A stretch of DNA of 64,000 nt, taken from assembly GCF_014202425.1 (NCBI RefSeq), contig NZ_JACHGT010000024.1, positions 1 to 64,000 on the forward strand, written 5' to 3'. A model generated the notes under the pieces. The model did no database searches, was not told the DNA's origin, and was given only the letters and a program-made list of their open reading frames with translations. This DNA comes from Phytomonospora endophytica. GTDB taxonomy: Bacteria > Actinomycetota > Actinomycetes > Mycobacteriales > Micromonosporaceae. This document shows positions 1 to 64,000 of this stretch, piece after piece (within the stretch, counting starts at the first letter, position 1; each line of letters starts with the position of its first letter). Both the position numbers and the translations under genes were made by a program.

Positions 1-60
1 CGGCTTCGCCGCCCTGGCGTGCGGGGGGTCGGGGCCGCGCGCGCCCGGGGGCGGGCTGGC

Positions 61-166
61 GGGGCCGGCCGGGCCCCCCCCCCCCCGCCCCCCCCCCCCC
101 CGGCCGCCCCCCCCCCCGCCCCCGCCCCCCCCCCCCCCCCCCCCCCCCCCCGGGGGGGGGGGGGGG
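61..166. other. Homopolymeric C/G low-complexity tract
   Basis: The first 180 bases hold no gene. From about 75 there is an almost pure C tract with single G interruptions, ending in an uninterrupted C run that turns directly into a run of about 16 G. It could fold back on itself. Nothing like it occurs elsewhere in the window, and tracts this long are typical of sequencing or assembly error at a contig edge, so the sequence here should be doubted. Confidence 0.7.
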
Positions 167-182
167 CCCGCTTCCGTGTGGT

Positions 183-1610
183 CTAGCCGTGCGCGGGCCG
201 TCCCATGCCGCGGTATTTCCAGCCCGCGCCGGTCCACAGGACGGGGTCGAGGCTGTTCGTGCCGTCGATGACGCGGGCGTGGTCGACCAGGCCGGTCAGG
301 GCGGCGGGGTCGGTGTGGCGGAACTCCTCCCAGGCGGTCAGGACGCAGACGAGGTCGGCGCCTTCGACGGCTTCGGGGATGTTCTTGGCGTATATGACAT
401 CGGGCACGACGTCCTTGGCGGTGGCCATGCCCTCGGGGTCGTAGGCGGTGACGACGGCTCCGGCGCGCATGAGTTTGCGGGCGACCGACAGGGCGGGGGA
501 GTCGCGGACGTCGTCGCTGTTGGCCTTGAAGGTGACGCCGAGCAGGGCGATCTTCAGGCCCGACAGGTCGGGTCCGGCCGGACCCGATACGCGTCCGCAC
601 ATCTCGGCGGCCATGGTCACGACCTTGGTGCGGCGGCGGGCGTTGATGCGGTCGACCTCGCCGAGGAAGCGCAGGGAGTCGCCGACGCCGAGTTCCTCGG
701 CGCGGGCGACGAAGGCGCGGATGTCCTTCGGCAGGCAGCCGCCGCCGAAGCCGACGCCGGCGCGCAGGAACTTCGGGCCGATGCGGTCGTCGTAGCCGAT
801 CGCGCGGGCCAGCAGCGTGACGTCGCCGCCGGTGGTGTCGCACAGGTCGGCCATGGCGTTGATGAAGGAGATCTTGGTGGCCAGGAAGGCGTTGGCGGCG
901 ACCTTGACCAGTTCGGCGGTGGCGAAGTCGCAGGCCACGACCGGTACCTGGCGGTCCTCGGCGGCGGCGAGCTCGAACACTCCCTTGTGGACGGCGTAGA
1001 GCATGCCGCGCGCCCAGTCGCTGTTGACGCCGAAGACGACGCGGTTGGGGCGCAGGACGTCTTCGACGGCGAAGCCCTCCTGGAGGAACTCCGGCGACCA
1101 CGCCACCTCGATGCCCGCCTCGGGCGGGGCGTGGCGGGCGACGAGTTCCTCGACCCACGTCGCGGTGCCGACCGGGACGGTCGACTTGCCGACGATCAGC
1201 GCCTTGCGTGACAGGTGGGGCGCGAGTTCGGTCACGGCCGCCTCGACGTAGGACAGGTCGGCGCCGTCGGAGTCGGGACGCTGCGGCGTGCCCACGCAGA
1301 TGAAGTGCACGTCGGCGAACTCGGCGATCTCCTCGACCGAGGTGGTGAACCGCAGCCGCCCCGAGTCGATGTTGCGCTTGAGCAGCGCCTCCAGCCCGGG
1401 CTCATGGAAGGGCAGGACGCCCTGGGAGAGCTTGGCGACCTTCTCGACGCTGACGTCCATCCCGACGACCTCGTAACCGAGTTCGGCGAAACAGGCCGCG
1501 TACGTCGAACCCAGGTACCCGCAGCCCACGAAAGCCAGCCGTGGCCGCAGCGCACCGGAAGGTGGCGTGATGGGGTTGGACGGTGACGGTCCGTTGACCT
1601 GGACGCTCAC
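183..1610 (-). CDS. UDP-glucose/GDP-mannose dehydrogenase family protein
   Basis: Predicted NAD-dependent nucleotide-sugar dehydrogenase that oxidises the sugar C6 alcohol to the carboxylate in two steps, supplying uronate for surface polysaccharide. The 475-residue product has the Rossmann motif G29-C-G31-YL-G34, the active-site loop FGGGCLPKD with catalytic Cys292, and the helix ELVKVAANAFLATK of the central domain. About 20 Pro/Ser-rich residues precede the Rossmann fold. The start is GTG. It is divergent from the acyl-CoA dehydrogenase gene. UDP-glucose is the commonest substrate in the family, but UDP-ManNAc or GDP-mannose cannot be excluded because no glycan genes flank it. Confidence 0.9.
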   Translation of the reverse strand: MSVQVNGPSPSNPITPPSGALRPRLAFVGCGYLGSTYAACFAELGYEVVGMDVSVEKVAKLSQGVLPFHEPGLEALLKRNIDSGRLRFTTSVEEIAEFADVHFICVGTPQRPDSDGADLSYVEAAVTELAPHLSRKALIVGKSTVPVGTATWVEELVARHAPPEAGIEVAWSPEFLQEGFAVEDVLRPNRVVFGVNSDWARGMLYAVHKGVFELAAAEDRQVPVVACDFATAELVKVAANAFLATKISFINAMADLCDTTGGDVTLLARAIGYDDRIGPKFLRAGVGFGGGCLPKDIRAFVARAEELGVGDSLRFLGEVDRINARRRTKVVTMAAEMCGRVSGPAGPDLSGLKIALLGVTFKANSDDVRDSPALSVARKLMRAGAVVTAYDPEGMATAKDVVPDVIYAKNIPEAVEGADLVCVLTAWEEFRHTDPAALTGLVDHARVIDGTNSLDPVLWTGAGWKYRGMGRPAHG

Positions 1611-1749
1611 TGAGCGGACCCCCTACTGGCGAGTAACGCTGTCGACGAGAATATGGTTCGTACTGCCGTACTGCTATGCCTAGGTATCCTCACAGCCGAA
1701 GCGAGCACACGGTGTCCTGATAGTTGACGGCGGGTGAAGGGCGAGGTAA

Positions 1750-2919
1750 ATGGTGTTCGACGCGTACCGGTTGCCAGAGGAGCACGAGGCCATCCGCGCG
1801 GCCGCGCGCGAGGTCTGCGACGCCGAAGTGGCCCCCCGCGCCGCCGAGGCCGACGACACGGCGACCTTCCCGCAGGCCTCCTACGAGGCGCTGCGGGCGG
1901 CGGATCTGCACGCACCGCACGTACCCGAAGAGTACGGCGGAGCGGGCATCGACGCACTGGGCACGGCCATCGTCATCGAGGAGGTGGCACGCGCGTGCGC
2001 GTCCTCGTCGCTGATCCCGGCGGTGAACAAACTGGGTTCGATGCCGGTCCTGCTCGCCGGTTCCGAAGAGCTCAAGCGCGCCTACCTCCCGCCCGTCGCG
2101 GCCGGTGAGGGGATGTTCTCCTACTGCCTGTCGGAGCCCGAGGCCGGTTCGGACGCCGCCTCGCTCAAGACGAAGGCCGTCCGCGACGGCGACGCCTACG
2201 TCCTCAACGGCGCCAAGCGCTGGATCACCAACGCGGGCGACTCGAAGTTCTACACCGTGTTCGCGGTGACCGACCCGTCGGCGCGCAGCCGCGGCATCAG
2301 CGCCTTCGTCGTCGAGAAGGAGGACGAAGGGGTCAGCTTCGGCGCGCCCGAGCGCAAACTCGGGATCAAGGGCTCGCCCACGCGCGAGGTCTTCTTCGAC
2401 AACGTGCGCATCCCCGCCTCCCGCCTCATCGGTAACGAGGGCGAAGGCTTCAAGATCGCGATGAAGACCCTCGACCACACGCGCGTGACGATCGCCGCCC
2501 AGGCCCTCGGCATCGCGCAGGGCGCCCTCGACTGCGCCGCCGCCTACGTCCAGGAGCGCCAGCAGTTCGGCCGCGCCATCGCCGAGTTCCAGGGCGTCCA
2601 GTTCATGCTCGCCGACATGGCGATGAAGCTCGCCGCCGCCCGCCAGCTCACCTACGCCGCCGCGGCCAAGTCGGAACGCAACGACGACGACCTGACCTTC
2701 TTCGGCGCCTCCGCCAAATGCTTCGCCTCCGACGTGGCCATGGAGGTCACGACGGACGCGGTGCAGCTGCTCGGCGGCTACGGCTACACCAAGGACTTCC
2801 CCGTCGAGCGGATGATGCGCGACGCGAAGATCACCCAGATCTACGAGGGGACGAACCAGGTGCAGCGGATCGTCATCGCGCGGCAGGTCCTCGCCAACGT
2901 GGGATCGGTCTTCGACTAG
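1750..2919 (+). CDS. Acyl-CoA dehydrogenase
   Basis: FAD-dependent acyl-CoA dehydrogenase (389 aa, normal length) carrying out alpha,beta-dehydrogenation of acyl-CoA in fatty or branched-chain acid catabolism. N-terminal helical domain to about residue 120, middle beta domain with YCLSEPEAGSD and RWITNAG, and C-terminal helical domain. The C-terminal segment QIYEGTNQVQR matches the short-chain class, in which the Glu of YEG is the catalytic base. GAGG lies 3 bases before the ATG and 6 before a GTG at 1753, so translation may begin one codon later. A strong hairpin follows the stop. The natural substrate cannot be read from the sequence. Confidence 0.93.
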   Translation: MVFDAYRLPEEHEAIRAAAREVCDAEVAPRAAEADDTATFPQASYEALRAADLHAPHVPEEYGGAGIDALGTAIVIEEVARACASSSLIPAVNKLGSMPVLLAGSEELKRAYLPPVAAGEGMFSYCLSEPEAGSDAASLKTKAVRDGDAYVLNGAKRWITNAGDSKFYTVFAVTDPSARSRGISAFVVEKEDEGVSFGAPERKLGIKGSPTREVFFDNVRIPASRLIGNEGEGFKIAMKTLDHTRVTIAAQALGIAQGALDCAAAYVQERQQFGRAIAEFQGVQFMLADMAMKLAAARQLTYAAAAKSERNDDDLTFFGASAKCFASDVAMEVTTDAVQLLGGYGYTKDFPVERMMRDAKITQIYEGTNQVQRIVIARQVLANVGSVFD

Positions 2920-2929
2920 CGCGACGTGG

Positions 2930-2961
2930 AGCCCTCGCCGGTGTGGCCGGCGGGGGCTTTT
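2930..2961 (+). terminator. Intrinsic terminator after acyl-CoA dehydrogenase
   Basis: A 12-bp stem with one G:U pair (arms begin AGCCCTCGCC and end GGCGGGGGCT) closes a three-base loop, starts 10 bases after the stop codon and is followed by TTTT. Confidence 0.75.
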
Positions 2962-3779
2962 CGCCGTCCCCGTTCCGCCGGTTCGGCCGAGGTCCGGCCG
3001 ATCCCGCAGCGGCTCGTTCGCCGGGCCCGCGGCACTGAGGCGTCCGGGTGAATCTTGATCCGTGGCGGGCATTTCCAGGTGCGTTCGGCGTGGTGGGGCG
3101 TCGTCGGTGAGCAGCCGAGCCGCCGCCGGCCCGCACGAACGCCCTGTTCCGGACGCCGGCCCGCGCGGGAGGGAGTCGGCCGCCGCGCGAGTCGCGCGGC
3201 GGCCGACCGCCGCATCGGCCGGGACGCCCTATCCCGTGCGATGCGGGCGCCGGTCGTCGATCCGCGCGAACGCGGGATCGAAGCGGCAGACCGGGCGCCG
3301 GAAAGGAGCTGAGCTGCAGGTACCCCGGCGCCCGCGGGGTCCAAACCTCTCGGCCGGAACTTTCGCGTCGCGGCCCGGGGTTGATCGTGGTGGATACCTT
3401 GGTCATCGGGCAGTCCGGTCCGCACGGCGCCCGACGCCTCGGCGTCCCGGCATCCCCGGCACCGGCTCAAGACGTGGGGCCCGGCCCGCACGGTCGGGCG
3501 CTGCCCACCGCCTCGCCGGGGCCGGTCGGTCCCGGCGAGGCCTCCGCGGTCGGGGGGAAACGGCGTCTTTCCCGCTCTCTGACCGCTTTACCGTTGCGTG
3601 AACAACCCGTGGGCCTCCCATCACGTGTAGCGTCATGACCAGAGGGTCTGTGGATGTGCGTCCCCATCGTGGACATCGACCCCCAGGTCTCGACGGCTCG
3701 ACGGTTCCACGTCGCCGGGGTACGGCGTATCGGCGGACGCTGCACGTTCCGCCGGGAACCTCAGCGAGGACTTCCGAAG
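2962..3779. other. Long intergenic region rich in perfect hairpins
   Basis: No convincing gene. The open frames on both strands are Arg/Pro-rich and look like GC-bias artefacts. The region holds a 33-bp perfect palindrome at 3175-3207, a nested hairpin at about 3245-3300 in which both outer and inner arms carry a single bulged G, a small hairpin near 3322-3340, and an 11-bp perfect stem with a 10-base loop at 3510-3541. It could be a structured RNA, or an untranslated leader for the small gene at 3780. Confidence 0.5.
3175..3207. repeat. 33-bp perfect palindrome
   Basis: Two perfectly complementary 16-base arms (3175-3190 and 3192-3207) flank one central G. There is no T-run, so it does not look like a simple terminator. 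It could be a protein-binding site or a cruciform. Confidence 0.8.
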
Positions 3780-4010
3780 ATGGATGACACCGTCCGCACC
3801 TTCGTCGAACTGGTCAAACAGAAGCAGCACCGCATCGTCATGGACGTCGCCGCCGCCAATCTCGGCTCGCCGCTCCCCGACATCCAGGCGGCCCTCCGCG
3901 TCCGGCTCGTGGGCACCGGTGCCTCCGACGCCGAGATCGCCGCGTGGGCCGAGATGATCCACTCCACCGCCCGCGCGCCCCACCTGGACGACGCCGACCG
4001 ACGCTCCTGA
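3780..4010 (+). CDS. Small hypothetical protein (76 aa)
   Basis: I do not recognise this protein. The ATG at 3780 has GCGAGGA about 9 bases upstream. The product begins MDDTVRTFVELVKQKQHR and ends in an acidic/basic tail DDADRRS. It is soluble, probably mostly helical, with no Cys, signal peptide or membrane segment. The frame opens further upstream, to 3654, but no ribosome-binding site supports a longer form. It stands alone on the + strand between two long gene-poor gaps. Confidence 0.55.
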   Translation: MDDTVRTFVELVKQKQHRIVMDVAAANLGSPLPDIQAALRVRLVGTGASDAEIAAWAEMIHSTARAPHLDDADRRS

Positions 4011-4399
4011 ACGTGCCCGCGTCGTGAGTCGCGGGATCGACCGTCATGAGCGATCGGCATCGCCCTGAGGCGAGGAGAGAGCGCGCCCGGCACGCGCGTT
4101 CTCGGTTTCGCGCGGGTGCGTGGCGCCACCCGCGGAAGCGGCGAGGGCCCGCGCGCGGTGGTCGGCGCCCCCTGATATCGAGGCCCGGTGGCATGCCCAC
4201 AGCGTCCATGGCCGTACCCCCCCCGCCGGAGGTCTCCCCGCGAGGCCGGCTCGGTCGGGCGGTGGATCCAGCGGACCGAGTGCCCGCGGAGTCGTATGCC
4301 TCGGGGCCGCACCGCGTCGGCGGTTTGCTTTCCGATCACCACGGGTAGCCAGACGGCGCCCGGCCTCGCTCGGTGCGGCGCCAGACGAGAGGAGAGGCC
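4011..4399. other. Intergenic region without recognised gene
   Basis: About 390 bases with open frames on both strands that encode only Arg/Pro-rich sequence. I see no strong hairpin or repeat. The last 30 bases hold the GAGGAGAG ribosome-binding site of the next gene. Confidence 0.5.
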
Positions 4400-4798
4400 A
4401 TGAGCCACCAGCACAAGCCTCACATGCCCAGCGACGTGACGTCTCAGGTCGGATTCTTCGATCGTTTCGCCCAGTCGGCGTCGAAGTTCTTCTCCAAGCC
4501 CTGGTTCTTCGCCTTCTGCGTCCTGCTCGTGCTGCTGTGGGCGCCGTCGATCCTGGTGATCAGCGAGGTCGACACCTGGCAGCTGATCATCAACACGACC
4601 ACGACGATCGTCACCTTCCTCATGGTCGCTCTGCTCCAGAACACCCAGACGCGCTCCGACGAGGCCGTGCAGGACAAGCTCAACGCCATCGCCGAGATCC
4701 TCGCCGCCATGGCCGAGGAGAGCGGCTCCGAGGACGTGAAGGCGGCCGTCAAGGAGGCGAAGGCGGCCATCGGCCTCGAAGACAAGGAAAGCGCGTGA
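4400..4798 (+). CDS. Low-affinity iron permease family protein (short form)
   Basis: 132-residue integral membrane protein resembling the Fet4-like low-affinity iron permease family (Pfam Iron_permease). The family-like stretch begins FFDRFAQSASKFFSKPWFF. Two hydrophobic helices span about residues 35-52 and 63-82, the second followed by LLQNTQTRSDEAVQDKLN, a typical family signature; the acidic tail is probably cytoplasmic. GAGGAGAG precedes the ATG. Iron transport is known for the yeast protein only; the short bacterial forms have two membrane helices and their function is not established. It is translationally coupled to a second family member. Confidence 0.8.
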   Translation: MSHQHKPHMPSDVTSQVGFFDRFAQSASKFFSKPWFFAFCVLLVLLWAPSILVISEVDTWQLIINTTTTIVTFLMVALLQNTQTRSDEAVQDKLNAIAEILAAMAEESGSEDVKAAVKEAKAAIGLEDKESA

Positions 4799-5301
4799 GC
4801 GGCCACGCCGGGCATCCCGACATCGTCGACGGGTTCCCCGTGCTGAAGGCCCGCGCCATGAACGGTGACGGCGAACCCGAGGCCACCGCCCCCCGCCCCG
4901 CGCACCACGGGAGCCCGGGCTCCGGGCGCGCCTGCAAGGCGAAGGGGCGCGAGGCCTGGATCGTGGCCGCCGTCGTCAACGGCGCCGGCTCGGTGGCGGC
5001 CGCGATCCTCGCGGTCGCCGGCGTCCTCGCGTGGGTGGTCGTCGGGCTGGCCGCCGGGTTCACCCGGTCCTGGCTCGACGTCCTGTTCGCCGTCAGCGGC
5101 GCCGTCACCCTCGTGACGGTCATCGTCATCCAGCACACCACCGGTCGCCGGTTTCGCGCGCTGACGCTCCAACTCGACGAACTCCTCCGCGTCGGCGACC
5201 GCCACATCGGCGCCGAGCGTTCCCCGCAGGAAACGCAGGAAGATCTCGAACACGACGTGGTGGAGGACCGTAGAGCCGACAATGGTCGTGAAGGGACGTG
5301 A
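4795..5301 (+). CDS. Low-affinity iron permease family protein, second copy
   Basis: 168-residue membrane protein whose GTG start overlaps the preceding stop (GTGA), with AAGGAAAG just upstream. About 55 hydrophilic residues are followed by two hydrophobic segments (about 60-87 and 92-115). The second ends in VIVIQHTTGRRFRALTLQ and then LDELLR, matching the conserved end of the iron permease-like family and the equivalent part of its neighbour. The two proteins probably form a hetero-oligomer. The acidic C-terminal tail, rich in Glu and Asp, is not conserved between them. Confidence 0.75.
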   Translation: MSGHAGHPDIVDGFPVLKARAMNGDGEPEATAPRPAHHGSPGSGRACKAKGREAWIVAAVVNGAGSVAAAILAVAGVLAWVVVGLAAGFTRSWLDVLFAVSGAVTLVTVIVIQHTTGRRFRALTLQLDELLRVGDRHIGAERSPQETQEDLEHDVVEDRRADNGREGT

Positions 5302-5307
5302 TGACTC

Positions 5308-5490
5308 GTGGAGAAGCACTTCGTCGACCACATGGAGGCCTTCGGCAACGGCTATCGCGATCCGCAGGACGTCGTGGGCCGTCTCCTTCCCCCAGCGGAG
5401 GTCAGAGCACCGCACGAGTGTGTTCCCGGCGTATGCCGAACCGACCCGGGCACCGAGGAGCCCGGGCCCGCGGCGGATTCGGCGACCTGA
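5308..5490 (+). CDS. Possible small protein (60 aa), uncertain
   Basis: A GTG-initiated frame starts 7 bases after the preceding stop, with AAGGGA about 11 bases upstream. The first 25 codons have G/C third positions and read sensibly (MEKHFVDHMEAFGNGYRDPQ); the second half loses this bias. It could be a genuine small third gene of the permease operon or chance. No family recognised. Confidence 0.25.
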   Translation: MEKHFVDHMEAFGNGYRDPQDVVGRLLPPAEVRAPHECVPGVCRTDPGTEEPGPAADSAT

Positions 5491-5496
5491 GGGTCG

Positions 5497-5862
5497 TCAG
5501 TCCTGGACGGCGCGCGCGGCCTCGACCGTCGCGAACACCGGCAGCGCCGTCAGCAGTCCGTTGGTCCGCAGCACGCTCGTCACGTGATCCTGCGGGCCGG
5601 CCAGCCGCATGGCGCCGTCCCGTTTCCACAACTCCTTGGCCGAGCGGATGAGCATCCCGATGCCACTGGAGTCGCAGAAACCGACCTCCGACATGTCGAC
5701 GACGACGAACACGCCCGGCGCTTCGGACACGAGCGCATGAAACTCGTTGGCGACCGCGCCCTGAACCGCGATGTCCATCTCGCCGTACAACCGCATGACC
5801 CGAATGCCCGCCTCGTCGGCGACCTCGATGCGCAGGCCCTCAGGTTCGTCGAAACCCGTCAT
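5497..5862 (-). CDS. STAS domain anti-anti-sigma factor
   Basis: 121-residue SpoIIAA/RsbV-like antagonist that would bind an anti-sigma kinase and release a sigma factor while unphosphorylated. The signature CDSSGIGMLI places the phosphorylatable Ser at residue 65, immediately after Asp64. The strand-helix pattern covers the whole protein. No partner kinase or sigma factor lies nearby, so its partner is encoded elsewhere. A -10 like hexamer TAGCGT lies exactly six bases before the ATG, implying a leaderless mRNA. Confidence 0.88.
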   Translation of the reverse strand: MTGFDEPEGLRIEVADEAGIRVMRLYGEMDIAVQGAVANEFHALVSEAPGVFVVVDMSEVGFCDSSGIGMLIRSAKELWKRDGAMRLAGPQDHVTSVLRTNGLLTALPVFATVEAARAVQD

Positions 5863-5868
5863 GCGGAC

Positions 5869-5874
5869 ACGCTA
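5869..5874 (-). promoter_or_regulatory. -10 element, leaderless start of STAS gene
   Basis: TAGCGT on the minus strand, six bases before the ATG, so the transcript is expected to begin at or next to the start codon. Confidence 0.5.
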
Positions 5875-6027
5875 AGACACGCTTTGACCGGGCCGCAATC
5901 GCCCACCTGAAATCGAGGTGCGGGAGACGGCGTTCTGCCTGGAAGGCCGCCTTTGTGCGGGCCTTCGCGGGCCTGGCGCAACGGCCTCGCCGACCCGTTG
6001 CGAGCAAGGCCACAGCCGCACGTCCCG

Positions 6028-6054
6028 CCGCGGAGTCCGAAGTGGACTCCGCGG
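6028..6054 (-). terminator. Hairpin downstream of the Cys-rich peptide gene
   Basis: A perfect 11-bp stem with a 5-base loop lies 14 bases beyond the stop codon of the peptide gene. There is no T-run, as is common for actinobacterial hairpin terminators. Confidence 0.55.
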
Positions 6055-6068
6055 CCGGGCCGCGCCCG

Positions 6069-6242
6069 CTAGTCGCAGTGCCCGATCGGCGTGCACGAGC
6101 AGCGGTAGCACTTCTTGAGGTAGGTGAACTCGCACTTGTACCACCAGAAGTTCCGTAGCGCGCACGCCTGAGCCGCCCGCGCCCGCGAGGCTGGAACCAG
6201 CCGGGCGAGCAGCCTGTCGCCGAGTCTTCCCACGAACGTCAC
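6069..6242 (-). CDS. Cysteine-rich 57-residue peptide
   Basis: A short gene with GTG start and GGGAGG four bases upstream. The first 26 residues (GDRLLARLVPASRARAA part) form a Leu/Arg/Ala amphipathic leader. Residues 27-57 are unlike anything else in the window: six Cys (27, 37, 45, 48, 50, 56), two adjacent Trp and four aromatic residues, ending CSCTPIGHCD. The leader-plus-core layout recalls ribosomally made, modified peptides or small disulfide-rich secreted peptides, but there is no clear Sec signal and no modification enzyme nearby. I cannot assign a family. A perfect hairpin follows the stop, which supports a real transcription unit. Confidence 0.65.
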   Translation of the reverse strand: MTFVGRLGDRLLARLVPASRARAAQACALRNFWWYKCEFTYLKKCYRCSCTPIGHCD

Positions 6243-6570
6243 GTGACCTCCCGTTGCCGCGACCCGGACGTCCCCTGTGGACGGAACGGATCGTGCGGCC
6301 AATGTCCCTCACCGGCGGGCGAAAGTTCTTGAGCCGACCTTGACCGCACCGGCGACGGTGCTCGTTGGTGCCCCGGATCGCCCAGTGACCTGCGGAAACT
6401 CGCTGTCAGACGTCCTGTCAGGGCAACGTCAGGCCGGTGTCAGCACGGCCACCGATAGTTGCCCCATGACCGAGACCGGTGAGGCCGGGCAGGACGCGAA
6501 CCGTCCCGCACCGGGCCCCGCCGCAATTAGTCTCATAACCATCGGAAAGCCGTTAAAGGAGCCCGCCGTC
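6243..6570. promoter_or_regulatory. Divergent regulatory region with phased GTCAG repeats
   Basis: 328 bases separate the peptide gene from the helical-protein gene. GTCAG occurs four times at 6405, 6417, 6428 and 6439, so the copies are 11-12 bases apart and face the same side of the helix. A possible -10 (TAGTCT, 6528-6533) lies 38 bases before the rightward ATG. AAAGGAG at 6555-6561 is that gene's ribosome-binding site. Confidence 0.5.
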
Positions 6571-6978
6571 ATGTCGATCACCCTTACCGACCAGGACAAG
6601 ATCACCGTCTACAACGCCGCGCACGGTGCCGTCATGCTGATGTCCTTCGCCGGTGTCGCCAGTTCGCCCGGCAAGATCGCCGCGCACGGCAGCCTGGCCT
6701 TGACGTCCGCGACCGGTGCCGTCGGACACGTGCTGGCCAAGCGCCCGAAGGGCGCCAAGCTCGACGCCAAGTCGGCCGCCGCGCTGGCCGACCAGGTCTT
6801 CCCCGCCCTCACCGAGGCGGTCGCCCTGCTCAAGAAGCAGGACCCGGCCGAGGCGGAGAACTTCCGCAGCACCGTGACCATCGCCGTCGAGGCCGCCGCC
6901 GGCGCCCAGCGCGGTGAGGCGAGCCCGCCCGTGGTCGCGATGACCCGCAAGATCAGCGACGCCCTCGGCGCGGCCTGA
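6571..6978 (+). CDS. Small helical conserved-type protein (135 aa)
   Basis: I do not recognise a named family. The ATG has AAAGGAG nine bases upstream; the frame is open far upstream but only this start is supported. The product is soluble and Ala-rich, with predicted helices throughout, beginning MSITLTDQDKITVYNAAHGA. It includes a Lys-rich segment (LAKRPKGAKLDAK, about residues 62-74) and ends in KISDALGAA. It has no Cys, signal peptide or membrane segment. It stands alone and ends at a strong terminator, so it is probably a monocistronic transcript. Confidence 0.7.
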   Translation: MSITLTDQDKITVYNAAHGAVMLMSFAGVASSPGKIAAHGSLALTSATGAVGHVLAKRPKGAKLDAKSAAALADQVFPALTEAVALLKKQDPAEAENFRSTVTIAVEAAAGAQRGEASPPVVAMTRKISDALGAA

Positions 6979-7003
6979 TCCGGCTACCGTCCAGTTCGAC
7001 CAC

Positions 7004-7031
7004 AGCCCCCGCCGGGAACGGCGGGGGCTTA
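7004..7031 (+). terminator. Intrinsic terminator
   Basis: Perfect 10-bp stem (AGCCCCCGCC / GGCGGGGGCT) with a six-base loop, 25 bases after the stop of the 135-aa gene. Confidence 0.75.
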
Positions 7032-7183
7032 GCGTGCCCGGCATCTGCATCGGACAGGGCGAGAGCGTGTGGCGCGATCTCCCGACTGACGTCTACCCGA
7101 TTGCCCCCGAACGGCCGCCGGGGCATGGTCGGATGAGACTGCCCGTCCACAAGGGCGGGACCCATCGTCAGGGGGAGGAATCC

Positions 7184-7729
7184 ATGCTCACCGAATTCCA
7201 GCGGCGCAAGGTCGACCGGTCCTTCCGGCACTTCGACGTCAACGCCGACGGCTTCATCGACGTCCGGGACGGCGGCAAACTGGCGCAGGCCTACATCAAC
7301 GGGCTCGGCCCGACCGACCCCTTCGTCCAGCTCGCCGTGCACGAGCGCGTCGAGATCTACTACCGGCAGCTGGCCCGCGGCCTCGACGCCGACAAGGACG
7401 GCCGGATCTCGCCGGCCGAGTTCCGCGAGGTCTTCGCCCACGCGATCGTCGCCCCCGCCGACGGCTTCGGGCGCTACCTGCAGCCGCTCGTCGACGTGGT
7501 GTTCACCTGCTGCGACGACGACGGCGACGGCCGCATCGACCGCCGCGAGTTCCTGTCGCTGCAGAAGCTCCTCGGGACGACCGAGGTCGCCGCCGAGCAG
7601 GCCTTCCGCCGCCTCGACAGCGACGGCGACGGGCGCATCTCCCGCGAGGAGTTCGCCGCCGCCGCGCGGGATTACTACACGGGCGACGACCCGGAGGGGC
7701 CGGGGACGGCGCTGTTCGGGGAGGTGTGA
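7184..7729 (+). CDS. Four-EF-hand calcium-binding protein
   Basis: 181-residue soluble protein of the calerythrin/CabD type. Four EF-hand loops are visible at residues 18-29 (DVNADGFIDVRD), 68-79 (DADKDGRISPAE), 111-122 (DDDGDGRIDRRE) and 145-156 (DSDGDGRISREE). All four keep Asp at position 1 and Gly at position 6. Position 12 is Glu in loops 2-4 and Asp in loop 1, so loop 1 may prefer a different ion or bind weakly. GGGGGAGGA lies three bases before the ATG. It probably buffers or senses Ca2+ in the cytoplasm; no target gene is adjacent. Confidence 0.93.
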   Translation: MLTEFQRRKVDRSFRHFDVNADGFIDVRDGGKLAQAYINGLGPTDPFVQLAVHERVEIYYRQLARGLDADKDGRISPAEFREVFAHAIVAPADGFGRYLQPLVDVVFTCCDDDGDGRIDRREFLSLQKLLGTTEVAAEQAFRRLDSDGDGRISREEFAAAARDYYTGDDPEGPGTALFGEV

Positions 7730-7825
7730 GGTTCGGGCGCTGGGTGGGGCCCGGCGTGGGTGGGTGCGGGCGGCGCGTGGTGGGGTGCGGGCTGGTGGCG
7801 TGGGCGTTCTCGTGTGCCCGGGGCT

Positions 7826-7853
7826 CGGTGTGCGGTGTGCGGTGTGCGGTGTG
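7826..7853 (+). repeat. Tandem 7-mer, four copies
   Basis: CGGTGTG is repeated four times without a mismatch. Confidence 0.85.
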
Positions 7854-8161
7854 GCGCGAGTGTGGTGTGTCCGGCGGTGGCGGGGCGTTGGGGCGAGCTG
7901 ATCGTTTGGTCGCGTGTCGCCGCGTACGTGGGGCCTCGGCGTGCTGTGACACGCCGCCCGCGGTCTTTGTGGGCGTGGCGTGGTGGCGGCGGACGGCCGG
8001 GCCGTGAGGCGTGGTGGCCGGAGGGGCTCTGCCGGCATATATGCGGGTCACACCAGGCGCCCCCGATACGAGGATCGCGCGCGGGTGTGACAGTTCGCCC
8101 CGGCCCGCCACGGTCGGGGGTCTTGCACCCGCGCCTACCTCACGCCTTCGCTCCCCACCGT

Positions 8162-8236
8162 TCCGCGAGCACCCGCCGCGCCTCTCCGCCTCCGCGCCTC
8201 ACCTCTCCGCGAGCACCCGCCGCGCCTCTCCGCCTC
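8162..8236 (+). repeat. 31-base direct repeat, two copies
   Basis: Positions 8162-8192 and 8206-8236 are identical over 31 bases (both begin TCCGCGAGCACCC), with period 44. The intervening bases are also CT-rich, suggesting recent local duplication. Confidence 0.85.
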
Positions 8237-8374
8237 TGCCTCCGCATGGCCGAGCTCGTCCTGGACGGCCAGGGCGCGTTCGTGGTGTCCACGGGTGGCG
8301 GGGTGGCCTGTCGCCGTCGTGTTGTCGCCGCGGTGGCGGAGGACGGTGGTGGAGGGCGTGAACTAGGGGGTGTC

Positions 8375-9757
8375 TCAGCCCGTCAAAGGCTCACCCTCGC
8401 CGTCTCCCCGGCACCACCGCCGCCTACGGCGACGGTGTCCTCTGCGCCGTCGGTGGAACCGTCGACGAGGCCCAGACCGGTGCCGTGGCGAGGCCGGGCG
8501 GTCGCCGACTTGGGCGAAGAGTGTGGCGGCATCGCCGAAGGCCTCGTCGGCGTGGTCGTGCTCGCCCAGGCGGTGAGGGGCGAAGCCGATGCCCCAGGCG
8601 CCCGCGCGGCCGTGTGGGGCGCCGAGTTCGGTGTGCGGCGCCAGCGCCTCGCGGCTGTGGTCGAGGGTCTCGCGGCTTTCGCCAAGGTCGGCCAGGTGGT
8701 GGCCGATGCTGTTGAGCGACACGGTGATCCCGCGCCGGTGCCGGTGGCGCCGAACAGGTCCAAGGCCTGCCGGGAGTGATCGAGGGCCTCGGCGTGGCGT
8801 CCCCGCCCGTCGAACGGCACCGACAGGCTCTGGTCAGTGTGACGCGACCGGCCCGCGCCGGCGGGAGCCCGGCGAGGCTCGCGGCGGCCGCGGTCGAGAC
8901 CTCAGTGCCGGGGTACGGCCCGAGGAGGCGGAACATCCGGCCGCCGCGTCGCCGTAAGCGCGGTACGACCAGGAGAACACCGAGCGCTCTCGTGATTTCC
9001 TCACCGCTGTCGAAGGCGTCGAGGCCGATGCAGGCCGCGTGCAGTTCGGCGGCGAACCCGGCCAGGGGCACGCCCGGGCGCGGCGCGGCCCGGGCGGCGA
9101 TCGCCAGCGCAGGCGGGAGCCCGCGCACCAGGCGATGAGTTCGTCGTCGGCGGACGCGTCGGTGCGCAGCCGCGCCCGCAGCAGGTCGCGGGACTCGGCG
9201 GCCGACAGCACGTCCGGCCCGACCGGGACCGCCGTTGCGTAACGAGGAGCGCTCGGTGAGCTCGCGCAAGGGCGCGGCGAGTTCGGTGCAGTTCCCGGTG
9301 GCGAGATCGAGGTAGGTGAGCCGCTCCAGCGCGCCAGGTGGCGCTCGGTCAGACCCGGCCGCTCGGTCCGCTCAAGCTCGGCGGAGGAGAGGTCCTGGAA
9401 GGGTTCTCCGCGCCACAGCGCCAAGGCCTCGGTCAGCAGAGGCCGCTCGGCCGCCGGGTCGACGGCCTCGGCCGCGTCGTCGAGTAACCATCCGAAGTGG
9501 AGGGTGTCGAGGCCGTCGGGGACCCGCAGCGCGAAACCGGTCGGTGAGGTCGCGATCCGTTCGGCGCCGTGGATCCCTCGCAGGCCGCCGATGTAGGTCT
9601 GGAGGCTGCCTTTCGCGCTCGCCGGAAGCCGCTCCTCCCACACGGCCTCGGCGAGCCGCCTGACCGGCACGGGCCCACCGGCCGCCAGCACGAGGACGGC
9701 GAGGACGGTGCGCGGACGTCCGCCGCCCGCTTCGATGTCCTCGTACCCGGCTGTCAC
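8375..9757 (-). pseudogene. Decayed SARP/AfsR-type regulator (BTAD, NB-ARC remnant, TPR)
   Basis: Recognisable pieces of an AfsR-like regulator lie in order but in different frames. 9757 to about 9330 encodes most of the SARP winged helix (LAEAVWEERLPASAKGSLQ) and part of the BTAD helices. The BTAD end (LATGN..ELAAPLRELTE) is in a second frame, and DVLSAAESRDLLRARL is back in the first. CAG/LPPALAIAARAAP and FRLLGPYPGTEVS from the NB-ARC tail are in the second frame, and TPR-like HAEALDHSRQALDLFG and LADLGESRETLDHSREAL occupy further frames. At least five frame changes are needed. The Walker A/B part of NB-ARC is missing, so a block of several hundred bases is gone. The N-terminal RFGxLGPLEV strand is also absent. 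Confidence 0.8.
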
Positions 9758-9894
9758 CCCTCCGGCGGCCGACGGTCTTCGCCGCGGCCCAAGTCACCGT
9801 CGGGTCGGATGAGCGACCGCGCGGTATTCCGGACCTCAACGTAGTGTCCACATCGGACCGAAGAGTCTCGTGTGCGGCCGTTCCCGCGCCGAGG

Positions 9895-9942
9895 GGACTC
9901 GACGGCCCGCCCGGCGGGGGAGCGGGCATGGCCGTCGAGTCC
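9895..9942. terminator. Large inverted repeat, probable bidirectional terminator
   Basis: Perfect 13-base arms (9895-9907 and 9930-9942) enclose a second GC-rich stem. It lies between the 3' end of the beta-lactamase-like gene and the 5' end of the decayed regulator. Confidence 0.6.
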
Positions 9943-9956
9943 GGTCCGGGGGTCGG

Positions 9957-11117
9957 TCAGCGCGTGATCAGCTCGCGGCTCTTCTCGACCAGCGGGTTGA
10001 CGGCACCGTCGTAATTGGACAGTACGACCGAGACGTACTCCCGCTCCGGGAACAGGTCGAGGCGGGCCGAGGCGCCCGGCGCGCTGCCGGAGTGCCCGTG
10101 CACACGACGGCCGTTGACGACGGAGTCGCGGTGGCCGTACCCGTAGAACGACACGCTCGCGAGAGGGTCGGCCGGACCGTCCGCCGGTGCCAGTGGCACC
10201 TTCCCGCCGGTGAGCAGCCCGGTGAAGGATTCGCCGAGCAGCTCGTGCGAGGACAGCGCGCACGCGAAGCGCAGCATGTCCGGCGCGGTGGAGTACGCGC
10301 CCCCGGCCGGGCCGTAGCTGAACGGGAAGTACGGGCTTTCGCTGAAGTCGAAGCGCGTGCCGTCGGGCTGTGTCGCGTAGGGCCGCGCGATCCCCTTGCC
10401 CGCGCGGACTTCGGGCGCGGAGTGGAAGGCCGTGCGCGTCATGCCGGCCGCCGCGAAGACGTTCTCGCGCACGTAGTCGAAGTACGACCGTCCCGAGACG
10501 CGCGCGACGACCGCGCCGAGCAGGAAGTAACCGTCATTGCTGTACACGTGCCGGATTCCCGGCGGCGTGAACTGCGGGGGCGTGTTCCGGACGAGGTCGA
10601 CGGTGCCGTCCATGACCTCGTCGAAGGTGTCCCATTCGAGGCCGGGCGGCTCGCCGTGACCGAGCGGCGGCCGCCCGAGACCCGAGGTGTGGGTGAGGAG
10701 CTGGTGGAGGGTGACCTCGGGCGGGAAGCCGTCGAGGTACGTGCTCAGCCTGTCGTGGAAGGAAAGGGATCCGCGTTCGGCGAGCTGTGCGATCGCCACC
10801 GCGGTGAAGATCTTGGTGATCGAGCCGAGGCAGAAGACCGTGTCGACGGTGTTGGCCGTCCCCGCCGCCTTGTGCGCCTTGCCGTGCGCGCGGGCGAGGA
10901 CCGGGCGGCCGCGGTGGGCGAGCAGGACCGTCCCGGAGAAGCGGTCTTCGGCGGCCAGCGCCGCCGCGAGACGGTCGTAGGCGCCGCCGGGCCGCAGGTC
11001 GGCCGGGACGTGCCGGCCGGACGAGGCGGCGGCCGACGCCGGCGTCGCCGCCAGGACGCCCGCGGCGAGCGGGGCGGCGGTGATGAGTCCCAGGAGGGAT
11101 CTGCGGGTCTGCGCCAT
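9957..11117 (-). CDS. Exported serine hydrolase, beta-lactamase/class C family
   Basis: 386-residue protein with an N-terminal twin-arginine-like export signal (TRRSLLG, hydrophobic stretch to about 27, ASA cleavage site). Catalytic motifs of the class C beta-lactamase/DD-peptidase/esterase fold: S99-I-T-K102 (serine nucleophile and Lys), Y192-S-N194, and HGHSG near residue 343 in place of the KTG box. HTSGLG follows the SxxK helix as usual. Such proteins may be D-amino peptidases, esterases or beta-lactamases; HxG instead of KTG argues for hydrolase/esterase use rather than antibiotic resistance. AAGGAG precedes the ATG. It is divergent from a response regulator. Confidence 0.87.
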   Translation of the reverse strand: MAQTRRSLLGLITAAPLAAGVLAATPASAAASSGRHVPADLRPGGAYDRLAAALAAEDRFSGTVLLAHRGRPVLARAHGKAHKAAGTANTVDTVFCLGSITKIFTAVAIAQLAERGSLSFHDRLSTYLDGFPPEVTLHQLLTHTSGLGRPPLGHGEPPGLEWDTFDEVMDGTVDLVRNTPPQFTPPGIRHVYSNDGYFLLGAVVARVSGRSYFDYVRENVFAAAGMTRTAFHSAPEVRAGKGIARPYATQPDGTRFDFSESPYFPFSYGPAGGAYSTAPDMLRFACALSSHELLGESFTGLLTGGKVPLAPADGPADPLASVSFYGYGHRDSVVNGRRVHGHSGSAPGASARLDLFPEREYVSVVLSNYDGAVNPLVEKSRELITR

Positions 11118-11238
11118 GGCGCTTCTCCTTGCGGTGGCGGGGATCTGCGAACCCGGTCCGTTCTACCGGCGCGGCCCGATCGCGGCCCGATGCGGCGCTC
11201 ATACCCGGGCCATAGGTCCGCGCTGGGATACTTCGGGC

Positions 11239-11895
11239 GTGCGGGTGCTGCTGGTGGAGGACGAACGGCCCCTGGCCGGGTACATCGCGGTCGGGCTGCG
11301 CAAGCACGGCTTCGCCGTGGACGTGGCCTTCGACGGTCAGGAAGGGCTCGACAAGTGCGAGCTGACGCCCTATGACGTCGTGGTCTTGGACCGGGATCTC
11401 CCGGTCGTGCACGGCGACACGGTGTGCCGTCGGCTCGCCGAGCGCGGGACCGCGCGGGTCCTGATGCTGACGGCGTCGGGCACCGTCGAGGACCGGGTGG
11501 ACGGCCTGACGCTGGGCGCCGACGACTACCTCGGGAAGCCCTTCGCCTTCAGTGAACTGGTGGCGCGGGTGCGGGCCCTGTCGAGGCGCAGCGTCCCGGC
11601 GCGACCGCCGATCCTGCGCTCGGCCGACCTCGTGGTCGACCCGGCCCGCCGGACGGCCGAGCGGGGTGGACGGCTGCTTTCGCTGACGCCCAAGGAGTTC
11701 GGCGTGCTGGAACGGCTGCTCGCCGCCGACGGTGACGTGGTGAGCGCCGAGACCCTGCTCGACAAGGTGTGGGACGAGCACGCCGACCCGTTCACCAACG
11801 CCGTCCGCATCACCGTCGGCACCCTCCGCCGCAAGCTCGGCGAGCCGCCGCTGATCACCACCGTGACCGGTGCGGGGTACCGGATCCGGGCGTGA
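11239..11895 (+). CDS. Orphan OmpR/PhoB-family response regulator
   Basis: 218-residue DNA-binding response regulator. The receiver domain (1-115) has acidic residues E7/D8, phosphoacceptor D51 (VVLDRDLPV), the switch Thr in LMLTASG and LGKPF with conserved Lys. The winged helix (about 125-218) contains LTPKEFGVLERLL and ends TVTGAGYRIRA. No sensor kinase gene is adjacent. The GTG start fits the receiver domain, and a -10 GATACT ends six bases before it, predicting a leaderless transcript. The divergent neighbour is an exported beta-lactamase-fold hydrolase, a possible target. Confidence 0.92.
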   Translation: MRVLLVEDERPLAGYIAVGLRKHGFAVDVAFDGQEGLDKCELTPYDVVVLDRDLPVVHGDTVCRRLAERGTARVLMLTASGTVEDRVDGLTLGADDYLGKPFAFSELVARVRALSRRSVPARPPILRSADLVVDPARRTAERGGRLLSLTPKEFGVLERLLAADGDVVSAETLLDKVWDEHADPFTNAVRITVGTLRRKLGEPPLITTVTGAGYRIRA

Positions 11896-11896
11896 G

Positions 11897-12310
11897 CTAC
11901 TTCCCTTCGCGGCCCGCCCGGGCGGCGCGGACGTCGGCGTCGCCGTAGACGGTGCGGACGCCGGAGAAGGACATGCCGGAGGCCTCCGCGAGCGAGGTGA
12001 GCGTGTAGGAGCGCGGCCGGACGACCTCGCGTCCATAGGCGACGAGCGCGCGGATCTCGGCCTCGGCGCGTTCCTTGCGGGCGCGGGCGCCGGCGAGCGC
12101 CGACAGCAGCGGGTCGGCGTCCCGCGCGTGCCAGGCGGCGGCCAGTTCATCCATAAGGGACGTTCGCCGCGCGGAGATCTCGGCGAGGGCGGCGGTGTAG
12201 GTCTCGGCGGCGGCGGGGTCCCCGGCGATCCCGGCCGGTGGCTCCGGGCGGGGATGGGCTATCGCGGCGATGTCGGCGAGCAGCGGGTGGAAGGCATGGT
12301 CGGTGGTCAT
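11897..12310 (-). CDS. Small regulator with C-terminal helix-turn-helix
   Basis: 137-residue soluble protein. Residues 1-100 are Ala/Arg/Glu-rich and probably helical to coiled-coil. The last 35 residues contain a plausible helix-turn-helix, SYTLTSLAEASGMSFSGVRT, spaced like small actinobacterial DNA-binding proteins. A leaderless -10 (TAGCAT) lies seven bases before the ATG. Immediately upstream of that, where RNA polymerase would contact the -35, is a perfect 19-bp palindrome. The simplest reading is a self-repressing regulator. Its stop is one base from that of the convergent response regulator. No family name can be assigned with confidence. Confidence 0.7.
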   Translation of the reverse strand: MTTDHAFHPLLADIAAIAHPRPEPPAGIAGDPAAAETYTAALAEISARRTSLMDELAAAWHARDADPLLSALAGARARKERAEAEIRALVAYGREVVRPRSYTLTSLAEASGMSFSGVRTVYGDADVRAARAGREGK

Positions 12311-12317
12311 GGGAGCG

Positions 12318-12347
12318 ATGCTACCTCGATTTGCGATGATCGCAAAT
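12318..12347 (-). promoter_or_regulatory. Promoter with perfect palindromic operator
   Basis: TAGCAT (12318-12323 on the minus strand) is the likely -10. The palindrome 12329-12347 has nine-base arms ATTTGCGAT / ATCGCAAAT around one G and covers the -35 position. Confidence 0.65.
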
Positions 12348-12479
12348 TCTTGTGTCGTTCGCAGAGGATGACGTGTCCGCAACTTGTCCGGAGATGCCGC
12401 TCCGCCGTTGTCGCAGGTCCCGCGCCGGAGGCACGATCGGGACCTCAATGACACCGGCGTGGAGGTGGGGAGGGTGAGC

Positions 12480-12839
12480 ATGGGCATCGGTGCGTTCCGC
12501 GATCCGATGACGGCTCTGCGACGGCTCGGTGGGGCCGTCACCGTCGAGTCCGCGAATCACAACAGACTGGCGCGACTGAAGGCCGTGCAGGCCCATCTCG
12601 CCGCCGAACGCACTCCCGGCCCCGACATCGCCACCGGCATGCTCGCGGTCTCCCTGGTGGCCAACGCCCTCACCGCGCACGGCCGGCTCTCCGAGATCGA
12701 CGGCTGGCCGAGCCAGGAGTCGCTCACCGACTCCGTCCGCGAGCTGGGCCTGCGGCTCGGCCGCGAGAGCGAACTGCCGACCCACATCGAGCTGCGCAGG
12801 CCGGACGGCTCGACGCTTCGACTGGCGAGGGCGTCATGA
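12480..12839 (+). CDS. Hypothetical protein (119 aa), first gene of XRE/NB-ARC cluster
   Basis: Unrecognised soluble protein. The ATG at 12480 has GGGGAGG six bases upstream; an in-frame GTG at 12474 is less well placed. The sequence has amphipathic helices (about 15-40 and 80-100) and a likely beta pair at the end (HIELRRPDGSTLRLARAS). Its stop overlaps the next start in ATGA, so the two products are co-translated. It may be an accessory or regulatory partner of the membrane protein and of the large XRE/NB-ARC protein that follow. Confidence 0.7.
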   Translation: MGIGAFRDPMTALRRLGGAVTVESANHNRLARLKAVQAHLAAERTPGPDIATGMLAVSLVANALTAHGRLSEIDGWPSQESLTDSVRELGLRLGRESELPTHIELRRPDGSTLRLARAS

Positions 12840-13318
12840 GGGCCTGGCTGGCGCTGTGGCGCTGCGGCCCGCTCGTCGTCGCGGCCGCGCTGGTGCCGGT
12901 TCCCTTCGCGCTGTCGGGAACCGTTCCGTGGACGCTTCCCCTGGCACTGGCGGTGACCGGCGCGCTGATGCGCTACGGCTCGAAGGGCTTCGTCGACTGG
13001 CGCGCCGCCCACCTCGACCGGATGTTGCGATCGACACCGGTCGTGCACCGGGGAGTGCTGCGGGCCCGCGCGGTCGCCGCCTGGGAGGTGCAGACCCAGA
13101 TGCGGCGGCGCTTCGGCCTCACCGACGCCGTCACCGATCCCGACGAGGACCTCCTGTCGGGTGCCGACGCGGTCCACTTCGCACTGTCCCCAACGGACGG
13201 TCGCTCGGCCGAAAGGCATGCCGAACCCGGCTGTGCGAGGGAGCCCGCCGAAAGCGTTTCGGTGGGGATAATGTTCGCGTGTCCCGACGTCCCCTCGAAG
13301 ACGCGCTCGTCACCCTAG
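12836..13318 (+). CDS. Small membrane protein (160 aa)
   Basis: Two hydrophobic segments (about residues 5-28 and 32-47) form a helical hairpin, followed by an Arg-rich cytoplasmic region (FVDWRAAHLDRMLR onward) and a low-complexity tail. Family not recognised. The ATG overlaps the previous stop by four bases. The 3' end overlaps the following gene by 40 bases because that gene's promoter and start lie inside this frame, so the last 15-20 residues may be unimportant for function. Confidence 0.65.
   Translation: MRAWLALWRCGPLVVAAALVPVPFALSGTVPWTLPLALAVTGALMRYGSKGFVDWRAAHLDRMLRSTPVVHRGVLRARAVAAWEVQTQMRRRFGLTDAVTDPDEDLLSGADAVHFALSPTDGRSAERHAEPGCAREPAESVSVGIMFACPDVPSKTRSSP
13267..13272 (+). promoter_or_regulatory. 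-10 element, leaderless start of XRE/NB-ARC gene
   Basis: GATAAT ends six bases before the GTG at 13279, inside the preceding gene. It is the closest match to a consensus -10 seen in the window. Confidence 0.6.
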
Positions 13319-15645
13319 GCAGGGCGATGCGCGCAGCGCGCGAACGTCGCGGCGTGTCCCTGCGGTCCATGGCCGCCCGTCTGGGATACGGGCACAGCGC
13401 CTTCACCGACTACGAACTCGGCCGGCGCCTGCCACCGCAGGACATCCTGGACGGCTACGAGAGCATCCTGGAGTTCAACGGCGGCCTGTCCGACCTGCGC
13501 CGGGCCGTGCTCACCCACCGTGCGATGGCCGCGCGCGGCGACCGGCCCGTCGCCCAGCTGCCCGCCGCGCCGGCCGTGTTCGTCGGCCGCGAGAGCGAAC
13601 TGGCCGCTTTACGGCGCCACGCCGAGACCGCCGCCGAAGGCGAACGCCCGGTGACCGTCCTGGTCCACGGGCCGCCCGCCGTCGGCAAGACCGCCCTCGC
13701 CCTGGCCGCCGCGCACACCGCCGCGCGGATCACCGGTGCCTTCGACACCGTGCTGCACCTCGAACTCGCCGACGCCGAACGCCCGATCGGCGCGGCCCTG
13801 CACTACATGCTCACCGCCCTCGGCGTCGGCGAGCCGGACATCCCGCCGTCCACGGCGGGGCGCTCGGGGCTGCTGCGTTCGCTGCTGGCGCATCACGGGA
13901 CGCTGATCGTCCTGGACAACGCCCTCAGCGCCCGCCAGATCGCGCCGCTGCTCCCCGGCGGGGGCCGCTCGCTGGTGCTGATCACGAGCCGTTCACGCTT
14001 CGCCGATCCGTCCATCGACCACGAGCTCGCGCTGCCCCCGCTGCCCGACGGGCACGCGACCGTCCTTTTGCGACGGTTGATCGGCGCCGAACGTTGCGAC
14101 GGGGAGCCCGAGGCGGTGGGCAGCGTGGTCGCCGCGTGCGCCGGATTGCCGCTGGCCCTGCGGATCGCCGCGCACCGGATCCTCGGCGCGCCCGACTGGC
14201 CGGTCGCGCACTACGCCGGCCAACTCTGCGACGAGCAGCGCCGGCTGGCGGCGCTCGACGTGCCCGGCGGGGAGGTCCGCGCCGCCTTCGACCTGTCCTA
14301 TGAAGCCCTGCCCGAGCCCGCGCGGGTGCTGTTCCGGCGGCTGGCGCACGTGCCGGGAGGCGTCGTCGGCGAACGGCACGCGGCCCTGCTGACCGAAGGC
14401 GGCGACGCCGCCGCGCTGCTCGCCGACCTGGCCACCGCGAGCCTGATCGCGCCGACCGAGCGGCCGGGCCGCTACCGCGTCCACGACCTGCTGCGGGTCT
14501 ACGCCGCCCACCGGCTGGACCTCGACGAGGCGCCCGAGCTGCGGGAGGAGGTGCGGGCGAAGCTGTTCGACCGCATGGTCGGCGAGGCGATCGCGGCCGG
14601 GCACGGGCTCACGCCGGGCGCCGAACCCGGCTACCCGGGTGGCAGCGAGGCCGCACTGTCCTTTCTGGACGAGGAGGCCGAGGGCGTCCTCGACGTGCTC
14701 GCCCTGCTGGCGCGGGAGCACGGCGAGATGGCGCCGCGCACGCTCGGCCGGCTCGTCGAGGCGATGGCCTGGTACTGCGACCACCGCTGCCGCTGGACCC
14801 TGCTGCGTTCGGTCGGGCGGCACGCCCAGACCCTCGCGGCACGACTCGACGACCCGCTGCTGGAAGCGGTGTCCCGCAACGCGATCGGGCTGTCCTACAG
14901 CGAGGGGAACCGTCCGGCCGCCGCCGTCGCCCATCTGGAGAAGGCACTCGTCGCCGCCCGTCGCGCGGGAGAGTGGGCCGAGGAGGCCGAGACGCACGGC
15001 TTCCTGGGGCTGGCCACGCGCAATCTCGGCCGCTTCGCCGAGGCTTCGGCGCATCACCGGGCCGCCCTGGCGATCTACGAGGGGCGCGGGCACAAGCGCG
15101 GGACCGCGCAGGAACTCGGCCGGCTCGGGCACGCGCTCAGCCTGCACGGCGAGTACGACGAAGGGCTGACGGAGCTCCGCCGCGCGCTGGGGCTCTGGCA
15201 GGCGCTGGACGCGCCCCGGTCGGCGGCGATGGCCCGCTACCGGCTGGCCGCCGTGTACATCCACTGTGGACGGGCGCTGGATGGGCTCGCCGAGGCCCGC
15301 GCCGCCCGCGCGGTCTTCGAAGAGGTCGCCGACACCTGGGGCATCGCCGCCGCCGGGCAGATCACCGGTGCCTGCGAGCAGGCCCTCGGCGAGCACGGCC
15401 GTGCCGTGACCGCGCTGCGTGAGGCCGCCGAGGGCTTCGACCGGCTTGCCGACCGCTTCCGCCAGGTCCAGACCCTGCGCGTCCTCGCCGGGGTCCACGC
15501 CGCGGCGGGCGCGACGGACGCCGCCGAGGCGGCCCGCCGCCGCGCGCTGCACATCCTGGGACAGCTGGAGTCCACGCCGGTCATCGCGGCCGAACGCGCG
15601 GTGCTGGAGGGGGTCGCGGGTGCGGAGGGGCCCCCGTTCTTGTGA
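13279..15645 (+). CDS. XRE-type HTH, NB-ARC ATPase and TPR protein
   Basis: 788-residue STAND-type signal-transducing regulator. An XRE helix-turn-helix occupies about 10-65 (SLRSMAARLGYGHSAFTDYE). Then comes an NB-ARC module: Walker A GPPAVGKT at 131-138, kinase-2 LIVLDNA, the sensor-like LITSRSR and CAGLPLALRIAA. A winged-helix section follows (FRRLAHVPGG), and from about 450 to the end TPR-like repeats (HLEKALVAARRAGEW, LGHALSLHGEYDEGLTELRR). ATP/ADP state would be controlled by a ligand or partner on the repeats and output would be DNA binding. The key motifs are intact, unlike the SARP pseudogene at 8.4 kb. The GTG start is inferred from a leaderless promoter and the HTH position. Confidence 0.88.
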   Translation: MSRRPLEDALVTLGRAMRAARERRGVSLRSMAARLGYGHSAFTDYELGRRLPPQDILDGYESILEFNGGLSDLRRAVLTHRAMAARGDRPVAQLPAAPAVFVGRESELAALRRHAETAAEGERPVTVLVHGPPAVGKTALALAAAHTAARITGAFDTVLHLELADAERPIGAALHYMLTALGVGEPDIPPSTAGRSGLLRSLLAHHGTLIVLDNALSARQIAPLLPGGGRSLVLITSRSRFADPSIDHELALPPLPDGHATVLLRRLIGAERCDGEPEAVGSVVAACAGLPLALRIAAHRILGAPDWPVAHYAGQLCDEQRRLAALDVPGGEVRAAFDLSYEALPEPARVLFRRLAHVPGGVVGERHAALLTEGGDAAALLADLATASLIAPTERPGRYRVHDLLRVYAAHRLDLDEAPELREEVRAKLFDRMVGEAIAAGHGLTPGAEPGYPGGSEAALSFLDEEAEGVLDVLALLAREHGEMAPRTLGRLVEAMAWYCDHRCRWTLLRSVGRHAQTLAARLDDPLLEAVSRNAIGLSYSEGNRPAAAVAHLEKALVAARRAGEWAEEAETHGFLGLATRNLGRFAEASAHHRAALAIYEGRGHKRGTAQELGRLGHALSLHGEYDEGLTELRRALGLWQALDAPRSAAMARYRLAAVYIHCGRALDGLAEARAARAVFEEVADTWGIAAAGQITGACEQALGEHGRAVTALREAAEGFDRLADRFRQVQTLRVLAGVHAAAGATDAAEAARRRALHILGQLESTPVIAAERAVLEGVAGAEGPPFL

Positions 15646-15914
15646 CTCAGAGCGGGAACGCGGTCGTCCGCTCGCCGGGCCGCGGCCGGTGGCCGTGGGT
15701 CTGGCGCGTCGCGCCTATCAGCGGCGGCACGTGGGAGGCGGCGACGCCAACGGCCCGACGAGGCGGGACGCGAGCTTCTCGTCCCGGAGATCGCCGAAGA
15801 TCCGGCTGAGCGAGGGGTCCCCGGTGTTGCCGTCGTCCTCCTCGACGCGGGCGGCGGCACGGCAGGCGATGAGCGTCCGCGAGCCGAGGAGGGCCGGGCG
15901 GAGCCCGAACGGCC
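15646..15914. other. Intergenic region, no supported gene
   Basis: A minus-strand frame (15718-15918) reads ARVEEDDGNTGDPSLSRIF but has no ribosome-binding site or recognisable domain. It may be debris of a lost gene. I see no terminator between the convergent genes. Confidence 0.4.
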
Positions 15915-16418
15915 TCACTCCTTCGCCAGATCACCCCGCACCGTCACGGTCGCCTCGATCGAGGCGGTCAGGAAGCGGACGATCGTGGCGCGCTCCTCCG
16001 GCGTGAACTCCCGCCAGCGGTCGCCGAACTCGACCGCGAGGGGCGCGAAGAACCCCGAGCCGACCCGCCGCGCCTTCTCGGTCATGTCCAGCTCGATCTT
16101 GCGGCGGTCGGCGGGGTCGCGGGTGCGCCTGAGGTGGCCGCTGGCCTCCAGCCGGTCGAGGGCCGATGTCGTCGCCGATGGGCTCAGGTGCAGCGCGGCG
16201 GCGAGGGACCCCGGCGACATGCGCCGGCCGCGGCGGGTGGCGTCCATGACGACGGCGAGCGCGTTGAGGTCGGTGCGGTGCAGGCCGTGCGCCTCACCGA
16301 ACATCTCGGCGAAGCGCGCCGATTCCACCGTGAGCTGCCGCAGCAGCCGGATGAGCAGGCCGTCGGCGGTCTCAGGGTTCGGCAGGGAGCCGTTCGCGTC
16401 TGCCGCCATGTCGCCCAC
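15915..16418 (-). CDS. MarR-family transcriptional regulator
   Basis: 167-residue winged-helix dimeric repressor. The core (about 50-120) has LNALAVVMDATRRG, the recognition region SPGSLAAALHLSPSATTSAL and the wing motif HLRRTRDPADRRKIELD with the DxRxxxxxLT-like Arg residues. It is divergent from an MMPL exporter; two inverted repeats in the shared promoter are its likely operators, so it probably represses the exporter and itself until a ligand binds. GTG start chosen because AGGAG lies five bases upstream; an ATG at 16409 is the alternative. Confidence 0.9.
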   Translation of the reverse strand: MGDMAADANGSLPNPETADGLLIRLLRQLTVESARFAEMFGEAHGLHRTDLNALAVVMDATRRGRRMSPGSLAAALHLSPSATTSALDRLEASGHLRRTRDPADRRKIELDMTEKARRVGSGFFAPLAVEFGDRWREFTPEERATIVRFLTASIEATVTVRGDLAKE

Positions 16419-16444
16419 GTGCTCTCCTCGCCCTCGGGTTATCG

Positions 16445-16475
16445 TTTCGATCAGCGAAAGATTCGATCATCGAAA
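16445..16475. promoter_or_regulatory. Twin operator of the MarR-MMPL divergon
   Basis: Two copies of TTCGATCAxCGAA: 16445-16459 (one mismatch in 7-base arms) and 16462-16474 (perfect 6-base arms), centres 16 bases apart. They lie just upstream of the MMPL ribosome-binding site CGGAGG. Confidence 0.65.
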
Positions 16476-16496
16476 TTATTTCGGAGGACCACCGTC

Positions 16497-18614
16497 ATGG
16501 CCCCTGGCAATCCTGCTGCAAGCGAGACCGACGGCGGCCACCGCCCTCGCCGCGTTCTCCGATGGCTGCTGCCGGCCCTGGCGGTGCTCGCCTGGCTGGC
16601 CGTCGGCGGCCTCGGCGGCTCCTACACGGGCAAGCTCAGCGAGGTCACCACCAACGACTCCGCCGCCTTCCTGCCCGCCTCCGCCGAGGCGACCGAGGTC
16701 ACCGAACTGCTCCGCGGCTTCGACACCGACAGTGCCATCCCGGCCGTCGTCATCGCCGAACGGCCCGGCGGCCTCGCCCCCGGTGACGTCGAGTACCTCG
16801 CCGGCGTCGACTACGGCACGCGGGTCTCGCCGCCGCTGGAGTCCGACGACCACGAGGCCGCCCAGGTCATCGTGCCCCTGACCGGCGACCCCGGCGAAGG
16901 CGTCGAGAGCATCCGCGCGGCCCTCGCCGAACCGCCCGCCGGACTCACCGTCCTGGTCACCGGGCCGGCGGCCCAGGTCGCCGACCTCGGCGAGGCGTTC
17001 AAGGGCATCGACGGCCTGCTCCTGCTGGTCACCGCCCTCGTCGTCGGCCTCATCCTGGTCGTCGTCTACCGCTCGCCGCTGCTGCCGCTCGCCGTCCTCG
17101 TCTCCGGCGCCTTCGCGCTCGGCCTGGCCAGCCTCGCCGTCTACTTCCTCGCCGACGGCGGCGCCCTCGAACTCAACGGGCAGAGCCAGGGCATCCTGTT
17201 CATCCTCGTCTTCGGGGCCGCGACCGACTACGCCCTGCTGCTCGTCGCCCGCCTGCGCGAGGAGCTGCGCGACACCCCCGACCGCGTGGACGCCGTCCGC
17301 CGGGCCTGGCGCGCCACCATCGAACCCATCGCCGCCTCCGCCGGGACCGTCATCCTCGGCGTGCTCTGCCTTCTTTTCAGTGATCTCAACTCCAACCGCA
17401 CCCTCGGCCCGGTCGCCGCGATCGGCATCGGCGCGGCCTTCCTCGCCTCGGTCACCTTCCTCCCGGCCGTCCTCGCGCTGCTCGGCCGGGCCGCCTTCTG
17501 GCCGCGCCGACCCCTCGTCGGCTCGCCGCATCCCGAGGCGAGCGGTCTGTGGGCGCGGGTCGCGAAACTCATCGACGCCAAACCCCGCGCGGTCTGGATC
17601 GTCACCGTCCTCGTCCTGCTCATCGGCGTGGCCTTCGTGCCGCAGCTGAAGGCCGACGGCACCGCCCAGTCCGACATCTTCCTCACCGACGTCGACTCCG
17701 TGGCCGGTCAAGAGGCACTGTCGCGGCACTTCCCCGGCGGCAGCGGCTCCCCGACGGTCATCATCGCCCGGGCCGAGTCCGCCGACGCGGTCATCGCCGC
17801 CGCCCGGGTCGACGGCGTCGAGCAGGTCGGCCTGTCGGGACGTCCCGGCGAGGCGCCGAAGGTCGTCGACGGCCTCGTCCGCATCGACGCGGTCCTGTCC
17901 GACCCGAGCGACTCCGAGGACGCCGTCGACACCGTCTCCCGCATGCGCGAGGCCGTCCACGCCGTCCCCGGCGCCGACGCGAAGGTCGGCGGACCCACCG
18001 CGACCCAGCTCGACACCGAGAAGACCTCCGAACGCGACCGGAGCGTCATCATCCCCATCGTGCTGCTGGTGATCTTCCTGGTCCTCGCGTTGCTGCTGCG
18101 CTCGCTGCTCGCGCCGGTCCTGCTCATCGCGACCGTCGTGCTGTCCTTCGCGGCGACCATGGGCGTATCGGCGCTCGTCTTCAACGACGTCTTCGGCTTC
18201 CCCGGCGCCGACCCCGTCGTGCCGCTGTTCGGATTCGTCTTCCTGGTCGCACTGGGGATCGACTACAACATCTTCCTCATGACCAGGGTCCGTGAGGAGT
18301 CCAAGACCCTCGGCACCAGACGCGGAACCCTGCGCGGCCTGACCGTCACCGGCGGCGTGATCACCTCGGCCGGCGTCGTGCTCGCCGCGACCTTCTCGGC
18401 CCTGGCGGTCCTGCCGATCCTGTTCCTGGCGCAGATCGCGTTCATCGTCGCCTTCGGTGTCCTGCTCGACACGCTCATCGTGCGCTCGCTTCTGGTCCCG
18501 GCGCTCACCGTCGACATCGGACGGTGGATCTGGTGGCCGTCGAAGCTCAGCCGAGCCAGCGCCGAACGTAGTCCCCGTCCGGATCGAAGCGAGCCTGCTG
18601 GCGAACGGGATTGA
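16497..18614 (+). CDS. MMPL-family RND transporter
   Basis: 705-residue inner-membrane exporter of the MmpL/ActII-3 type, proton-driven, typically moving lipids or hydrophobic drugs. Duplicated layout: a membrane helix at about 20-42, an extracytoplasmic domain (about 45-175), five helices, then a repeat of the pattern from about 360. The proton-relay signatures are present in both halves: GAATDYALLLVARLREEL and VALGIDYNIFLMTRVREE. GGAGG precedes the ATG. It is probably controlled by the divergent MarR repressor. The last 22 residues are hydrophilic and overlap the convergent photolyase gene by 68 bases, so the tail may be a read-through extension. Confidence 0.92.
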   Translation: MAPGNPAASETDGGHRPRRVLRWLLPALAVLAWLAVGGLGGSYTGKLSEVTTNDSAAFLPASAEATEVTELLRGFDTDSAIPAVVIAERPGGLAPGDVEYLAGVDYGTRVSPPLESDDHEAAQVIVPLTGDPGEGVESIRAALAEPPAGLTVLVTGPAAQVADLGEAFKGIDGLLLLVTALVVGLILVVVYRSPLLPLAVLVSGAFALGLASLAVYFLADGGALELNGQSQGILFILVFGAATDYALLLVARLREELRDTPDRVDAVRRAWRATIEPIAASAGTVILGVLCLLFSDLNSNRTLGPVAAIGIGAAFLASVTFLPAVLALLGRAAFWPRRPLVGSPHPEASGLWARVAKLIDAKPRAVWIVTVLVLLIGVAFVPQLKADGTAQSDIFLTDVDSVAGQEALSRHFPGGSGSPTVIIARAESADAVIAAARVDGVEQVGLSGRPGEAPKVVDGLVRIDAVLSDPSDSEDAVDTVSRMREAVHAVPGADAKVGGPTATQLDTEKTSERDRSVIIPIVLLVIFLVLALLLRSLLAPVLLIATVVLSFAATMGVSALVFNDVFGFPGADPVVPLFGFVFLVALGIDYNIFLMTRVREESKTLGTRRGTLRGLTVTGGVITSAGVVLAATFSALAVLPILFLAQIAFIVAFGVLLDTLIVRSLLVPALTVDIGRWIWWPSKLSRASAERSPRPDRSEPAGERD

Positions 18615-19728
18615 AGCGGCGGTAGGGCTTGGAGTCGTTGCCCGTCCCGGCCGTCCACTGCCAGTTCCCGCAGTTGTTGGCGACGTCGGCGTCGAGCAGT
18701 CGTTCGGCGAACCAGGCCGCCCCGGCCCGCCAGTCGAGGCCGAGCGTCTTGGTCAGGTAGGAGGCGGTGATCATCCGCGCGCGGTTGTGCATCCAGCCCT
18801 CCGCGAGCAGCTGGCGCATACCGGCGTCGACGACCTCGACGCCGGTCTCGCCGGCCTTCCACTTCTCCAGGGCCTCGGGGTCGTCCGCCCAGTCGTCGTC
18901 GGCGTTCGGGCGGTAGGCCTCGGTGGCCAGCTTCGGGAAGGCCGCCAGGACCTGGTGGTAGAAGTCCCGCCAGCACAGCTGCCGGACGAACGCCGACGGC
19001 ACACGCGGATCGGTCGCCAGGGCCAGCGGTGAGACGCACCCGAAGTGCAGGTACGGGCTCAGCCGCGAGGTGCCGTCGACGGCCAGGGCGTCGTGCAGGT
19101 CGGCGTAGTCCGCCGACCGGGGCGCCCAGTCGTCGAGCCGGTCCTGCGCGGCCTGCTCGCCGCCGGGCATCAGCGGCGACGTCTTCGCCGCGCCGAGCAC
19201 CTTTCGCGGATCGTCGCCGGTGAAGCCGTCGGGCAGGCGGATGCTCGCCGGGGCCTCGCTCGGGTCGCGCCACGGCGCGGCCTCCCAGGCCCGCCAGTAC
19301 GGCGTGAAGACCTTGTAGTGGTCGCCGCCCGTGCTCGGCAGGACCTTCCCGGCGGGCACGACCGTGACACCGGGAAAGGTGCGGACCTCCAGACCGTGGT
19401 CGCGCAGGGACTTCTCGCGGGCCTTGGCGTAGGCAGAGACGTCGGAGGTGAGCGCGACCTGCCTCGTCCCCGCCTCGGCGGCCACCTTCGCGACGACCTC
19501 GGCCGGTGCGCCCTCGCGGACCAGGAGGTCCCCGCCGAGCCGCCGCAGGGATTCGCGCAGGTCGGCGAGGGACTCCGCCAGGAACCGCCGGCGCGGTGGC
19601 GAGGCCCTGATCGCCGGGTCGACGACGAACAGCGGCACCACCCGTTCGGCGACCGCGCAGGCCGAGGCGAGCATCGGGTTGTCGTGCACGCGGAGGTCGC
19701 GGGTGAAGAGCAGAACGATCGTGCGCAT
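18547..19728 (-). CDS. phrB: Deoxyribodipyrimidine photolyase
   Basis: 393-residue cryptochrome/photolyase family protein that repairs UV pyrimidine dimers with blue light and FADH-. N-terminal alpha/beta antenna domain starts VLLFTRDLRVHDNPML. The C-terminal FAD domain has ELCWRDFYH-type sequence (QLCWRDFYHQVL), MHNRARMITASYLTK and NNCGNWQWTAGTGND, all characteristic of bacterial class I CPD photolyases, including the Trp electron-transfer residues of the last motif. It is about 80 residues shorter than the E. coli enzyme, with a short linker. TAGCGT lies six bases before the ATG (leaderless). (6-4) specificity is unlikely but not excluded. Confidence 0.92.
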   Translation of the reverse strand: MRTIVLLFTRDLRVHDNPMLASACAVAERVVPLFVVDPAIRASPPRRRFLAESLADLRESLRRLGGDLLVREGAPAEVVAKVAAEAGTRQVALTSDVSAYAKAREKSLRDHGLEVRTFPGVTVVPAGKVLPSTGGDHYKVFTPYWRAWEAAPWRDPSEAPASIRLPDGFTGDDPRKVLGAAKTSPLMPGGEQAAQDRLDDWAPRSADYADLHDALAVDGTSRLSPYLHFGCVSPLALATDPRVPSAFVRQLCWRDFYHQVLAAFPKLATEAYRPNADDDWADDPEALEKWKAGETGVEVVDAGMRQLLAEGWMHNRARMITASYLTKTLGLDWRAGAAWFAERLLDADVANNCGNWQWTAGTGNDSKPYRRFNPVRQQARFDPDGDYVRRWLG

Positions 19729-19734
19729 CCGCCG

Positions 19735-19740
19735 ACGCTA
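19735..19740 (-). promoter_or_regulatory. -10 element, leaderless start of photolyase gene
   Basis: TAGCGT on the minus strand, six bases before the ATG; identical in sequence and spacing to the STAS gene promoter. Confidence 0.5.
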
Positions 19741-19763
19741 CCGACGCCGGTGCCCGAAAGTGG

Positions 19764-21758
19764 TCAGACGCGCGGATTCCAGGCCAGCGCGAGATCGCCG
19801 ACGGTGTCGGTCCCACGCTGCTGCGGCGCCGGGAGGCCCCGCGCGACCAGTGCGGTCCGCAGATGCGGGAAGAGATGCGCGACGCGGATCAGCTCCTCGC
19901 CGTTGTCGATCCCCTGGCGCAGCAGGGAGACCAGTGCGCCGGTGAAGGCCGAGTGGCGCTCGCCTTCGGGCGCGTGGGCACGGCGGGTCGGCGAGGTCGC
20001 CGCGAGGATGTAGGTCCCGGCGATGTCGAGCTGGCCCGTGGGATCGCCGTACTCGGCGAGGGTGCCGACGGCACGGCCGGCGTAGCAGCAGTCGAGGACG
20101 ACGACGCGGTTGCGGGCCGGGCTGTCGCGGACGAGGTCGCGCAGGCGGTCGTAGGGGAGCGCGGAATGCTTGCGGCGGGGGAGTTCGGTGGCCTTGAGGC
20201 CGAGATAGAGATCGCCGTCGGATTCGACGAAGCCGTGCCCGGCGAAGTAGACGAGGAGGGTGTCGGTGGCGGACTCGGCGGCCTCGGCGATGCGAGGGAG
20301 GTCGGTGATCGAGGGGTCGAGGTGACGGTGGACGCGGGCGGGGTCGAAGGCGCTGGCGAGGACGTCGGCGAGGTCGGCGAGGTTGTTGGCGACGGCGGGG
20401 ATGTCGGGGAGGGCGGGGTCGTCGTAGGCGCCGGTGCCGATGAGGAGGGCGGTGGAGGCGGGAGCGTGGGGCAGGCGGGTCGGCGAGCGGGACGGCTTGG
20501 GGCGGGCGGGTTCCGGTTCCTCGGCGAGGGTGATCTCGGCGGCGGGGATACCGGTGAGATCGGCGATCGTGGCGATGACGTCGTCGAGGCCCACCGGCGG
20601 GGTCCCCTCATCGGCCGGTGCCTTCATGCGCCGTGCCGCGCCGACCTCGTCGAGCAGGCCGATGGCCTTCGCTGGCAGATGGCGGTCGGTGATGAAACGG
20701 TCGGCGAGTTCGGCGACGGCGGACAGAACGCCCGAGCCGAATGTGACGCCGTGGTGCTCCTCGTAGGTGTCCCGAACGCCCAGCAGCACGGCACGCGTCT
20801 CCGCCACCGACAGTTCCGGCACCGGGATCGGACGGCAGTGACTGTCCAGAATGGACCCGCGGGCGGCATGGCGGCGGTACACGTCCGGCGGCATGGTGAG
20901 GATGACCTGGAGATCCCCGCGCGCGATCAGGGACCAGAACACCGACGCGACCGAGCCGGGTTCGCTGCGGGGGTGCAGATCGAGGTACCGGTCGGCGTTG
21001 TGCACGCAGAGGAGCACCGAGGACGCCGTCGCGGCCTTTTCGAAGATCACGCGCAGGCGCCCCTCGAAGTCGGTGCTCCGGTCGGTGATGAGCTCGTGCC
21101 AGTCGATGAGGACGAGTTCGCGGTCGAGCAGCCGCGGGGGCGCCTCGCCCGCGGCGAGGCGCCGGGCCAGTCCATTGAGGACGGCGCGCCGGCCCACACC
21201 GGCCTCACCGATGAGCACGGGGTTGTTCCGGGACCGGAGGGAGAGGATCTGGACGAGGCGGTCGATCACGCCGTCGCGGTTCAGGGCCGGGCGGACCCGG
21301 CCCTCGCGGGCGGCCTGCCCGAGACGAACTCCGAAGGGGCTGGGACGCGTCACGGCGACACTCAACGCCGACAGGGATCCGTCGGCGCGGGAGAGCAGGG
21401 CCCGGCCGCCTTCGTGCCGCAACAGGCCGAGCAGCAGGTCCGAGGCCTCGACGCGCTCGCCGCCGACCGCGTGGGACTCGGCCTGCGCGAGGGCGAGAAC
21501 GCGCCGAAGCTCGTTCGTCGGCGGCACCGCCGGCCCGGCCTCGTGAGGGCGCGACGACGCTCGGGAACGCAGGTTCGAGTACTCGTCATCGAAGCCGAGA
21601 TCGATCAGGTGCCGCTGGACGGGACTTCGTACGGCGGTGAGCGCCCACAGCAGCTCGCCCAGACCGGCTTCGGTGGATCCCTGATCCCGCGCGCGCAGCC
21701 GCGCGGCGGTCATCACATCCTGTCCGTAGCCGTCTTCGAGGTTCCAGCTCGACGCCAT
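19764..21758 (-). CDS. Clp N domain / degenerate AAA / caspase (C14) fusion
   Basis: 664-residue cytoplasmic protein. Residues 8-125 are two Clp N repeats. Residues about 155-410 align with the first AAA module of ClpA/ClpB/ClpC (LNRDGVIDRLVQILSLRSRNNPVLIGEAGVG; C-lid TYEEHHGVTF..ITDRHLPAKAIGLLDEV). Every ATPase signature is altered: Walker A is GEAGVGRR (184-191, Lys to Arg), Walker B is LLCVHNAD where Clp has an FIDE core, and the arginine finger segment is LDSHCRP instead of LERRF. In place of the second AAA ring is a caspase-like domain (435-664) with intact YFAGH508GF and DCC558YAG dyad. Inferred: a Clp-like scaffold or sensor controlling a protease. A terminator hairpin lies 20 bases upstream; the gene is probably monocistronic. 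Confidence 0.88.
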   Translation of the reverse strand: MASSWNLEDGYGQDVMTAARLRARDQGSTEAGLGELLWALTAVRSPVQRHLIDLGFDDEYSNLRSRASSRPHEAGPAVPPTNELRRVLALAQAESHAVGGERVEASDLLLGLLRHEGGRALLSRADGSLSALSVAVTRPSPFGVRLGQAAREGRVRPALNRDGVIDRLVQILSLRSRNNPVLIGEAGVGRRAVLNGLARRLAAGEAPPRLLDRELVLIDWHELITDRSTDFEGRLRVIFEKAATASSVLLCVHNADRYLDLHPRSEPGSVASVFWSLIARGDLQVILTMPPDVYRRHAARGSILDSHCRPIPVPELSVAETRAVLLGVRDTYEEHHGVTFGSGVLSAVAELADRFITDRHLPAKAIGLLDEVGAARRMKAPADEGTPPVGLDDVIATIADLTGIPAAEITLAEEPEPARPKPSRSPTRLPHAPASTALLIGTGAYDDPALPDIPAVANNLADLADVLASAFDPARVHRHLDPSITDLPRIAEAAESATDTLLVYFAGHGFVESDGDLYLGLKATELPRRKHSALPYDRLRDLVRDSPARNRVVVLDCCYAGRAVGTLAEYGDPTGQLDIAGTYILAATSPTRRAHAPEGERHSAFTGALVSLLRQGIDNGEELIRVAHLFPHLRTALVARGLPAPQQRGTDTVGDLALAWNPRV

Positions 21759-21780
21759 GTCCCCACTGTTCCAGACATGC

Positions 21781-21813
21781 GGAAGCCCCCGCCCGGGGCA
21801 GGCGAGGGCTTCC
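21781..21813 (-). terminator. Terminator hairpin after lipoprotein gene
   Basis: A 13-bp stem with one G:U pair and a 7-base loop, between the lipoprotein stop and the Clp-caspase start. Confidence 0.65.
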
Positions 21814-21814
21814 A

Positions 21815-21900
21815 GGTGAGAGGGAAGGTCTGGTCGGTGCGGCCGCCGTCCACTGGAACGGCACGGACGCGTCCCGGTGAGAGGGAGGGTCTAGTAGGTG
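21815..21900. repeat. Imperfect 25-base direct repeat at the lipoprotein 3' end
   Basis: 21815-21839 and 21876-21900 match at 22 of 25 bases (shared core GGTGAGAGGGA). The second copy covers the stop codon and last codons of the lipoprotein gene; the first lies downstream of it. Confidence 0.75.
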
Positions 21901-22772
21901 TACGTGCTGCCGGTCGTCGCGATCGGCTTGCCGTCGTTGGCGAACTTCCCGTCCGGCGTCACCGCGAAGAACGTGCCGTCGGCACCGCCGTGCCCGTTGA
22001 CCTGACCGGGCGCGGTGTCCTGGGCGAACCGGTAGAGCGGCCAGCAGTCCAGCGAGCTCTGGGTGGAGCCGTCCTCGCGCTGGAAGCTCGTGATCGGGGC
22101 CTGGATGCCCTGCGAGCCCTCAGCCTTGATGGCGGGCACGGGAGGCCACGCGGTGGCGCACTGGCCGTTGCAGGTCGAGGCCATCGGGTCGTCGGTGTCG
22201 CCCTTGTGGCGGTAGAGGGCGTAGCCCTCGGCGTCGACGACGATCGTGCCCAGCTGCGGGTGCTGGATCGTGCTCAGAGGGCCCTTGGCGAGCACGGGCG
22301 CGGCGGGCTGGCCGGCGCGCTTGCCGTCGGGCGTGACCGCCCACCACTTGCCGTTGACGCCCTGCCCGAGGGTGTCCCCGGGGTTCTTGTCACCGGCGTA
22401 GCGGTACAGCAGGTAGTTGTTCAGCATCGACTGGCCGGAACCGTCGGAGCGGCTGAAACTGCCGAGAACGCTCGCGTCGATGCCGGTCAGGTTCGCCGCG
22501 TCGACGCTCGGCGAGGGCGGCCACGCCGCCGCGCATTCGCCTTCACAGTTGGACTTCGGCGGTTCGGAGGTGTCGCCGTCGAAGCGGTAGAGGACCCAGC
22601 CCTTCTCGTCGACGACGATCTCGCCGAGCTTCGGGTCGTCGATCGTCGACAGGGCCGCGCCCTCGGCCTCGTTGGCGACCTGGTCGGTCGCGGGACTGTT
22701 CGTGGTCGCATAGCCACACCCGGTGAGTCCGAGGACCAGTACGGAGGCGGCGACGATCATCAGCTTCTTCAT
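21891..22772 (-). CDS. Lipoprotein with two secreted-repeat (PF03640-type) domains
   Basis: 293-residue exported lipoprotein: signal peptide MKKLMIVAASVLVLGLTGC with lipobox LTGC (Cys19). Two copies of the roughly 110-residue secreted repeat of unknown function follow. Each contains a segment like VVDEKGWVLYRFDGDT or VVDAEGYALYRHKGDT, then C-x3-C with AWPP, then a Tyr-rich region ending in FFAVTPDGK or WWAVTPDGK. The conserved Cys pair probably forms a disulfide outside the cell. A perfect TGAACC-N16-CGTATC sequence upstream suggests control by the ECF sigma factor encoded 1.2 kb away. Biochemical function is unknown for the family; in other actinomycetes it co-occurs with ECF sigma genes. 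Confidence 0.88.
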   Translation of the reverse strand: MKKLMIVAASVLVLGLTGCGYATTNSPATDQVANEAEGAALSTIDDPKLGEIVVDEKGWVLYRFDGDTSEPPKSNCEGECAAAWPPSPSVDAANLTGIDASVLGSFSRSDGSGQSMLNNYLLYRYAGDKNPGDTLGQGVNGKWWAVTPDGKRAGQPAAPVLAKGPLSTIQHPQLGTIVVDAEGYALYRHKGDTDDPMASTCNGQCATAWPPVPAIKAEGSQGIQAPITSFQREDGSTQSSLDCWPLYRFAQDTAPGQVNGHGGADGTFFAVTPDGKFANDGKPIATTGSTYTY

Positions 22773-22794
22773 GGTTTTTCAAGCCCTTCAATCG

Positions 22795-22813
22795 CCCGGG
22801 AAAAGGTCCCGGG
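22795..22813 (-). promoter_or_regulatory. 5' leader hairpin of lipoprotein gene
   Basis: Seven-base perfect arms CCCGGGA/TCCCGGG with a five-base loop, about 23 bases upstream of the ATG on the minus strand. It may stabilise or attenuate the mRNA. Confidence 0.35.
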
Positions 22814-22895
22814 GCGCGAGTCTTCGATGGCCTCGATCGGCCGGCGGTCGATGCGGTGGACCGACCCTTCCGGCTCGTCGTGCCGCACACCTAGG

Positions 22896-22923
22896 GATAC
22901 GCGGGGTCGCGCGGATCGGTTCA
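22896..22923 (-). promoter_or_regulatory. ECF-type promoter upstream of lipoprotein gene
   Basis: On the minus strand TGAACC (22918-22923), 16 bases, CGTATC (22896-22901). The same motif and spacing precede the sigma factor gene. It resembles the promoter class of SigL/SigK-like ECF factors. Confidence 0.65.
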
Positions 22924-23010
22924 CCAGAAGTTCGGATTCGGTCAAGATTTATTGCGGCGTAAGGCATCCGTGCTGCTCAAGCGGCCCGTCCACGAGGTCT
23001 CGCCGACCGC

Positions 23011-23016
23011 TAGTCT
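23011..23016 (+). promoter_or_regulatory. -10 element, leaderless start of DUF1996 gene
   Basis: TAGTCT six bases before the ATG at 23023. This looks like a housekeeping promoter and does not contain the neighbouring ECF motif. Confidence 0.5.
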
Positions 23017-23022
23017 GCTTCC

Positions 23023-23907
23023 ATGCGAACGGACATCGCCGTCCGTGCGGTCCTCGCGGTGGCGCTCGCCCTCGTGGCCGCCGGGTGCGGGAACGCCGGC
23101 ACGGCCGACATCACCACCGTGCCCGCGGTGGCCGCGCCGCCGGCGCTGCCCGGCGCGTCGACGGGCGAGTACCGCTTCGACTGCGGCGACGGCGGTGAGG
23201 GACACCGCAACGCCGACAACATGATCACCAGTCCCGGCCGGAGCGGCGCCGCCCACCACCTCCACGAGTACGTCGGGAACGTCTCCACGGGCGCGGGCTC
23301 CACCGACGCCTCGCTGGCCGCCGCCGAGACGACGTGCCTCAACGGCGACCGCTCGGCCTACTACTGGCCGGTCCTGCGCACCGGCGAACCACACCGCGGC
23401 GAGGTGCGGACTCCGTCCAATGTGGAGTTGAGCTTTCTGGGAAACCCGACGGGGCCGGTGATCGCCGCCCCCGACACCATGCGGATGCTCGCCGGGAACG
23501 CCAAGGCCGTCACCAGCGGCGGTGCCTTCGCCCGGCCCAGCTGGTCCTGTGAGGGCTTCCGCGACCGCCTCACCAACACCTATCCGTCCTGTCCCGACGG
23601 TGCCGCGACCCTGCGGATCCACGACTTCCCCAGCTGCTGGGACGGCCGCCGCACCGACAGTCCCGACCACCGCGCGCATCTGGCCTATCCGTCTCCGGTC
23701 AACGGTGCCTGTCCTCAAGGGACTTTCGCGGTGCCGCGGTTGCGCGTGGTCCTGTCCTATGAACTCGACGGCGACGACTTCGTCATCGACACCTTCCCCG
23801 AGGAGAAGAACAGCGCCGTCGCCGATCACGCCGACGCGGTGCTGGCCATCGGGCCCGAGCTGATGGCGGCGATCGTCGGCTGTCTCAACGGTGAGCGGAG
23901 CTGCTGA
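23023..23907 (+). CDS. DUF1996 domain lipoprotein
   Basis: 294-residue protein with a lipoprotein signal (LVAAGC lipobox, Cys22) and a DUF1996 domain. Family features: the His-rich segment HHLHEYVGN, YYWPVL, VELSFLGNPTGPV-type sequence, FPSCWDGRR and DHRAHLAYP. The many His and Cys residues suggest metal binding or disulfides on the outer face of the membrane. No enzymatic activity is established for DUF1996. It lies between the divergent secreted-repeat lipoprotein and the sigma/anti-sigma pair, in the same direction as the latter, 79 bases upstream of the sigma gene. Confidence 0.88.
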   Translation: MRTDIAVRAVLAVALALVAAGCGNAGTADITTVPAVAAPPALPGASTGEYRFDCGDGGEGHRNADNMITSPGRSGAAHHLHEYVGNVSTGAGSTDASLAAAETTCLNGDRSAYYWPVLRTGEPHRGEVRTPSNVELSFLGNPTGPVIAAPDTMRMLAGNAKAVTSGGAFARPSWSCEGFRDRLTNTYPSCPDGAATLRIHDFPSCWDGRRTDSPDHRAHLAYPSPVNGACPQGTFAVPRLRVVLSYELDGDDFVIDTFPEEKNSAVADHADAVLAIGPELMAAIVGCLNGERSC

Positions 23908-23924
23908 GAAAAGTCCGGCGCGGG

Positions 23925-23952
23925 TGAACCGTTCCGCCGCCGCCTACGTGAT
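23925..23952 (+). promoter_or_regulatory. ECF-type promoter upstream of the sigma factor gene
   Basis: TGAACC (23925-23930), 16 bases, CGTGAT (23947-23952), 34 bases before the sigma factor ATG. It matches the lipoprotein promoter and implies autoregulation. Confidence 0.65.
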
Positions 23953-23986
23953 GGAGCGTGACGGCAGATGAGAGAGGGACGAACCC

Positions 23987-24538
23987 ATGGCTGGACTGTG
24001 GCCGCGCAAGCGCGAGCGAGCCAGCGGTGAGGCGTTGGTCCGGTCGCTGTACGAGGAGCACGGTTACGCGCTCCTCGCCTACGCGACCCGGATCACCGGT
24101 GACCGCGCGGCGGCCGAGGACGTGCTGCAGGAGACCCTGTTGCGGGCCTGGAAGAACGCCTCGTCGCTGTCCGACACCGAGGGCTCGGTACGGGCGTGGC
24201 TGTTCACGGTCGCGCGCAACATCATGACCGATCGCTTCCGCGCCAAGGCCTCCCGCCCGGCCGAGCAGGCCGAGAGCGAGACGGTCGTGCCGGTCGCCAA
24301 GGACCACGCTCCGCAGGTGGTCGACTCGATGCTGGCCTACCAGGCCCTCGACACGCTGTCCGAGGAGCATCGCGACGTGCTGGTCGAGCTGTACCTGCGC
24401 GGTCGCAGCGTCACCGAAACGGCCGAGACGCTGGGCATACCGCCCGGTACCGTCAAGTCGCGTTCCCATCACGCGTTGCGCAAGCTGAGGGACCGTTTCG
24501 GTCCGACGATGACGGCGCTGGAAGGAGTGGCGGGATGA
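23987..24538 (+). CDS. ECF sigma factor (SigL/SigK-like)
   Basis: 183-residue extracytoplasmic-function sigma factor. Region 2 at about 22-90 (LYEEHGYALLAYATRITGD, EDVLQETLLRAWKN, RAWLFTVARNIMTDRFR) and region 4 at about 115-170 (LDTLSEEHRDVLVELYLRGRS, then GIPPGTVKSRSHHALRKLRD). There is no extra C-terminal domain. The downstream gene overlaps it in ATGA and encodes a zinc-finger anti-sigma factor. Two TGAACC-N16-CGT promoters (its own and that of the lipoprotein) are its probable targets. Promoter type and gene context point to the SigL/SigK group, but a precise orthology is not claimed. Confidence 0.92.
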   Translation: MAGLWPRKRERASGEALVRSLYEEHGYALLAYATRITGDRAAAEDVLQETLLRAWKNASSLSDTEGSVRAWLFTVARNIMTDRFRAKASRPAEQAESETVVPVAKDHAPQVVDSMLAYQALDTLSEEHRDVLVELYLRGRSVTETAETLGIPPGTVKSRSHHALRKLRDRFGPTMTALEGVAG

Positions 24539-25236
24539 GCGAGCACGAGCAGCGACTGCTGGGTGCCTACGCGCTGGGCACCGTCGACCCGGACGAGCGC
24601 CGGGAGATCGAGGCGCACCTGGCCGACTGTGCCGAGTGCCGCGCGGAACTGGACGAGCTGGAGGAGGTGAAAGTCATGCTGGACGCGGTACCGCCCGAGG
24701 CGATGCTGGAAGGCCCGCCCGGAGCCGACCACGTGCTCGACGCGACCCTGGCGAAGATGCGGGTCGCGGAACGCTCGGATTCCCTGCGGCGCCGGTTGTT
24801 CACGCTCGCCGCGGGCGTGGTCGCCATCGCGGCCGTCGCGGTCGGCGGTGTCCTCGCCGGACGGGCCACGGCGCCCGCCCCCGACGCGCTGCCGCCGCCG
24901 CCCGGCGTGACGGTCCCGCCTCCGGTGGAGGGCACGAAGTCGGGCACGACGGTCGACGCCGACACCGGCGCCCGCCTCACCGCCTCGGTGATCCCGGCCG
25001 ACGGCTGGGTACGGGTGACCACCGCCGTCAACGGGATCCCCGAAGGCGAGCTGTGCCGGATCGAGGTCCTCGGTGCCGACGGGACCGTCGAGGTCGCCGG
25101 AAGCTGGCGGGTCTCGGCGAAGGGTGCCGCCGACGGGACCACATTGGACGGTGCGGCGATCGTCCCGCCCGACGAGGTCAGCGCCGTGCGGATCGTCAAC
25201 ACGGCCGGGAAGGTGTTCGTGTCATTGGCCTTCTAG
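24535..25236 (+). CDS. Membrane anti-sigma factor with zinc-finger domain
   Basis: 233-residue single-pass membrane protein that would hold the upstream sigma factor inactive. The N-terminal anti-sigma domain contains EAHLADCAECRAEL, the HxxxCxxC zinc motif (His29, Cys33, Cys36). One membrane helix lies at about 87-108 (LAAGVVAIAAVAVGGVLAG), then a Pro-rich linker, then an extracytoplasmic RskA-like beta domain (VRVTTAVNGIPEGELCRI). The CxxC pair suggests redox control, as known for RslA-type factors, and the outer domain suggests regulated proteolysis. It is coupled to the sigma gene by a 4-base overlap. Confidence 0.92.
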   Translation: MSEHEQRLLGAYALGTVDPDERREIEAHLADCAECRAELDELEEVKVMLDAVPPEAMLEGPPGADHVLDATLAKMRVAERSDSLRRRLFTLAAGVVAIAAVAVGGVLAGRATAPAPDALPPPPGVTVPPPVEGTKSGTTVDADTGARLTASVIPADGWVRVTTAVNGIPEGELCRIEVLGADGTVEVAGSWRVSAKGAADGTTLDGAAIVPPDEVSAVRIVNTAGKVFVSLAF

Positions 25237-25255
25237 AGCCGGGGCGGCGGGAGGC

Positions 25256-25287
25256 GGAGGGGCCGGTGCGTGAGCACCGGCCCCTCC
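25256..25287. terminator. Bidirectional terminator
   Basis: Perfect 14-bp stem (GGAGGGGCCGGTGC and its complement) with loop GTGA, between the convergent anti-sigma and TfoX-like genes. Confidence 0.8.
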
Positions 25288-25291
25288 CATG

Positions 25292-25654
25292 TCACGTCGT
25301 CCGCTGTAATCCCCTGGCCGTCAGGCCGATGGCCCGGACGTGCTCGTAGGCCTCGGTCAGGACGGTCCGCCATTCCTCGGGGTCCTCGGGGAGCGGGATC
25401 GACACCCACTCCTTCATCAGCCGCCCGCCGGCCTCGTAGGGCACGGCGCCGGTCGTCGCGATCAGGCCGGCGGCCCGGTCGGCGGGCAGCTTCACGATCA
25501 GCCTGTCCGCGTAGAGGAAGGCGAACATCTTCCCGCCGACGGTCAGCGTCTCGCTGCGCAGCGAGCGGCCGGGGCTCACGTCGGGCTTGGCCAGCTCGAC
25601 CGCGGCGAGGGCCGCGTAGAGGTCTCGTGCGGCGCTGCCGGTGGGATCGGTCAT
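25292..25654 (-). CDS. TfoX N-terminal domain family protein
   Basis: 120-residue protein resembling the TfoX N-terminal domain. The typical strand pattern is VGGKMFAFLYADRLIVKLP, then LPADRAAGLIATTGAVPYEA and a WVSIP strand followed by a helix (EEWRTVLTEAYEHVRA). Stand-alone versions are common in actinomycetes and have no proven link to competence. ATG chosen with GGAG about ten bases upstream; an in-frame ATG at 25681 would add nine residues. It is divergent from acetoacetyl-CoA synthetase. Confidence 0.75.
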   Translation of the reverse strand: MTDPTGSAARDLYAALAAVELAKPDVSPGRSLRSETLTVGGKMFAFLYADRLIVKLPADRAAGLIATTGAVPYEAGGRLMKEWVSIPLPEDPEEWRTVLTEAYEHVRAIGLTARGLQRTT

Positions 25655-25678
25655 CGGTTCGCTGTCTCCGTTCGCGAT

Positions 25679-25710
25679 CATTCGAATGTTTGTACGATGA
25701 GACTGTACGA
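25679..25710. promoter_or_regulatory. Palindrome and repeats in divergent promoter
   Basis: CATTCGAATG (25679-25688) is a perfect palindrome. TGTACGA occurs twice (25691-25697 and 25704-25710), and TACGAT (25693-25698) could be a -10 for rightward transcription. Confidence 0.4.
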
Positions 25711-25861
25711 GTGTGCCAGAGTGGGGCCTTTTCGGCACCCCGGTTCGCCCGGACGTGTCACACCTCGATGTGTGGCCGCCCCACACCGCCACCCTCTGTG
25801 CCCCCGCGATCCCGGATGGCAGGATGGGCGCGGTCACAGTGTTGTGGGAGGACGGACGAGC

Positions 25862-27808
25862 ATGGCCGACGAGCTTTGGACACCGACGCCCGAAACGGTG
25901 CGCGACAGCCGCATCGGGGGTTATCTCGACTGGCTGCGCACCGAGCGCGGTCGCGAGTTCGCCGACTACGCCGCCCTGTGGGAGTGGTCGACGACCGACC
26001 TCCCGGCCTTCTGGGACTCGATCTGGGACTTCTTCGAGGTCGGCGAGCGTCGCGGCCCGGCCCTCGATCCCGCCGAGATGCCCGGCGCGACCTGGTACCC
26101 CGAGGTGGAGCTGAACTACGCCGAACGGGTCCTGCGCGCCCCCGGGCTCGGTGACGACGACCCGGTCGTGTTCGGCTACTCCGACTCCCGCGAACCCGTC
26201 GTCGTGACGCTCGCCGGGCTGCGCGACCAGGTCGCGCGCTGCCGCGCCGGACTCGTGCGCGCCGGGGTCGGCCGCGGTGACCGCGTCGCCGCCTATCTGC
26301 CCAACATCCCCGAGGCCCTCGTCGTGCTGCTGGCGTGCGCGAGCCTCGGCGCGATCTTCTCCAGCTGCGCCCCGGAGTTCGGCACCCGCAGTGTGTGCGA
26401 CCGCTGGCGCCAGATCGAGCCGAAGGTGCTCGTCACCGTCGACGGTTACCGGTACGGCGACAAGACCGTCGACCGCCGCGTCGAGGTCGCCGCGATCCGG
26501 GCGGACCTGCCGTCCCTGACGAGCGTCGTGCACGTGTCCTATGTGGGCGGCGAGATCCCCGACGCGGTGTCCTGGCAGGACTTCCTCGCCGAGGAGGCGC
26601 CCCTGGAGTTCGTCTCCGTCCCCTTCGGGCATCCGCTCTACGTGCTCTACTCCTCGGGCACCACCGGCCTGCCCAAACCCATCGTGCACGGCCACGGCGG
26701 CATCCTCCTCGAACACCTCAAGCAGCTCGCCCTGCACCACGACCTCGGCCCCGGTGACCGCTTCTTCTGGTTCTCCACCACGGGCTGGATGATGTGGAAC
26801 TACCTCGTCTCGGCGCCCGCGGTCGGTTCGGCGATCGTCATGTACGACGGCAATCCCGGTCACCCCGACCTCGGCCGTCTCTGGCGCCTCGCCGAGGAGT
26901 CGGGCATGACCTACTTCGGCACGTCAGCGCCCTATCTCCTCGCCTGCCGCAAAGGCGGGCTGCGGCCCGCCGACATCGCCGACCTCTCCGCCCTGCGCGG
27001 TGTCGGCTCGACCGGCGCGCCCCTGCCGCCCGAGGGGTGGCGCTACGTCTACGACGCGATCTCCCCCGACGTGGTGCTCACCTCACTGTCGGGCGGCACC
27101 GACGTGTGCACCGGCTTCGTCGGCGGCGTCCCGATGCTGCCCGTCGTCGCCGGTGAGATCACCTGCCGCTGCCTCGGTTCCCGCGTCGAGGCCTTCACTC
27201 CCGAGGGCAAGCCCGTCATCGGGCAGCAGGGCGAGCTGGTCATCAGTGCGCCGATGCCGTCGATGCCGGTCGGTTTCTGGGGCGACGAGGACGGCTCCCG
27301 CTACCGCGACGCCTACTTCGGCACCTACCCCGGCGTGTGGCGCCACGGCGACTGGATCACCGTCTCCGAGCGCGGGACGTGCGTTATCACCGGCCGCTCC
27401 GACGCGACCCTCAACCGCGGCGGCGTGCGCCTCGGGACCGCCGAGTTCTACTCCGTCACCGAGGGCATGCCCGAGGTCGCCGACTCCCTCGTCGTCCACC
27501 TCGAAGACGACGAGGGCGGCGCCGGGCGGCTCCTGCTGTTCGTCGTACCGGCCGCGGGAGTGGCCTTCGACGACGCGCTCGTCAAGCGCATCCGCACCGA
27601 ACTGCGGGTGAACCTCTCCCCGCGGCACGTCCCCGACGAGATCCACGCCGTCCCGGCGGTCCCGAAGACCCTGTCGGGCAAGAAGCTCGAAGTCCCCGTC
27701 AAACGCATCCTCACCGGCACGCCCGTCGACGAGGCCGCGGCGAAAGGTGCGCTGGCCAACCCCGAATCCCTGCCCACCTACCTGCGCTTCGTCGCCGAAA
27801 CGTCCTAA
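25862..27808 (+). CDS. Acetoacetyl-CoA synthetase
   Basis: 648-residue acyl-adenylate-forming enzyme (EC 6.2.1.16 type) that activates acetoacetate with ATP and CoA. The N-terminal segment LWTPTPETVRDSRIGGYLDW and FSSCAPEFGTRSVCDRWRQI are hallmarks of this subfamily. The AMP-binding signature YSSGTTGLPK is at 263-272. WFSTTGWMMWNY, LSGGTDVCTGF, the hinge region HGDWITVSERG and the late catalytic Lys in KTLSGKKLEVP are all present. Length is normal. GGGAGGACG precedes the ATG. The next gene, an MFS carrier 113 bases on, may be co-expressed and could import a keto acid or related carboxylate. Confidence 0.92.
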   Translation: MADELWTPTPETVRDSRIGGYLDWLRTERGREFADYAALWEWSTTDLPAFWDSIWDFFEVGERRGPALDPAEMPGATWYPEVELNYAERVLRAPGLGDDDPVVFGYSDSREPVVVTLAGLRDQVARCRAGLVRAGVGRGDRVAAYLPNIPEALVVLLACASLGAIFSSCAPEFGTRSVCDRWRQIEPKVLVTVDGYRYGDKTVDRRVEVAAIRADLPSLTSVVHVSYVGGEIPDAVSWQDFLAEEAPLEFVSVPFGHPLYVLYSSGTTGLPKPIVHGHGGILLEHLKQLALHHDLGPGDRFFWFSTTGWMMWNYLVSAPAVGSAIVMYDGNPGHPDLGRLWRLAEESGMTYFGTSAPYLLACRKGGLRPADIADLSALRGVGSTGAPLPPEGWRYVYDAISPDVVLTSLSGGTDVCTGFVGGVPMLPVVAGEITCRCLGSRVEAFTPEGKPVIGQQGELVISAPMPSMPVGFWGDEDGSRYRDAYFGTYPGVWRHGDWITVSERGTCVITGRSDATLNRGGVRLGTAEFYSVTEGMPEVADSLVVHLEDDEGGAGRLLLFVVPAAGVAFDDALVKRIRTELRVNLSPRHVPDEIHAVPAVPKTLSGKKLEVPVKRILTGTPVDEAAAKGALANPESLPTYLRFVAETS

Positions 27809-27921
27809 AAGGGACGATGCTGCGGATAGCCTGAGGTCGCCGATGTGACGTGAATGCGTACAGGCCGCCGTGCCCGGGTATCGACGGTCATGCACGCCGA
27901 CGAACCCAGCGGGGAGACGCC

Positions 27922-29445
27922 ATGAGCACAGCGTCAGTACGCAGCACGGTCCCGACGCGCCTCGACCGTCTGCCCTGGTCGAGGTTCCACTGGCTGGTGA
28001 TCATCGCCCTGGGCACCGCCTGGGTGCTCGACGGCCTGGAAATCCAGATGGCCGCCTCGATCGCCTCGGTGCTCACCGACAAGGACACCCTCGCGCTGAC
28101 CTCCGCCGAGGTCGGCGCCTCGGCGTCGGTGTACCTCTTCGGGCAGGTCGTCGGCGCGCTGCTGTTCGGCCGCCTCGCCGACCGGCAGGGCCGCCGCAAG
28201 ATGTTCATCCTCACGCTGACGCTGTACCTGGTCTTCAACGGCCTGGCCGGTCTCTCCCTGAACTTCTGGATGTTCGCGGCCTTCCGCTTCATCGCCGGCA
28301 TGGGCATCGGCGGCGAGTACGCCGCCATCCACTCCGCCATCGACGAACTCATGCCCGCCCGCTACCGCGGCCGCGTCTCCCTCGCCATCAGCGGCACCTA
28401 CTGGGCCGGCGCCGCGCTCGGCGCCGTCATGGGCGCCTTCCTGCTCGACCCGGACATCTTCGGCAAGGACGTCGGCTGGCGCCTGAGCATGTTCATCGGC
28501 CCGCTCATCGGCGCGGCGGTGTGGCAGCTGCGCAAGCACATCCCCGAAAGCCCGCGCTGGCTCATGACCCACGGGCGGGAGGAGGAGGCCGAGAAGACCG
28601 TCAAGGAGATCGAGGACTACGTCCGCTCCAAAGGCGGCACGATCGAGCACGTGCACGAGGACGAGGCCATCGAGGTACGGCACTATCCACCCGTCACCTA
28701 CCGCGAGATCGCCTCGGTGATGCTGAAGAAGTACCTCCGGCGATCCACCCTCGGCTTCGTGCTCATGGTGACCCAGTCCTTCCTGTACAACGCGATCTTC
28801 TTCACCTACGGGCTGGTGCTCGCCGACTTCTACGGCATCGCCGACGAGACGATCCCGTGGTTCTTCATCCCCTTCGCGCTGGGCAACCTGTGCGGGCCGC
28901 TGGTGCTGGGCCGCTACTTCGACACCATCGGCAGACGCGCCATGATCGGCGGCACCTACCTGGTGTCGGCGGCGATCCTGGCCGTCAGCGGGTACCTGTT
29001 CTGGATCGACGCGCTGACCGCGGTCACGCAGACGGTCCTGTGGTGCGTGGTCTTCTTCATCGCCTCGGCGGCGGCCTCCTCGGGTTACCTCACGGTCAGC
29101 GAGATCTTCCCGCTGGAGTTGCGCAGCCAGGCGATCGCGTTCTTCTTCGCCATCGCGCAGTTCTGCGGGGGCGTGATCGCGCCCTGGCTGTTCGGGATGC
29201 TGATCGGCGACGCGTCGAGCCGCACGCCCCTGTTCATCGGTTACCTCCTCGGCGCGGGATTGATGTGCCTCGGCGGGGTCACGGCCATCACCCTGGGCGT
29301 GAACGCCGAACGGAAGTCCCTGGAGGACGTCGCGACCCCGTTGTCGGCGGTCAAGGCCGCCGCGGCCCGCGAGGAGGCGACGGGCGAGGAGATCATGGAG
29401 GAGATCCAGCGCGACCGGGACGACGACGGCAAGCCCCAGCGGTAG
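27922..29445 (+). CDS. MFS transporter (sugar/metabolite:H+ symporter family)
   Basis: 507-residue carrier with 12 predicted membrane helices. Signatures: WVLDGLEIQM in helix 1, the loop motif GRLADRQGRRKMF, RFIAGMGIGGEYAA in helix 4-5, the PESPRWL motif before the central loop, and GRYFDTIGRRAMIGG in the second half. The central loop (about 215-275) is long and acidic. The profile suits the metabolite:proton symporter branch (aromatic acid, shikimate or dicarboxylate type) rather than drug export. GGGGAGA precedes the ATG. It follows acetoacetyl-CoA synthetase in the same direction. Confidence 0.88.
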   Translation: MSTASVRSTVPTRLDRLPWSRFHWLVIIALGTAWVLDGLEIQMAASIASVLTDKDTLALTSAEVGASASVYLFGQVVGALLFGRLADRQGRRKMFILTLTLYLVFNGLAGLSLNFWMFAAFRFIAGMGIGGEYAAIHSAIDELMPARYRGRVSLAISGTYWAGAALGAVMGAFLLDPDIFGKDVGWRLSMFIGPLIGAAVWQLRKHIPESPRWLMTHGREEEAEKTVKEIEDYVRSKGGTIEHVHEDEAIEVRHYPPVTYREIASVMLKKYLRRSTLGFVLMVTQSFLYNAIFFTYGLVLADFYGIADETIPWFFIPFALGNLCGPLVLGRYFDTIGRRAMIGGTYLVSAAILAVSGYLFWIDALTAVTQTVLWCVVFFIASAAASSGYLTVSEIFPLELRSQAIAFFFAIAQFCGGVIAPWLFGMLIGDASSRTPLFIGYLLGAGLMCLGGVTAITLGVNAERKSLEDVATPLSAVKAAAAREEATGEEIMEEIQRDRDDDGKPQR

Positions 29446-29465
29446 GGGAGTCGTCGCCGAGGCCC

Positions 29466-29494
29466 TTGTGCGGCGGGCGCCACTGGCACAGAAT
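29466..29494 (+). promoter_or_regulatory. Promoter of first paralogue
   Basis: TTGTGC (29466-29471), 17 bases, CAGAAT (29489-29494). The same hexamers at the same spacing precede the second paralogue. Confidence 0.6.
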
Positions 29495-29521
29495 GTGGTG
29501 ATCACCGTGCGGAGGGCAGAG

Positions 29522-30235
29522 ATGACCGAGGCGCAGCCGATCGGGGCACCGAGCGCGATCCGCCGCCAGCTGGGTTCGGCGCTGCCGCCGCACGTCGGCG
29601 AACCGCACCTGTTCCCCGTCGGGCACTTCGCCGGACCGGTCTACCCGCATCGGGGCGCCGCCGCGCCCGACTCCTTCGAGATCCGCTACCGCGACGGCGT
29701 CTTCTCCCTCAGCGCCGCCGAGTACGTCATGTGGGCCAGCGCCCACGGTGAGCCCGCCGACCTCGCCGGGTCGCCGCTGACCCGGGCCGACGCCGAGAAA
29801 GCCGCCCGCCTCGCCGGGCTCGACGCGCCCGGTCCGGTGCTCGACGGGTTGCGCGCCGACGGGCTCGTCGCCTTCGTACCGTCCGATGTGGAGGGTGCGC
29901 GCGCGTTCGCGATGACCCACCAGATCCGGCCGCTGGCCCTCGGCCTCGGCAACTCCCCGGAACGGCCCGGCGTCTTCGAGATCGGCATGCCGGGTGCCGC
30001 GCGGGTCAGTGTCGGCTACGACGTCTACCACATCTGGCTTTTCGCGCACCTCGCCGCCGATCTGTGGTCGGCCCTCGCCGAGATGGCCCGTGAGGCCGCC
30101 GACGCCAACGCCGAGGAGAACGGTGAGGATCGCCCGCGACTCGTCGACGACCCCGACATCCTGCTGCGTCACGTGATCGAGGCCCTGCCGGTGCTCATCT
30201 CGACGAGCTGCGTCTATCTCGACCGCCGGGCCTGA
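29522..30235 (+). CDS. Protein of unknown function, paralogue A (237 aa)
   Basis: Family not recognised. The protein is soluble, with no signal peptide. Conserved with paralogue B are FPVGHFAGPVYP, a strand DSFEIRYRDGVFSLSAAEY that leads into a helical segment with winged-helix feel (residues about 50-120), HQIRPLALGLGN at about 140, VGYDVYHIWLFAH, and ALPVLISTSCVYLDR at the C-terminus. The invariant Cys near the end and the repeated Gly/His motifs hint at a ligand site, but no catalytic pattern is known to me. GGAGGGC precedes the ATG. Promoter at 29466-29494. Confidence 0.75.
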   Translation: MTEAQPIGAPSAIRRQLGSALPPHVGEPHLFPVGHFAGPVYPHRGAAAPDSFEIRYRDGVFSLSAAEYVMWASAHGEPADLAGSPLTRADAEKAARLAGLDAPGPVLDGLRADGLVAFVPSDVEGARAFAMTHQIRPLALGLGNSPERPGVFEIGMPGAARVSVGYDVYHIWLFAHLAADLWSALAEMAREAADANAEENGEDRPRLVDDPDILLRHVIEALPVLISTSCVYLDRRA

Positions 30236-30256
30236 GACCGCCGCGCCCACCGGGCC

Positions 30257-30285
30257 TTGTGGACGAACCGGCGCTCACGCAGAAT
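30257..30285 (+). promoter_or_regulatory. Promoter of second paralogue
   Basis: TTGTGG (30257-30262), 17 bases, CAGAAT (30280-30285). It excludes the upstream GTG at 30259 as a start, because that lies inside the -35. Confidence 0.6.
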
Positions 30286-30321
30286 GAGTGCGGTCCCGAG
30301 ACACGGGTGGAGGGGGCGACG

Positions 30322-31098
30322 GTGGCGTCAGCGAAGAACGCGGGTGCGGTCGGCGACCGCACCGAAACCGTGAACACCGCGCCCGACCTCGGCGCGATCC
30401 TGGCCGAGACCCGGCGGATCCGCCAGGAGTTCGCCGAGCACGGCGGCGGCCCGCTCGACAACTCCAATGTGGAACTCGTGCTGCCCGTAGGCCATTTCGC
30501 CGGTCCCATGTTCACCCGTCCCGAGGCCGAGGCGCCGGAGTCCTTCGAGGTCCGCTTCCGGGACGGCGTCTTCTCCTTGAGCGCCGCCGAGTACGCCGTG
30601 TGGGCAGTCGCGCACGGCGATCCCGAGTCGGTCGGCGCCTCGCCGACCACCCGCGCCATGGTCGAGGACGCCGCCTCGCGCGCCGGCGTGCGCGAACCCG
30701 CGCCGCTCTTCGACGGCCTGGCCAAGGACGGCCTGCTCGTCCGCACCCGCACCAGCGGACCGGACGCCGAGGAGTTCGCCCGCAGACACCAGATCCGGCC
30801 GCTGGCGCTGGGGCTGGGCAACACGCCCCAGTCGCTGGGCGGCTTCCAGATCGGCATGCCCAACGCGCCCCGGGCCACCGTCGGCTACGACGTCTACCAC
30901 ATGTGGCTCTTCGCGCATCAGGCCGAGAACCTGTGGGGGGCGATCAGCACGATCGCCGCCGAGGCCGCCGCCGCGAACCTGGAGGAGGGCGACGAGGGCG
31001 TGCGCCTGATCGAGGACCCGGAGACGCTGCTGACGGGGTTCCTCAACGCGATGCCCGTTCTGGTCTCGACGAGCTGCGTCTACATCGACCGCTGCTAG
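30322..31098 (+). CDS. Protein of unknown function, paralogue B (258 aa)
   Basis: Clear paralogue of the preceding gene: LPVGHFAGPMFT, ESFEVRFRDGVFSLSAAEYA, HQIRPLALGLGN, VGYDVYHMWLFAH and PVLVSTSCVYIDRC align in the same order. It has about 30 extra N-terminal residues predicted helical (DLGAILAETRRIRQEFAEHG). The GTG at 30322 is chosen because GGAGGGGG lies upstream and the promoter overlaps any earlier start. It carries its own promoter although it follows paralogue A by 86 bases. The 3' end overlaps the convergent coiled-coil gene by four bases. Confidence 0.75.
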   Translation: MASAKNAGAVGDRTETVNTAPDLGAILAETRRIRQEFAEHGGGPLDNSNVELVLPVGHFAGPMFTRPEAEAPESFEVRFRDGVFSLSAAEYAVWAVAHGDPESVGASPTTRAMVEDAASRAGVREPAPLFDGLAKDGLLVRTRTSGPDAEEFARRHQIRPLALGLGNTPQSLGGFQIGMPNAPRATVGYDVYHMWLFAHQAENLWGAISTIAAEAAAANLEEGDEGVRLIEDPETLLTGFLNAMPVLVSTSCVYIDRC

Positions 31099-31634
31099 GA
31101 CCCGCCCGGCTCCTCCAGGTGAGCGGCGAACGCCGCCACGTCCACATCGGACTCCCATGCGCCGGGCTCCTCGGCGTGGCCCTCGTGGCAGAGCACGAAC
31201 ATCCGGCGCAGACGCGGGACCGCGCGGTCGAGAACGTCGCGCCACCAGCTGGGATGGCTGGCGTCGCGCGCCGGGTCGTAGGCGTAGGCCCGCGCCTGCC
31301 ACAGCGCGCCCAGCTCCTCGACCGCGGCCGGATGCCGCCACCAGCAGGGCAGGACGACCCTGCGCAGCTGCTGGCGTTCGACGAGCCCGGCGACGAAGAC
31401 CGCCAGCTCGCCGAGCAGCCGCGCCCGCTCGGGTCCCGCCAGTGTGGACCAGTCCACGGCGGTACCGCGGGCCGGAGTCCGCGGCGGCTCCTCCAGCTTC
31501 CGGACGCGGGCTTCGAGGACGCCCTGCTGCTCGCGCGCGCGGTTGAGCTCCTGCTGGAAGGCCCGGATGGTGTTCAGCTGCTCGGCGAGGACCTCGGCGA
31601 GCTCGGTCGTGGAACTGTCGCTTGTGTCGGTCAT
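31095..31634 (-). CDS. Coiled-coil protein resembling DUF4913, third gene of caspase operon
   Basis: 179 residues. Residues about 10-55 form a coiled coil (LAEVLAEQLNTIRAFQQELN, then LEARVRKLEE). The rest contains LPCWWRHPAAVEELGALWQA, SHPSWWRDVLDRAVPRL and LCHEGH, an arrangement similar to the Trp/His-rich DUF4913 domain of actinobacterial proteins. That match is from memory and is tentative. Its ATG overlaps the WD40 stop (ATGA), so it is made with the WD40 and caspase proteins and may be their partner or substrate. Confidence 0.65.
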   Translation of the reverse strand: MTDTSDSSTTELAEVLAEQLNTIRAFQQELNRAREQQGVLEARVRKLEEPPRTPARGTAVDWSTLAGPERARLLGELAVFVAGLVERQQLRRVVLPCWWRHPAAVEELGALWQARAYAYDPARDASHPSWWRDVLDRAVPRLRRMFVLCHEGHAEEPGAWESDVDVAAFAAHLEEPGGS

Positions 31635-32683
31635 GTCGCTCGGGCTTCCTGTTCGGTGTCGGTGATGCGGTCGGACCCGCGGGTGTGGAGCGAGAGCCGC
31701 GGGCCGTGCCCGACGGCGAGCCGTCCGTCGGCGCCGAGGTCGAAGAGCGCGCCCTCGGCGGTGGTGGGCACACCGTCCACTTCGGAGCCGTCGGCCAGGT
31801 CCCAGGCCCGGATGCGCAGGTCCTCGGCGGAGGTGACGAGCACGTCGCGGCCGTCGAGCCGCGCGAAGCGGACCTTGGTGGTCGGTCCCGCGTGGCCTTC
31901 GAGGCTCAGGACGGGCCGGCCGGTGCCGGCGTGCCAGACGCGGACGAGGCGGTCGCCCGTGGTGGCGGCGAGGTCGCGGTGCAGGGCGATGTCGTGGACC
32001 CAGCCGTCGTGGGCGCGGATCCGGTAGTGCGGGCGGGATCGGGCGAGGTCCCAGCCGATGACCTCGCCGTCGTCGGAACCGCTGAGCAGGTGCGGGCCGT
32101 CGGCGGCGAGCGCGCCGACGGGAGCGGTGTGTCCATGAAGGACGGTCCCGCCGGAGTCGTCGTCGAGGTCCCACACCCGGACGGTGCCGTCCTCTCCGCC
32201 GGTCGCGGCCAGGCCGGACGCGAGGAACCGGGCGCAGTAGACGGCGTCGCGGTGGCCGCGCAGGGTTCGCCGCGGCCGGGTCGTCGCGATGTCCCAGACG
32301 ATGGCCGTCAGGTCGGCGGACGCGCTCAGGACGAGCACGCGTCCCTTGTGGACGCCCATGGCCAGGCTGTGGATCACGCCGTCGTGTCCCCGGAGCACGC
32401 CGTGTCCGCGGCCGCTCGCCGGATCCCAGAGCCGGACGGCGAAGTCGTCGCCGCTGCTGGCGCACAGCGGTGTGCGGCCGAGCGGGTCGCCGATGAGCCG
32501 CCTGGCCGGGCCGTCGTGCGAGCCGAGGACGGTCGCCTCGCCGTCGGCGCCGAAGAGCGTGACACGGCCGTCGACGTCGGCGGTGAGCAGGCCGTGGGCT
32601 GTGCCGAGGACACCCCAGATGAGGTGCTCCTCAAGGGTTCCGGGACTGAGGGGGAGACGCCTGGTCCAGGACTCGGTCCACAT
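31631..32683 (-). CDS. Seven-blade WD40 beta-propeller protein
   Basis: 350 residues made almost entirely of seven WD40 repeats, without signal peptide or extra catalytic domain. Blade ends are visible as VRLWDPASG, AIVWDIATT, VRVWDLDDD, VIGWDLARS, VRVWHAGTG and IRAWDLADG, each preceded by GH-type turns (LRGHDGVIHS, LRGHRDAVYC, LHGHTAPVGA, LEGHAGPTTK). Propellers like this act as protein-binding platforms. It is transcribed with the caspase gene (start eight bases after that stop, GAGGAG upstream) and overlaps the coiled-coil gene by four bases, so it probably presents targets to, or senses signals for, the caspase. Confidence 0.88.
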   Translation of the reverse strand: MWTESWTRRLPLSPGTLEEHLIWGVLGTAHGLLTADVDGRVTLFGADGEATVLGSHDGPARRLIGDPLGRTPLCASSGDDFAVRLWDPASGRGHGVLRGHDGVIHSLAMGVHKGRVLVLSASADLTAIVWDIATTRPRRTLRGHRDAVYCARFLASGLAATGGEDGTVRVWDLDDDSGGTVLHGHTAPVGALAADGPHLLSGSDDGEVIGWDLARSRPHYRIRAHDGWVHDIALHRDLAATTGDRLVRVWHAGTGRPVLSLEGHAGPTTKVRFARLDGRDVLVTSAEDLRIRAWDLADGSEVDGVPTTAEGALFDLGADGRLAVGHGPRLSLHTRGSDRITDTEQEARAT

Positions 32684-32691
32684 GTGACGGA

Positions 32692-33672
32692 TCAGCTCCT
32701 CGGCCTTTGGCGCGTGGTGGGCGGTGGCGGTTCGGGGCCGCGCTCGGGGGCCGCGCCGGGTGTCGCGTCGAGCATGGACGACCGCTCGGCGTTCGGGACG
32801 ACCTGGGCCCCGCCCGGCCCGCGGGCCGCACTCGACCGGAGGAAACTCGAATAGGAGGAACCGGCCTTTCGGCCGCCGCCGGTGAGGACGGCCGGTGCGG
32901 TGAGCCGCGACCGGCCGGCCTCCGCCGGAGCGGCCTTGACATTGTGCGCCCACGGTGGCGCGGGCGGGGTGCTGCGCTTGAGCAGCGGAAGGGCGCCGTC
33001 GCCGCGGATGAGGTGTTCCGGCGTCTGATCACCCTCCCGGTCCCGCATCTCCCGGAGCAGAGCCTCGGCCAGCATGCTCAGCGAGACGGGGTCGGTCGCG
33101 GACCGCACGAAAGTGCCGAGGCAGTCCACGAGCGCGCCCGTGTACCGCGATAAGGGTTCGCCCGGAACGGCGAAGGACGGCCGGGTGCGCATACTGGAGG
33201 CGAGGATGGCGACGCTGCTGCGAGCCGATCCGGCCGACAGCGCCCCCGGCAGATACGTGGCGGCACCACTGAAGCACGAGTCGAGGACGAGCACCTTCAG
33301 CTTCGCGCCGATCTTCCCCAGCGCCCGCAGCGCCGCCGCGAGGGAGTAGCAGTACTGCTCGTAGTCCCTCTTGTAATAGGTGCTGCGAGTCGCGAAGTAG
33401 ATGTCCTCGTGGTCCTCGTCCAGAAAGGCGTGCCCGGCCAGGTACAGCAGGAACACGTCGTCCCCGGTGACCTTGCCCGCCGAGATCTGCAGATCCTGCT
33501 CGATCTGCGACTGCACGGGGTTCTTGGTCGACTCGACGACGAAACCCCAGTGCGGCAACGCGTCCTTGAGGGCCTCGACGTTGGTGCCGGCGGCCGGCAG
33601 ATCCTCGATGCCGCAGCCGTCCTGGTAGCTGCTCATGCCGTACAGCCGCGCGTACCGTCTCCCGATCTCCAC
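32692..33672 (-). CDS. Caspase-like (peptidase C14) protein
   Basis: 326 residues. The caspase fold occupies about 1-235: an initial strand YARLYGMSSYQDG, then LPAAGTNVEALKDAL, the His loop LYLAGH81AF and the Cys loop VLVLDSC133FSGAA, giving an intact Cys/His dyad. ASSMRTRPSF and the SRYTGALVDCL helix follow as in bacterial homologues. The last 90 residues are Pro/Ser/Ala-rich and probably disordered. The GTG at 33672 keeps the first strand; an ATG at 33636 is possible but would truncate the fold. Specificity is likely Arg/Lys or Asp, not deducible. First gene of a three-gene operon with WD40 and coiled-coil proteins. Confidence 0.88.
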   Translation of the reverse strand: MEIGRRYARLYGMSSYQDGCGIEDLPAAGTNVEALKDALPHWGFVVESTKNPVQSQIEQDLQISAGKVTGDDVFLLYLAGHAFLDEDHEDIYFATRSTYYKRDYEQYCYSLAAALRALGKIGAKLKVLVLDSCFSGAATYLPGALSAGSARSSVAILASSMRTRPSFAVPGEPLSRYTGALVDCLGTFVRSATDPVSLSMLAEALLREMRDREGDQTPEHLIRGDGALPLLKRSTPPAPPWAHNVKAAPAEAGRSRLTAPAVLTGGGRKAGSSYSSFLRSSAARGPGGAQVVPNAERSSMLDATPGAAPERGPEPPPPTTRQRPRS

Positions 33673-33825
33673 GCTAGGGCGCTTTCGGGCCGGCCGTGCG
33701 GACCGGCCCGGGCGAGCTCACCCCGGGCTTCCGCTCCGTGCGCAGCTCCACGCGCAGCCTCCCCGTCTCGCTCCACTGTGGCCGGTGACGTCACGATACG
33801 GCCTGGCGGCCGCGCGGCGCCAGCC

Positions 33826-34797
33826 TCAGCGCACGTCGGCGGTGAGGTCGCCCGTCTCGCCCTCGGCGATGGCGCGGCGGCCGAGGATCACCACGTAGGC
33901 CAGGAAACCGACCCAGACGAAGGCGCCGATGGTGATGGCCAGCGGCGCCGGGAGGAACGGCGTCACGAAGCCCTCGATGAGGCCGCTGACGAACAGCACC
34001 GCGACCAGTCCCATCGCCACCATCGCACCCGAGCGGGCCGCGGCGGCCAGGGACTGCCCGCGCGTCAGCGCCGGACCCGGCGCGATCCACGACCAGCCGA
34101 TTCGCAGCCCGACACCGGAGGCGACGAACACCGCCGTCAGCTCCAGCAGCCCGTGCGGGGCGATGAGCAGGAAGAACGTGTCGGCGCCGTCGTTGCCGAC
34201 CATCACGCCCCCGGTGATGCCGAGGTTGAGGATGTTCTGCCACAGCACGTACAGCGTCGGCAGGACCAGCACGCCCCCGATGAGGGCCTGCGCGGCGACG
34301 AAGGCGTTGTTCGTCCAGACCCTCAGGAAGAAGTTCTGCGCGGCGTACTCGCTGTAGTAGGCCTCGAAGTCCTGGTTGACCAGCGCCTCGATCTGCTCCG
34401 GCGACATCAGCGCCAGCTGGGTGGCCGGATGCGCCGCCACGAACCAGATCAGACCGCCCCCGATCAGCACGAAGGAGGCGATCACGCCCGTCCACCACGG
34501 CCACGCCTGGTACACCGTCGCCGGGAACGTGTGCGTGAAGAAGCGGACGAACTGGCGCGGCGAGGTCCGCGTCGTTCCGGTGATCGCGCTGCGCGCCCGC
34601 AGCACCAGCTGCGACAGCCGTGCCACCAGCAGCGGGTCGGGCATCCGGCTGCGCACGACCGCCAGGTGCGTCGCCGCGCGCTGGTACAGCATCATCAGCT
34701 CGTCGGACTGCTCCGCCGTCAGTCGCGCGCCCCGGCTGAGCTGGTCGAGGCGCAGCCACTCGGCGTTGTGTTCGGCGACGTAGGCATCCAGGTCCAC
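33826..34797 (-). CDS. SpoIIM-like (stage II sporulation protein M family) membrane protein
   Basis: 323 residues with a cytoplasmic N-terminal helical region (to about 105) and some six membrane helices in the rest. Family features: FVRFFTHTFPATV before the first helix, NNAFVAAQALIGGVLVLPTLYVL, and the core APHGLLELTAVFVASGVGLRIG. Members near MoxR/RDD genes in non-Bacillus genomes are thought to act in envelope stress rather than sporulation. It is divergent from an RDD gene, its usual companion. A -10 like TACCGT lies six bases before the GTG start, and no Shine-Dalgarno is visible. Confidence 0.88.
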   Translation of the reverse strand: MDLDAYVAEHNAEWLRLDQLSRGARLTAEQSDELMMLYQRAATHLAVVRSRMPDPLLVARLSQLVLRARSAITGTTRTSPRQFVRFFTHTFPATVYQAWPWWTGVIASFVLIGGGLIWFVAAHPATQLALMSPEQIEALVNQDFEAYYSEYAAQNFFLRVWTNNAFVAAQALIGGVLVLPTLYVLWQNILNLGITGGVMVGNDGADTFFLLIAPHGLLELTAVFVASGVGLRIGWSWIAPGPALTRGQSLAAAARSGAMVAMGLVAVLFVSGLIEGFVTPFLPAPLAITIGAFVWVGFLAYVVILGRRAIAEGETGDLTADVR

Positions 34798-34803
34798 GCA
34801 GCG

Positions 34804-34809
34804 ACGGTA
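34804..34809 (-). promoter_or_regulatory. -10 element, leaderless start of SpoIIM-like gene
   Basis: TACCGT on the minus strand, six bases before the GTG. Confidence 0.45.
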
Positions 34810-34868
34810 CCGCCCGACGGCAACGCCCGGGCGCTCGGACGCGTGAGCGCCGACGGGCGCGCGTACGG

Positions 34869-34874
34869 CACACT
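34869..34874 (+). promoter_or_regulatory. -10 element, leaderless start of RDD gene
   Basis: CACACT six bases before the GTG at 34881. Confidence 0.4.
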
Positions 34875-34880
34875 GGGCGG

Positions 34881-35756
34881 GTGGCAGCCGACGCGTCGAC
34901 CATCCTCCCCGGCCGCTTCGTCAGCGGCGAAGCGGTCGAACTCGACGTGCGCGTCGCCCGCCTCGGCTCGCGGATGCTCGCCTTCGCCCTCGACCTGATG
35001 GTCCTCGCCGGTGCCGCGCTCCTGCTCAGCACCCTCACCACGTACTTCCTCAGCGAACTCGACCAGAGCGGCGCCGACGTCGACGGCGCCCTGGTCAGCG
35101 CGTTCGTCCTGATCGACCTGATCATCCTGTTCGTGGTGATCCCCGCCGGCGTCGAGACCCTCAGCAAGGGCCGCTCCGTCGGCAAACTCGCCGCCGGCCT
35201 GCGCGTCGTCCGCGACGACGGCGGACCCATCCGCTTCCGGCACGCGCTCGTGCGCGCGCTCGTCGGCGTCACCCTCGAATTCCCCGGACTGCTGCTGCCC
35301 GGTATCACCTGGCTGGTCGGGCTGTGGACGATGCTGATCAACCCGGCGGGCAAACGCCTCGGCGACCTCGCCGCCGGCACCGTCGTCATCCACGAGCGCT
35401 CGCCCGCCGTGTGGGGCTGGATCCCGCTGATGCCGCCGCAGCTCGGCGCGTGGGCCTCCCTGGTCGACCTCGCCGACCTCGACGACGAACTCGCGCTGGC
35501 CGTGCGGCACTTCCTGTCCCGCAACGCTCAGATCCGCGAACCCGCCCGCACGGCGCTCGGGCAGGCCCTGGCCGCGGAACTGGCCGCCAAGGTCGTGCCG
35601 CCGCCCCCGCCGGGGACACCCGGCTGGGCCTTCATGAGCGCGGTCCTCGCCGAGCGCTACCGGCGCAACGCCGGGCGCCTCGCGGCGAGCCGTGCGGTGA
35701 CCGCGCAGGTCTGGGACACGTTGTACGGGCCCCGGGTGGAGAAGGTCGGGGGTTAG
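34881..35756 (+). CDS. RDD family membrane protein
   Basis: 291 residues. The RDD domain covers about 15-170: RLGSRMLAFALDLMVLAGAA (first helix with Arg and Asp), a second helix around 65-90, TLSKGRSVGKLAAGLRVVRD and the third helix region ending NPAGKRLGDLAAGTVVIHER. The C-terminal 110 residues are soluble and helical (LDDELALAVRHFLSRNAQIR). RDD proteins have been linked to ion or osmolyte exchange, but the substrate is unknown. The pair with SpoIIM is common and they probably act together in the membrane. Confidence 0.88.
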   Translation: MAADASTILPGRFVSGEAVELDVRVARLGSRMLAFALDLMVLAGAALLLSTLTTYFLSELDQSGADVDGALVSAFVLIDLIILFVVIPAGVETLSKGRSVGKLAAGLRVVRDDGGPIRFRHALVRALVGVTLEFPGLLLPGITWLVGLWTMLINPAGKRLGDLAAGTVVIHERSPAVWGWIPLMPPQLGAWASLVDLADLDDELALAVRHFLSRNAQIREPARTALGQALAAELAAKVVPPPPPGTPGWAFMSAVLAERYRRNAGRLAASRAVTAQVWDTLYGPRVEKVGG

Positions 35757-35758
35757 CC

Positions 35759-36595
35759 CTACAGCTGCTCGATCGCCTCGCGCAGCCCCGTCGCCGGGCG
35801 GCCCGTCAGGGTCGCGACCGCGTCGGAGACCACGTTCATCTCGCCCGTCGCGATGGCCGCGTAGGACGTGATCCAGCCTTCGACCTCCCAGTCGGCGGCG
35901 CCGTAGCCACCGCGGGAGGCGCGGGCCTCGTCGAGACTCTCGGGGACGTAGTGGACGCCCTTCCCGGTAACGGTCGACAGGATCTCGGCGGTCTCGACCA
36001 TCGTCAGCGCCTTCGGGCCGGTCAGGTCGTGGACGCGGCCGTCGTGGCCCTCGGTCATCAGGACCGAGGCGGCGGTGTCGGCGACGTCGCGGCGGGCCAC
36101 CCAGGCGACGCGTCCGCTCCCGGCGGGGCCGCGGATGGCCCCGTCGTCCCAGGCCATGCCCGGCACGTAGTCGGCGTACAGGCTCGGCCGCAGGAAGGTC
36201 CAGGCGAGTCCGCTCGCCTTGATGTGCTCCTCGGTGGCGAAGTGGTCGCGGGCGAAGGTGAAGGTCGCGTCGGGTGCGGCGGCCAGGAACGACAGGTAGA
36301 CGATCCGCCGGACACCGGCCGCGACGGCCGCGTCGACCGCCGCGAGGTGCTGCTCGACCCGGTCGGCCGACTCGGTCGCCGACACCAGGAACACCGTCGA
36401 GGCCCCGTCGAAGGCCGCGCGCATCGCCGCGCCGTCCCCGTACGACGACGCCCGCCGCACCTCGGCGCCCGGGTACTCGGGCGCCCGGGACGGGTCGCGC
36501 ACGACGAGGGTCATGGCGGCGCCCGCCGCGGCGATGTTCGCCGCGACCGCGCCGCCGATCGCGCCGGTGGCGCCGGTGATGGCCAGTCCGCTCAT
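35759..36595 (-). CDS. NmrA-like NAD(P)-binding atypical SDR
   Basis: 278-residue Rossmann protein. The nucleotide motif TGATGAIGGAVA begins at residue 8, and VVRDPSR lies at the end of the second strand where NADP-binding Arg is expected. VFLVSATESADRVEQH and VYLSFLAAAPDATFTFARDH follow, and the catalytic YxxxK of classical SDRs is absent, so it belongs to the NmrA/NAD(P)H:quinone reductase-like branch (QOR2-type). Substrate unknown: either a redox sensor or a quinone reductase. The stop is two bases from that of the convergent RDD gene. Confidence 0.88.
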   Translation of the reverse strand: MSGLAITGATGAIGGAVAANIAAAGAAMTLVVRDPSRAPEYPGAEVRRASSYGDGAAMRAAFDGASTVFLVSATESADRVEQHLAAVDAAVAAGVRRIVYLSFLAAAPDATFTFARDHFATEEHIKASGLAWTFLRPSLYADYVPGMAWDDGAIRGPAGSGRVAWVARRDVADTAASVLMTEGHDGRVHDLTGPKALTMVETAEILSTVTGKGVHYVPESLDEARASRGGYGAADWEVEGWITSYAAIATGEMNVVSDAVATLTGRPATGLREAIEQL

Positions 36596-36654
36596 GCCCT
36601 GTTCCTACCAGAGGCGTCGCGGAAAACCGCGCGACTCGGGAACACGTCCCCCTT

Positions 36655-36660
36655 AGTCTC
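36655..36660 (+). promoter_or_regulatory. -10 element, leaderless start of phosphotransferase gene
   Basis: TAGTCT seven bases before the ATG at 36668; there is no Shine-Dalgarno. Confidence 0.5.
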
Positions 36661-36667
36661 GGGCCTC

Positions 36668-37486
36668 ATGGACCCCTCGGCGCTCCTCGACCAGCTGGGC
36701 ATCACCGCGCCCGCCACGCCCATCCACGGAGGCTGGGCCTCGTGGACCTTCGACATCGGCGGCACCCGCATCCTGCGCGTCGCCCGCAACGACGAGATCG
36801 CCGCCGCCCACCGCCGCGAGGAGCGGCTGCTGCCCGAACTGGCGCGGCACGTCACCTTCGCCGTGCCGGTCCCCGAGACCGTCGGCGAGTTCGGCGGCCA
36901 CACCTACATGCTCTATCCGCGCCTGCCGGGCCGCGCGATCGGCGCGGGCGACCGGGTCGGCGAGGTCGCCGGCATGCTGCGGGAGCTGCACTCCTTCCCG
37001 GCCGAACGGGCCGCGGAACTGCTCGGCCGCCCGGTCGGCGGCTGGCGGGACGAGTACGCGCGTGACCGGATCTGGATCGACGGCGAGGTCATGCCGCGAC
37101 TGGAGCCGGGGCTGCGCGCGGTCCTCGCGAAGCGGCACGACGAGGCCCTCGACGCGCTCACCGGGTTCACGCCGGTGCTGGTGCACCGCGACCTCGGCAC
37201 CGAGCACATCCTGTGCGGCGAGGACGGCTCGCCGACGGCGCTGATCGACTTCGAGACGGCGCTCGTCGGGGACCCGACGATCGACTTCGTCGGCCTGTGG
37301 ATCACCTTCGGCGAGGAGGTGACGCGCGACCTGATCGCCGACTACGGCGGGACGGTGTCGCCGGACCGCCTGCGCTTCTACGTGTGGATGGGCGCGGTCC
37401 ACGCGATCCGGCACGGCGTCCAGGAAGGCGACGAGGAACTCGTCGCCGACGGCATCGCCGGACTGACCGCGCGGCTGGAGATGTAG
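36668..37486 (+). CDS. Aminoglycoside phosphotransferase family protein
   Basis: 272-residue small-molecule kinase of the APH/choline kinase fold. A nucleotide loop is at about 20-40 (HGGWASWTFDIGGTRILRVA), the catalytic loop VLVHRDLGTEHILC has the HxD Asp and a following His in place of the usual Asn region, and ALIDFETALVGDPTIDF carries the metal-binding Asp. Members phosphorylate aminoglycosides, macrolides, sugars or amino alcohols; nothing here indicates resistance. Start fixed by the leaderless promoter. It is followed in the same direction by a pentapeptide/DinB gene with its own promoter. Confidence 0.85.
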   Translation: MDPSALLDQLGITAPATPIHGGWASWTFDIGGTRILRVARNDEIAAAHRREERLLPELARHVTFAVPVPETVGEFGGHTYMLYPRLPGRAIGAGDRVGEVAGMLRELHSFPAERAAELLGRPVGGWRDEYARDRIWIDGEVMPRLEPGLRAVLAKRHDEALDALTGFTPVLVHRDLGTEHILCGEDGSPTALIDFETALVGDPTIDFVGLWITFGEEVTRDLIADYGGTVSPDRLRFYVWMGAVHAIRHGVQEGDEELVADGIAGLTARLEM

Positions 37487-37524
37487 CCCGCCGGTTCCGG
37501 ACGCGGAACGTCCGGAACCGGGCC

Positions 37525-37530
37525 TAGCCT
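37525..37530 (+). promoter_or_regulatory. -10 element, leaderless start of pentapeptide/DinB gene
   Basis: TAGCCT seven bases before the ATG at 37538. Confidence 0.5.
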
Positions 37531-37537
37531 GTCGGGC

Positions 37538-38335
37538 ATGACCGAGTTTCGTGAACAGGACTTCTCCGGGGCGTGCTTCGAGGACGTGAACCTCCGTGAC
37601 ACCTCCTTCACCCGCATCCGCTTCAACGGCGCCCGGATGCGCGAGGTCGACTTCGGCGGCGTGCGCGTCCACGGCGCCCTCTTCGGCGACACCCGCCTGC
37701 GCGGTGTGTACATGCGGGGCGTCGAGATCAGCGGTGAGCTGCGCGACGTCGTCGTCAACGGCGTCGACGTCGCACCGCTCATCGAGGCCGAACTCGACCG
37801 CCGCGACCCCGACCGGGTCCTCATGCGGCCCGGCGACCCCGACGGCTTCCGCGCCGGCTGGGCCGCGCTGGAACGCCGCTGGGAGGGAACGATCGCGCGG
37901 GCGCGGACCTTCCCCGAGGACACGCTGCACGAGCGCGTCGACGGCGAGTGGTCCTTCATCCAGACCCTGCGGCACCTCAACTTCGCCTACGCGAGCTGGG
38001 TCGACCGGATGCTGCTCGGCGTGGAAGCCCCGTGGCACCCGCTCGACCTGCCCTGGGACGAGGCGCCGGGCTGGCCCGGCGTCGTGCCCTGGGACCGGGA
38101 GGCCAGGCCTTCGCTAGACGAGGTCCTCGCCGTCCGCGAGGAGCGCAAGGCGACGATCGGGCGCGTTCTGACGGCGCTGACCGACGAGCTGCTGGCCGGC
38201 GAGGTCACACGGACGTCACCGGGCTACCCGAGCGAGGAAGGCGTGCCCTACCGGGAATGCCTCCTCGTCGTCCTCAACGAGGGCTGGGAGCACCGGCTGT
38301 TCGCCGAACGCGACCTGACCGCGCTGGAAGGCTGA
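37538..38335 (+). CDS. Pentapeptide-repeat / DinB domain fusion
   Basis: 265 residues. Residues 1-75 read as pentapeptide repeats (DFSGACFEDVNLRDTSFTRI, then FNGARMREVDFGGVRVHGAL), a right-handed beta-helix. Residues about 95-265 form a DinB-like four-helix bundle: GWAALERRWEGTIA, LRHLNFAYASWVDRML with one metal-binding His, and NEGWEHRLFAERDL with another. DinB proteins are often metal-dependent thiol S-transferases (for example with mycothiol), and pentapeptide repeats form surfaces for protein contacts. The mycothiol role is an inference from the phylum. The 3' end meets a convergent methyltransferase gene with no gap. Confidence 0.85.
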   Translation: MTEFREQDFSGACFEDVNLRDTSFTRIRFNGARMREVDFGGVRVHGALFGDTRLRGVYMRGVEISGELRDVVVNGVDVAPLIEAELDRRDPDRVLMRPGDPDGFRAGWAALERRWEGTIARARTFPEDTLHERVDGEWSFIQTLRHLNFAYASWVDRMLLGVEAPWHPLDLPWDEAPGWPGVVPWDREARPSLDEVLAVREERKATIGRVLTALTDELLAGEVTRTSPGYPSEEGVPYRECLLVVLNEGWEHRLFAERDLTALEG

Positions 38336-38920
38336 TCACCGGGGGCGTCGCGCGATGAACTCGTGGACGTGCCAGTGCTTCGGGCCGCCGAGGGCCTGAC
38401 CGTCGGCGTCCTCGACCTCGAACCACACCAGGTCGAGGCCGTCGAGGAGCTCGCGGGCGCGTTCCTCGGTGTGCCGGCTGATCCAGGGGAGTTCGGCCCA
38501 GGTGTCGCGGTCGCCGAGCAGGTGCCCGGCGAAGACCCCACCGGGTGCGAGGGCCGCGCGGATCGAGGCCCACAGGCCGTCGAAGCGTTCCGGTTCGGTG
38601 AAGAAGAGGCTGTAGCCGGCGTAGATGTAGTCCACGGTGGGCAGTGGCACGTCGGCGAGCCTGGCCTCGATCAGGGTGAGTCTCCCCGGACGGCCCTCGG
38701 CGCGTTCGCGCAGGTTGTCGATCGCCTTCGGCGTGCTGTCGACGGCGGTGAGATCCCAGCCGCGGTCGAGGAGGTCGACGCTCTCGTTGCCCGCCCCGAA
38801 GCCCAGATCGAGGGCGCGGCCGGGGGCGTCGAAACCTTCCAGGGCCTTGAGATGCACCGCACGGGCCGGCCGGTGGTTGGTGTGCTCGACGAACGGTGCC
38901 CAGTCGGGCCGTTTCTCCAT
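38336..38920 (-). CDS. Class I SAM-dependent methyltransferase
   Basis: 194-residue methyltransferase. The SAM-binding motif I is ALDLGFGAGNESVDLL (about 36-51). The second strand ends WDLTAVDSTPKAID with the ribose-binding Asp, then DYIYAGYSLFF (motif IV region) and ALAPGGVFAGHLLGDRD (post-motif). The N-terminus HTNHRPARAVHLKALEGF resembles tellurite-resistance/TehB-like methyltransferases. Substrate not known. CAGAAT lies six bases before the ATG, so a leaderless transcript is expected. Confidence 0.87.
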   Translation of the reverse strand: MEKRPDWAPFVEHTNHRPARAVHLKALEGFDAPGRALDLGFGAGNESVDLLDRGWDLTAVDSTPKAIDNLRERAEGRPGRLTLIEARLADVPLPTVDYIYAGYSLFFTEPERFDGLWASIRAALAPGGVFAGHLLGDRDTWAELPWISRHTEERARELLDGLDLVWFEVEDADGQALGGPKHWHVHEFIARRPR

Positions 38921-38926
38921 GGGCGG

Positions 38927-38932
38927 ATTCTG
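38927..38932 (-). promoter_or_regulatory. -10 element, leaderless start of methyltransferase gene
   Basis: CAGAAT on the minus strand, six bases before the ATG. Confidence 0.45.
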
Positions 38933-38996
38933 GCACGCCCGCCTTGCTACCGGTGGGTAGAGTGCGGCGCATCCCTTCAATCCCGAAAGGAGCAAC

Positions 38997-39749
38997 ATGA
39001 CCCGTTTCGCATTACCGCGTAAGCGGAGCGTGATCGCCGTCGTCGCGGCGATCGCCATGCTGGCCGCCGGACTCTGGCTGGCCCGTCCGGCCTCGGCCGA
39101 CGCGCCGCCCGAGGGCATCGACGTGTCGGGCCACCAGGGCGACGTGGACTGGGGCGCCGTCGCCGGCGCCGGGATCCAGTTCGCGATGATCAAGGCGACC
39201 GAGGGCACGAGCTACACCAACGACCACTTCGCCCAGCAGTACGTGGGTTCCTACGAGGCCGGGCTGATCCGGGGCGCCTACCACTTCGGGCTCCCGAACG
39301 TCTCCTCCGGCGCCGACCAGGCGAACTACCTGGTCGACCACGGCGGCGGCTGGTCGGCGGACAACCAGACCCTCCCGGCCACGCTCGACATCGAGTGGAA
39401 CCCTTACGGAGCGGCCTGTTACGGCATGTCGGCGGGATCGCTGGTGGCCTGGACGCACGACTTCCTCAACACCTACAAGGCCCGCACCGGCCGCGACGCG
39501 CTCGTCTACACCGCGGCCAGCTGGTGGAACGACTGCATGGCCGGTTCGACCGACTTCGTAGCGAGCAATCCATTGTGGATCGCCCACTACGGGGTGTCGA
39601 CGCCGAACATGCCGAACGGCTGGCCGGTGTACACCTTCTGGCAGTACACCTCGACGGGCTCGGTGCCCGGCGTGAGCGGCAACTGCGACCGCAACATCTT
39701 CAACGGAAGCCGCGACCGGCTCATCGCCCTGGCGAACAACACGCCATAG
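38997..39749 (+). CDS. Secreted GH25 muramidase (lysozyme)
   Basis: 250-residue secreted enzyme that would hydrolyse MurNAc-GlcNAc bonds in peptidoglycan. Sec signal peptide to about residue 36 (basic start, hydrophobic 12-28, RPASA). The glycoside hydrolase family 25 barrel follows: GIDVSGHQGDVDW with Asp42, FAMIKATEG, RGAYHFGLP, the catalytic pair in TLD131IE133WNP, and PVYTFWQYTSTGSVPGVSGN, the usual C-terminal strand. There is no cell-wall-binding module. AAAGGAG precedes the ATG. Could serve in wall remodelling or in killing competitors. Confidence 0.93.
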   Translation: MTRFALPRKRSVIAVVAAIAMLAAGLWLARPASADAPPEGIDVSGHQGDVDWGAVAGAGIQFAMIKATEGTSYTNDHFAQQYVGSYEAGLIRGAYHFGLPNVSSGADQANYLVDHGGGWSADNQTLPATLDIEWNPYGAACYGMSAGSLVAWTHDFLNTYKARTGRDALVYTAASWWNDCMAGSTDFVASNPLWIAHYGVSTPNMPNGWPVYTFWQYTSTGSVPGVSGNCDRNIFNGSRDRLIALANNTP

Positions 39750-39806
39750 CGAGACGTTGAGGTGGCCCGGCGAGAGCCGGGCGGGCAAGACGCGAGACCC
39801 GGCACG

Positions 39807-39841
39807 CGCCCGGGCTCCGGAGACGGGGCCCGGGCGTTTTA
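39807..39841 (+). terminator. Intrinsic terminator after GH25 gene
   Basis: Nine-base perfect arms CGCCCGGGC/GCCCGGGCG with a 12-base loop, then TTTTA. Confidence 0.75.
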
Positions 39842-39909
39842 GTGGGCGGCGCTGCGGGAGATGTCGCCGGCTCGCGCCCACTCCGGTGCGCATCGGTCGG
39901 CTTCCCCGG

Positions 39910-41256
39910 CTAGAGCCGCCCGCTCGCCTTCAGCGCCAGATACGCGTCGGTCACCTTGCTCGCGAACACGTCGGCGGGCTGGTCGACGACCTCGACGCCG
40001 TAGCGCACGAGGCTCGCCGCGACCCGGCGCCGCTCGACGAGCGACTTCTCCGCGGCGGCGGCCTGGTAGGCCACGTCCATCGGGTCCCCGTCGCCGTATC
40101 CGCGCCGGGTTCGCATGCGCGCGATGACCGGGTCGCTGACGGCGGCCACGATGACCTTGTGCCGTGATGCCAGCTGCGGCAGCGCCGGGAGCAGCGACTC
40201 GGCGATCGCGCCCGGCTCCAGCGACGTGAAGATCACCACCAGCGCGCGCTTGGCCTCGCGTTTGAGCACCTCGGCGACGACGAGCCCGAAGTCGGTCTCG
40301 ACCAGCGCCGGTTCCAGCGGGGCCAGGGCCCGCACCAGTTTCGGCAGCAGCCCGCGCCGGGCGCCGCCCTCGATGACCGCGCGCACCTCGGTGTCCACGG
40401 CGAGCGCGTCGACGCGGTCACCCGCGCGGGCGGCGACCGCCGACAACAGCAGGGCCGCGTCGATTGCGGCGTCCAGGCGCGGCTCGGCGAGGCCGCCGCC
40501 GTTGGTGTCGCCGACCTGCACGGCCGAGGTGCGGCCGGTGTCCAGCACGCACACGACGCGGCGGTCGCGCTCGGGCCGCCAGGTCTTCACGATCACCGAC
40601 TCCCGGCGGGCCGACGCGCGCCAGTCGATCGAGCGGATGTCGTCGCCGATCACGTACTCCCGCAGCGAGTCGAACTCGCTGCCCCGGCCGCGTCCGCGCG
40701 CGGCGACGGCGCCTTCCAGGACCCGCAGCCGGGAGTACTTCTCCGACAGGTGCCGCCGCGAGTCGAAGCGCGGCAGGACCCGCAGCGTCCACGGCGGGCT
40801 GACCTTGTCGGCACGGGCGCGGGGGGTCTGGCGGTAGGCCAGGCGCATCGGGCCGTGGGAGCGGACGGTCACACGCACGGCAGGCCGGTCACCGCGCCGG
40901 GTCGGCGTCAGCGTCGTCACCAGCTCGCGCGCCTTGCCTGGCGGGAGCGTCACCGGGTGGGAGGCGGGCGTGGCCCCGGCGGAGGGGACCCACGAGTCGT
41001 GCAGGGCGCCGTGCAGGGTGCGCGGCCCGTCGTTGCGGACGTGCAGTGTCACCGTCGCCGTGCCGGTCAGGCGCACCATCTTGTCGCCCGACCGCCACAT
41101 CGTCAGCCGGTCCAGCGGCGCGGCCATCATCGCGTCGGCCAGGCACGCCACACCGACCAGCACGATGTACAGCAGCAACCCCAGCCACGGCAGCGGCCAC
41201 AGCGGCAGGGTCAGCAGCAGGACGCCGAAGACGACGACCGGGCGCCAGGTGATCAT
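39910..41256 (-). CDS. DUF58 domain protein
   Basis: 448 residues. Two membrane helices at about 8-45 are followed by a beta-rich domain (LTGTATVTLHVRNDGPRTLH) and the DUF58 signature EFDSLREYVIGDDIRSIDWR at about 190-210. A von Willebrand A-like fold follows (VVCVLDTGRTS is the MIDAS strand), ending around 445. DUF58 proteins accompany MoxR ATPases, which are thought to remodel or insert metal into the vWA-like part. Last gene of a five-gene operon; its ATG overlaps the MoxR stop. Confidence 0.9.
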   Translation of the reverse strand: MITWRPVVVFGVLLLTLPLWPLPWLGLLLYIVLVGVACLADAMMAAPLDRLTMWRSGDKMVRLTGTATVTLHVRNDGPRTLHGALHDSWVPSAGATPASHPVTLPPGKARELVTTLTPTRRGDRPAVRVTVRSHGPMRLAYRQTPRARADKVSPPWTLRVLPRFDSRRHLSEKYSRLRVLEGAVAARGRGRGSEFDSLREYVIGDDIRSIDWRASARRESVIVKTWRPERDRRVVCVLDTGRTSAVQVGDTNGGGLAEPRLDAAIDAALLLSAVAARAGDRVDALAVDTEVRAVIEGGARRGLLPKLVRALAPLEPALVETDFGLVVAEVLKREAKRALVVIFTSLEPGAIAESLLPALPQLASRHKVIVAAVSDPVIARMRTRRGYGDGDPMDVAYQAAAAEKSLVERRRVAASLVRYGVEVVDQPADVFASKVTDAYLALKASGRL

Positions 41257-42293
41257 CGCGGCGTCGGGACGGTCGCCAGCAGCGAGTTCAGCACGTCGTC
41301 GGAGGCGATGCCCTCCAGCTCGGCCTCGGGCCGCACCTGGATCCGGTGACGCAGGCACGGGCGGGTCAGGGACTTCACGTCGTCGGGAGTCACGTAGTCG
41401 CGCCCGGCCAGCCACGCCCACGCCTTCGACGCGTTGAGCAGCGCCGTCGCCGCACGCGGCGAGGCGCCCAGGGACAGCGACGGCGAGTGCCGGGTGGCCT
41501 GCGTGATGTCGACGATGTAGCCCATGACCGGGTCGGCGACCTGCGTCGCGGCGACCGCGCGTTGCGCGGCGGCGATGTCCTCGCCGGTCGCGACGGCCCG
41601 CACACCGGCGGCCGCGAGGTCGCGCGGGTCGAAACCGGCGTGGTGCTTGCGCAGCACGTTCAGCTCCTCCTCGCGGGAGGGCGGGTCGACGGTCAGCTTC
41701 AGCAGGAACCGGTCCAGCTGCGCCTCGGGCAGCGGGTAGGTCCCCTCGTACTCGACCGGGTTCTGCGTCGCCGCGACCAGGAACGGCTCGGGCAGCGGAC
41801 GCGGCTTGCCCTCGACGGTTACCTGCCGCTCCTCCATGACCTCCAGCAGCGCGGCCTGCGTCTTCGGGGGCGTGCGGTTGATCTCGTCGGCCAGCAGCAG
41901 GTTCGTGAACACCGGGCCGGGCCGGAAGTCGAAGTTCGACGAATGCGTGTCGTAGATCAGCGAGCCCGTCACGTCACCCGGCATCAGGTCGGGCGTGAAC
42001 TGGAGCCGCTTGGTGTCCAGCGACAATGCGGCCGCCAGGGTCCGCACGATCAGGGTCTTGGCCACACCCGGCACGCCCTCAAGGAGGATGTGCCCCCGGC
42101 ACAGCAGCCCGATGACCAGCCCGGACACCGTCGACTGCTGCCCGACGATGACCTTGCCGACCTCGTCACGCAGACGGCCGAGGGCCGCCCGCGCGCGGGC
42201 CGTGTCGGCCGGGCTGACCTGCGGCGCCGCCGCGACGGGCGCGGAGCCGGACCACTTCGCGCCGGCCGTGGCGCTGACGGGATTCTCGGTCAC
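41253..42293 (-). CDS. MoxR-family AAA ATPase
   Basis: 346-residue AAA+ chaperone. About 30 unstructured N-terminal residues, then VIVGQQSTVSGLVIGLLCRG, Walker A GVPGVAKT (73-80), PDLMPGDVTGSLIYD, Walker B LLADEINR, the ATQNP sensor loop and YPLPEAQLDRFLLKL with the arginine finger. The lid domain (RHSPSLSLGASPRAATALLNASKAWA) completes a full-length member. It acts on DUF58/vWA partners; the operon context fixes it as an envelope-associated MoxR. The GTG start overlaps the DUF4350 stop. Confidence 0.93.
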   Translation of the reverse strand: MTENPVSATAGAKWSGSAPVAAAPQVSPADTARARAALGRLRDEVGKVIVGQQSTVSGLVIGLLCRGHILLEGVPGVAKTLIVRTLAAALSLDTKRLQFTPDLMPGDVTGSLIYDTHSSNFDFRPGPVFTNLLLADEINRTPPKTQAALLEVMEERQVTVEGKPRPLPEPFLVAATQNPVEYEGTYPLPEAQLDRFLLKLTVDPPSREEELNVLRKHHAGFDPRDLAAAGVRAVATGEDIAAAQRAVAATQVADPVMGYIVDITQATRHSPSLSLGASPRAATALLNASKAWAWLAGRDYVTPDDVKSLTRPCLRHRIQVRPEAELEGIASDDVLNSLLATVPTPR

Positions 42294-43591
42294 CTTCGGT
42301 GCCGCCTTTCATGAGGGCGCTCGCCGAGGACGGCGTGCTCCAGGGAGTCGAGCGCGTGGATCGAGTTGAGCAGGTCCTGGTCGGAGCCGGGCGGCGGCCC
42401 GAACAGGATCATGCGCACTTGCTGCCGGTCCCGTCCGGCGCGGGCGGCGACGGTCTCCACGATCTGGCCGAGGTCGGCCTTCGAGGACAGGCCGACCGCG
42501 GGCAGGATCCGGTGCAGGGCGCCGTCGCGCATGGCGCTGAGCGCGGCCTCGCGCCCGTCGCCGCGCCGGTAGAGGCGGGCGCGGCCGTAGACGGTCTCGG
42601 CGGCCGGGACCTGCACCGGCAGGGGTTCCACGACCGGCGGGCCGAGCCGGCGGCCCCGGGCCAGCGCGGCGAGCGCGAACACGATGAGCAGGCCGATCAG
42701 CGCCGCCCACATCCAGGCCGGGAAGGCCTTGTACAGCGGGTTCTCGGGGCTGCTCGCCTTGGGCGGGACGTAGGGGTCGGGCTCCTGCTCTTCGCCGTCG
42801 TACTTCGGGGGCGGCTCGGACGCGTGCATGTCGAGCCACACCAGATTCGGGCGCGTGGCGAGCATCCCGACGGCCAGCTCGCTGTTCCCGGCGGCGTTGA
42901 TGCGCGCGTTGTCGAAGGGGTCGGCGGCGCCGACGACGACGATCTCGGGCATCTCCTCGACGGAGGGGACGGTGACCATGGAGCCGTCGTAGCAGGGCAC
43001 GCCGATGGTGACCGGCTGCATGCCCTTGGGCGGGTCCGGTGCGGCGTAGCGGTCGCGGAACACCTCGGCGGGACCGGCCGCGGCGGCCTCGGGGACGTTG
43101 CAACCGGGCTCGGCGAGCCCGGTGGCGATGCGGCTGTCGGCGACCTGGAGACCCGTCAGCGCCATGAGGCGGAAGGCGCCGGGCCGGACCAGAACGATCC
43201 TGGTGCCCTCCGGCAGGTAGCTCATCTCCAGCAGCTGGTCGGCGCGCACGAAGTCGGGCGCGGGGACGAACAGGGTGGTGTTCGGCCGCCCGGCGGCGGC
43301 GAGCGCGTCGGCGACGTTGGTGGCGACGGTCGTGGCGATCCCGCGCTCGGTGAGCCGCTGCGCGAGGACGCTGCCCCCGAAATCGCTCGTGGCGGTGGGG
43401 GACAGGTAGTCCTCGTCACCGGGGGACGGCGTCTCGACCGACACCGCGATCACCGTGAGGATCGCCAGGAGGAACACGACCGCGTAGGGGGTGATCAGTC
43501 GGGGCTTCGACCAGCGGCTCTTCTTCTTGACCGGGCCTTTCGCGGCGGGTGCCGCCTCGACCGTCTCGGGCGGGGGAGTCGTCGTGGTCAT
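42290..43591 (-). CDS. DUF4350 domain membrane protein
   Basis: 433 residues. A Lys-rich cytoplasmic start (KGPVKKKSRWSKPR) is followed by a membrane helix at about 34-50. A large extracytoplasmic region holds the DUF4350 domain (GGSVLAQRLTERGIATTVAT and TTLFVPAPDFVRADQLLEM), a GATase-like fold without obvious catalytic residues. A second helix is at about 314-333 (WMWAALIGLLIVFALAALA), and a cytoplasmic tail ends in PHERRHRR. Part of the MoxR operon, probably the surface component. Confidence 0.85.
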   Translation of the reverse strand: MTTTTPPPETVEAAPAAKGPVKKKSRWSKPRLITPYAVVFLLAILTVIAVSVETPSPGDEDYLSPTATSDFGGSVLAQRLTERGIATTVATNVADALAAAGRPNTTLFVPAPDFVRADQLLEMSYLPEGTRIVLVRPGAFRLMALTGLQVADSRIATGLAEPGCNVPEAAAAGPAEVFRDRYAAPDPPKGMQPVTIGVPCYDGSMVTVPSVEEMPEIVVVGAADPFDNARINAAGNSELAVGMLATRPNLVWLDMHASEPPPKYDGEEQEPDPYVPPKASSPENPLYKAFPAWMWAALIGLLIVFALAALARGRRLGPPVVEPLPVQVPAAETVYGRARLYRRGDGREAALSAMRDGALHRILPAVGLSSKADLGQIVETVAARAGRDRQQVRMILFGPPPGSDQDLLNSIHALDSLEHAVLGERPHERRHRR

Positions 43592-44163
43592 GTCGCGCTC
43601 CCGGCGAGGCGGCCGCCCGCGGCGGCGGAGATCGTCGCGTCGAGCTCGGCCATGCGCTCCACGTGCCCGGCGTCGGCCTCGTGCTGGCCGTACCAGATGT
43701 CGGAGAAGATCCGCGCGGCCTCGTCCATGGCGACCGCCGCCGGGGGCAGCGCCGCCGAGGCGGCCGCGGCCAGTTCGGTGACCGTCCAGCCCGGGCGGTG
43801 GTCGATGAGCTCGCGGTCGATGAGGTCGCGGACGCTCGCGCGCAGCCACTCGCGCACGGCGCGGCGGTGATCGCCGGCGGCGGCGTAGGCGCGGGCACGC
43901 GCGCGCAGCTGGTCGGAGGGGAGGTCGGGGACTTCGTCGTCGAGGACTTCGGCGGCCTTGTCGTACTCGACGACGCCGTCGTACCTGCGCTCCCGCCGCA
44001 GCCAGCCCGTGCCGTGCGAGAACAGCGCGACGACCGTGGCCAGGATCAGCAGCGTCAGCAGCAGCCCGCCGACGCCGAGGGGGTACCAGTCGGAGATGTC
44101 GGCGACCAGCTGCGACCACCAGCGCGCGATTCCGCCCGAGACGGGCCCGTCGTTCTCGCTCAC
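43588..44163 (-). CDS. DUF4129 domain membrane protein
   Basis: 191 residues with one membrane helix (about 29-50) and a cytoplasmic four-helix DUF4129 domain: AYAAAGDHRRAVREWLRASV, then RELIDHRPGWTVTELAAAAS and FSDIWYGQHEADAGHVERM. In homologous operons DUF4129 is often fused to a transglutaminase; here it is free-standing and no transglutaminase is present. The GTG start overlaps the previous stop and its own stop overlaps the DUF4350 ATG. Confidence 0.85.
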   Translation of the reverse strand: MSENDGPVSGGIARWWSQLVADISDWYPLGVGGLLLTLLILATVVALFSHGTGWLRRERRYDGVVEYDKAAEVLDDEVPDLPSDQLRARARAYAAAGDHRRAVREWLRASVRDLIDRELIDHRPGWTVTELAAAASAALPPAAVAMDEAARIFSDIWYGQHEADAGHVERMAELDATISAAAGGRLAGSAT

Positions 44164-45044
44164 CGCGGCGGCCCTCCGTGCGGCGGGTACACGAGCATCC
44201 GCGGCGGCGCGAGGTTCGGGGCGTCGCCGCGGGCCGCGGCCCGGGTCAAGACGATGTCGAGGCCTTCGGTGCGGATGCGCGTCTCGATCAGGGTCACGGC
44301 GTCGAGGCACGCGAGCATCGCGTAGGCCATGGTGTTGATGGCGAGGTAGGCGCCGCCCAGGACGAGCAGCAGGTTCCCCTCCAGGATCGACGAGTAGGAC
44401 GCGATCTGGTCGGCCGCCGACCAGGCACCGCAGGTGATGGCCAGGCGCACCAGCAGCCACGAGCCGTATCCGAGCAGCCGGACGCCCGCCGCGCGGCAGC
44501 CCGCGCGCCCGGCGAGGGCGAGGCCGCGGCCGATCGCGGTCCCCAGTGGGGCTCCGTCGATGATCAGGACGGGCACGATGAGCCCGCCGAAGGCGTAGAC
44601 GACGAACCACGGCAGCCCGCACATCGCCGCGGTGAGCGCGGCGACCGGCGCGATGATCACCGCCACGACCACCACCCGCCCCCACGGCACGCCGCGCACG
44701 TACAGCTCGGCGAAACCGGGGGCGGGACGGTCGAGGACCGTCGCCAGCGCCGCCCGGCTCGCGGGCACGCCAAGGACGGTGATGATGAGGATCTCCGTGG
44801 TCAGCCCGGCGATCATCCACAGCCACAGCACGGTCGGTTCGCCGAAGAGGTCGGAGGAGTACCTCGGGGCCAGCGCGTCCTGCGTCGACAGCCGCATCCA
44901 GGTCATGATGACCTGCTCGACGGCCGCGAGGCCGAAGGAACCGGCCAGCAGGGGCTTCCAGTGGGCGCGCAGCAGCGTGGCGGCGGCGTCGAGCAGCTCG
45001 CCGACGGTCATCGGGCGCAACGGGAGCACCTGCGTGCCGCTCAC
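44160..45044 (-). CDS. Polytopic membrane protein, first gene of MoxR operon
   Basis: 294 residues with about six membrane helices after a short N-terminal segment LRPMTVGELLDAAATLLRAH. That segment is typical of the glycerophosphodiesterase-like membrane domain/DUF7544-type proteins that precede MoxR operons in actinomycetes; the family name is from memory and tentative. The GTG at 45044 has GAGAGGGG upstream; ATG at 45011 is an alternative. Its stop overlaps the DUF4129 start. It probably anchors the complex. Confidence 0.75.
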   Translation of the reverse strand: MSGTQVLPLRPMTVGELLDAAATLLRAHWKPLLAGSFGLAAVEQVIMTWMRLSTQDALAPRYSSDLFGEPTVLWLWMIAGLTTEILIITVLGVPASRAALATVLDRPAPGFAELYVRGVPWGRVVVVAVIIAPVAALTAAMCGLPWFVVYAFGGLIVPVLIIDGAPLGTAIGRGLALAGRAGCRAAGVRLLGYGSWLLVRLAITCGAWSAADQIASYSSILEGNLLLVLGGAYLAINTMAYAMLACLDAVTLIETRIRTEGLDIVLTRAAARGDAPNLAPPRMLVYPPHGGPPR

Positions 45045-45291
45045 CTGGTCCCCTCTCCGACGCCCGGTGGTGCCCGCCCATCGTGCCATGGCCGCGCTCG
45101 TGGCCGCGGGAGCGCTGTCACGGGGTCCGCGACCTCGCCGGCCGGGCCGTCCACACCGCCCGTTCACCTGGCCGTTCGGGTGGTAACGAGACTCACAACG
45201 CGCAAAATGTCATGATCAGGACTGATTCGTCTCTTAACAGTGAGTAACCCCCACCGCCACGATTGCAAGATTTATTCATCGGGATGGAACT
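45045..45291. promoter_or_regulatory. Divergent promoter region, MoxR operon and mtrA
   Basis: AT-richer than its surroundings between about 45180 and 45290. GTAACG and CACAACG occur in tandem at about 45182-45199, and GAGTAACC at about 45242. They could be sites for MtrA or a related regulator, but I cannot verify a motif. Confidence 0.35.
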
Positions 45292-45990
<699 letters not shown>

Positions 45991-45998
45991 ACCGAGCC

Positions 45999-47693
45999 TT
46001 GCCCTCCGCGTTCACCCCTCCCTGGCGACGGCCGAAAGTCCGGGCGCTGCTGAGGCGTACCTACCGCGCCTCGCTGCGCATGGCGCGGCCGATCATCCGG
46101 ACGTGGCGCGGGTCCCTCCAGCTGCGGGTTGTGGCGATCACCCTGGTGACCACGACGCTGCTGGTGGCGATGTTCGGCCTGATCGTCGGCAAGAGCATCA
46201 CCGACCGCCTGGTGAACAACAAGATCCAGAACTCGCAGGCCGTGGTGGTCGGTGGCCGTGAACAGGCCATCAAGGAACTGTCCTCCCTCGTCGGCCCGCA
46301 GGACACCGCGCTGCCGCGAGTCGCGACCGAGCTGGTCAAGACCCTCGCCACCCAGCCCACCCAGCCCGGCAGCCGCTACGAGGTCCTGCTGGTCCCCGAC
46401 CCCCGCATCGGCGACGCCGTCGCGCCCTTCCGGCAAGGCTTCGGGCACCCCGCCAAGGCCGAGACGATGGTGGTACCCGACGACCTGCGCGCCATGGTCG
46501 CCGACGGGCACAGCGGCTACCAGCTGACCTCCGCCACCTTCGACCAGGCGCCGGTGAGCCCGTTCCTCGTCTTCGGGACACCCCTGAGCACGAACTCGAT
46601 CGGGTTCCAGCTCTATTACTTCTTCCCCCTGGAGAACGAGGCCGCGGTCAGCGACCTGGTCAGCAAGACCCTCTTCCTCGGCGGAGCGGCGCTCGTCATC
46701 CTCCTGGCCCTGCTGGCCGCGCTGGTCACACGCCTGGTCGTGACGCCCGTACGCGTCGCCGCACGCACGGCCCAGCGCCTGTCGGCGGGCCTGCTGCACG
46801 AGCGGATGACCGTCAAGGGCGCCGACGACCTCGCCAGACTCGCCGGGTCCTTCAACCTCATGGCCGAGAACCTCCAGCAGCAGATCGTCCGCCTCGAAGA
46901 GATGTCGCGCCTCCAGCGGCGCTTCACCTCCGACGTCTCCCACGAACTGCGCACCCCCCTGACCACCGTCCGGATGGCCGCCGACCTGCTGCACTCCTCC
47001 CGCGAGGACTTCCCGCCGGAGGCCGCGCGCAGCGCCGAGCTGCTCCAGGACGAACTCAACCGCTTCGAGGACCTGCTCGGCGAACTGCTGGAGATCAGCC
47101 GCTTCGACGCCGGCTTCGCCCAGCTCGACGCCGACGCCGTCGACCTCAACCCGATCGTCCGCTCGGTCGCCGGATCCTTCGCGGCGCTCGCCGACCGCTG
47201 CGGGGTGGAGTTGCGCGTCAGCGTCCCCCGGGCCCCCACGATCGCCGAGGTCGACGGGCGCCGGGTGCAGCGCGTCCTGCGCAACCTCATCGGCAACGCC
47301 GTCGAGCACGCCGAGGGCCGCCCGGTCGACGTGGAGCTCGCCGCGTCGGGCACCGCCGTCGCCGTGACCGTCCGCGACCGCGGTATCGGACTCAAACCCG
47401 GCGAGGAGAAGCTGGTCTTCAACCGCTTCTGGCGCGCCGACCCCTCGCGCGCCCGCCAGACCGGTGGGACGGGCCTCGGCCTGTCGATCAGCGTCGAGGA
47501 CGCCAAGCTGCACGGCGGCTGGCTGGAGGCGGTCGGTGAACCGGGCGTCGGTTCGGTGTTCCGGCTGACGCTGCCGCTGCGCAGTGGTGACCGGCTGCTG
47601 TCCTCGCCGCTGTCGCTGAACCTCGGCGAACCGGCGGTCGAGCCCGCCGGGCAGGAAACGCAGGAGACGGCCGGAGGTGTGCACAGTGGATAG
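45999..47693 (+). CDS. mtrB: Sensor histidine kinase MtrB
   Basis: Cognate membrane kinase of MtrA. Two membrane helices (starting at LQLRVVAITLVTTTLLVAM and at FLGGAALVILLALLAALVT) flank an extracytoplasmic sensor of about 160 residues. HAMP follows, then the H-box FTSDVSHELRTPLTT with the phosphorylated His, the N-box RNLIGNAVEHAEG, DRGIGL, FNRFWRAD and GGTGLGLSIS. The start is uncertain. A TTG at 45999, eight bases after the mtrA stop, opens a high-GC3 segment rich in Arg (564 aa), used here; the first ATG is at 46080 (537 aa). The last bases overlap lpqB. Confidence 0.93.
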   Translation: MPSAFTPPWRRPKVRALLRRTYRASLRMARPIIRTWRGSLQLRVVAITLVTTTLLVAMFGLIVGKSITDRLVNNKIQNSQAVVVGGREQAIKELSSLVGPQDTALPRVATELVKTLATQPTQPGSRYEVLLVPDPRIGDAVAPFRQGFGHPAKAETMVVPDDLRAMVADGHSGYQLTSATFDQAPVSPFLVFGTPLSTNSIGFQLYYFFPLENEAAVSDLVSKTLFLGGAALVILLALLAALVTRLVVTPVRVAARTAQRLSAGLLHERMTVKGADDLARLAGSFNLMAENLQQQIVRLEEMSRLQRRFTSDVSHELRTPLTTVRMAADLLHSSREDFPPEAARSAELLQDELNRFEDLLGELLEISRFDAGFAQLDADAVDLNPIVRSVAGSFAALADRCGVELRVSVPRAPTIAEVDGRRVQRVLRNLIGNAVEHAEGRPVDVELAASGTAVAVTVRDRGIGLKPGEEKLVFNRFWRADPSRARQTGGTGLGLSISVEDAKLHGGWLEAVGEPGVGSVFRLTLPLRSGDRLLSSPLSLNLGEPAVEPAGQETQETAGGVHSG

Positions 47694-49422
47694 GCGCCGA
47701 AGCCCGCTACTGGCGGTCGTCCTGTCGGCGGGCGTGGTCCTGTCGGGCTGCGGTGTGCCCGCGGACGGCCCGGCGACCGAGATCGCCATCGAGCAGAACG
47801 GCGGTTCGGGTTTCAGCGACCCGGGCCCGTCCTCGCTGGAACCCGAGACCGACGCCGGGAACTCGCTGCGGAACTTCCTGGGCGCCGCCGCCGGGATCTC
47901 CACCACGCGCGGGGAACGGCTCAACAAGTTCTTCGTCTCGCCCTCCACCGAACCGATCGAGCAGTCGCAGGTCGTCAACGTCATCCGCCAGACCGACCTC
48001 ACCCAGCTTCCCGACTCGGAGAACGGCCAGGTCAACTACCGTCTGCGGGCCGAGATCGTCGGCGTCTACGACCAGTGGGGCCAGTTGTCGCCGCCGGACG
48101 GCAAGCGCGACTTCACGATGGACTTCCGGCTGGCCAAGGATCAACCAGACGGCAAGTGGCGCCTGGTCGACCGGCCGACGCGGCTCCTGCTCGACGAGGA
48201 GGCGTTCAAAGGCGCGTACATGGTGTCGCCGCTGTACTTCCAGCGCGTGGGTTCCACCGCGCTGGTCCCCGACATCCGCTACACCTACAAGTACGCCACC
48301 GACGACCGCACCCGCGAGGAGCTGGTCGACTGGCTGCTGCACGGCCCGTCGACCTGGCTGTCCCGGGCGGTGACCACGGCCTTCCCGTCGGCGACCAAGC
48401 TCAACAGGCCCCCGACCCAGGTGGGCGGCGCCCTGGTCATCGACCTCGGCAGCGACGCGGTCACCGGCGACGAGGAGAAGATGGCCGCCCAGCTCGCGTG
48501 GACCCTGTGGGATGCCGCGGGCGGGTTGTCCCTGCGGCTGGAACGCAACGCGCAGCCGGTCTTCGAGAGCACCATCAGCGCCTACGCCGACCGGAACCCC
48601 ACGGCGGTCTTCGCCGATGACACGAACTCGGTCCTGCACCGCATCGACAACGGCCTGGTCCTGTCGGCCTCCACCACCGGGAGCGGGCCCTACCAGGGCG
48701 TGGAGGACGCCAAGTACGTCGCCAACAGCGTGTCCCGGCAGCACACCGCGCTCGTGCACGACTCGAACAAGCTCACCGTGTACGTCGTCTCCTCGACGAA
48801 ACTGGCCGAACAGGTCGTGACACCGTTCCCCGTCACCGGCCTGCCCTCGGGCACGGTCGGCAGGCCCACCTGGGTCGGGGAAGAGACGCTGCTGGTGCCG
48901 GTCGGCGGGCGGCTCTACGCGGTCAACGATCGTGGCGGCGGCACCTGGAAGGCGCAGTCGGGCAGCCTCATCAGCGGGGTCGGGCGCGTCTCGGCCGCAC
49001 CCGACGGGGGACGTCTCGCCCTGACCGTCGACGGCCGCGCCTACGTCGTGCCCGTGATCCCGCAAGGCGACGGGACCGTTGAACTGGGCGACCGGCGGCC
49101 CGTCGACCGCGCCTACGACAACGTCGTCGACGTGGGCTGGAGCGAGGAGCACCGCCTCATCCTGCTCAACTCCGGGCCGGAGAACTTCCTGCGCTCGGTC
49201 ACCATCGACAACGTCCAGGTCGAACAGCTCAAGGACAACGGGCCGTCCTTCCCACCGGACTTCCTGACCGTCCTGTGCGACAGTCCCGTCGGCGGACGAT
49301 CGACCTCGGCGAAGGTCTACGTCGTGGTCGACAAGAAGATCTACCAGGCCGAATCACGTCGGCTGCGCGAGCTCCAGAACACCGACGGGACCCCCATGAC
49401 CGGCACGGCGCCCTTCTTCTAG
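47686..49422 (+). CDS. lpqB: Lipoprotein LpqB
   Basis: 578-residue lipoprotein that interacts with the MtrB sensor domain and modulates MtrAB signalling in mycobacteria. Lipobox LSGC at about residues 19-22. A GerMN-type domain (EELVDWLLHGPSTWLSRAV, then TQVGGALVIDLG) lies at about 200-290, followed by the LpqB beta-propeller region (VSRQHTALVHDSNKLTVYVV, GRVSAAPDGGRLALTVDGRA). The GTG at 47686 is chosen because GGAGG is eight bases upstream; it overlaps the mtrB stop by eight bases. The 3' end overlaps the convergent MmcQ/YjbR gene by four bases. Confidence 0.95.
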   Translation: MDRRRSPLLAVVLSAGVVLSGCGVPADGPATEIAIEQNGGSGFSDPGPSSLEPETDAGNSLRNFLGAAAGISTTRGERLNKFFVSPSTEPIEQSQVVNVIRQTDLTQLPDSENGQVNYRLRAEIVGVYDQWGQLSPPDGKRDFTMDFRLAKDQPDGKWRLVDRPTRLLLDEEAFKGAYMVSPLYFQRVGSTALVPDIRYTYKYATDDRTREELVDWLLHGPSTWLSRAVTTAFPSATKLNRPPTQVGGALVIDLGSDAVTGDEEKMAAQLAWTLWDAAGGLSLRLERNAQPVFESTISAYADRNPTAVFADDTNSVLHRIDNGLVLSASTTGSGPYQGVEDAKYVANSVSRQHTALVHDSNKLTVYVVSSTKLAEQVVTPFPVTGLPSGTVGRPTWVGEETLLVPVGGRLYAVNDRGGGTWKAQSGSLISGVGRVSAAPDGGRLALTVDGRAYVVPVIPQGDGTVELGDRRPVDRAYDNVVDVGWSEEHRLILLNSGPENFLRSVTIDNVQVEQLKDNGPSFPPDFLTVLCDSPVGGRSTSAKVYVVVDKKIYQAESRRLRELQNTDGTPMTGTAPFF

Positions 49423-49772
49423 ACCGCGCCACCGTCGTAGGTGTCCACCAGGTCCTTCGGGGCCGTGGCCCGCCAGGCGTGCTCGACCAGCTCGGCGAAA
49501 CGGTCGGCGGGTGCCCGCGCGAGGTCCACCCGCAGGCCCACGAAGACGCGCCCGTGCTCGGTGCGCCACACCTCTTCGTACACGTCGGGGTCCTCGGCGA
49601 CCGCTATCGCCGCCTCCTGCCTGCCCACCGCGATCACCGCGTGGGTCTCGCCCCGCTCGTGCCGCACGAAGTCGACGCCGCCGACCAGGAAACTCGGCTG
49701 CCGGTAGTGCACCCCCTCCACGACCTCCGGGAGGGCGGTGGCGAGTTTGCGGATGTCGTCGAGTCCGATCAC
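49419..49772 (-). CDS. MmcQ/YjbR family protein
   Basis: 117-residue protein of the MmcQ/YjbR family. Features: LATALPEVVEGVHYRQPSFL, a central strand pair with VDFVRHERGETHAVIAVG, then VFVGLRVDLARAPADRFAEL and the C-terminal helix WRATAPKDLVD, the usual APK/APKRL-type ending. Some members are described as DNA-binding with a CyaY-like fold; molecular function is not known. GTG start with GAGGGG upstream. A monocistronic unit inserted between lpqB and comF. Confidence 0.85.
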   Translation of the reverse strand: MIGLDDIRKLATALPEVVEGVHYRQPSFLVGGVDFVRHERGETHAVIAVGRQEAAIAVAEDPDVYEEVWRTEHGRVFVGLRVDLARAPADRFAELVEHAWRATAPKDLVDTYDGGAV

Positions 49773-49948
49773 GTGCGAACCCCTCGCGAGCGGCGGCGGA
49801 TCTCCTGCGCACGATACCGCCTGGAGGATGCGCGCGACGGGGCTCGATGCCAGGGTCATCCGCAAGAGTTGTCCACAAGCGGTCGGTTGTCCACAGGGTC
49901 GCCCACCGAGCACTGGCGGCGCGGCCCGGCGGAGGGGAAGGTCGAGCC

Positions 49949-50623
49949 ATGTCCTCACCGAAGACCTCGACCCTCCGCGCGATCGCCGACCTCGTCCTCC
50001 CGCAGTCCTGCGCGGGCTGCGGGAGGCGCCCCCTCCCGGGCCTGTGCGCGCCATGCCTGCTCACCCTGGAGACCCGGACACCGGCGTCCACAGCCCCCGA
50101 CCCGCCGCCCCGGGGCATGCCGCCCTGCGTCGCCGCCGGCCTCTACGCCGGAGTGCTCGCCGAGGTGATCATCGCCTACAAGGAACGCGGCCGCCACGAC
50201 CTCACCCGCCCCCTCGCCGCCCTGCTCGCGCGCTCGATCGCGCTCGCCGACGACACCGGCGCGCCCGTCCTCGTGCCCGTCCCGACCACCTTCGCGGCCC
50301 GCCGCAGACGCGGCAGCGACCACCTCCGCCCACTCGCCGAGGCCGCGGCCCGCCTCGTCGGCGGCACGGTCGCCCCATGCCTGCGCGCCCGGCGTCGGCC
50401 GGACTCCGTCGGCCTCGACCGGGGAGCCCGCCTGCGCGCCGCGCGCGGCGCCTACGCGCCCCGCTTCGCCGGCCGCCCGAGACGCGGCACCCCCGTGCTG
50501 ATCGTCGACGACGTCCTCACCTCCGGGGCCACCCTGAGCGAGGTCGCCCGCACGCTCACCACGATGGGACTGCGCCCGGTCGGGGCGGCCGTCCTCGCCG
50601 TCGCCGGGAGGCGCGCGAAATAG
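49949..50623 (+). CDS. ComF family phosphoribosyltransferase-like protein
   Basis: 224 residues. An N-terminal zinc ribbon has Cys pairs (CAGCGRRPLPGLCAPC), then AAGLYAGVLAEVIIAYKERG and a type I phosphoribosyltransferase domain with the PRPP loop VLIVDDVLTSGATLSE. In competent bacteria ComF helps process imported single-stranded DNA; in actinomycetes it sits conserved between lpqB and hpf and its role is unproved. GGAGGGGAAGG lies upstream of the ATG. Length is typical. Confidence 0.92.
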   Translation: MSSPKTSTLRAIADLVLPQSCAGCGRRPLPGLCAPCLLTLETRTPASTAPDPPPRGMPPCVAAGLYAGVLAEVIIAYKERGRHDLTRPLAALLARSIALADDTGAPVLVPVPTTFAARRRRGSDHLRPLAEAAARLVGGTVAPCLRARRRPDSVGLDRGARLRAARGAYAPRFAGRPRRGTPVLIVDDVLTSGATLSEVARTLTTMGLRPVGAAVLAVAGRRAK

Positions 50624-50978
50624 GGTGTGCCGACCTGGGAATCCGGGCGAATCCGCGGCCGTCCGGGCTTAACCTGTGGATACACCCCAGCAAGACCTTC
50701 AGGTGATTCACAGGCGTCCGACCGGTGACATCCAGGTGATCAGCGGTTAGTGTCTAAGGATCGCGGGAAGGTAACGCGATGGTCTCGAACAGGCCGACAC
50801 GGACAGACGTCGTACGGACAACGTACGGACGCGATGTCGGCCCGCTGGAGAGGAGGTCCGATCTTGCACACACCGGCCCCCGTGTCTTCCCCAGGCGGCC
50901 GGACATCCGAAGAGATCCCGGTTAACCCCTTGGTTAACCCAACGTGAGATCACATGATGATCGCGTGGGAGGTCAGGC
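50624..50978. promoter_or_regulatory. Regulatory region upstream of hpf
   Basis: 355 bases without a gene. It contains two copies of CAGGTGATnCA-like sequence (about 50699 and 50731), two copies of CGTACGGAC (about 50811 and 50823), and two perfect copies of GGTTAACCC at 50930-50938 and 50942-50950. The last pair lies 29-49 bases before the hpf start, so it would overlap a promoter or leader. Confidence 0.5.
50930..50950 (+). repeat. Two copies of GGTTAACCC, period 12
   Basis: Each copy contains the 8-base palindrome GGTTAACC. The spacing of 12 bases would allow two regulator molecules to bind side by side upstream of hpf. Confidence 0.6.
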
Positions 50979-51653
50979 GTGGAGATCGTTGTCAAAGGCC
51001 GTAACGTCGAGGTGCCCGAGCACTACCGCCAGCTCGTCGAAGAGAAACTGGCGAAGGTCGAGAAGTTCGACCACAAGCTGATCCGGATCGAAGTGGAGCT
51101 CCTCCACGAACCGAATCGCCGGCAGTCCGAGCGCTGCCAGAGGGTCGAGTTGACCTGCTTGTCCCGGGGCCCGGTGATTCGCGCCGAAGCGTGCGCCAAG
51201 GACTTCTATGCCGCGCTCGACGCGGCGGTCGAGAAACTCAACAACCGACTGCGCAAGTCCGCCGACCGGCGGCGCGTCCACCGCGGACGACGCACGCCCG
51301 TCTCGGTCGCCGCGGCGACCGCGGACCTGCCCGTGCCCGTTGGCGTGAGCGCCAACGGAACCGGTGCCGATGGCGCTCACGCCAACGGCGCGAACCGGCC
51401 GACCGCGAGCCTTCCGGCGGCCGACCTCGAAGCCTCCGACCCGTACGCCGACCTCGTCGACGAAGACCTTCCCGGCCGCATCGTCCGCGAGAAGGACCAC
51501 GCCGCCGAGGCGATGACCGTCGACGACGCGCTGTTCCACATGGAACTCGTCGGGCACGACTTCTACCTGTTCCACGACAAGGAATCCGGCAAGCCGAGCG
51601 TGGTCTACCGACGCAAGGGCTACGCCTACGGCCTGATCCGGCTGGACACCTAG
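50979..51653 (+). CDS. hpf: Ribosome hibernation promoting factor, long form
   Basis: 224-residue long HPF that dimerises 70S ribosomes into inactive 100S particles in stationary phase or stress. The N-terminal HPF/RaiA fold (1-105) includes MEIVVKGRNVEVPEHYRQLV, RIEVELLHEPN and KDFYAALDAAVEKLNNRLRK. A low-complexity linker has two Ala-Asn-Gly segments. The C-terminal dimerisation domain (about 160-224) reads IVREKDHAAEAMTVDDALFH, GHDFYLFHDKESGKPSVVYR and GYAYGLIRL. GGGAGG precedes the GTG. A strong terminator lies 210 bases downstream. Confidence 0.96.
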   Translation: MEIVVKGRNVEVPEHYRQLVEEKLAKVEKFDHKLIRIEVELLHEPNRRQSERCQRVELTCLSRGPVIRAEACAKDFYAALDAAVEKLNNRLRKSADRRRVHRGRRTPVSVAAATADLPVPVGVSANGTGADGAHANGANRPTASLPAADLEASDPYADLVDEDLPGRIVREKDHAAEAMTVDDALFHMELVGHDFYLFHDKESGKPSVVYRRKGYAYGLIRLDT

Positions 51654-51863
51654 CCACACGACCGCCGCCCGCGGAGGCGACGGCGCGAGACGGGCGGTGG
51701 GCCCGGCGCCGGAACACGCGGCGAAGCGAGACGCGACAGGCGGCCGACCGCCGCCGGCGAACTCGCCCGGCGGTACACGACGACGACACCACTTCACAAC
51801 GAGGCGCGCGCTTCGGGGAATCCGGCCCCGAAGGCGAGACGCCCGCATAGGCATACGAGGTTC

Positions 51864-51892
51864 AGCGGCTCCCGCGACGCGGGAGCCGCTTC
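51864..51892 (+). terminator. Intrinsic terminator downstream of hpf
   Basis: Perfect 12-bp stem (AGCGGCTCCCGC and complement) with loop GAC, followed by TTCTCG. The end of the stem, GGAGCCGCTTCTCG, also occurs inside the repeat units from 52.2 kb on. Confidence 0.75.
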
Positions 51893-51900
51893 TCGTGGGG

Positions 51901-51959
51901 GGGATGGCGCGGGTACGGCTCGGGCGGGGGCGGGTGGGGATGGCGCGGGTACGGCTCGG
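51901..51959 (+). repeat. 23-base direct repeat, two copies
   Basis: 51901-51923 and 51937-51959 are identical over 23 bases (both begin GGGATGGCGCGGGTA), period 36. Confidence 0.8.
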
Positions 51960-52149
51960 CCGGGGCGAGTGCGGAAGCCGCTCTCGCCGCGCCAGCCTCC
52001 CGAGCCCGCGTCCACATTGTCGACGGGATCCCGCCGGAGCCGAACACGCTCGCCATCGCCGCGACCGCCCGGCCTTCCGACGCCACCGAGTTCGCCGCGA
52101 GGCATGCCGAACTACCCCATCCGGCGGCCCCCTCCGCGAAAGCCCTGCG

Positions 52150-52830
52150 CGGCGTGGGCCTCGCGGCTGGCTCTCGCCGAGCTCGCCCGGGAGTGGCGGT
52201 CACGTGCCGGAGCCACTTCCCGCCGGGCCCGGCTTGGCCGTGGCCTGCGGGTGCTCGGCTGCGGGAAGCGCCATCCCCCCTAGCCCGCCGCGTCCCGGGC
52301 CCTTGCGGTGTGGATCTTGCGGCCAGCCCTCGCCGAGCTCGCCCGGGAGTGGCGGCCACGTGCCGGAGCCGCTTCTCGCTGCGTGGTTCGGCCGTGGCGT
52401 GTGAGTGCCCGGCAGCCGGGAGTGTCACCCCGGCCTTCACCCGTCGCCCGCCGCGCCTGCCTTCGCCAGCGAGTCTGCGTCCCTCCAGGCGCTTGCGGCG
52501 TGGGCCTCGTGGCTGGCTCTCGCCGAGTTCGCCCGGGAGTGGCGGCCACGTGCCGGAGCCGTTTCTCGCTGCGCGCGGCTCGGCCGTGGCGTGTGAGCGC
52601 CCGGTAGCCGGGAGCGCCCCCGGGGCCGTCGCCCGCCGCGCCTGCCTTCGCCAGCGCGTCCGCGCCCCGGCCCCTTGCGTCGTGGGCCTCGTGGCCAGCC
52701 CTCGCCGAGCTCGCCCGGGAGTGGCGGCCACGTGCCGGAGCCGCTTCTCGCTGCGCGGCTCGACCGAGGCCTGCCTTCGCCAGCGCAGCTCCCGGCAGCC
52801 GGAAGCGCCACCCCGGCCTGCCCCCGCACC
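52150..52830. repeat. Four degenerate tandem repeats related to the acetyltransferase 3' end
   Basis: A core beginning GCCGAGCTCGCCCGGGAGTG occurs at 52176, 52332, 52522 and 52704 (spacing 156, 190 and 182). Each core is followed by CACGTGCCGGAGCC and, in three copies, by CTTCTCGCTGCG or a close variant; most units also contain CGCCTGCCTTCGCCAGCG. A fifth related core at 52964 is the last dozen codons of the double-GNAT gene, where the minus strand reads LLPGELGEG then stop. Read on the minus strand the array copies give PPLPGELGEG without a stop. No reading frame continues across units, so the array is not coding. Confidence 0.75.
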
Positions 52831-52954
52831 TCCGCGCCCCACGCGTGCCGCCGGCCACGCCCCCGTCTCCCGCCGCGCCCGGGCGGTCGAGTCCGCGTCC
52901 CGCCGGAACCGTCCCGCTCGGCCACGCCAGACCCGTCCCGCCCGCTCCCGAGCG

Positions 52955-54085
52955 CTACCCCTCGCCCAGTTCGCCCGGGAGTAGGGACCACATGATGTTG
53001 TCGGTGCGTTCGCCGTCGCCGCCGTTGAAGTACGAGCGCAGCACGCCCTCGCGGGTGAACCCGACCCGGCGCATGATCGCCTGCGACGCCTCGTTCCACG
53101 TCGCCGTCCCGGCTTCGACTCGGTCGACGCCGACCTCCTCGAAGGCCCACCTCGCCACGAGGCGGACCGCGCGGGTCGCGAAGCCCTTGCCCTGGTGGGC
53201 GGGCGCCAGGTGGATTCCGATCATGCCGGTCGTCTTGTCCATCCCGCGCGAGTACAGGTCGATGCCGCCGGCGTACTCGTCGGTGGCGGCGTCGCGGATC
53301 GTCATCCGGGCCGATTCCCCCGACAGCCATTGCGCGTAGGCCGTCGCCGTGAAGGACCGCGTGTGCTCATAGGTCGGCTTCCCCGGCCGCGCCGAGGAGC
53401 GGATGAACTCGGGCAGGACCCGCACGGCGTGGAAGTCGTCGGCGTCGGCGGCGTTCAGGGGCCGCAGCGTCACGACGCCGTCGGTGAGGTGCCCGTCGGG
53501 CAGGTCGGGCAGGTGGCGCTCGATCGGGCCGGGCGGGTCGCCCGCGACCCGTGCGAACAGGGCCGAGTCGACGAGCGAGCCGTCGCGGCGGAGATGGTCA
53601 CCGCGCAGGGTCGACTCGCGGCGGAAACCCGCGGCCAGCGCGACCCGCTGGCTGCCGAAGTTGGCCAGGTCGGCGACCAGCGTCATGCGGTGGATGCCGT
53701 TGGCGAACGCCCAGTCGGTCGCGGCGACGACCGCCTCGGTGGCGATGCCCTTGCGTCTCGCCCAGGGCGCCACCCAGTAGCCGACCTCGGCGACCCCGCG
53801 GCCGTGCATGACCATCGGGAAACCCAGCGACCCGAGCAGCCGGCCGCTGTCCTTGTCGGCGATCGTCCACTGGGCGCGGCCCTCGTCGTGGGCCTTCGAG
53901 GCGCGGTTGCCGATCCACTCGATGGCGTCTTCGACCGTGTAAGGGTCGGGCATCATCGTCAGGAACTCGCGTGTGCTCGGGTCGGAGCAGGCGGCCGCGA
54001 CGTCCTCGGCGTCGGACAGCACGGTCGGCCGCAACCGCAGCCTTTCGGTGACCACGTCCCCCTCGGGGAAAACCGCCGCCGTCAT
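52955..54085 (-). CDS. Double GNAT-domain N-acetyltransferase (RimJ/RimL type), first copy
   Basis: 376 residues composed of two GNAT domains. Domain 1 (about 1-185) has VTERLRLRPTVLSDAEDVAA and the acetyl-CoA loop region YWVAPWARRKGIATEAV. Domain 2 (about 195-370) has VVTLRPLNAADADDFHAVRV and IHLAPAHQGKGFATRAVRLV. Both keep the R/Q-x-x-G-x-G/A-type loop, so both may bind acetyl-CoA. RimJ/RimL-like enzymes acetylate N-termini or small amines. The ATG overlaps the stop of a second double-GNAT gene. The last codons are repeated downstream in the 52.2-52.8 kb array. Confidence 0.88.
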   Translation of the reverse strand: MTAAVFPEGDVVTERLRLRPTVLSDAEDVAAACSDPSTREFLTMMPDPYTVEDAIEWIGNRASKAHDEGRAQWTIADKDSGRLLGSLGFPMVMHGRGVAEVGYWVAPWARRKGIATEAVVAATDWAFANGIHRMTLVADLANFGSQRVALAAGFRRESTLRGDHLRRDGSLVDSALFARVAGDPPGPIERHLPDLPDGHLTDGVVTLRPLNAADADDFHAVRVLPEFIRSSARPGKPTYEHTRSFTATAYAQWLSGESARMTIRDAATDEYAGGIDLYSRGMDKTTGMIGIHLAPAHQGKGFATRAVRLVARWAFEEVGVDRVEAGTATWNEASQAIMRRVGFTREGVLRSYFNGGDGERTDNIMWSLLPGELGEG

Positions 54086-55221
54086 TTCGCCTTCCCTTCC
54101 AGGTACTCCGCCTTCAGCAGCGAGGCAACCCAGCAGTCCCGCGGTTCACCGCGGTGTATCTGGTCGGCTCGCAGGGTGCCCTCCATGGTGAAACCGGCCT
54201 TCTCGGCGACCCGGCGCGAGGCCTCGTTGCCGACGTAGGCCTTCCAGACGACGCGCTCGCAGGCCATGACCTCGAAGGCGTAGGCGCTGATCGCCTTGAG
54301 CGCGGAGGTCATATAGCCCTTGCCGCGCGCCCAGGGCGCGGCGGCGTAGCCGACCTCACCGGTGCGCAGGTCGGCGCCCAGGCGCAGGTCGATGCTGCCC
54401 GAGTAGCGGCCGTCGGCGTCCGACAGCGCGAAGATCAGGTTCGTGCCCTCGGTCCAGCCGGCCCGCACGATCCGCAGGAAACCCTCGGCGTGCTCGCGGG
54501 TGTAGGGGGTCGGGACGGTGATCCAGCGGACCGACTCCGGGTCGCGGCTGACCGCGACGATGTCGTCGACGTCGTCGTCGGCGAAGGGCCGCAGGGTCAG
54601 TTCCGGGCGCTCGGTCTTCAAGACCGGCTGCTCCTCCATGAGCGCGACCGCCCTGGCCCGCATGGTCGCGTAGCCCGGCGGCGGCTCGTCGCTCAGCTCG
54701 CCGGGGAGCATCTCGCCGGTCCACAGGTCGACGCGGGTGCCGCGCTGGTCGAGGGCCGCGCGGGACTTCCCGGTCATGGTGAAGCCGAGCTTGCGGGCCA
54801 GCAGCCGCGAGTACTGGTTGCCGATGATGGCGTCCCATGAAACCCGGCGGGCGCCTGCCGCGTCGAAGGCCCAGGAGATCGCGACGCGGCAGGCGCGTTC
54901 GACGATGCCCTTGCCACGCCCGGCGCGCGTTGACCAGTAGACGATTTCGAGGGTTTCATGCCTGTGCACGAGGAAACCGACCATGCCGAGCAGTTCGTCG
55001 CTGTCCGTGTCGACCACGCACCAGCGGTACACGCTGTCGCGTATCCACTGCTTGTGGGTCGTCGGGAGGTACACCGCCCAGGAGTCCTCGTTGAACATCT
55101 CCGGAGCGAGGGTCCAGCGGAAGATGTCCCGGTCTGCCAAGGCGGCGGCGAATGCGGGATAGTCGGTGTCCTTGGCTGGCCTCAGGGTGATGTCGGCGGC
55201 GACGAGTGTGACCGGTTCCAT
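54082..55221 (-). CDS. Double GNAT-domain N-acetyltransferase, second copy
   Basis: 379 residues, also two GNAT domains, divergent paralogue of the gene it overlaps. Domain 1: [20 protein letters not shown] and [20 protein letters not shown]. Domain 2: [20 protein letters not shown] and [20 protein letters not shown]. Each half ends in a sequence like [20 protein letters not shown] or [20 protein letters not shown], the usual RimJ C-terminal strand, so LPGEL is a family feature shared by both genes. Substrates unknown. Divergent from secA, and probably cotranscribed with the first copy. Confidence 0.88.
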
Positions 55222-55316
55222 CGCGCAAGCATGCCGGGCACTCGCACCTCCCGCCAGTCAATTGCCCCGCGTACGATTGTCGAGCAGGACGTCCTATAGG
55301 AGCGGTGAACGAACTC

Positions 55317-58208
<2,892 letters not shown>

Positions 58209-58228
58209 ACGGCGGCGAGCGTGTCGTG

Positions 58229-58261
58229 AAAGGCGCCCCGGCTTCGGCCGAGGCGCCTTTT
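58229..58261. terminator. Bidirectional terminator after secA
   Basis: Nine-base perfect arms AAAGGCGCC/GGCGCCTTT around an inner CCGG stem, followed by TTTT on the + strand and by AAAG/CTTT symmetry on the other. It lies between convergent secA and the RidA-like gene. Confidence 0.85.
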
Positions 58262-58273
58262 CGCGTGCCGCGC

Positions 58274-58657
58274 TCAGGCGACGGCGATCGCCTCGATTTC
58301 GAGGAGCCATTCCTCGGCGTAGATGTCGGTGATGATGATCGTGAGGGCCGGCCGGTGCTCGCCGAGGACCTCGGCGCGGATCTCGCCGTTGAGGGCCCGG
58401 TAGCGGCGGTCGGACAGGTAGATCGTGACCTTCGCGAGGTCGGCGACGCCCATGTCGGCCTCGGCGAGGACGGCCAGGACGTTGCGCCAGGTCATCCGGC
58501 ACTGCTCGGCGAAGTCGGTGGGGACGACGCCGTCCTCGTCGCCCCACGGCACCTGGCCGCTGACGAAGACCACGCGCCGCGGGTTCTCGACGAGGGTGCC
58601 GTGGGTGTAGTTGCCCGTGGCGGCGGGGAGGACGGCGGGATCGAGGTTGGTGATCAC
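58274..58657 (-). CDS. RidA/YjgF family protein
   Basis: 127-residue protein of the RidA superfamily, which hydrolyses reactive enamine/imine intermediates from PLP enzymes. Features: VVFVSGQVPWGDEDGVVPTD, QCRMTWRNVLAVLAEADMGV, VTIYLSDRRYRALNGE, HRPALTIIITDIYAEEWLLE and the final EIEAIAVA strand. The canonical RidA active-site Arg (in NPARxT) is replaced here by HRPALT, so Arg is displaced by one residue and the true enamine deaminase activity is doubtful. The GTG start overlaps the XRE-cupin stop. Confidence 0.87.
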   Translation of the reverse strand: MITNLDPAVLPAATGNYTHGTLVENPRRVVFVSGQVPWGDEDGVVPTDFAEQCRMTWRNVLAVLAEADMGVADLAKVTIYLSDRRYRALNGEIRAEVLGEHRPALTIIITDIYAEEWLLEIEAIAVA

Positions 58658-59247
58658 GTGGGCTCCAGGGGTGCGTGGGGCCCGGCGACGTGCATGACGG
58701 TGTAGTACACGCACTCGACCGGGCCGTCGTTGGCGAAGGCGTGGGTCCGGTCGCCCGCGTAGTACAGCGAGTCGCCCGCCCGGAGCCGGTGGGGAGTGCC
58801 GCCGACGGTCACCGTCAGCTCGCCCGACTCCACCGCGATGTACTCGCGCGAACCCGTGGCGTGCGCGGTGAACTCACCGACCTCGACCCCGGGCGGCACG
58901 AGCGTCCGGATGAACTCGAACTCCACCCCCGCGAGGTTCGGCGAGAGGACCCGCCGCTCCCACCCGCTCGCCGCGACGATCACCGGCTGATCGGCCCGGG
59001 CGACGTGCACGACGCGCTCACCCTGGTCCTCGCCGAGCAGACGCGAGACGGTGGCGCCCAGGGCCGTCGCGACACGGGCCAGCACGAGCACCGTCGGCGC
59101 CTTCGCGCCCCGCTCGATCTCGGAGATCATGCTGCGGCTGACCCCGCTCGCCTCGGCGAGCGCGTCGAGACTCAGACCGCGCTCGCGTCGCCGCGCGCGC
59201 AGGCGCGAACCGAGGGCGTCGAGAAGTTCGTTCTCCACGGCTTCCAC
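58654..59247 (-). CDS. XRE-family regulator with cupin domain
   Basis: 197-residue transcription factor. XRE helix-turn-helix at about 13-70 (LRARRRERGLSLDALAEASG, VSRSMISEIERGAKAPTV). Cupin_2 sensor domain at about 115-185 (EFTAHATGSREYIAVESGEL, GDSLYYAGDRTHAFANDG), with His127 and other residues possibly binding metal or a ligand. This class regulates amino-acid and polyamine catabolism. It is co-translated with a RidA-like gene, which fits control of an amine or amino-acid pathway. GTG start; two related 12-base motifs just upstream may be its own operator. Confidence 0.9.
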   Translation of the reverse strand: MEAVENELLDALGSRLRARRRERGLSLDALAEASGVSRSMISEIERGAKAPTVLVLARVATALGATVSRLLGEDQGERVVHVARADQPVIVAASGWERRVLSPNLAGVEFEFIRTLVPPGVEVGEFTAHATGSREYIAVESGELTVTVGGTPHRLRAGDSLYYAGDRTHAFANDGPVECVYYTVMHVAGPHAPLEPT

Positions 59248-59276
59248 TATAGCGTCGGCTTCTCCATTATCGAGGA
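59242..59276 (-). promoter_or_regulatory. Putative operator/promoter of XRE-cupin gene
   Basis: Two related sequences, TTCCACTATAGCG and CTCCATTATCGAG, lie 18-19 bases apart on the + strand. GATAAT on the minus strand (within the second) could be the -10. The region also contains the stop codon of the upstream acetyltransferase gene. Confidence 0.4.
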
Positions 59277-59716
59277 GGCTGGAGCGCGATCTGGTAGAGG
59301 ATGAACCCGCGGTTGTCCGCGACCTTGTCGTACAGCGCCCGGGCCGTCGCGTTCGTCTCGTGCGTCGACCAGTACACGCGGCTGCACTCGCGCTCGCGCG
59401 CCCAGTCCGCGACGGCCGCGATGAGCGCCCGTGCCACGCCCTTGCCGCGCGCCTCGGGCGCGGTGAACAGGTCCTGGAGGTAGCAGACGTCGGCGGCGGT
59501 CGTGCTCGGGTGGACCAGGAAGTGGGTGATCCCGACGAGCTTCCCGTCGGCCTTCGCGCCGAGGGCGTGCATGCGGGTGTCGGCCTGGAACTCCGTCCAG
59601 GCGCGGTCGAACAGCGCCTCCGGTACCTCGGGGCGGCCGTAGAAGGCGTTGTAGCCGGCGAACAGTTCCCGCCAGGCGGTGCGGTCGTCGGGGGTGAGCC
59701 TGCCGATCGTGATCAT
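59267..59716 (-). CDS. GNAT family N-acetyltransferase
   Basis: 149-residue single-domain GNAT. Features: [40 protein letters not shown] with the acetyl-CoA loop R-G-K-G-V-A, and [20 protein letters not shown] followed by FILYQI. This pattern is typical of GNATs acting on small amines or polyamines. It ends 20 bases upstream of the XRE-cupin start and is in the same direction, so the three genes acetyltransferase, XRE-cupin and RidA could be transcribed together. ATG chosen at 59716; an upstream in-frame start at 59752 lacks support. Confidence 0.85.
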
Positions 59717-59779
59717 GGGGGGATGGTGCCACGGCGGCCCGGATCCCGTCATCGGGATCCGGGCCGCCGGGTCGGTACT

Positions 59780-59866
59780 CAGACGAGCTGACGGTGCCTA
59801 TGTTCAGACGAGCTGACTATGCCCACGTTCAGACAAGCTGACGGTGCCTATGTTCAGACAAGCTGA
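59780..59866. repeat. 25-bp tandem repeats at the 3' end of the Rv3235-family gene
   Basis: Four units start at 59780, 59805, 59830 and 59855, exactly 25 bases apart. The first 12 bases are CAGACGAGCTGA or CAGACAAGCTGA in every unit; units 1 and 3 match at 24 of 25 bases. On the minus strand each unit reads CAGCTTGTCTGA or CAGCTCGTCTGA, that is Gln-Leu-Val-stop, and unit 4 is the genuine end of the gene. Confidence 0.88.
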
Positions 59867-60345
59867 AAGCGCGTGCACCACCACTGCCCGCCGCGCAGTT
59901 CCTGCGCGGCGGCGAGGGCCCGGTCGCGCCGGGCTCCCCGCAGGACGGCGACGATCTCGACGCGCTCGCTGGTGCGCATCCGCACCGAGGACAGCCGGGC
60001 CGAGCCCGGCCGGTCGCCGTCGCTCGCGAGGAGCGTGCGGACCTGCGTGAACTCCTGGTAGGCGGTCTCGCTCATCAGTTGACGCAGCACTTCGGGCCCG
60101 CAGCGGGCGCCGAGCACGGCGGTGGACACCTCGACGAAGCGTTGTGCGGCCTTCCACACCGACTTCTGCACCGTCGGCGGACCGTGGCCGGGGCTGCGCC
60201 CCAAGGCCTTGGGCACGGGTGGGGCGTCGGAGGCGGGGTAGGCGGCCACGGCGGCGTCGTAGCTGTTCTCGGTCGCGAACGCGCCGTACAGCCCGATGAC
60301 CCGCGGGCCCTCAAGGGGCCAGTCGGCGGTTGAGACAACGGTCAA
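59854..60345 (-). CDS. Rv3235-family protein
   Basis: 163-residue soluble protein. Its second half matches the Rv3235-like family conserved near secA in actinomycetes: RFVEVSTAVLGARCGPEVLR, then SETAYQEFTQV and the C-terminal strand set VEIVAVLRGARRDRALAAAQ, GGQWWCTRFQLV. The first 60 residues are Pro/Ala-rich and unstructured. TTG start inferred from GGAGG seven bases upstream. Function unknown. The last four codons plus stop are repeated three times downstream in a perfect 25-bp period. Confidence 0.78.
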   Translation of the reverse strand: MTVVSTADWPLEGPRVIGLYGAFATENSYDAAVAAYPASDAPPVPKALGRSPGHGPPTVQKSVWKAAQRFVEVSTAVLGARCGPEVLRQLMSETAYQEFTQVRTLLASDGDRPGSARLSSVRMRTSERVEIVAVLRGARRDRALAAAQELRGGQWWCTRFQLV

Positions 60346-60377
60346 GGTGTGCCTCCACGGTTTGTATAGATTGTTTC

Positions 60378-60438
60378 GGCGTTTTCGTGTAAACGCCAGT
60401 CCTGTCACACGAAAGACGCGAAAGTTACTCGGGAGTAA
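60378..60438. promoter_or_regulatory. AT-richer divergent promoter with three inverted repeats
   Basis: IR1: GGCGTTT (60378-60384) / AAACGCC (60391-60397). IR2: TTTCGTGT (60383-60390) / ACACGAAA (60407-60414), interleaved with IR1. IR3: TTACTC GG GAGTAA (60425-60438). All are perfect. TAATACT just after IR3 could be a -10 for the rightward gene. Confidence 0.55.
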
Positions 60439-60553
60439 TACTCTAAGTGTCGGCACCATCACGGTCAACGAACATTACGCGCGTGTCGCCGACCTCGGCT
60501 GTTAGAACGCGGCCACGCCCCCCGAGATACGTACTGACGGACCGAAAGGTTCA

Positions 60554-61057
60554 ATGATCGGTGTGACCCGCATCTACCTGCCCGCGACGGCCGCCGACCT
60601 CGCCGAGCTGAACGCCACCGGCGTCCTCCCGGTCGGTGACGCCTACACCGTCACCGACGGCCTGCGCGCCGAACTCGCCGACGGAGCCGGGGAGGCCGAC
60701 GACGAGTCCTGCGAGTACACCGCGCTCACCTCGGCCGCCTACGCCTCGCTCTTCCGCATCGCCGAACACACCGGCACCGCCCGCAGGCGCGTCGTCGTGG
60801 CCGCCGACGTCCCACCCGGCACGGTGCGCGGGGTCGAACTCGCCCTCGTCGAGGTCACCACGCCGGTCGAGCTCGCCGCCGTCGCCGCCGTGCACGTCGA
60901 CGCCGACGTGCCCGAGGTGACGCGACTCGTCACCGAAGCCGCGGCGGCGATCGCGGCGGATGAGGACGCCGAGGCTACGGCCGATTCTTTGGACGGGCAC
61001 GATCTGGAGTGGTACGCCCCTTCTGAGCTGGGCGACCTCGTCGATTCGCTGAGTTAG
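60554..61057 (+). CDS. DUF6912-like conserved actinobacterial protein
   Basis: 167-residue soluble acidic protein. It starts TRIYLPATAADLAELNATGV, and continues TDGLRAELADGAGEADDESC and VVVAADVPPGTVRGVELALV. This matches in layout a conserved family encoded beside the Rv3235-like gene in many actinomycetes (DUF6912); the name is from memory. Function unknown. Its C-terminus is very acidic (ADEDAEATADSLDGHDLEWY). GAAAGG lies eight bases before the ATG. The last 83 bases overlap the convergent membrane protein gene. Confidence 0.72.
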   Translation: MIGVTRIYLPATAADLAELNATGVLPVGDAYTVTDGLRAELADGAGEADDESCEYTALTSAAYASLFRIAEHTGTARRRVVVAADVPPGTVRGVELALVEVTTPVELAAVAAVHVDADVPEVTRLVTEAAAAIAADEDAEATADSLDGHDLEWYAPSELGDLVDSLS

Positions 61058-62204
61058 CCGGTTTCGCCGGCTCCTCGGCGACCGGCTTGCCCTCAACGGT
61101 GGCTTCCTCACCGACGGTGGCCTTCTCCTCGGCGCTCGCCTTCTTCGCGGGCCCACCGGATCTCGCCGTGCCGTTCTTGGTGTTCCCGCCTTTGCCCGCG
61201 ACGGTCTTCTTCGCCGTGGTCTTGCGGGGCGCGGGCACACCGCGAGCGGGTTTCCCCTTCCCCTTCGTGACGATCATGTCGTCCTTCGGGGTGAGCAGCC
61301 CGACCGCCAGCAGCGAGGTCATCGCCCCGGCGAACAGGACCGCGAGCGCGCCGTTGAACTGCGCCTCGCTGGCCAGCCCGACGCTGGTCTCGTCGAGCAC
61401 ACTGAGCTGTCCGGCGAAGGACAGCAGCTGGTTGCCGACGACCCACATGAACAGTTCGGCCATCAGTGCGAACAGACCGGGCAGCGCCCCGGCGAAGACG
61501 TGTCCGAGCAGGGTCAGCCTCGCCCGGCGCTTGCGCAGGTAGAAGTGCACGACGAGGCCCACGACGAACCCGGCGAGCAGCGAGGTGCTCAGCCCGTACC
61601 AGCCGTAGGCGTTGAACTGGTCCCGCGCGGTCGTCCCGGCGTTGAGCAGGTCGAGGATCCCGTCCTGCACGGAGCGGTACCCGCGGATGAACCAGACCAC
61701 CAGCAGCGCGACACCACCGAGGAGGCCCGCGGCGACCATGATCTGGGGTCGCATGGCCGAGATCAGCCCGCCGACGATGGCCGTGACGCCGATGACCCCG
61801 CCGACGAGCGCGGCCACGCCGACCTTGTCGGCGAAGGTCCAGAACACCAGCCCGCCGGCGATGACGCCGACGAGGAAACCGCCGGCGGCACCGATCACGT
61901 AACGGGCCTGCCTGGCCGCCCAGGTACCGGGCCGCGACTCCAGCCACCACAGCAGGATCGTGCCGCAGACCGCGCCGGCGAAGGTGCTGCCGACGAGGAT
62001 CCCGGAAAGGTAGATGACCAGCTGCACGACGCCCTGGGGGTCGTCGACGACGACCAGGCGCAGGAGTTTGCGCAGGCCGTCGAGCTGGAGGCCCACCCAC
62101 AGGGCGGCGACGATCGCGAGCGCGCTGAGCGTCGTGCCACCGGGAAGCGGGGGAGCGGGGGCCTTCTGCGGGGACTTCACGGACCGTTCTTTCGTGCTAG
62201 CCAC
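60975..62204 (-). CDS. Polytopic membrane protein with Lys/Ala-rich tail
   Basis: 409 residues; no named family recognised. About eight membrane helices between residues 25 and 300, starting TTLSALAIVAALWVGLQLDG and including FAGAVCGTILLWWLES, GAAGGFLVGVIAGGLVFWTF and GALPGLFALMAELFMWVVGN. The last 95 residues form a cytoplasmic low-complexity tail rich in Lys, Ala, Pro and Glu (KKTVAGKGGNTKNGTARSGG), similar in style to histone-like or nucleic-acid-binding tails. The tail is encoded opposite the end of the DUF6912-like gene. The GTG start follows TACCCT by seven bases (leaderless). Confidence 0.75.
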   Translation of the reverse strand: MASTKERSVKSPQKAPAPPLPGGTTLSALAIVAALWVGLQLDGLRKLLRLVVVDDPQGVVQLVIYLSGILVGSTFAGAVCGTILLWWLESRPGTWAARQARYVIGAAGGFLVGVIAGGLVFWTFADKVGVAALVGGVIGVTAIVGGLISAMRPQIMVAAGLLGGVALLVVWFIRGYRSVQDGILDLLNAGTTARDQFNAYGWYGLSTSLLAGFVVGLVVHFYLRKRRARLTLLGHVFAGALPGLFALMAELFMWVVGNQLLSFAGQLSVLDETSVGLASEAQFNGALAVLFAGAMTSLLAVGLLTPKDDMIVTKGKGKPARGVPAPRKTTAKKTVAGKGGNTKNGTARSGGPAKKASAEEKATVGEEATVEGKPVAEEPAKPANSANRRGRPAQKGRTTPDRARPKNRP

Positions 62205-62211
62205 GCACGTC

Positions 62212-62217
62212 AGGGTA
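62212..62217 (-). promoter_or_regulatory. -10 element, leaderless start of membrane protein gene
   Basis: TACCCT on the minus strand, seven bases before the GTG at 62204. Confidence 0.45.
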
Positions 62218-62328
62218 CGGGGACTCACAGTCTCGCCTCGCTCCGCACCGAGAACCGAGCACGCGTGGCAGCATGAGCACTGCCAGAAGATCCCCGACAA
62301 CGCCGTCGAACCGCGAGGAGAAGCAGCA

Positions 62329-63957
62329 ATGGACGCCCTGTTTGAGGTGCCGACTCCGCGTAACGAGCCGGTGGGCACGTACGCGCCGGGCAGCGCCGAG
62401 GCCGCGAGCCTTCAGGCGAAGCTGGCCGAACTGGCCGCCGTCAAGCACGAGCTCACGATCACCGTCGACGGCGAGCAGCGCGCCGCCGGTGGCGACCCGA
62501 TCGAGGTCGTGCAGCCGCACAACCACCAGCACGTCCTGGGCGTCACGCACAACTCCACCGACGCCGACGTGGCCGACGCCGTCGCCGCCGCGAAGAAGGC
62601 CGCGCCCGCCTGGCGCGCCCTGTCCTACGCCGACCGGGCCGCGATCTTCCTGCGCGCCGCCGAGCTCATCGCCGGTCCCTTCCGCGACACCCTCAACGGC
62701 GCCACGATGCTCGGCCAGTCGAAGACGGTCCAGCAGGCCGAGATCGACTCCGCCTGCGAGCTCATCGACTTCCTGCGCTTCAACGTGGCCTTCGGTGAGC
62801 AGATCATCGCCGACCAGCCGCGCTCCTCGCCCGGCGTGTGGAACCGCTTCGACCACCGCCCCCTCGAAGGCTTCGTCCTCGCGATCACGCCCTTCAACTT
62901 CACCGCCATCGCCGGGAACCTGCCCAGCGCACCGGCGCTGATGGGCAACACCGTCGTGTGGAAGCCGTCGCCGACGCAGCAGCTCGCCGCCCACTACGTC
63001 ATGCGCGTGTTCGAGGCCGCCGGGCTGCCCCCGGGCGTCATCAACATGGTGACCGGCGACGGGCAGGCCGTCTCCCGCGTCGCGATGGTCGATCCCGACC
63101 TCGCCGGCGTCCACTTCACCGGCTCGACGGCCGTGTTCCAGCACCTGTGGCGCACCATCGGGGAGAATATCTCCAACTACCGCGCCTACCCGCGCCTGGT
63201 CGGCGAGACCGGCGGCAAGGACTTCGTCATCGCGCACACCAGCGCCGACGCCGACGCGCTGGTCACCGCCCTGGTCCGGGGCGCCTTCGAGTACCAGGGC
63301 CAGAAGTGCTCGGCTGCCTCGCGCGCCTACATCCCGCGCTCGCTGTGGAACTCCGGGGTCCGCGACCGGCTCGCCGACGTCGCCGGTTCACTGACTTACG
63401 GCGACGTCACCGACTTCGCCAACTTCGGCGGCGCGGTCATCGACCGTCGCGCGTTCGACAAGCACACCGCGGTCTTCGACCGGATCCGCAACGACGCCAC
63501 CTGCACCGTGCTGACCGGCGCGACGGCCGACGACTCCGTCGGGTTCTTCGTCCGCCCAACCGTGGTGGAGTCGACGAACCCCGACCACGAGCTGTTCAAC
63601 ACCGAGTACTTCGGGCCGATCCTGGGCGTGCACGTCTTCGACGACGGCGACTTCGACTCCGTCGTCGCGCAGGCCGCCGACGCCGCCCCCTACGCCCTGA
63701 CCGGGGCCGTCTTCGCCGACGACCGCGCGGTCCTGGCGCGGGCGGGCGACGCGCTGCGCTTCTCGGCGGGCAACTTCTACCTCAACGACAAGCCGACCGG
63801 CGCCGTCGTCGGGCAGCAGCCCTTCGGTGGGGCGCGCGCGTCGGGCACCAACGACAAGGCCGGTTCCTGGCAGAACCTGATCCGCTGGGTGTCGCCGCGG
63901 ACGATGAAGGAGACCTTCGTCCCGCCGACCGACCACCGCTACCCGCACATGGGGTAG
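62329..63957 (+). CDS. pruA: L-glutamate gamma-semialdehyde dehydrogenase (1-pyrroline-5-carboxylate dehydrogenase)
   Basis: 542-residue NAD-dependent aldehyde dehydrogenase oxidising glutamate semialdehyde to glutamate in proline catabolism. Subfamily markers: HNHQHVLGVTHN, ITPFNFTAIAGNLPSAPALM, KPSPTQQLAAHYVMRVFEAA and GVINMVTGDGQAVS. Catalytic Glu293 is in LVGETGGKD and nucleophile Cys327 in YQGQKCSAASR; the C-terminal NFYLNDKPTGAVVGQQPFGG is diagnostic. Length matches the monofunctional PruA type, so a separate proline dehydrogenase gene is expected, perhaps just downstream beyond the window. GAGGAG precedes the ATG. Confidence 0.95.
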   Translation: MDALFEVPTPRNEPVGTYAPGSAEAASLQAKLAELAAVKHELTITVDGEQRAAGGDPIEVVQPHNHQHVLGVTHNSTDADVADAVAAAKKAAPAWRALSYADRAAIFLRAAELIAGPFRDTLNGATMLGQSKTVQQAEIDSACELIDFLRFNVAFGEQIIADQPRSSPGVWNRFDHRPLEGFVLAITPFNFTAIAGNLPSAPALMGNTVVWKPSPTQQLAAHYVMRVFEAAGLPPGVINMVTGDGQAVSRVAMVDPDLAGVHFTGSTAVFQHLWRTIGENISNYRAYPRLVGETGGKDFVIAHTSADADALVTALVRGAFEYQGQKCSAASRAYIPRSLWNSGVRDRLADVAGSLTYGDVTDFANFGGAVIDRRAFDKHTAVFDRIRNDATCTVLTGATADDSVGFFVRPTVVESTNPDHELFNTEYFGPILGVHVFDDGDFDSVVAQAADAAPYALTGAVFADDRAVLARAGDALRFSAGNFYLNDKPTGAVVGQQPFGGARASGTNDKAGSWQNLIRWVSPRTMKETFVPPTDHRYPHMG

Positions 63958-64000
63958 AGCTCGCACGTGCGGAGGCGGGTGGCGTTCGCGCCGCCCGCCT

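Follow-up and report, generated by a model that had tools for sequence, protein, structure and literature searches.

In STAND-caspase platforms such as Apaf-1 and the apoptosome, a P-loop module is the assembly switch for a caspase. Among bacterial conflict systems, the two-gene pairing of EACC1 (Pfam PF19953) with a caspase has been described as System 4 by Kaur et al. 2020 (PMC7159879), who propose EACC1 as the membrane sensor that activates the caspase, and in whose system the architecture is mostly that of an N-terminal caspase followed by variable C-terminal domains. The C-terminal partners named there include “Clp-like proteases,” an arrangement that, judging from the text, is not the Clp-caspase architecture considered here (PMC7159879). 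A third point of reference is mycobacterial ClpC2, a homologue of the ClpC N-domain that binds a ClpC1-directed toxin, serving as sensor and sponge of the ClpC1-targeting cyclomarin (PMC10030653).

The gene that is the subject of this work is found in Phytomonospora endophytica, a soil actinobacterium, on contig NZ_JACHGT010000024.1, of which the first 64,000 nucleotides were analysed (the window). Like System 4, its product couples an actinobacterial C14 caspase, recognizable as a caspase-superfamily peptidase by its Pfam match (1.5e-10) and conserved dyad, to a variable partner domain, and EACC1 lies beside 7 of the 11 fused homologues. Unlike System 4, the ClpC-derived module is N-terminal and the caspase C-terminal (residues 429-664), no EACC1 gene lies 5' of the window gene, and in two relatives (G375, G160) EACC1 lies 3' of the fused gene; the absence of EACC1 and the C-terminal position of the caspase mean that the window gene is not a formal member of System 4. 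With respect to ClpC1, the Clp_N repeats, D1 and lid are homologous, and the UVR/M region is kept in some relatives, whereas D2, the ClpP loop, Walker B, the pore loop and sensor 1 are missing and a caspase takes the place of D2. A ClpC unfoldase combines D1 with D2 and requires intact Walker A/B motifs and a pore loop for threading, and the window protein has neither combination; the His-Cys dyad in a caspase fold that characterizes the C14 family is, on the other hand, present (His508 and Cys558, in a low-confidence model resembling MALT1 and caspases). The presence of a P-loop module together with a caspase is analogous to Apaf-1 and the apoptosome, but the module is of the Clp-type AAA+ rather than the STAND class, is fused in cis, and has a degenerate nucleotide site. 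Finally, ClpC2 is likewise a ClpC N-domain homologue without an unfoldase, but it carries no AAA or protease domain and autoregulates its transcription (PMC10030653), and the drug-contact Phe of repeat 2 is missing from the window protein. As judged by its homologues and their gene neighbourhoods, Clp-caspase is a new variant attached to the known EACC1-caspase conflict network, of which the window protein is best read as an EACC1-free offshoot.

Anatomy of the Clp-caspase protein

The features of the gene, with the evidence for each, are as follows.

19764..21758, minus strand: Clp-caspase open reading frame P0002, 664 aa (translation, Pfam, codon-position GC, full-length homologues)
21345..21737, minus strand: two diverged Clp_N repeats, residues 8-138 (hhalign, AlphaFold2 helices, identity to the ClpC1 N-domain)
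20823..21341, minus strand: pseudo-AAA+ large domain, ClpC D1-like, residues 140-312 (phmmer to ClpC1 structures, D1 identity)
21186..21209, minus strand: degenerate Walker A, GEAGVGRR, residues 184-191, Arg190 for Lys (D1 alignment)
21057..21083, minus strand: pore loop 1 site, DRSTDFEGR against YRGDFEER in ClpC, aromatic pore residue gone (D1 alignment)
20991..21014, minus strand: degenerate Walker B, LLCVHNAD, residues 249-256, His-Asn for Asp-Glu (D1 alignment)
20829..20849, minus strand: degenerate arginine-finger segment, LDSHCRP, residues 304-310, LERRFQP in ClpC (D1 alignment)
20604..20813, minus strand: AAA lid (AAA_lid_9), residues 316-385 (Pfam, 4e-18)
20475..20603, minus strand: linker, residues 386-428, without the UVR/M-like insert that some relatives have (alignment, Pfam)
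19767..20474, minus strand: caspase (C14) domain, residues 429-664, with His508 and Cys558 (Pfam 1.5e-10, dyad, Foldseek)

The reading frame is intact, with an ATG at 21758 and a stop at 19764, so that the coordinates given in the original prediction are correct, the strand, which had been left out, being minus. Codon-position G+C values of 0.76/0.51/0.89 are those of a genuine high-GC gene, and homologues align across the whole length of the protein; a chance or antisense open reading frame is ruled out by this codon-position bias and the 11 homologues. Pfam recognizes AAA_lid_9 at residues 317-384 (4e-18) and Peptidase_C14 at 436-627 (1.5e-10), and returns no Clp_N match in the window protein, a domain that it does detect in 9 of the 10 other fused homologues. 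In a profile-profile comparison by hhalign, the N-terminal regions of three proteins (the window protein, the paralogue from its own genome and the counterpart in genome G007) matched ClpC N-domains with 98.2% probability, and the AlphaFold2 model, used for residues 1-380 only, displays two N-terminal helical repeats (helices within 11-136). Foldseek searches with this N-terminal model retrieved ClpC, ClpB, ClpA and Hsp104, while those with the caspase, modelled separately at low confidence (pLDDT 64), retrieved MALT1 and caspases. Mycobacterial ClpC1 aligns by phmmer to residues 114-383 (2.9e-46), with 21% identity in the N-domain and about 40% in D1; phmmer matches stop at about residue 383-414, and the protein has a single D1-like AAA+ module and no D2. 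The caspase motifs are GHG, containing His508, and LDCCYAG, containing Cys558. Agreement between hhalign, phmmer and Pfam thus bears out the architecture originally proposed (two Clp_N repeats, a ClpC-type D1 and a C-terminal C14 caspase in 664 aa), and each of the motifs quoted with it is present: GEAGVGRR with Arg190, LLCVHNAD, LDSHCRP, His508 and Cys558. A scan of genome contigs with the full protein yielded canonical ClpB/ClpC, since the pattern NNPVLIGE is universal.

Motor residues are lost and the caspase dyad is kept

The alignment of D1 modules from the 11 fused proteins indicates that several motor residues have disappeared throughout. The canonical Walker B Glu is missing in all 11 (Asp in 6, Asn in 3, Arg in 1 and Gly in 1), as are the YRG motif of pore loop 1 and the GATT motif of sensor 1, whereas arginine fingers are mixed. 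The Walker A Lys, in contrast, is kept in 8 of the 11; it is replaced by Arg in the window protein, by Thr in its paralogue and by Ala in G007b. The window protein itself lacks this Lys, both Walker B acids and the arginine finger. The caspase His-Cys dyad is kept in all 11 proteins, in which about 30 further caspase positions are also invariant. The ClpC-derived module is therefore, as far as residues can tell, very probably unable to work as a motor, and loss of the Walker B Glu, pore loop 1 and sensor 1 in every member makes this a trait of the family, while the change from Lys to Arg is a matter of one sublineage.

These observations qualify the suggestion of a “non-hydrolysing scaffold” in the original prediction, which also raised the question of whether the loss of the Walker A Lys is fixed in the clade. 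The loss of motor residues in all members agrees with the suggestion, but the loss of Lys is not fixed (3 of 11), so that most members may still bind nucleotide, and the presence of Asp for the catalytic Glu leaves room for some hydrolysis in the 6 proteins that have it. It is in this light that one can consider an ATP-driven unfoldase that still works and feeds clients to its own caspase, the latter replacing D2 and ClpP. The architecture, the Walker A Lys of 8 proteins and the Glu-to-Asp exchange of 6 would accommodate such a machine; nevertheless, all 11 proteins have lost pore loop 1 and sensor 1, none has the canonical Asp-Glu pair, and the window protein has no Lys, acids or arginine finger, which makes it highly improbable.

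The same alignment bears on decay. It had been anticipated that homologues with intact Walker motifs in most members would make the window protein a decayed copy; most members do retain the Walker A Lys, but not Walker B. A simple decayed ClpC is ruled out by the conserved caspase and by the family-wide pattern of motor loss. The window gene could instead be the remnant of a fusion that was once active and linked to EACC1, given that the lineage of the window genome (G000) and G007 has lost EACC1, the Walker A Lys and the N-domain Phe, and displays dN/dS of about 0.8. Full-length reading frames at both loci in both genera, the dyad and some 30 invariant caspase positions, and a caspase dN/dS below that of the other domains speak against such a remnant, which we consider quite improbable.

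Distribution and origin of the fusion

Fusions of AAA and caspase domains number 11, in 8 of the 355 genomes of the host's family and in 6 genera. The window genome has two (the window gene and its paralogue on contig C5), G007 also has two, G372 has a tandem pair, and G375, G160 (in which AAA is present and Clp_N absent), G100, G020 and G096 have one each. An order-wide caspase search detected caspases with other partners and no Clp fusion, and a class-wide search for lid plus caspase detected no fusion outside the host's family, an absence that is inexact since both searches scored no more than the 3-7 best candidates of each genome. Plasmids and phages gave caspase-only or Clp-only matches and no full-length fusion, and a full-text literature search for both Pfam names together returned no paper. 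The Clp-caspases are, on the strength of these searches, a rare, lineage-restricted and real family.

In the caspase tree, all 11 fused caspases fall in a clade of 12 (SH-aLRT 99), whose remaining member is a trypsin-caspase of G007, and in the D1 tree the fused proteins are separated from canonical Clps with support of 98/93; the host's own ClpC1 is 90% identical to a Micromonospora ClpC1, in keeping with a place in the Micromonosporaceae. The simplest reading of these trees would be a single origin, in which a caspase replaced D2 behind a ClpC N-domain and D1, although several branches are long. The trypsin-caspase locus (L130, 8116-10352) encodes trypsin-like and caspase domains in overlapping reading frames that are in different frames.

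EACC1 and the chaperone partners of related caspases

The small gene that adjoins many of the fused genes encodes EACC1 (PF19953, E-values of 1e-15 to 1e-32). It is next to 7 of the 11 fusions, being located 5' of those in G100, G020 and G096, between the two G372 genes (5' of G372b), and 3' of those in G375 and G160. No EACC1 was found at the two loci of the window genome or at the two of G007, and a search for an EACC1 gene hidden beside the window gene found none, the three EACC1 genes of this genome being on contigs C4, C6 and C20. The four EACC1-free fused genes include all 3 without the Walker A Lys and all 4 without the Phe of repeat 2, an association that, involving two syntenic pairs in two related genera, amounts to at most one or two evolutionary events and not to independent support. 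No defence island was identified around the window gene, for which PADLOC returned a weak caspase match (8.7e-4).

Caspases associated with other components of protein quality control were also encountered. In G190 (L222, 6520-9827), EACC1, a caspase-TPR protein and a separate ClpC N+D1 without D2 are encoded by consecutive genes, together an unfused counterpart of Clp-caspase; the ClpC N+D1 protein is 85% identical to ClpC1 in the N-domain and 55% in D1. At L223 (5333-8491), a caspase is fused to full-length DnaK with EACC1 upstream, and at L167 (8803-10638) an Hsp70-like ATPase N-terminus is joined to a C-terminal caspase, again with EACC1 upstream. Two Streptomyces plasmids carry a caspase-domain match directly after a small unnamed gene, with an annotated dnaK next in one of them; the caspase and dnaK arrangement on plasmid NZ_CP108815 of Streptomyces sp. 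NBC_00868 (L268) resembles that of L223. L166 encodes four Clp_N repeats and a caspase, and at L160 (6238-6687) a standalone two-repeat Clp_N protein of 149 aa, resembling the N-domain part of ClpC2, adjoins the two tandem G372 Clp-caspase genes that have EACC1 between them. The recurrence of caspase-DnaK, Hsp70-like-caspase, Clp_N-caspase and split ClpC N+D1/caspase/EACC1 arrangements suggests that the caspase systems of actinobacteria commonly use proteostasis factors as bait or sensor.

Divergence at syntenic loci

Synteny pairs the window locus with G007:C1 and the locus of the paralogue on contig C5 with G007:C3. The fused proteins of these pairs are 39% and 37% identical, with dN/dS values of 0.83 and 0.81 (NG86, a crude estimate at 71% GC) and dS somewhat above that of the flanks, whereas flanking proteins at the same two loci are 68-87% identical, with dN/dS of 0.18-0.51. 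Identity by domain is 25-26% for Clp_N, 26-33% for the AAA large domain and 44-49% for the caspase, so that divergence decreases in the order ClpN, AAA, caspase, and dN/dS is lower in the caspase than in the other domains. Conflict genes typically combine a changing sensor with a kept effector, and the fast divergence observed here fits this pattern, but relaxed constraint or gene replacement may account for it. Replacement or conversion at these loci is made possible by the caspase tree, in which the window protein does not group with G007a, its syntenic partner. At the second (epimerase) locus, the fused gene is present only in the window genome and G007 among the 30 relatives' loci examined. 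The EACC1 link (7 of 11), the caspase-plus-chaperone relatives and the fast divergence of the sensor half are what this analysis adds to the original prediction.

Proposed mechanism

The reading that we favour, to which about an even chance can be given from the sequences, is that of a caspase-type suicide or regulatory effector that would be controlled in cis by a non-motor, ClpC-derived sensor or assembly module. The pseudo-AAA and Clp_N part would serve for sensing or as a platform for assembly; on binding a trigger, which could be a protein from an invader, a client that is misfolded or an inhibitor directed against ClpC, it would change its conformation or oligomeric state, and caspase domains could then meet by induced proximity, process themselves and cleave host or invader proteins, with dormancy or death as the outcome. 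In the EACC1-linked branch, the signal would originate at, or end at, the membrane. The EACC1-free sublineage of the window protein is probably triggered by the binding of a protein rather than by ATP, since both the nucleotide site and the ClpC-like N-domain pocket have degenerated. If true, what controls this bacterial caspase would be a dead version of the protein-quality-control machine that the cell itself uses, in an arrangement reminiscent of the guarded decoys of plant immunity and of the apoptosome, and the protein would be a probable trip-wire by which the cell digests itself upon interference. The family also offers a natural series, from ClpC1-like N-domains with EACC1 to diverged, EACC1-free ones, which is suited to asking what the Clp part senses.

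A more specific possibility is that the protein is an integrated decoy that guards ClpC1, its Clp part mimicking the N-domain of the cell's own ClpC1 and being bound by ClpC1-targeting phage proteins or antibiotics, which would thereby fire the caspase. Identities to ClpC1 in the N-domain and D1 are 77/34 for G020, 59/32 for G096, 52/37 for G372b and 85/55 for L222, the N-domain being far better kept than D1, which is the reverse of what is seen in ordinary Clp paralogues (29/66, 21/66). In addition, the Phe of Clp_N repeat 2, with which ClpC proteins contact cyclomarin, is retained by 6 of the 6 EACC1-linked members that have Clp_N, and G372 has a separate Clp_N-only gene beside its Clp-caspase pair; mycobacterial ClpC2 provides a precedent (PMC10030653). 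The window protein, however, has Pro at the Phe position, its two GTEH motifs lack their acidic residues, and its N-domain shares no more than 21% identity with that of ClpC1, so that a decoy suits the EACC1-linked sister branch better than the window protein. Such a decoy is on the whole unlikely, and it is an equally tentative proposition that a dead copy of ClpC1 has been wired in cis to a suicide caspase, the EACC1 branch keeping bait and membrane partner and the window branch having adopted new triggers.

A role that involves no suicide can also be envisaged, in which a regulatory protease of development or proteostasis would perform limited cleavages, its Clp part recruiting clients or adaptors or joining ClpC1 rings. 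Clp_N is a substrate- and adaptor-binding domain, caspases need not be killers, and two loci have been kept in two genera, all of which would suit such a protease. However, no more than 8 of the 355 family genomes have the fusion, the epimerase locus lacks a fused gene in the other genera examined, the sensor half diverges fast, and relatives are linked to EACC1, which renders this role rather doubtful.

Other genes near the Clp-caspase gene

A DNA photolyase gene (18547-19728, minus strand) starts 35 bp downstream of the Clp-caspase gene on the same strand, making an operon possible; the gene that follows the G007a counterpart encodes an alpha/beta hydrolase, not a photolyase. Elsewhere in the window (31631-33672, minus strand), a caspase reading frame of 326 aa (32692-33672) overlaps one for a WD40 propeller (31631-32953) in another frame, which appears to be a caspase-WD40 gene split by a frame change, be it a sequence error, decay or a programmed shift. 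A 929-aa protein with HTH, NB-ARC/AAA_16 and TPR regions, a STAND-type regulator, is encoded at 12856-15645 on the plus strand.

Follow-up and report, generated by a model that had tools for sequence, protein, structure and literature searches.

Introduction

The −35 consensus of the ECF sigma factor SigL from Mycobacterium tuberculosis is TGAACC, while SigK promoters are of the CCATCC/CCGAAT type. Most ECF sigma factors use AAC/CGT promoters and are autoregulated (PMC8103513; PMC3817407). SigL contacts the −10 positions of its promoters, such that His54 sets the −12 base and Asp60 the −11 base, and G is favored at −11 (PMC6372665). In RslA, oxidation releases zinc and weakens the binding to the sigma factor (PMC2877774). 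RskA does not depend on a zinc motif (PMC7406223); the anti-sigma factor described here has an HxxxCxxC. A further relevant case is SCO0930 of Streptomyces coelicolor, which the part of PMC6295645 that cites Gordon et al. 2008 places in the SigU regulon, i.e. a secreted protein of the SCO0930 family is there under the control of an ECF sigma factor.

Here, we analyze a locus of Phytomonospora endophytica that resembles the SigL/RslA system. It is located in a contiguous stretch of 64,000 nucleotides, called the window in the following. An initial annotation proposed that two promoters of the form TGAACC-N16-CGT at this locus define an ECF regulon. This claim goes too far: the conserved core consists of two transcription units, and the wider regulon is unproven because the motif also occurs on both sides of a second ECF pair in the genome.

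Results and Discussion

The locus contains, in this order, a lipoprotein gene (21891..22772, minus strand), a DUF1996 gene (23023..23907, plus strand), an ECF sigma gene (23987..24538, plus strand) and an anti-sigma gene (24535..25236, plus strand). The anti-sigma gene follows directly 3' of the sigma gene, with a 4-nt overlap at the sigma stop codon, and this arrangement is kept in relatives. The host genome is 8.35 Mb in size, and its nearest relatives include Actinorhabdospora, Catenuloplanes and Longispora, which we take to be Micromonosporaceae. It can be mentioned that the protein encoded next to the lipoprotein gene (19764-21758) joins a ClpA/ClpB-like AAA part to an EACC1-type caspase domain, and that Actinorhabdospora has a similar long gene at the equivalent position.

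The annotation had placed TGAACC-N16-CGTATC on the minus strand before the lipoprotein gene and TGAACC-N16-CGTGAT on the plus strand before the sigma gene, both with a 16-nt spacer, and this is exactly what is found. On the lipoprotein side, the site is TGAACCGATCCGCGCGACCCCG-CGTATC at 22923-22899 (minus strand), and the ATG at 22772 lies 126 nt after the CGT. On the sigma side, it is TGAACCGTTCCGCCGCCGCCTA-CGTGAT at 23925-23949 (plus strand), and the ATG at 23987 lies 37 nt after the CGT. From the exact motif and its conservation in other genomes, both are predicted to be ECF promoters, the latter one autoregulatory. By SigL numbering, transcription of the lipoprotein gene is predicted to start near 22887 (minus strand), which would give a 5' leader of ca 115 nt, and the start for the sigma operon is predicted near 23961 (plus strand).

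The two sites share an extended −35 element, TGAACCG[AT]TCCG, which the remaining 83 exact N16 sites of the genome all lack, and even the shorter start TGAACCG[AT]T is found, among the exact N16 copies, only at these two positions. The probability of an exact and correctly oriented site is ca 0.001 per 200-bp upstream region. Scanning the window with spacers of 15–18 yields 5 matches compared to 1.55 expected, a mild excess (at least 5 matches in 3 of 100 shuffles).

The sigma factor has 183 residues and consists of Pfam Sigma70_r2 (residues 21–88) and Sigma70_r4 (residues 120–168), joined by a short linker, with no further domain above the cut-off, as is characteristic of an ECF (group 4) sigma factor. 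The annotation likened the promoters to the SigL/SigK class. In a phmmer search against solved structures, SigL of M. tuberculosis is the best match (126.5 bits, E 1.1e-35), the next one reaching 52.6 bits and SigK 48.2 bits. The SigL half of the comparison can thus be retained, while the SigK class was rejected on the basis of these scores and of both sites being TGAACC/CGT. The best NCBIfam subfamily model, PRK09645, presumably the SigL model, gives 199.8 bits, which is just below its cut-off of 202, and the protein is for this reason called SigL-like here and not SigL. It keeps the Asp60 of SigL, while His54 is replaced by Asn, and the lipoprotein site carries A at −11.

The anti-sigma factor (233 residues) has a zinc domain with the HxxxCxxC motif (zf-HC2, 3.6e-10), one hydrophobic segment, located by eye near residues 92–113, and a C-terminal domain. 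RslA is its best match among solved structures (7.8e-06), and H28, C32 and C35 of the motif are invariant in six aligned homologues. The N-terminus weakly resembles RskA_N (26.5 bits, below the cut-off of 27), and the residues at its start, LGAYALG..., are similar to the AS19-1 consensus given in PMC7406223. Redox sensing by this protein is a possibility suggested by the zinc motif that it has in common with RslA.

By itself, the promoter motif is weak evidence, and its genome-wide enrichment at promoters is only modest. Exact TGAACC-N16-CGT occurs 85 times in the genome and the exact N17 version 37 times; all of the former and 31 of the latter were classified with a home-made gene caller, according to which 63 of the 85 N16 sites are intragenic. 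Fourteen of the 85 are promoter-positioned, compared to 5.0% of random positions (p 9e-5). However, TGAACC without CGT, used as a control in the same loci, is promoter-positioned in 19/153 cases (12%), and the excess over this control is not significant (p 0.17). For the refined motif TGAACC-N16-CGT[A/G], 9 of the 37 genome copies are promoter-positioned, compared to 1.9 expected at random positions, and the difference from the control has p 0.03. Counting exact motifs was rejected as proof of a regulon, the enrichment being too weak, and since most exact copies are intragenic, scans of this genome with the exact motif are unreliable unless conservation is added.

Other candidate targets in the same genome, all of them unproven, are a type 2A encapsulin, a trypsin-like protease, a LacI regulator and a 47-aa protein. 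The encapsulin shell gene (L014:1501-3023, G000:C3:26851) is SrpI-like with a cyclic-nucleotide-binding domain, and an exact TGAACC-N16-CGTGAC is located 136 nt upstream of it. The SigL targets besides sigL described in PMC6372665, namely pks10 and Rv1139c, are not among the sites inspected here.

The decisive evidence comes from conservation across genomes. We considered a close set, comprising 27 loci that encode close homologues of the sigma factor in members of the same family (95 kb in total), and a wider set of 29 sigma homologues. The close set contains 37 TGAACC-N16-CGT[A/G] sites compared to 0.42 expected, i.e. a ca 88-fold excess, while all the other spacers between 8 and 26 together give three sites, one each at 12, 17 and 23. 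Such a site, a predicted promoter with AAC at −35 and CGT at −10, precedes the sigma gene in 21 of the 27 loci, as it does in the window. In the wider set, TGAACC-N16-CGT is found upstream of the sigma gene in 23 of 29 loci and never with a spacer of 15 or 17, and among all 4096 hexamers TGAACC ranks at the top with 23 loci, the next hexamer being present in 2. The base following the CGT is a purine upstream of all 24 sigma genes compared (13 G and 11 A). When the upstream region of the sigma gene is aligned between four genera, conservation outside coding sequence is highest in the blocks formed by the −35 element, its extension and the CGT.

A linked Lipoprotein_15 gene is present in 18 of the 27 close loci and, by our own count, the exact site precedes it in 13 of these 18, whether the gene is divergent, downstream of the anti-sigma gene or ahead of the sigma gene. 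In two loci (L315 and L316), the lipoprotein gene lies ahead of the sigma gene on the same strand, and the site is found before the lipoprotein gene and not before the sigma gene, as for the head of an operon. In Actinorhabdospora, where the genes are arranged in the same order, the counterpart before the lipoprotein gene is AGAACCGATCCG-N10-CGTGAA with the same spacer. It was identified by the motif scan, since the MAFFT alignment of the upstream regions, which differ in length, placed the site wrongly. In the closest relative, the −35 hexamer of the lipoprotein site is the one-base variant AGAACC, the 16-nt spacer and the extended −35 element being kept. In other genomes, Lipoprotein_15 genes lie at most 10 kb from a SigL-like sigma gene in 15 of 33 cases, and some lipoprotein genes have the motif although no sigma gene is close by. 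Since the 27 loci share a common ancestry, the counts do not represent independent events, yet the flanking DNA has diverged and the gene order has changed several times.

Further sites were observed in the relatives. In seven loci of the same family with the order sigma, anti-sigma, lipoprotein (L223, L226, L227, L230, L242, L294 and L295), a conserved backward TGAACC-N16-CGT[A/G] lies between the anti-sigma and lipoprotein genes, antisense to the former and adjoining a conserved GGACAATTTCACA-like block. Behind it, no convincing open frame was found in these loci, and it could possibly drive an antisense or small RNA; as read by eye, the lipoprotein gene seems to be served by a separate promoter of the CGTA type on the opposite strand. 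In L226, L227, L228 and L242, the lipoprotein or anti-sigma gene is followed by a DUF4142 gene, a possible further member of the circuit. Another Actinorhabdospora locus (L278, G007:C5:79000-98900) has four TGAACC-N16-CGTA sites within ca 12 kb, at 2949, 11316, 15093 and 15100, located 4–34 nt before type VII secretion-like genes (FtsK/SpoIIIE ATPase, WXG100, EccB), which suggests an ECF-controlled secretion cluster in that genus. A 1126-aa protein encoded at L278 has no match in the genome of the window.

The lipoprotein, the predicted target, is a secreted protein of 293 residues with Lipoprotein_15 repeats (Pfam PF03640, 2.2e-49, four stretches) and belongs to the SCO0930 family (NCBIfam NF040526, 292.8 bits, above the cut-off of 275). 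Its predicted structure, obtained from four sequences, is of fair quality (mean pLDDT 78.9, pTM 0.48), and a comparison of the model with the PDB gave no significant match. Sequence searches against solved structures with the lipoprotein and with the DUF1996 protein returned nothing useful.

The DUF1996 gene encodes a lipoprotein-like protein of 294 residues (PF09362, 7.5e-25) and lies between the two ECF promoters, without the ECF motif directly upstream; its position is the same in several relatives. The annotation ascribed to it a different, housekeeping-like promoter, and we concur: a −10 box, TAGTCT-N6-ATG, is located at 23011..23025 (plus strand), and its spacing fits a putative housekeeping-type promoter of the leaderless kind. 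The support comes from conservation and not from a consensus match, as the box recurs as TAGCCT-N6-ATG in Actinorhabdospora, as TAGTCT-N6-ATG in Longispora and in the looser form TAGnnT in some further family members, while a scan of the upstream region for the strict sigma-70 consensus TTGACA/TATAAT gave nothing. Weak −35 elements are common in actinobacteria, and this negative scan does not rule out such a promoter.

Taken together, the locus is, with high probability, an autoregulated ECF switch of the SigL/RslA type, with the divergent Lipoprotein_15 lipoprotein as its conserved core output. What is observed directly is the pair of sites with its exact spacing, the conservation of both sites at the same positions and the relationship to SigL/RslA; from this, we infer the following operation. 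In the unstressed cell, the membrane anti-sigma factor would bind the sigma factor and silence it, and an envelope or oxidative signal would release it. The free sigma factor would then direct RNA polymerase to TGAACC-N16-CGT[A/G] promoters, raising the expression of its own operon in a positive feedback and, in parallel, that of the divergent secreted-repeat lipoprotein gene. The DUF1996 gene would be expressed separately from its leaderless-type promoter.

Three other explanations have to be weighed against this circuit. That the pair of elements is a chance match without regulatory meaning, TGAACC and CGT being frequent in a high-G+C genome, would fit the mostly intragenic genome copies and the mild excess in the window. 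It is hardly credible given the excess in the homologous loci, the near-exclusive 16-nt spacing and the strong preference for A or G after the CGT; judged from these sequences, a chance origin of the sites is untenable. Slightly less remote, though very improbable, is that only the site of the sigma gene is functional, while the lipoprotein site arose by chance or is a relic, with the gene being expressed from another promoter. The exact site is indeed absent from 5 of the 18 linked lipoproteins and altered in the closest relative, the Streptomyces orthologues do not have it, and the predicted leader measures ca 115 nt. On the other hand, it stands in the right place and orientation in the other 13, and the AGAACC variant retains the spacer and the extended −35 element.

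The most serious of the three, although still unlikely, is that these are real ECF promoters of a class shared by several paralogous SigL-like sigma factors, such that the lipoprotein gene would be activated partly or mainly by sigma factors other than the one in the window. On contig C3 of the genome, there is a second SigL-like sigma/anti-sigma pair (G000:C3:541722, within G000:C3:540919-543624, L187:4920-7625; sigma 46% identical) with TGAACC-N16-CGTAGT before both flanking genes, one of which codes for a Rieske lipoprotein and the other for a DUF2231 membrane protein, and because of this the motif is probably shared by paralogous sigma factors, which may read these sites as well. More distant sigma homologues also have the motif, and the lipoproteins that carry it with no sigma gene close by point in the same direction. 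Against this stand the extended −35 element, exclusive to the pair in the window, and the lipoprotein accompanying this sigma factor in genome after genome. We therefore favor the circuit described above, in which the sigma factor of the window would activate both transcription units. An unlikely addition to it is that the lipoprotein is more than an output and belongs to the switch itself as a dedicated extracytoplasmic component, e.g. as a sensor or feedback regulator that acts on the anti-sigma factor. If true, this would explain its constant partnership with the sigma factor and the same promoter despite the changing gene order and orientation.

Conclusions

The proposed circuit is small and conserved across this bacterial family, and it is well supported as a further case of a system of known kind. 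The analysis gives Lipoprotein_15, a large secreted family of unknown function, a specific and testable candidate regulator. For Micromonosporaceae and related bacteria, it also defines the promoter by a precise rule, TGAACC-N16-CGT[A/G].

As to the known systems, the locus differs from S. coelicolor SCO0930 in that TGAACC-N16-CGT was not found upstream of the Streptomyces-type orthologues. The motif was therefore rejected as a common feature of these genes, the link between the sigma factor and the lipoprotein is not universal, and both the promoter and the sigma factor probably differ between Streptomyces SCO0930 and the lipoprotein studied here. With SigK/RskA of M. tuberculosis, the locus has in common the combination of an ECF sigma factor and a membrane anti-sigma factor, including the weak RskA_N resemblance, but the sequence match is far weaker than to SigL. 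The promoter type of SigK/RskA also differs from TGAACC/CGT. The closest system is SigL/RslA, which provides the best solved-structure relatives of both proteins and has the same succession of a sigma gene and a membrane anti-sigma gene with HxxxCxxC. As for SigL, a sigma-dependent promoter, here a predicted one, precedes the sigma gene, and the −10 element is of the CGT type (PMC6372665, PMC2877774). What sets the present locus apart from SigL/RslA is the SCO0930-family lipoprotein as the putative target, the replacement of His54 by Asn and the apparent tolerance of A at −11.
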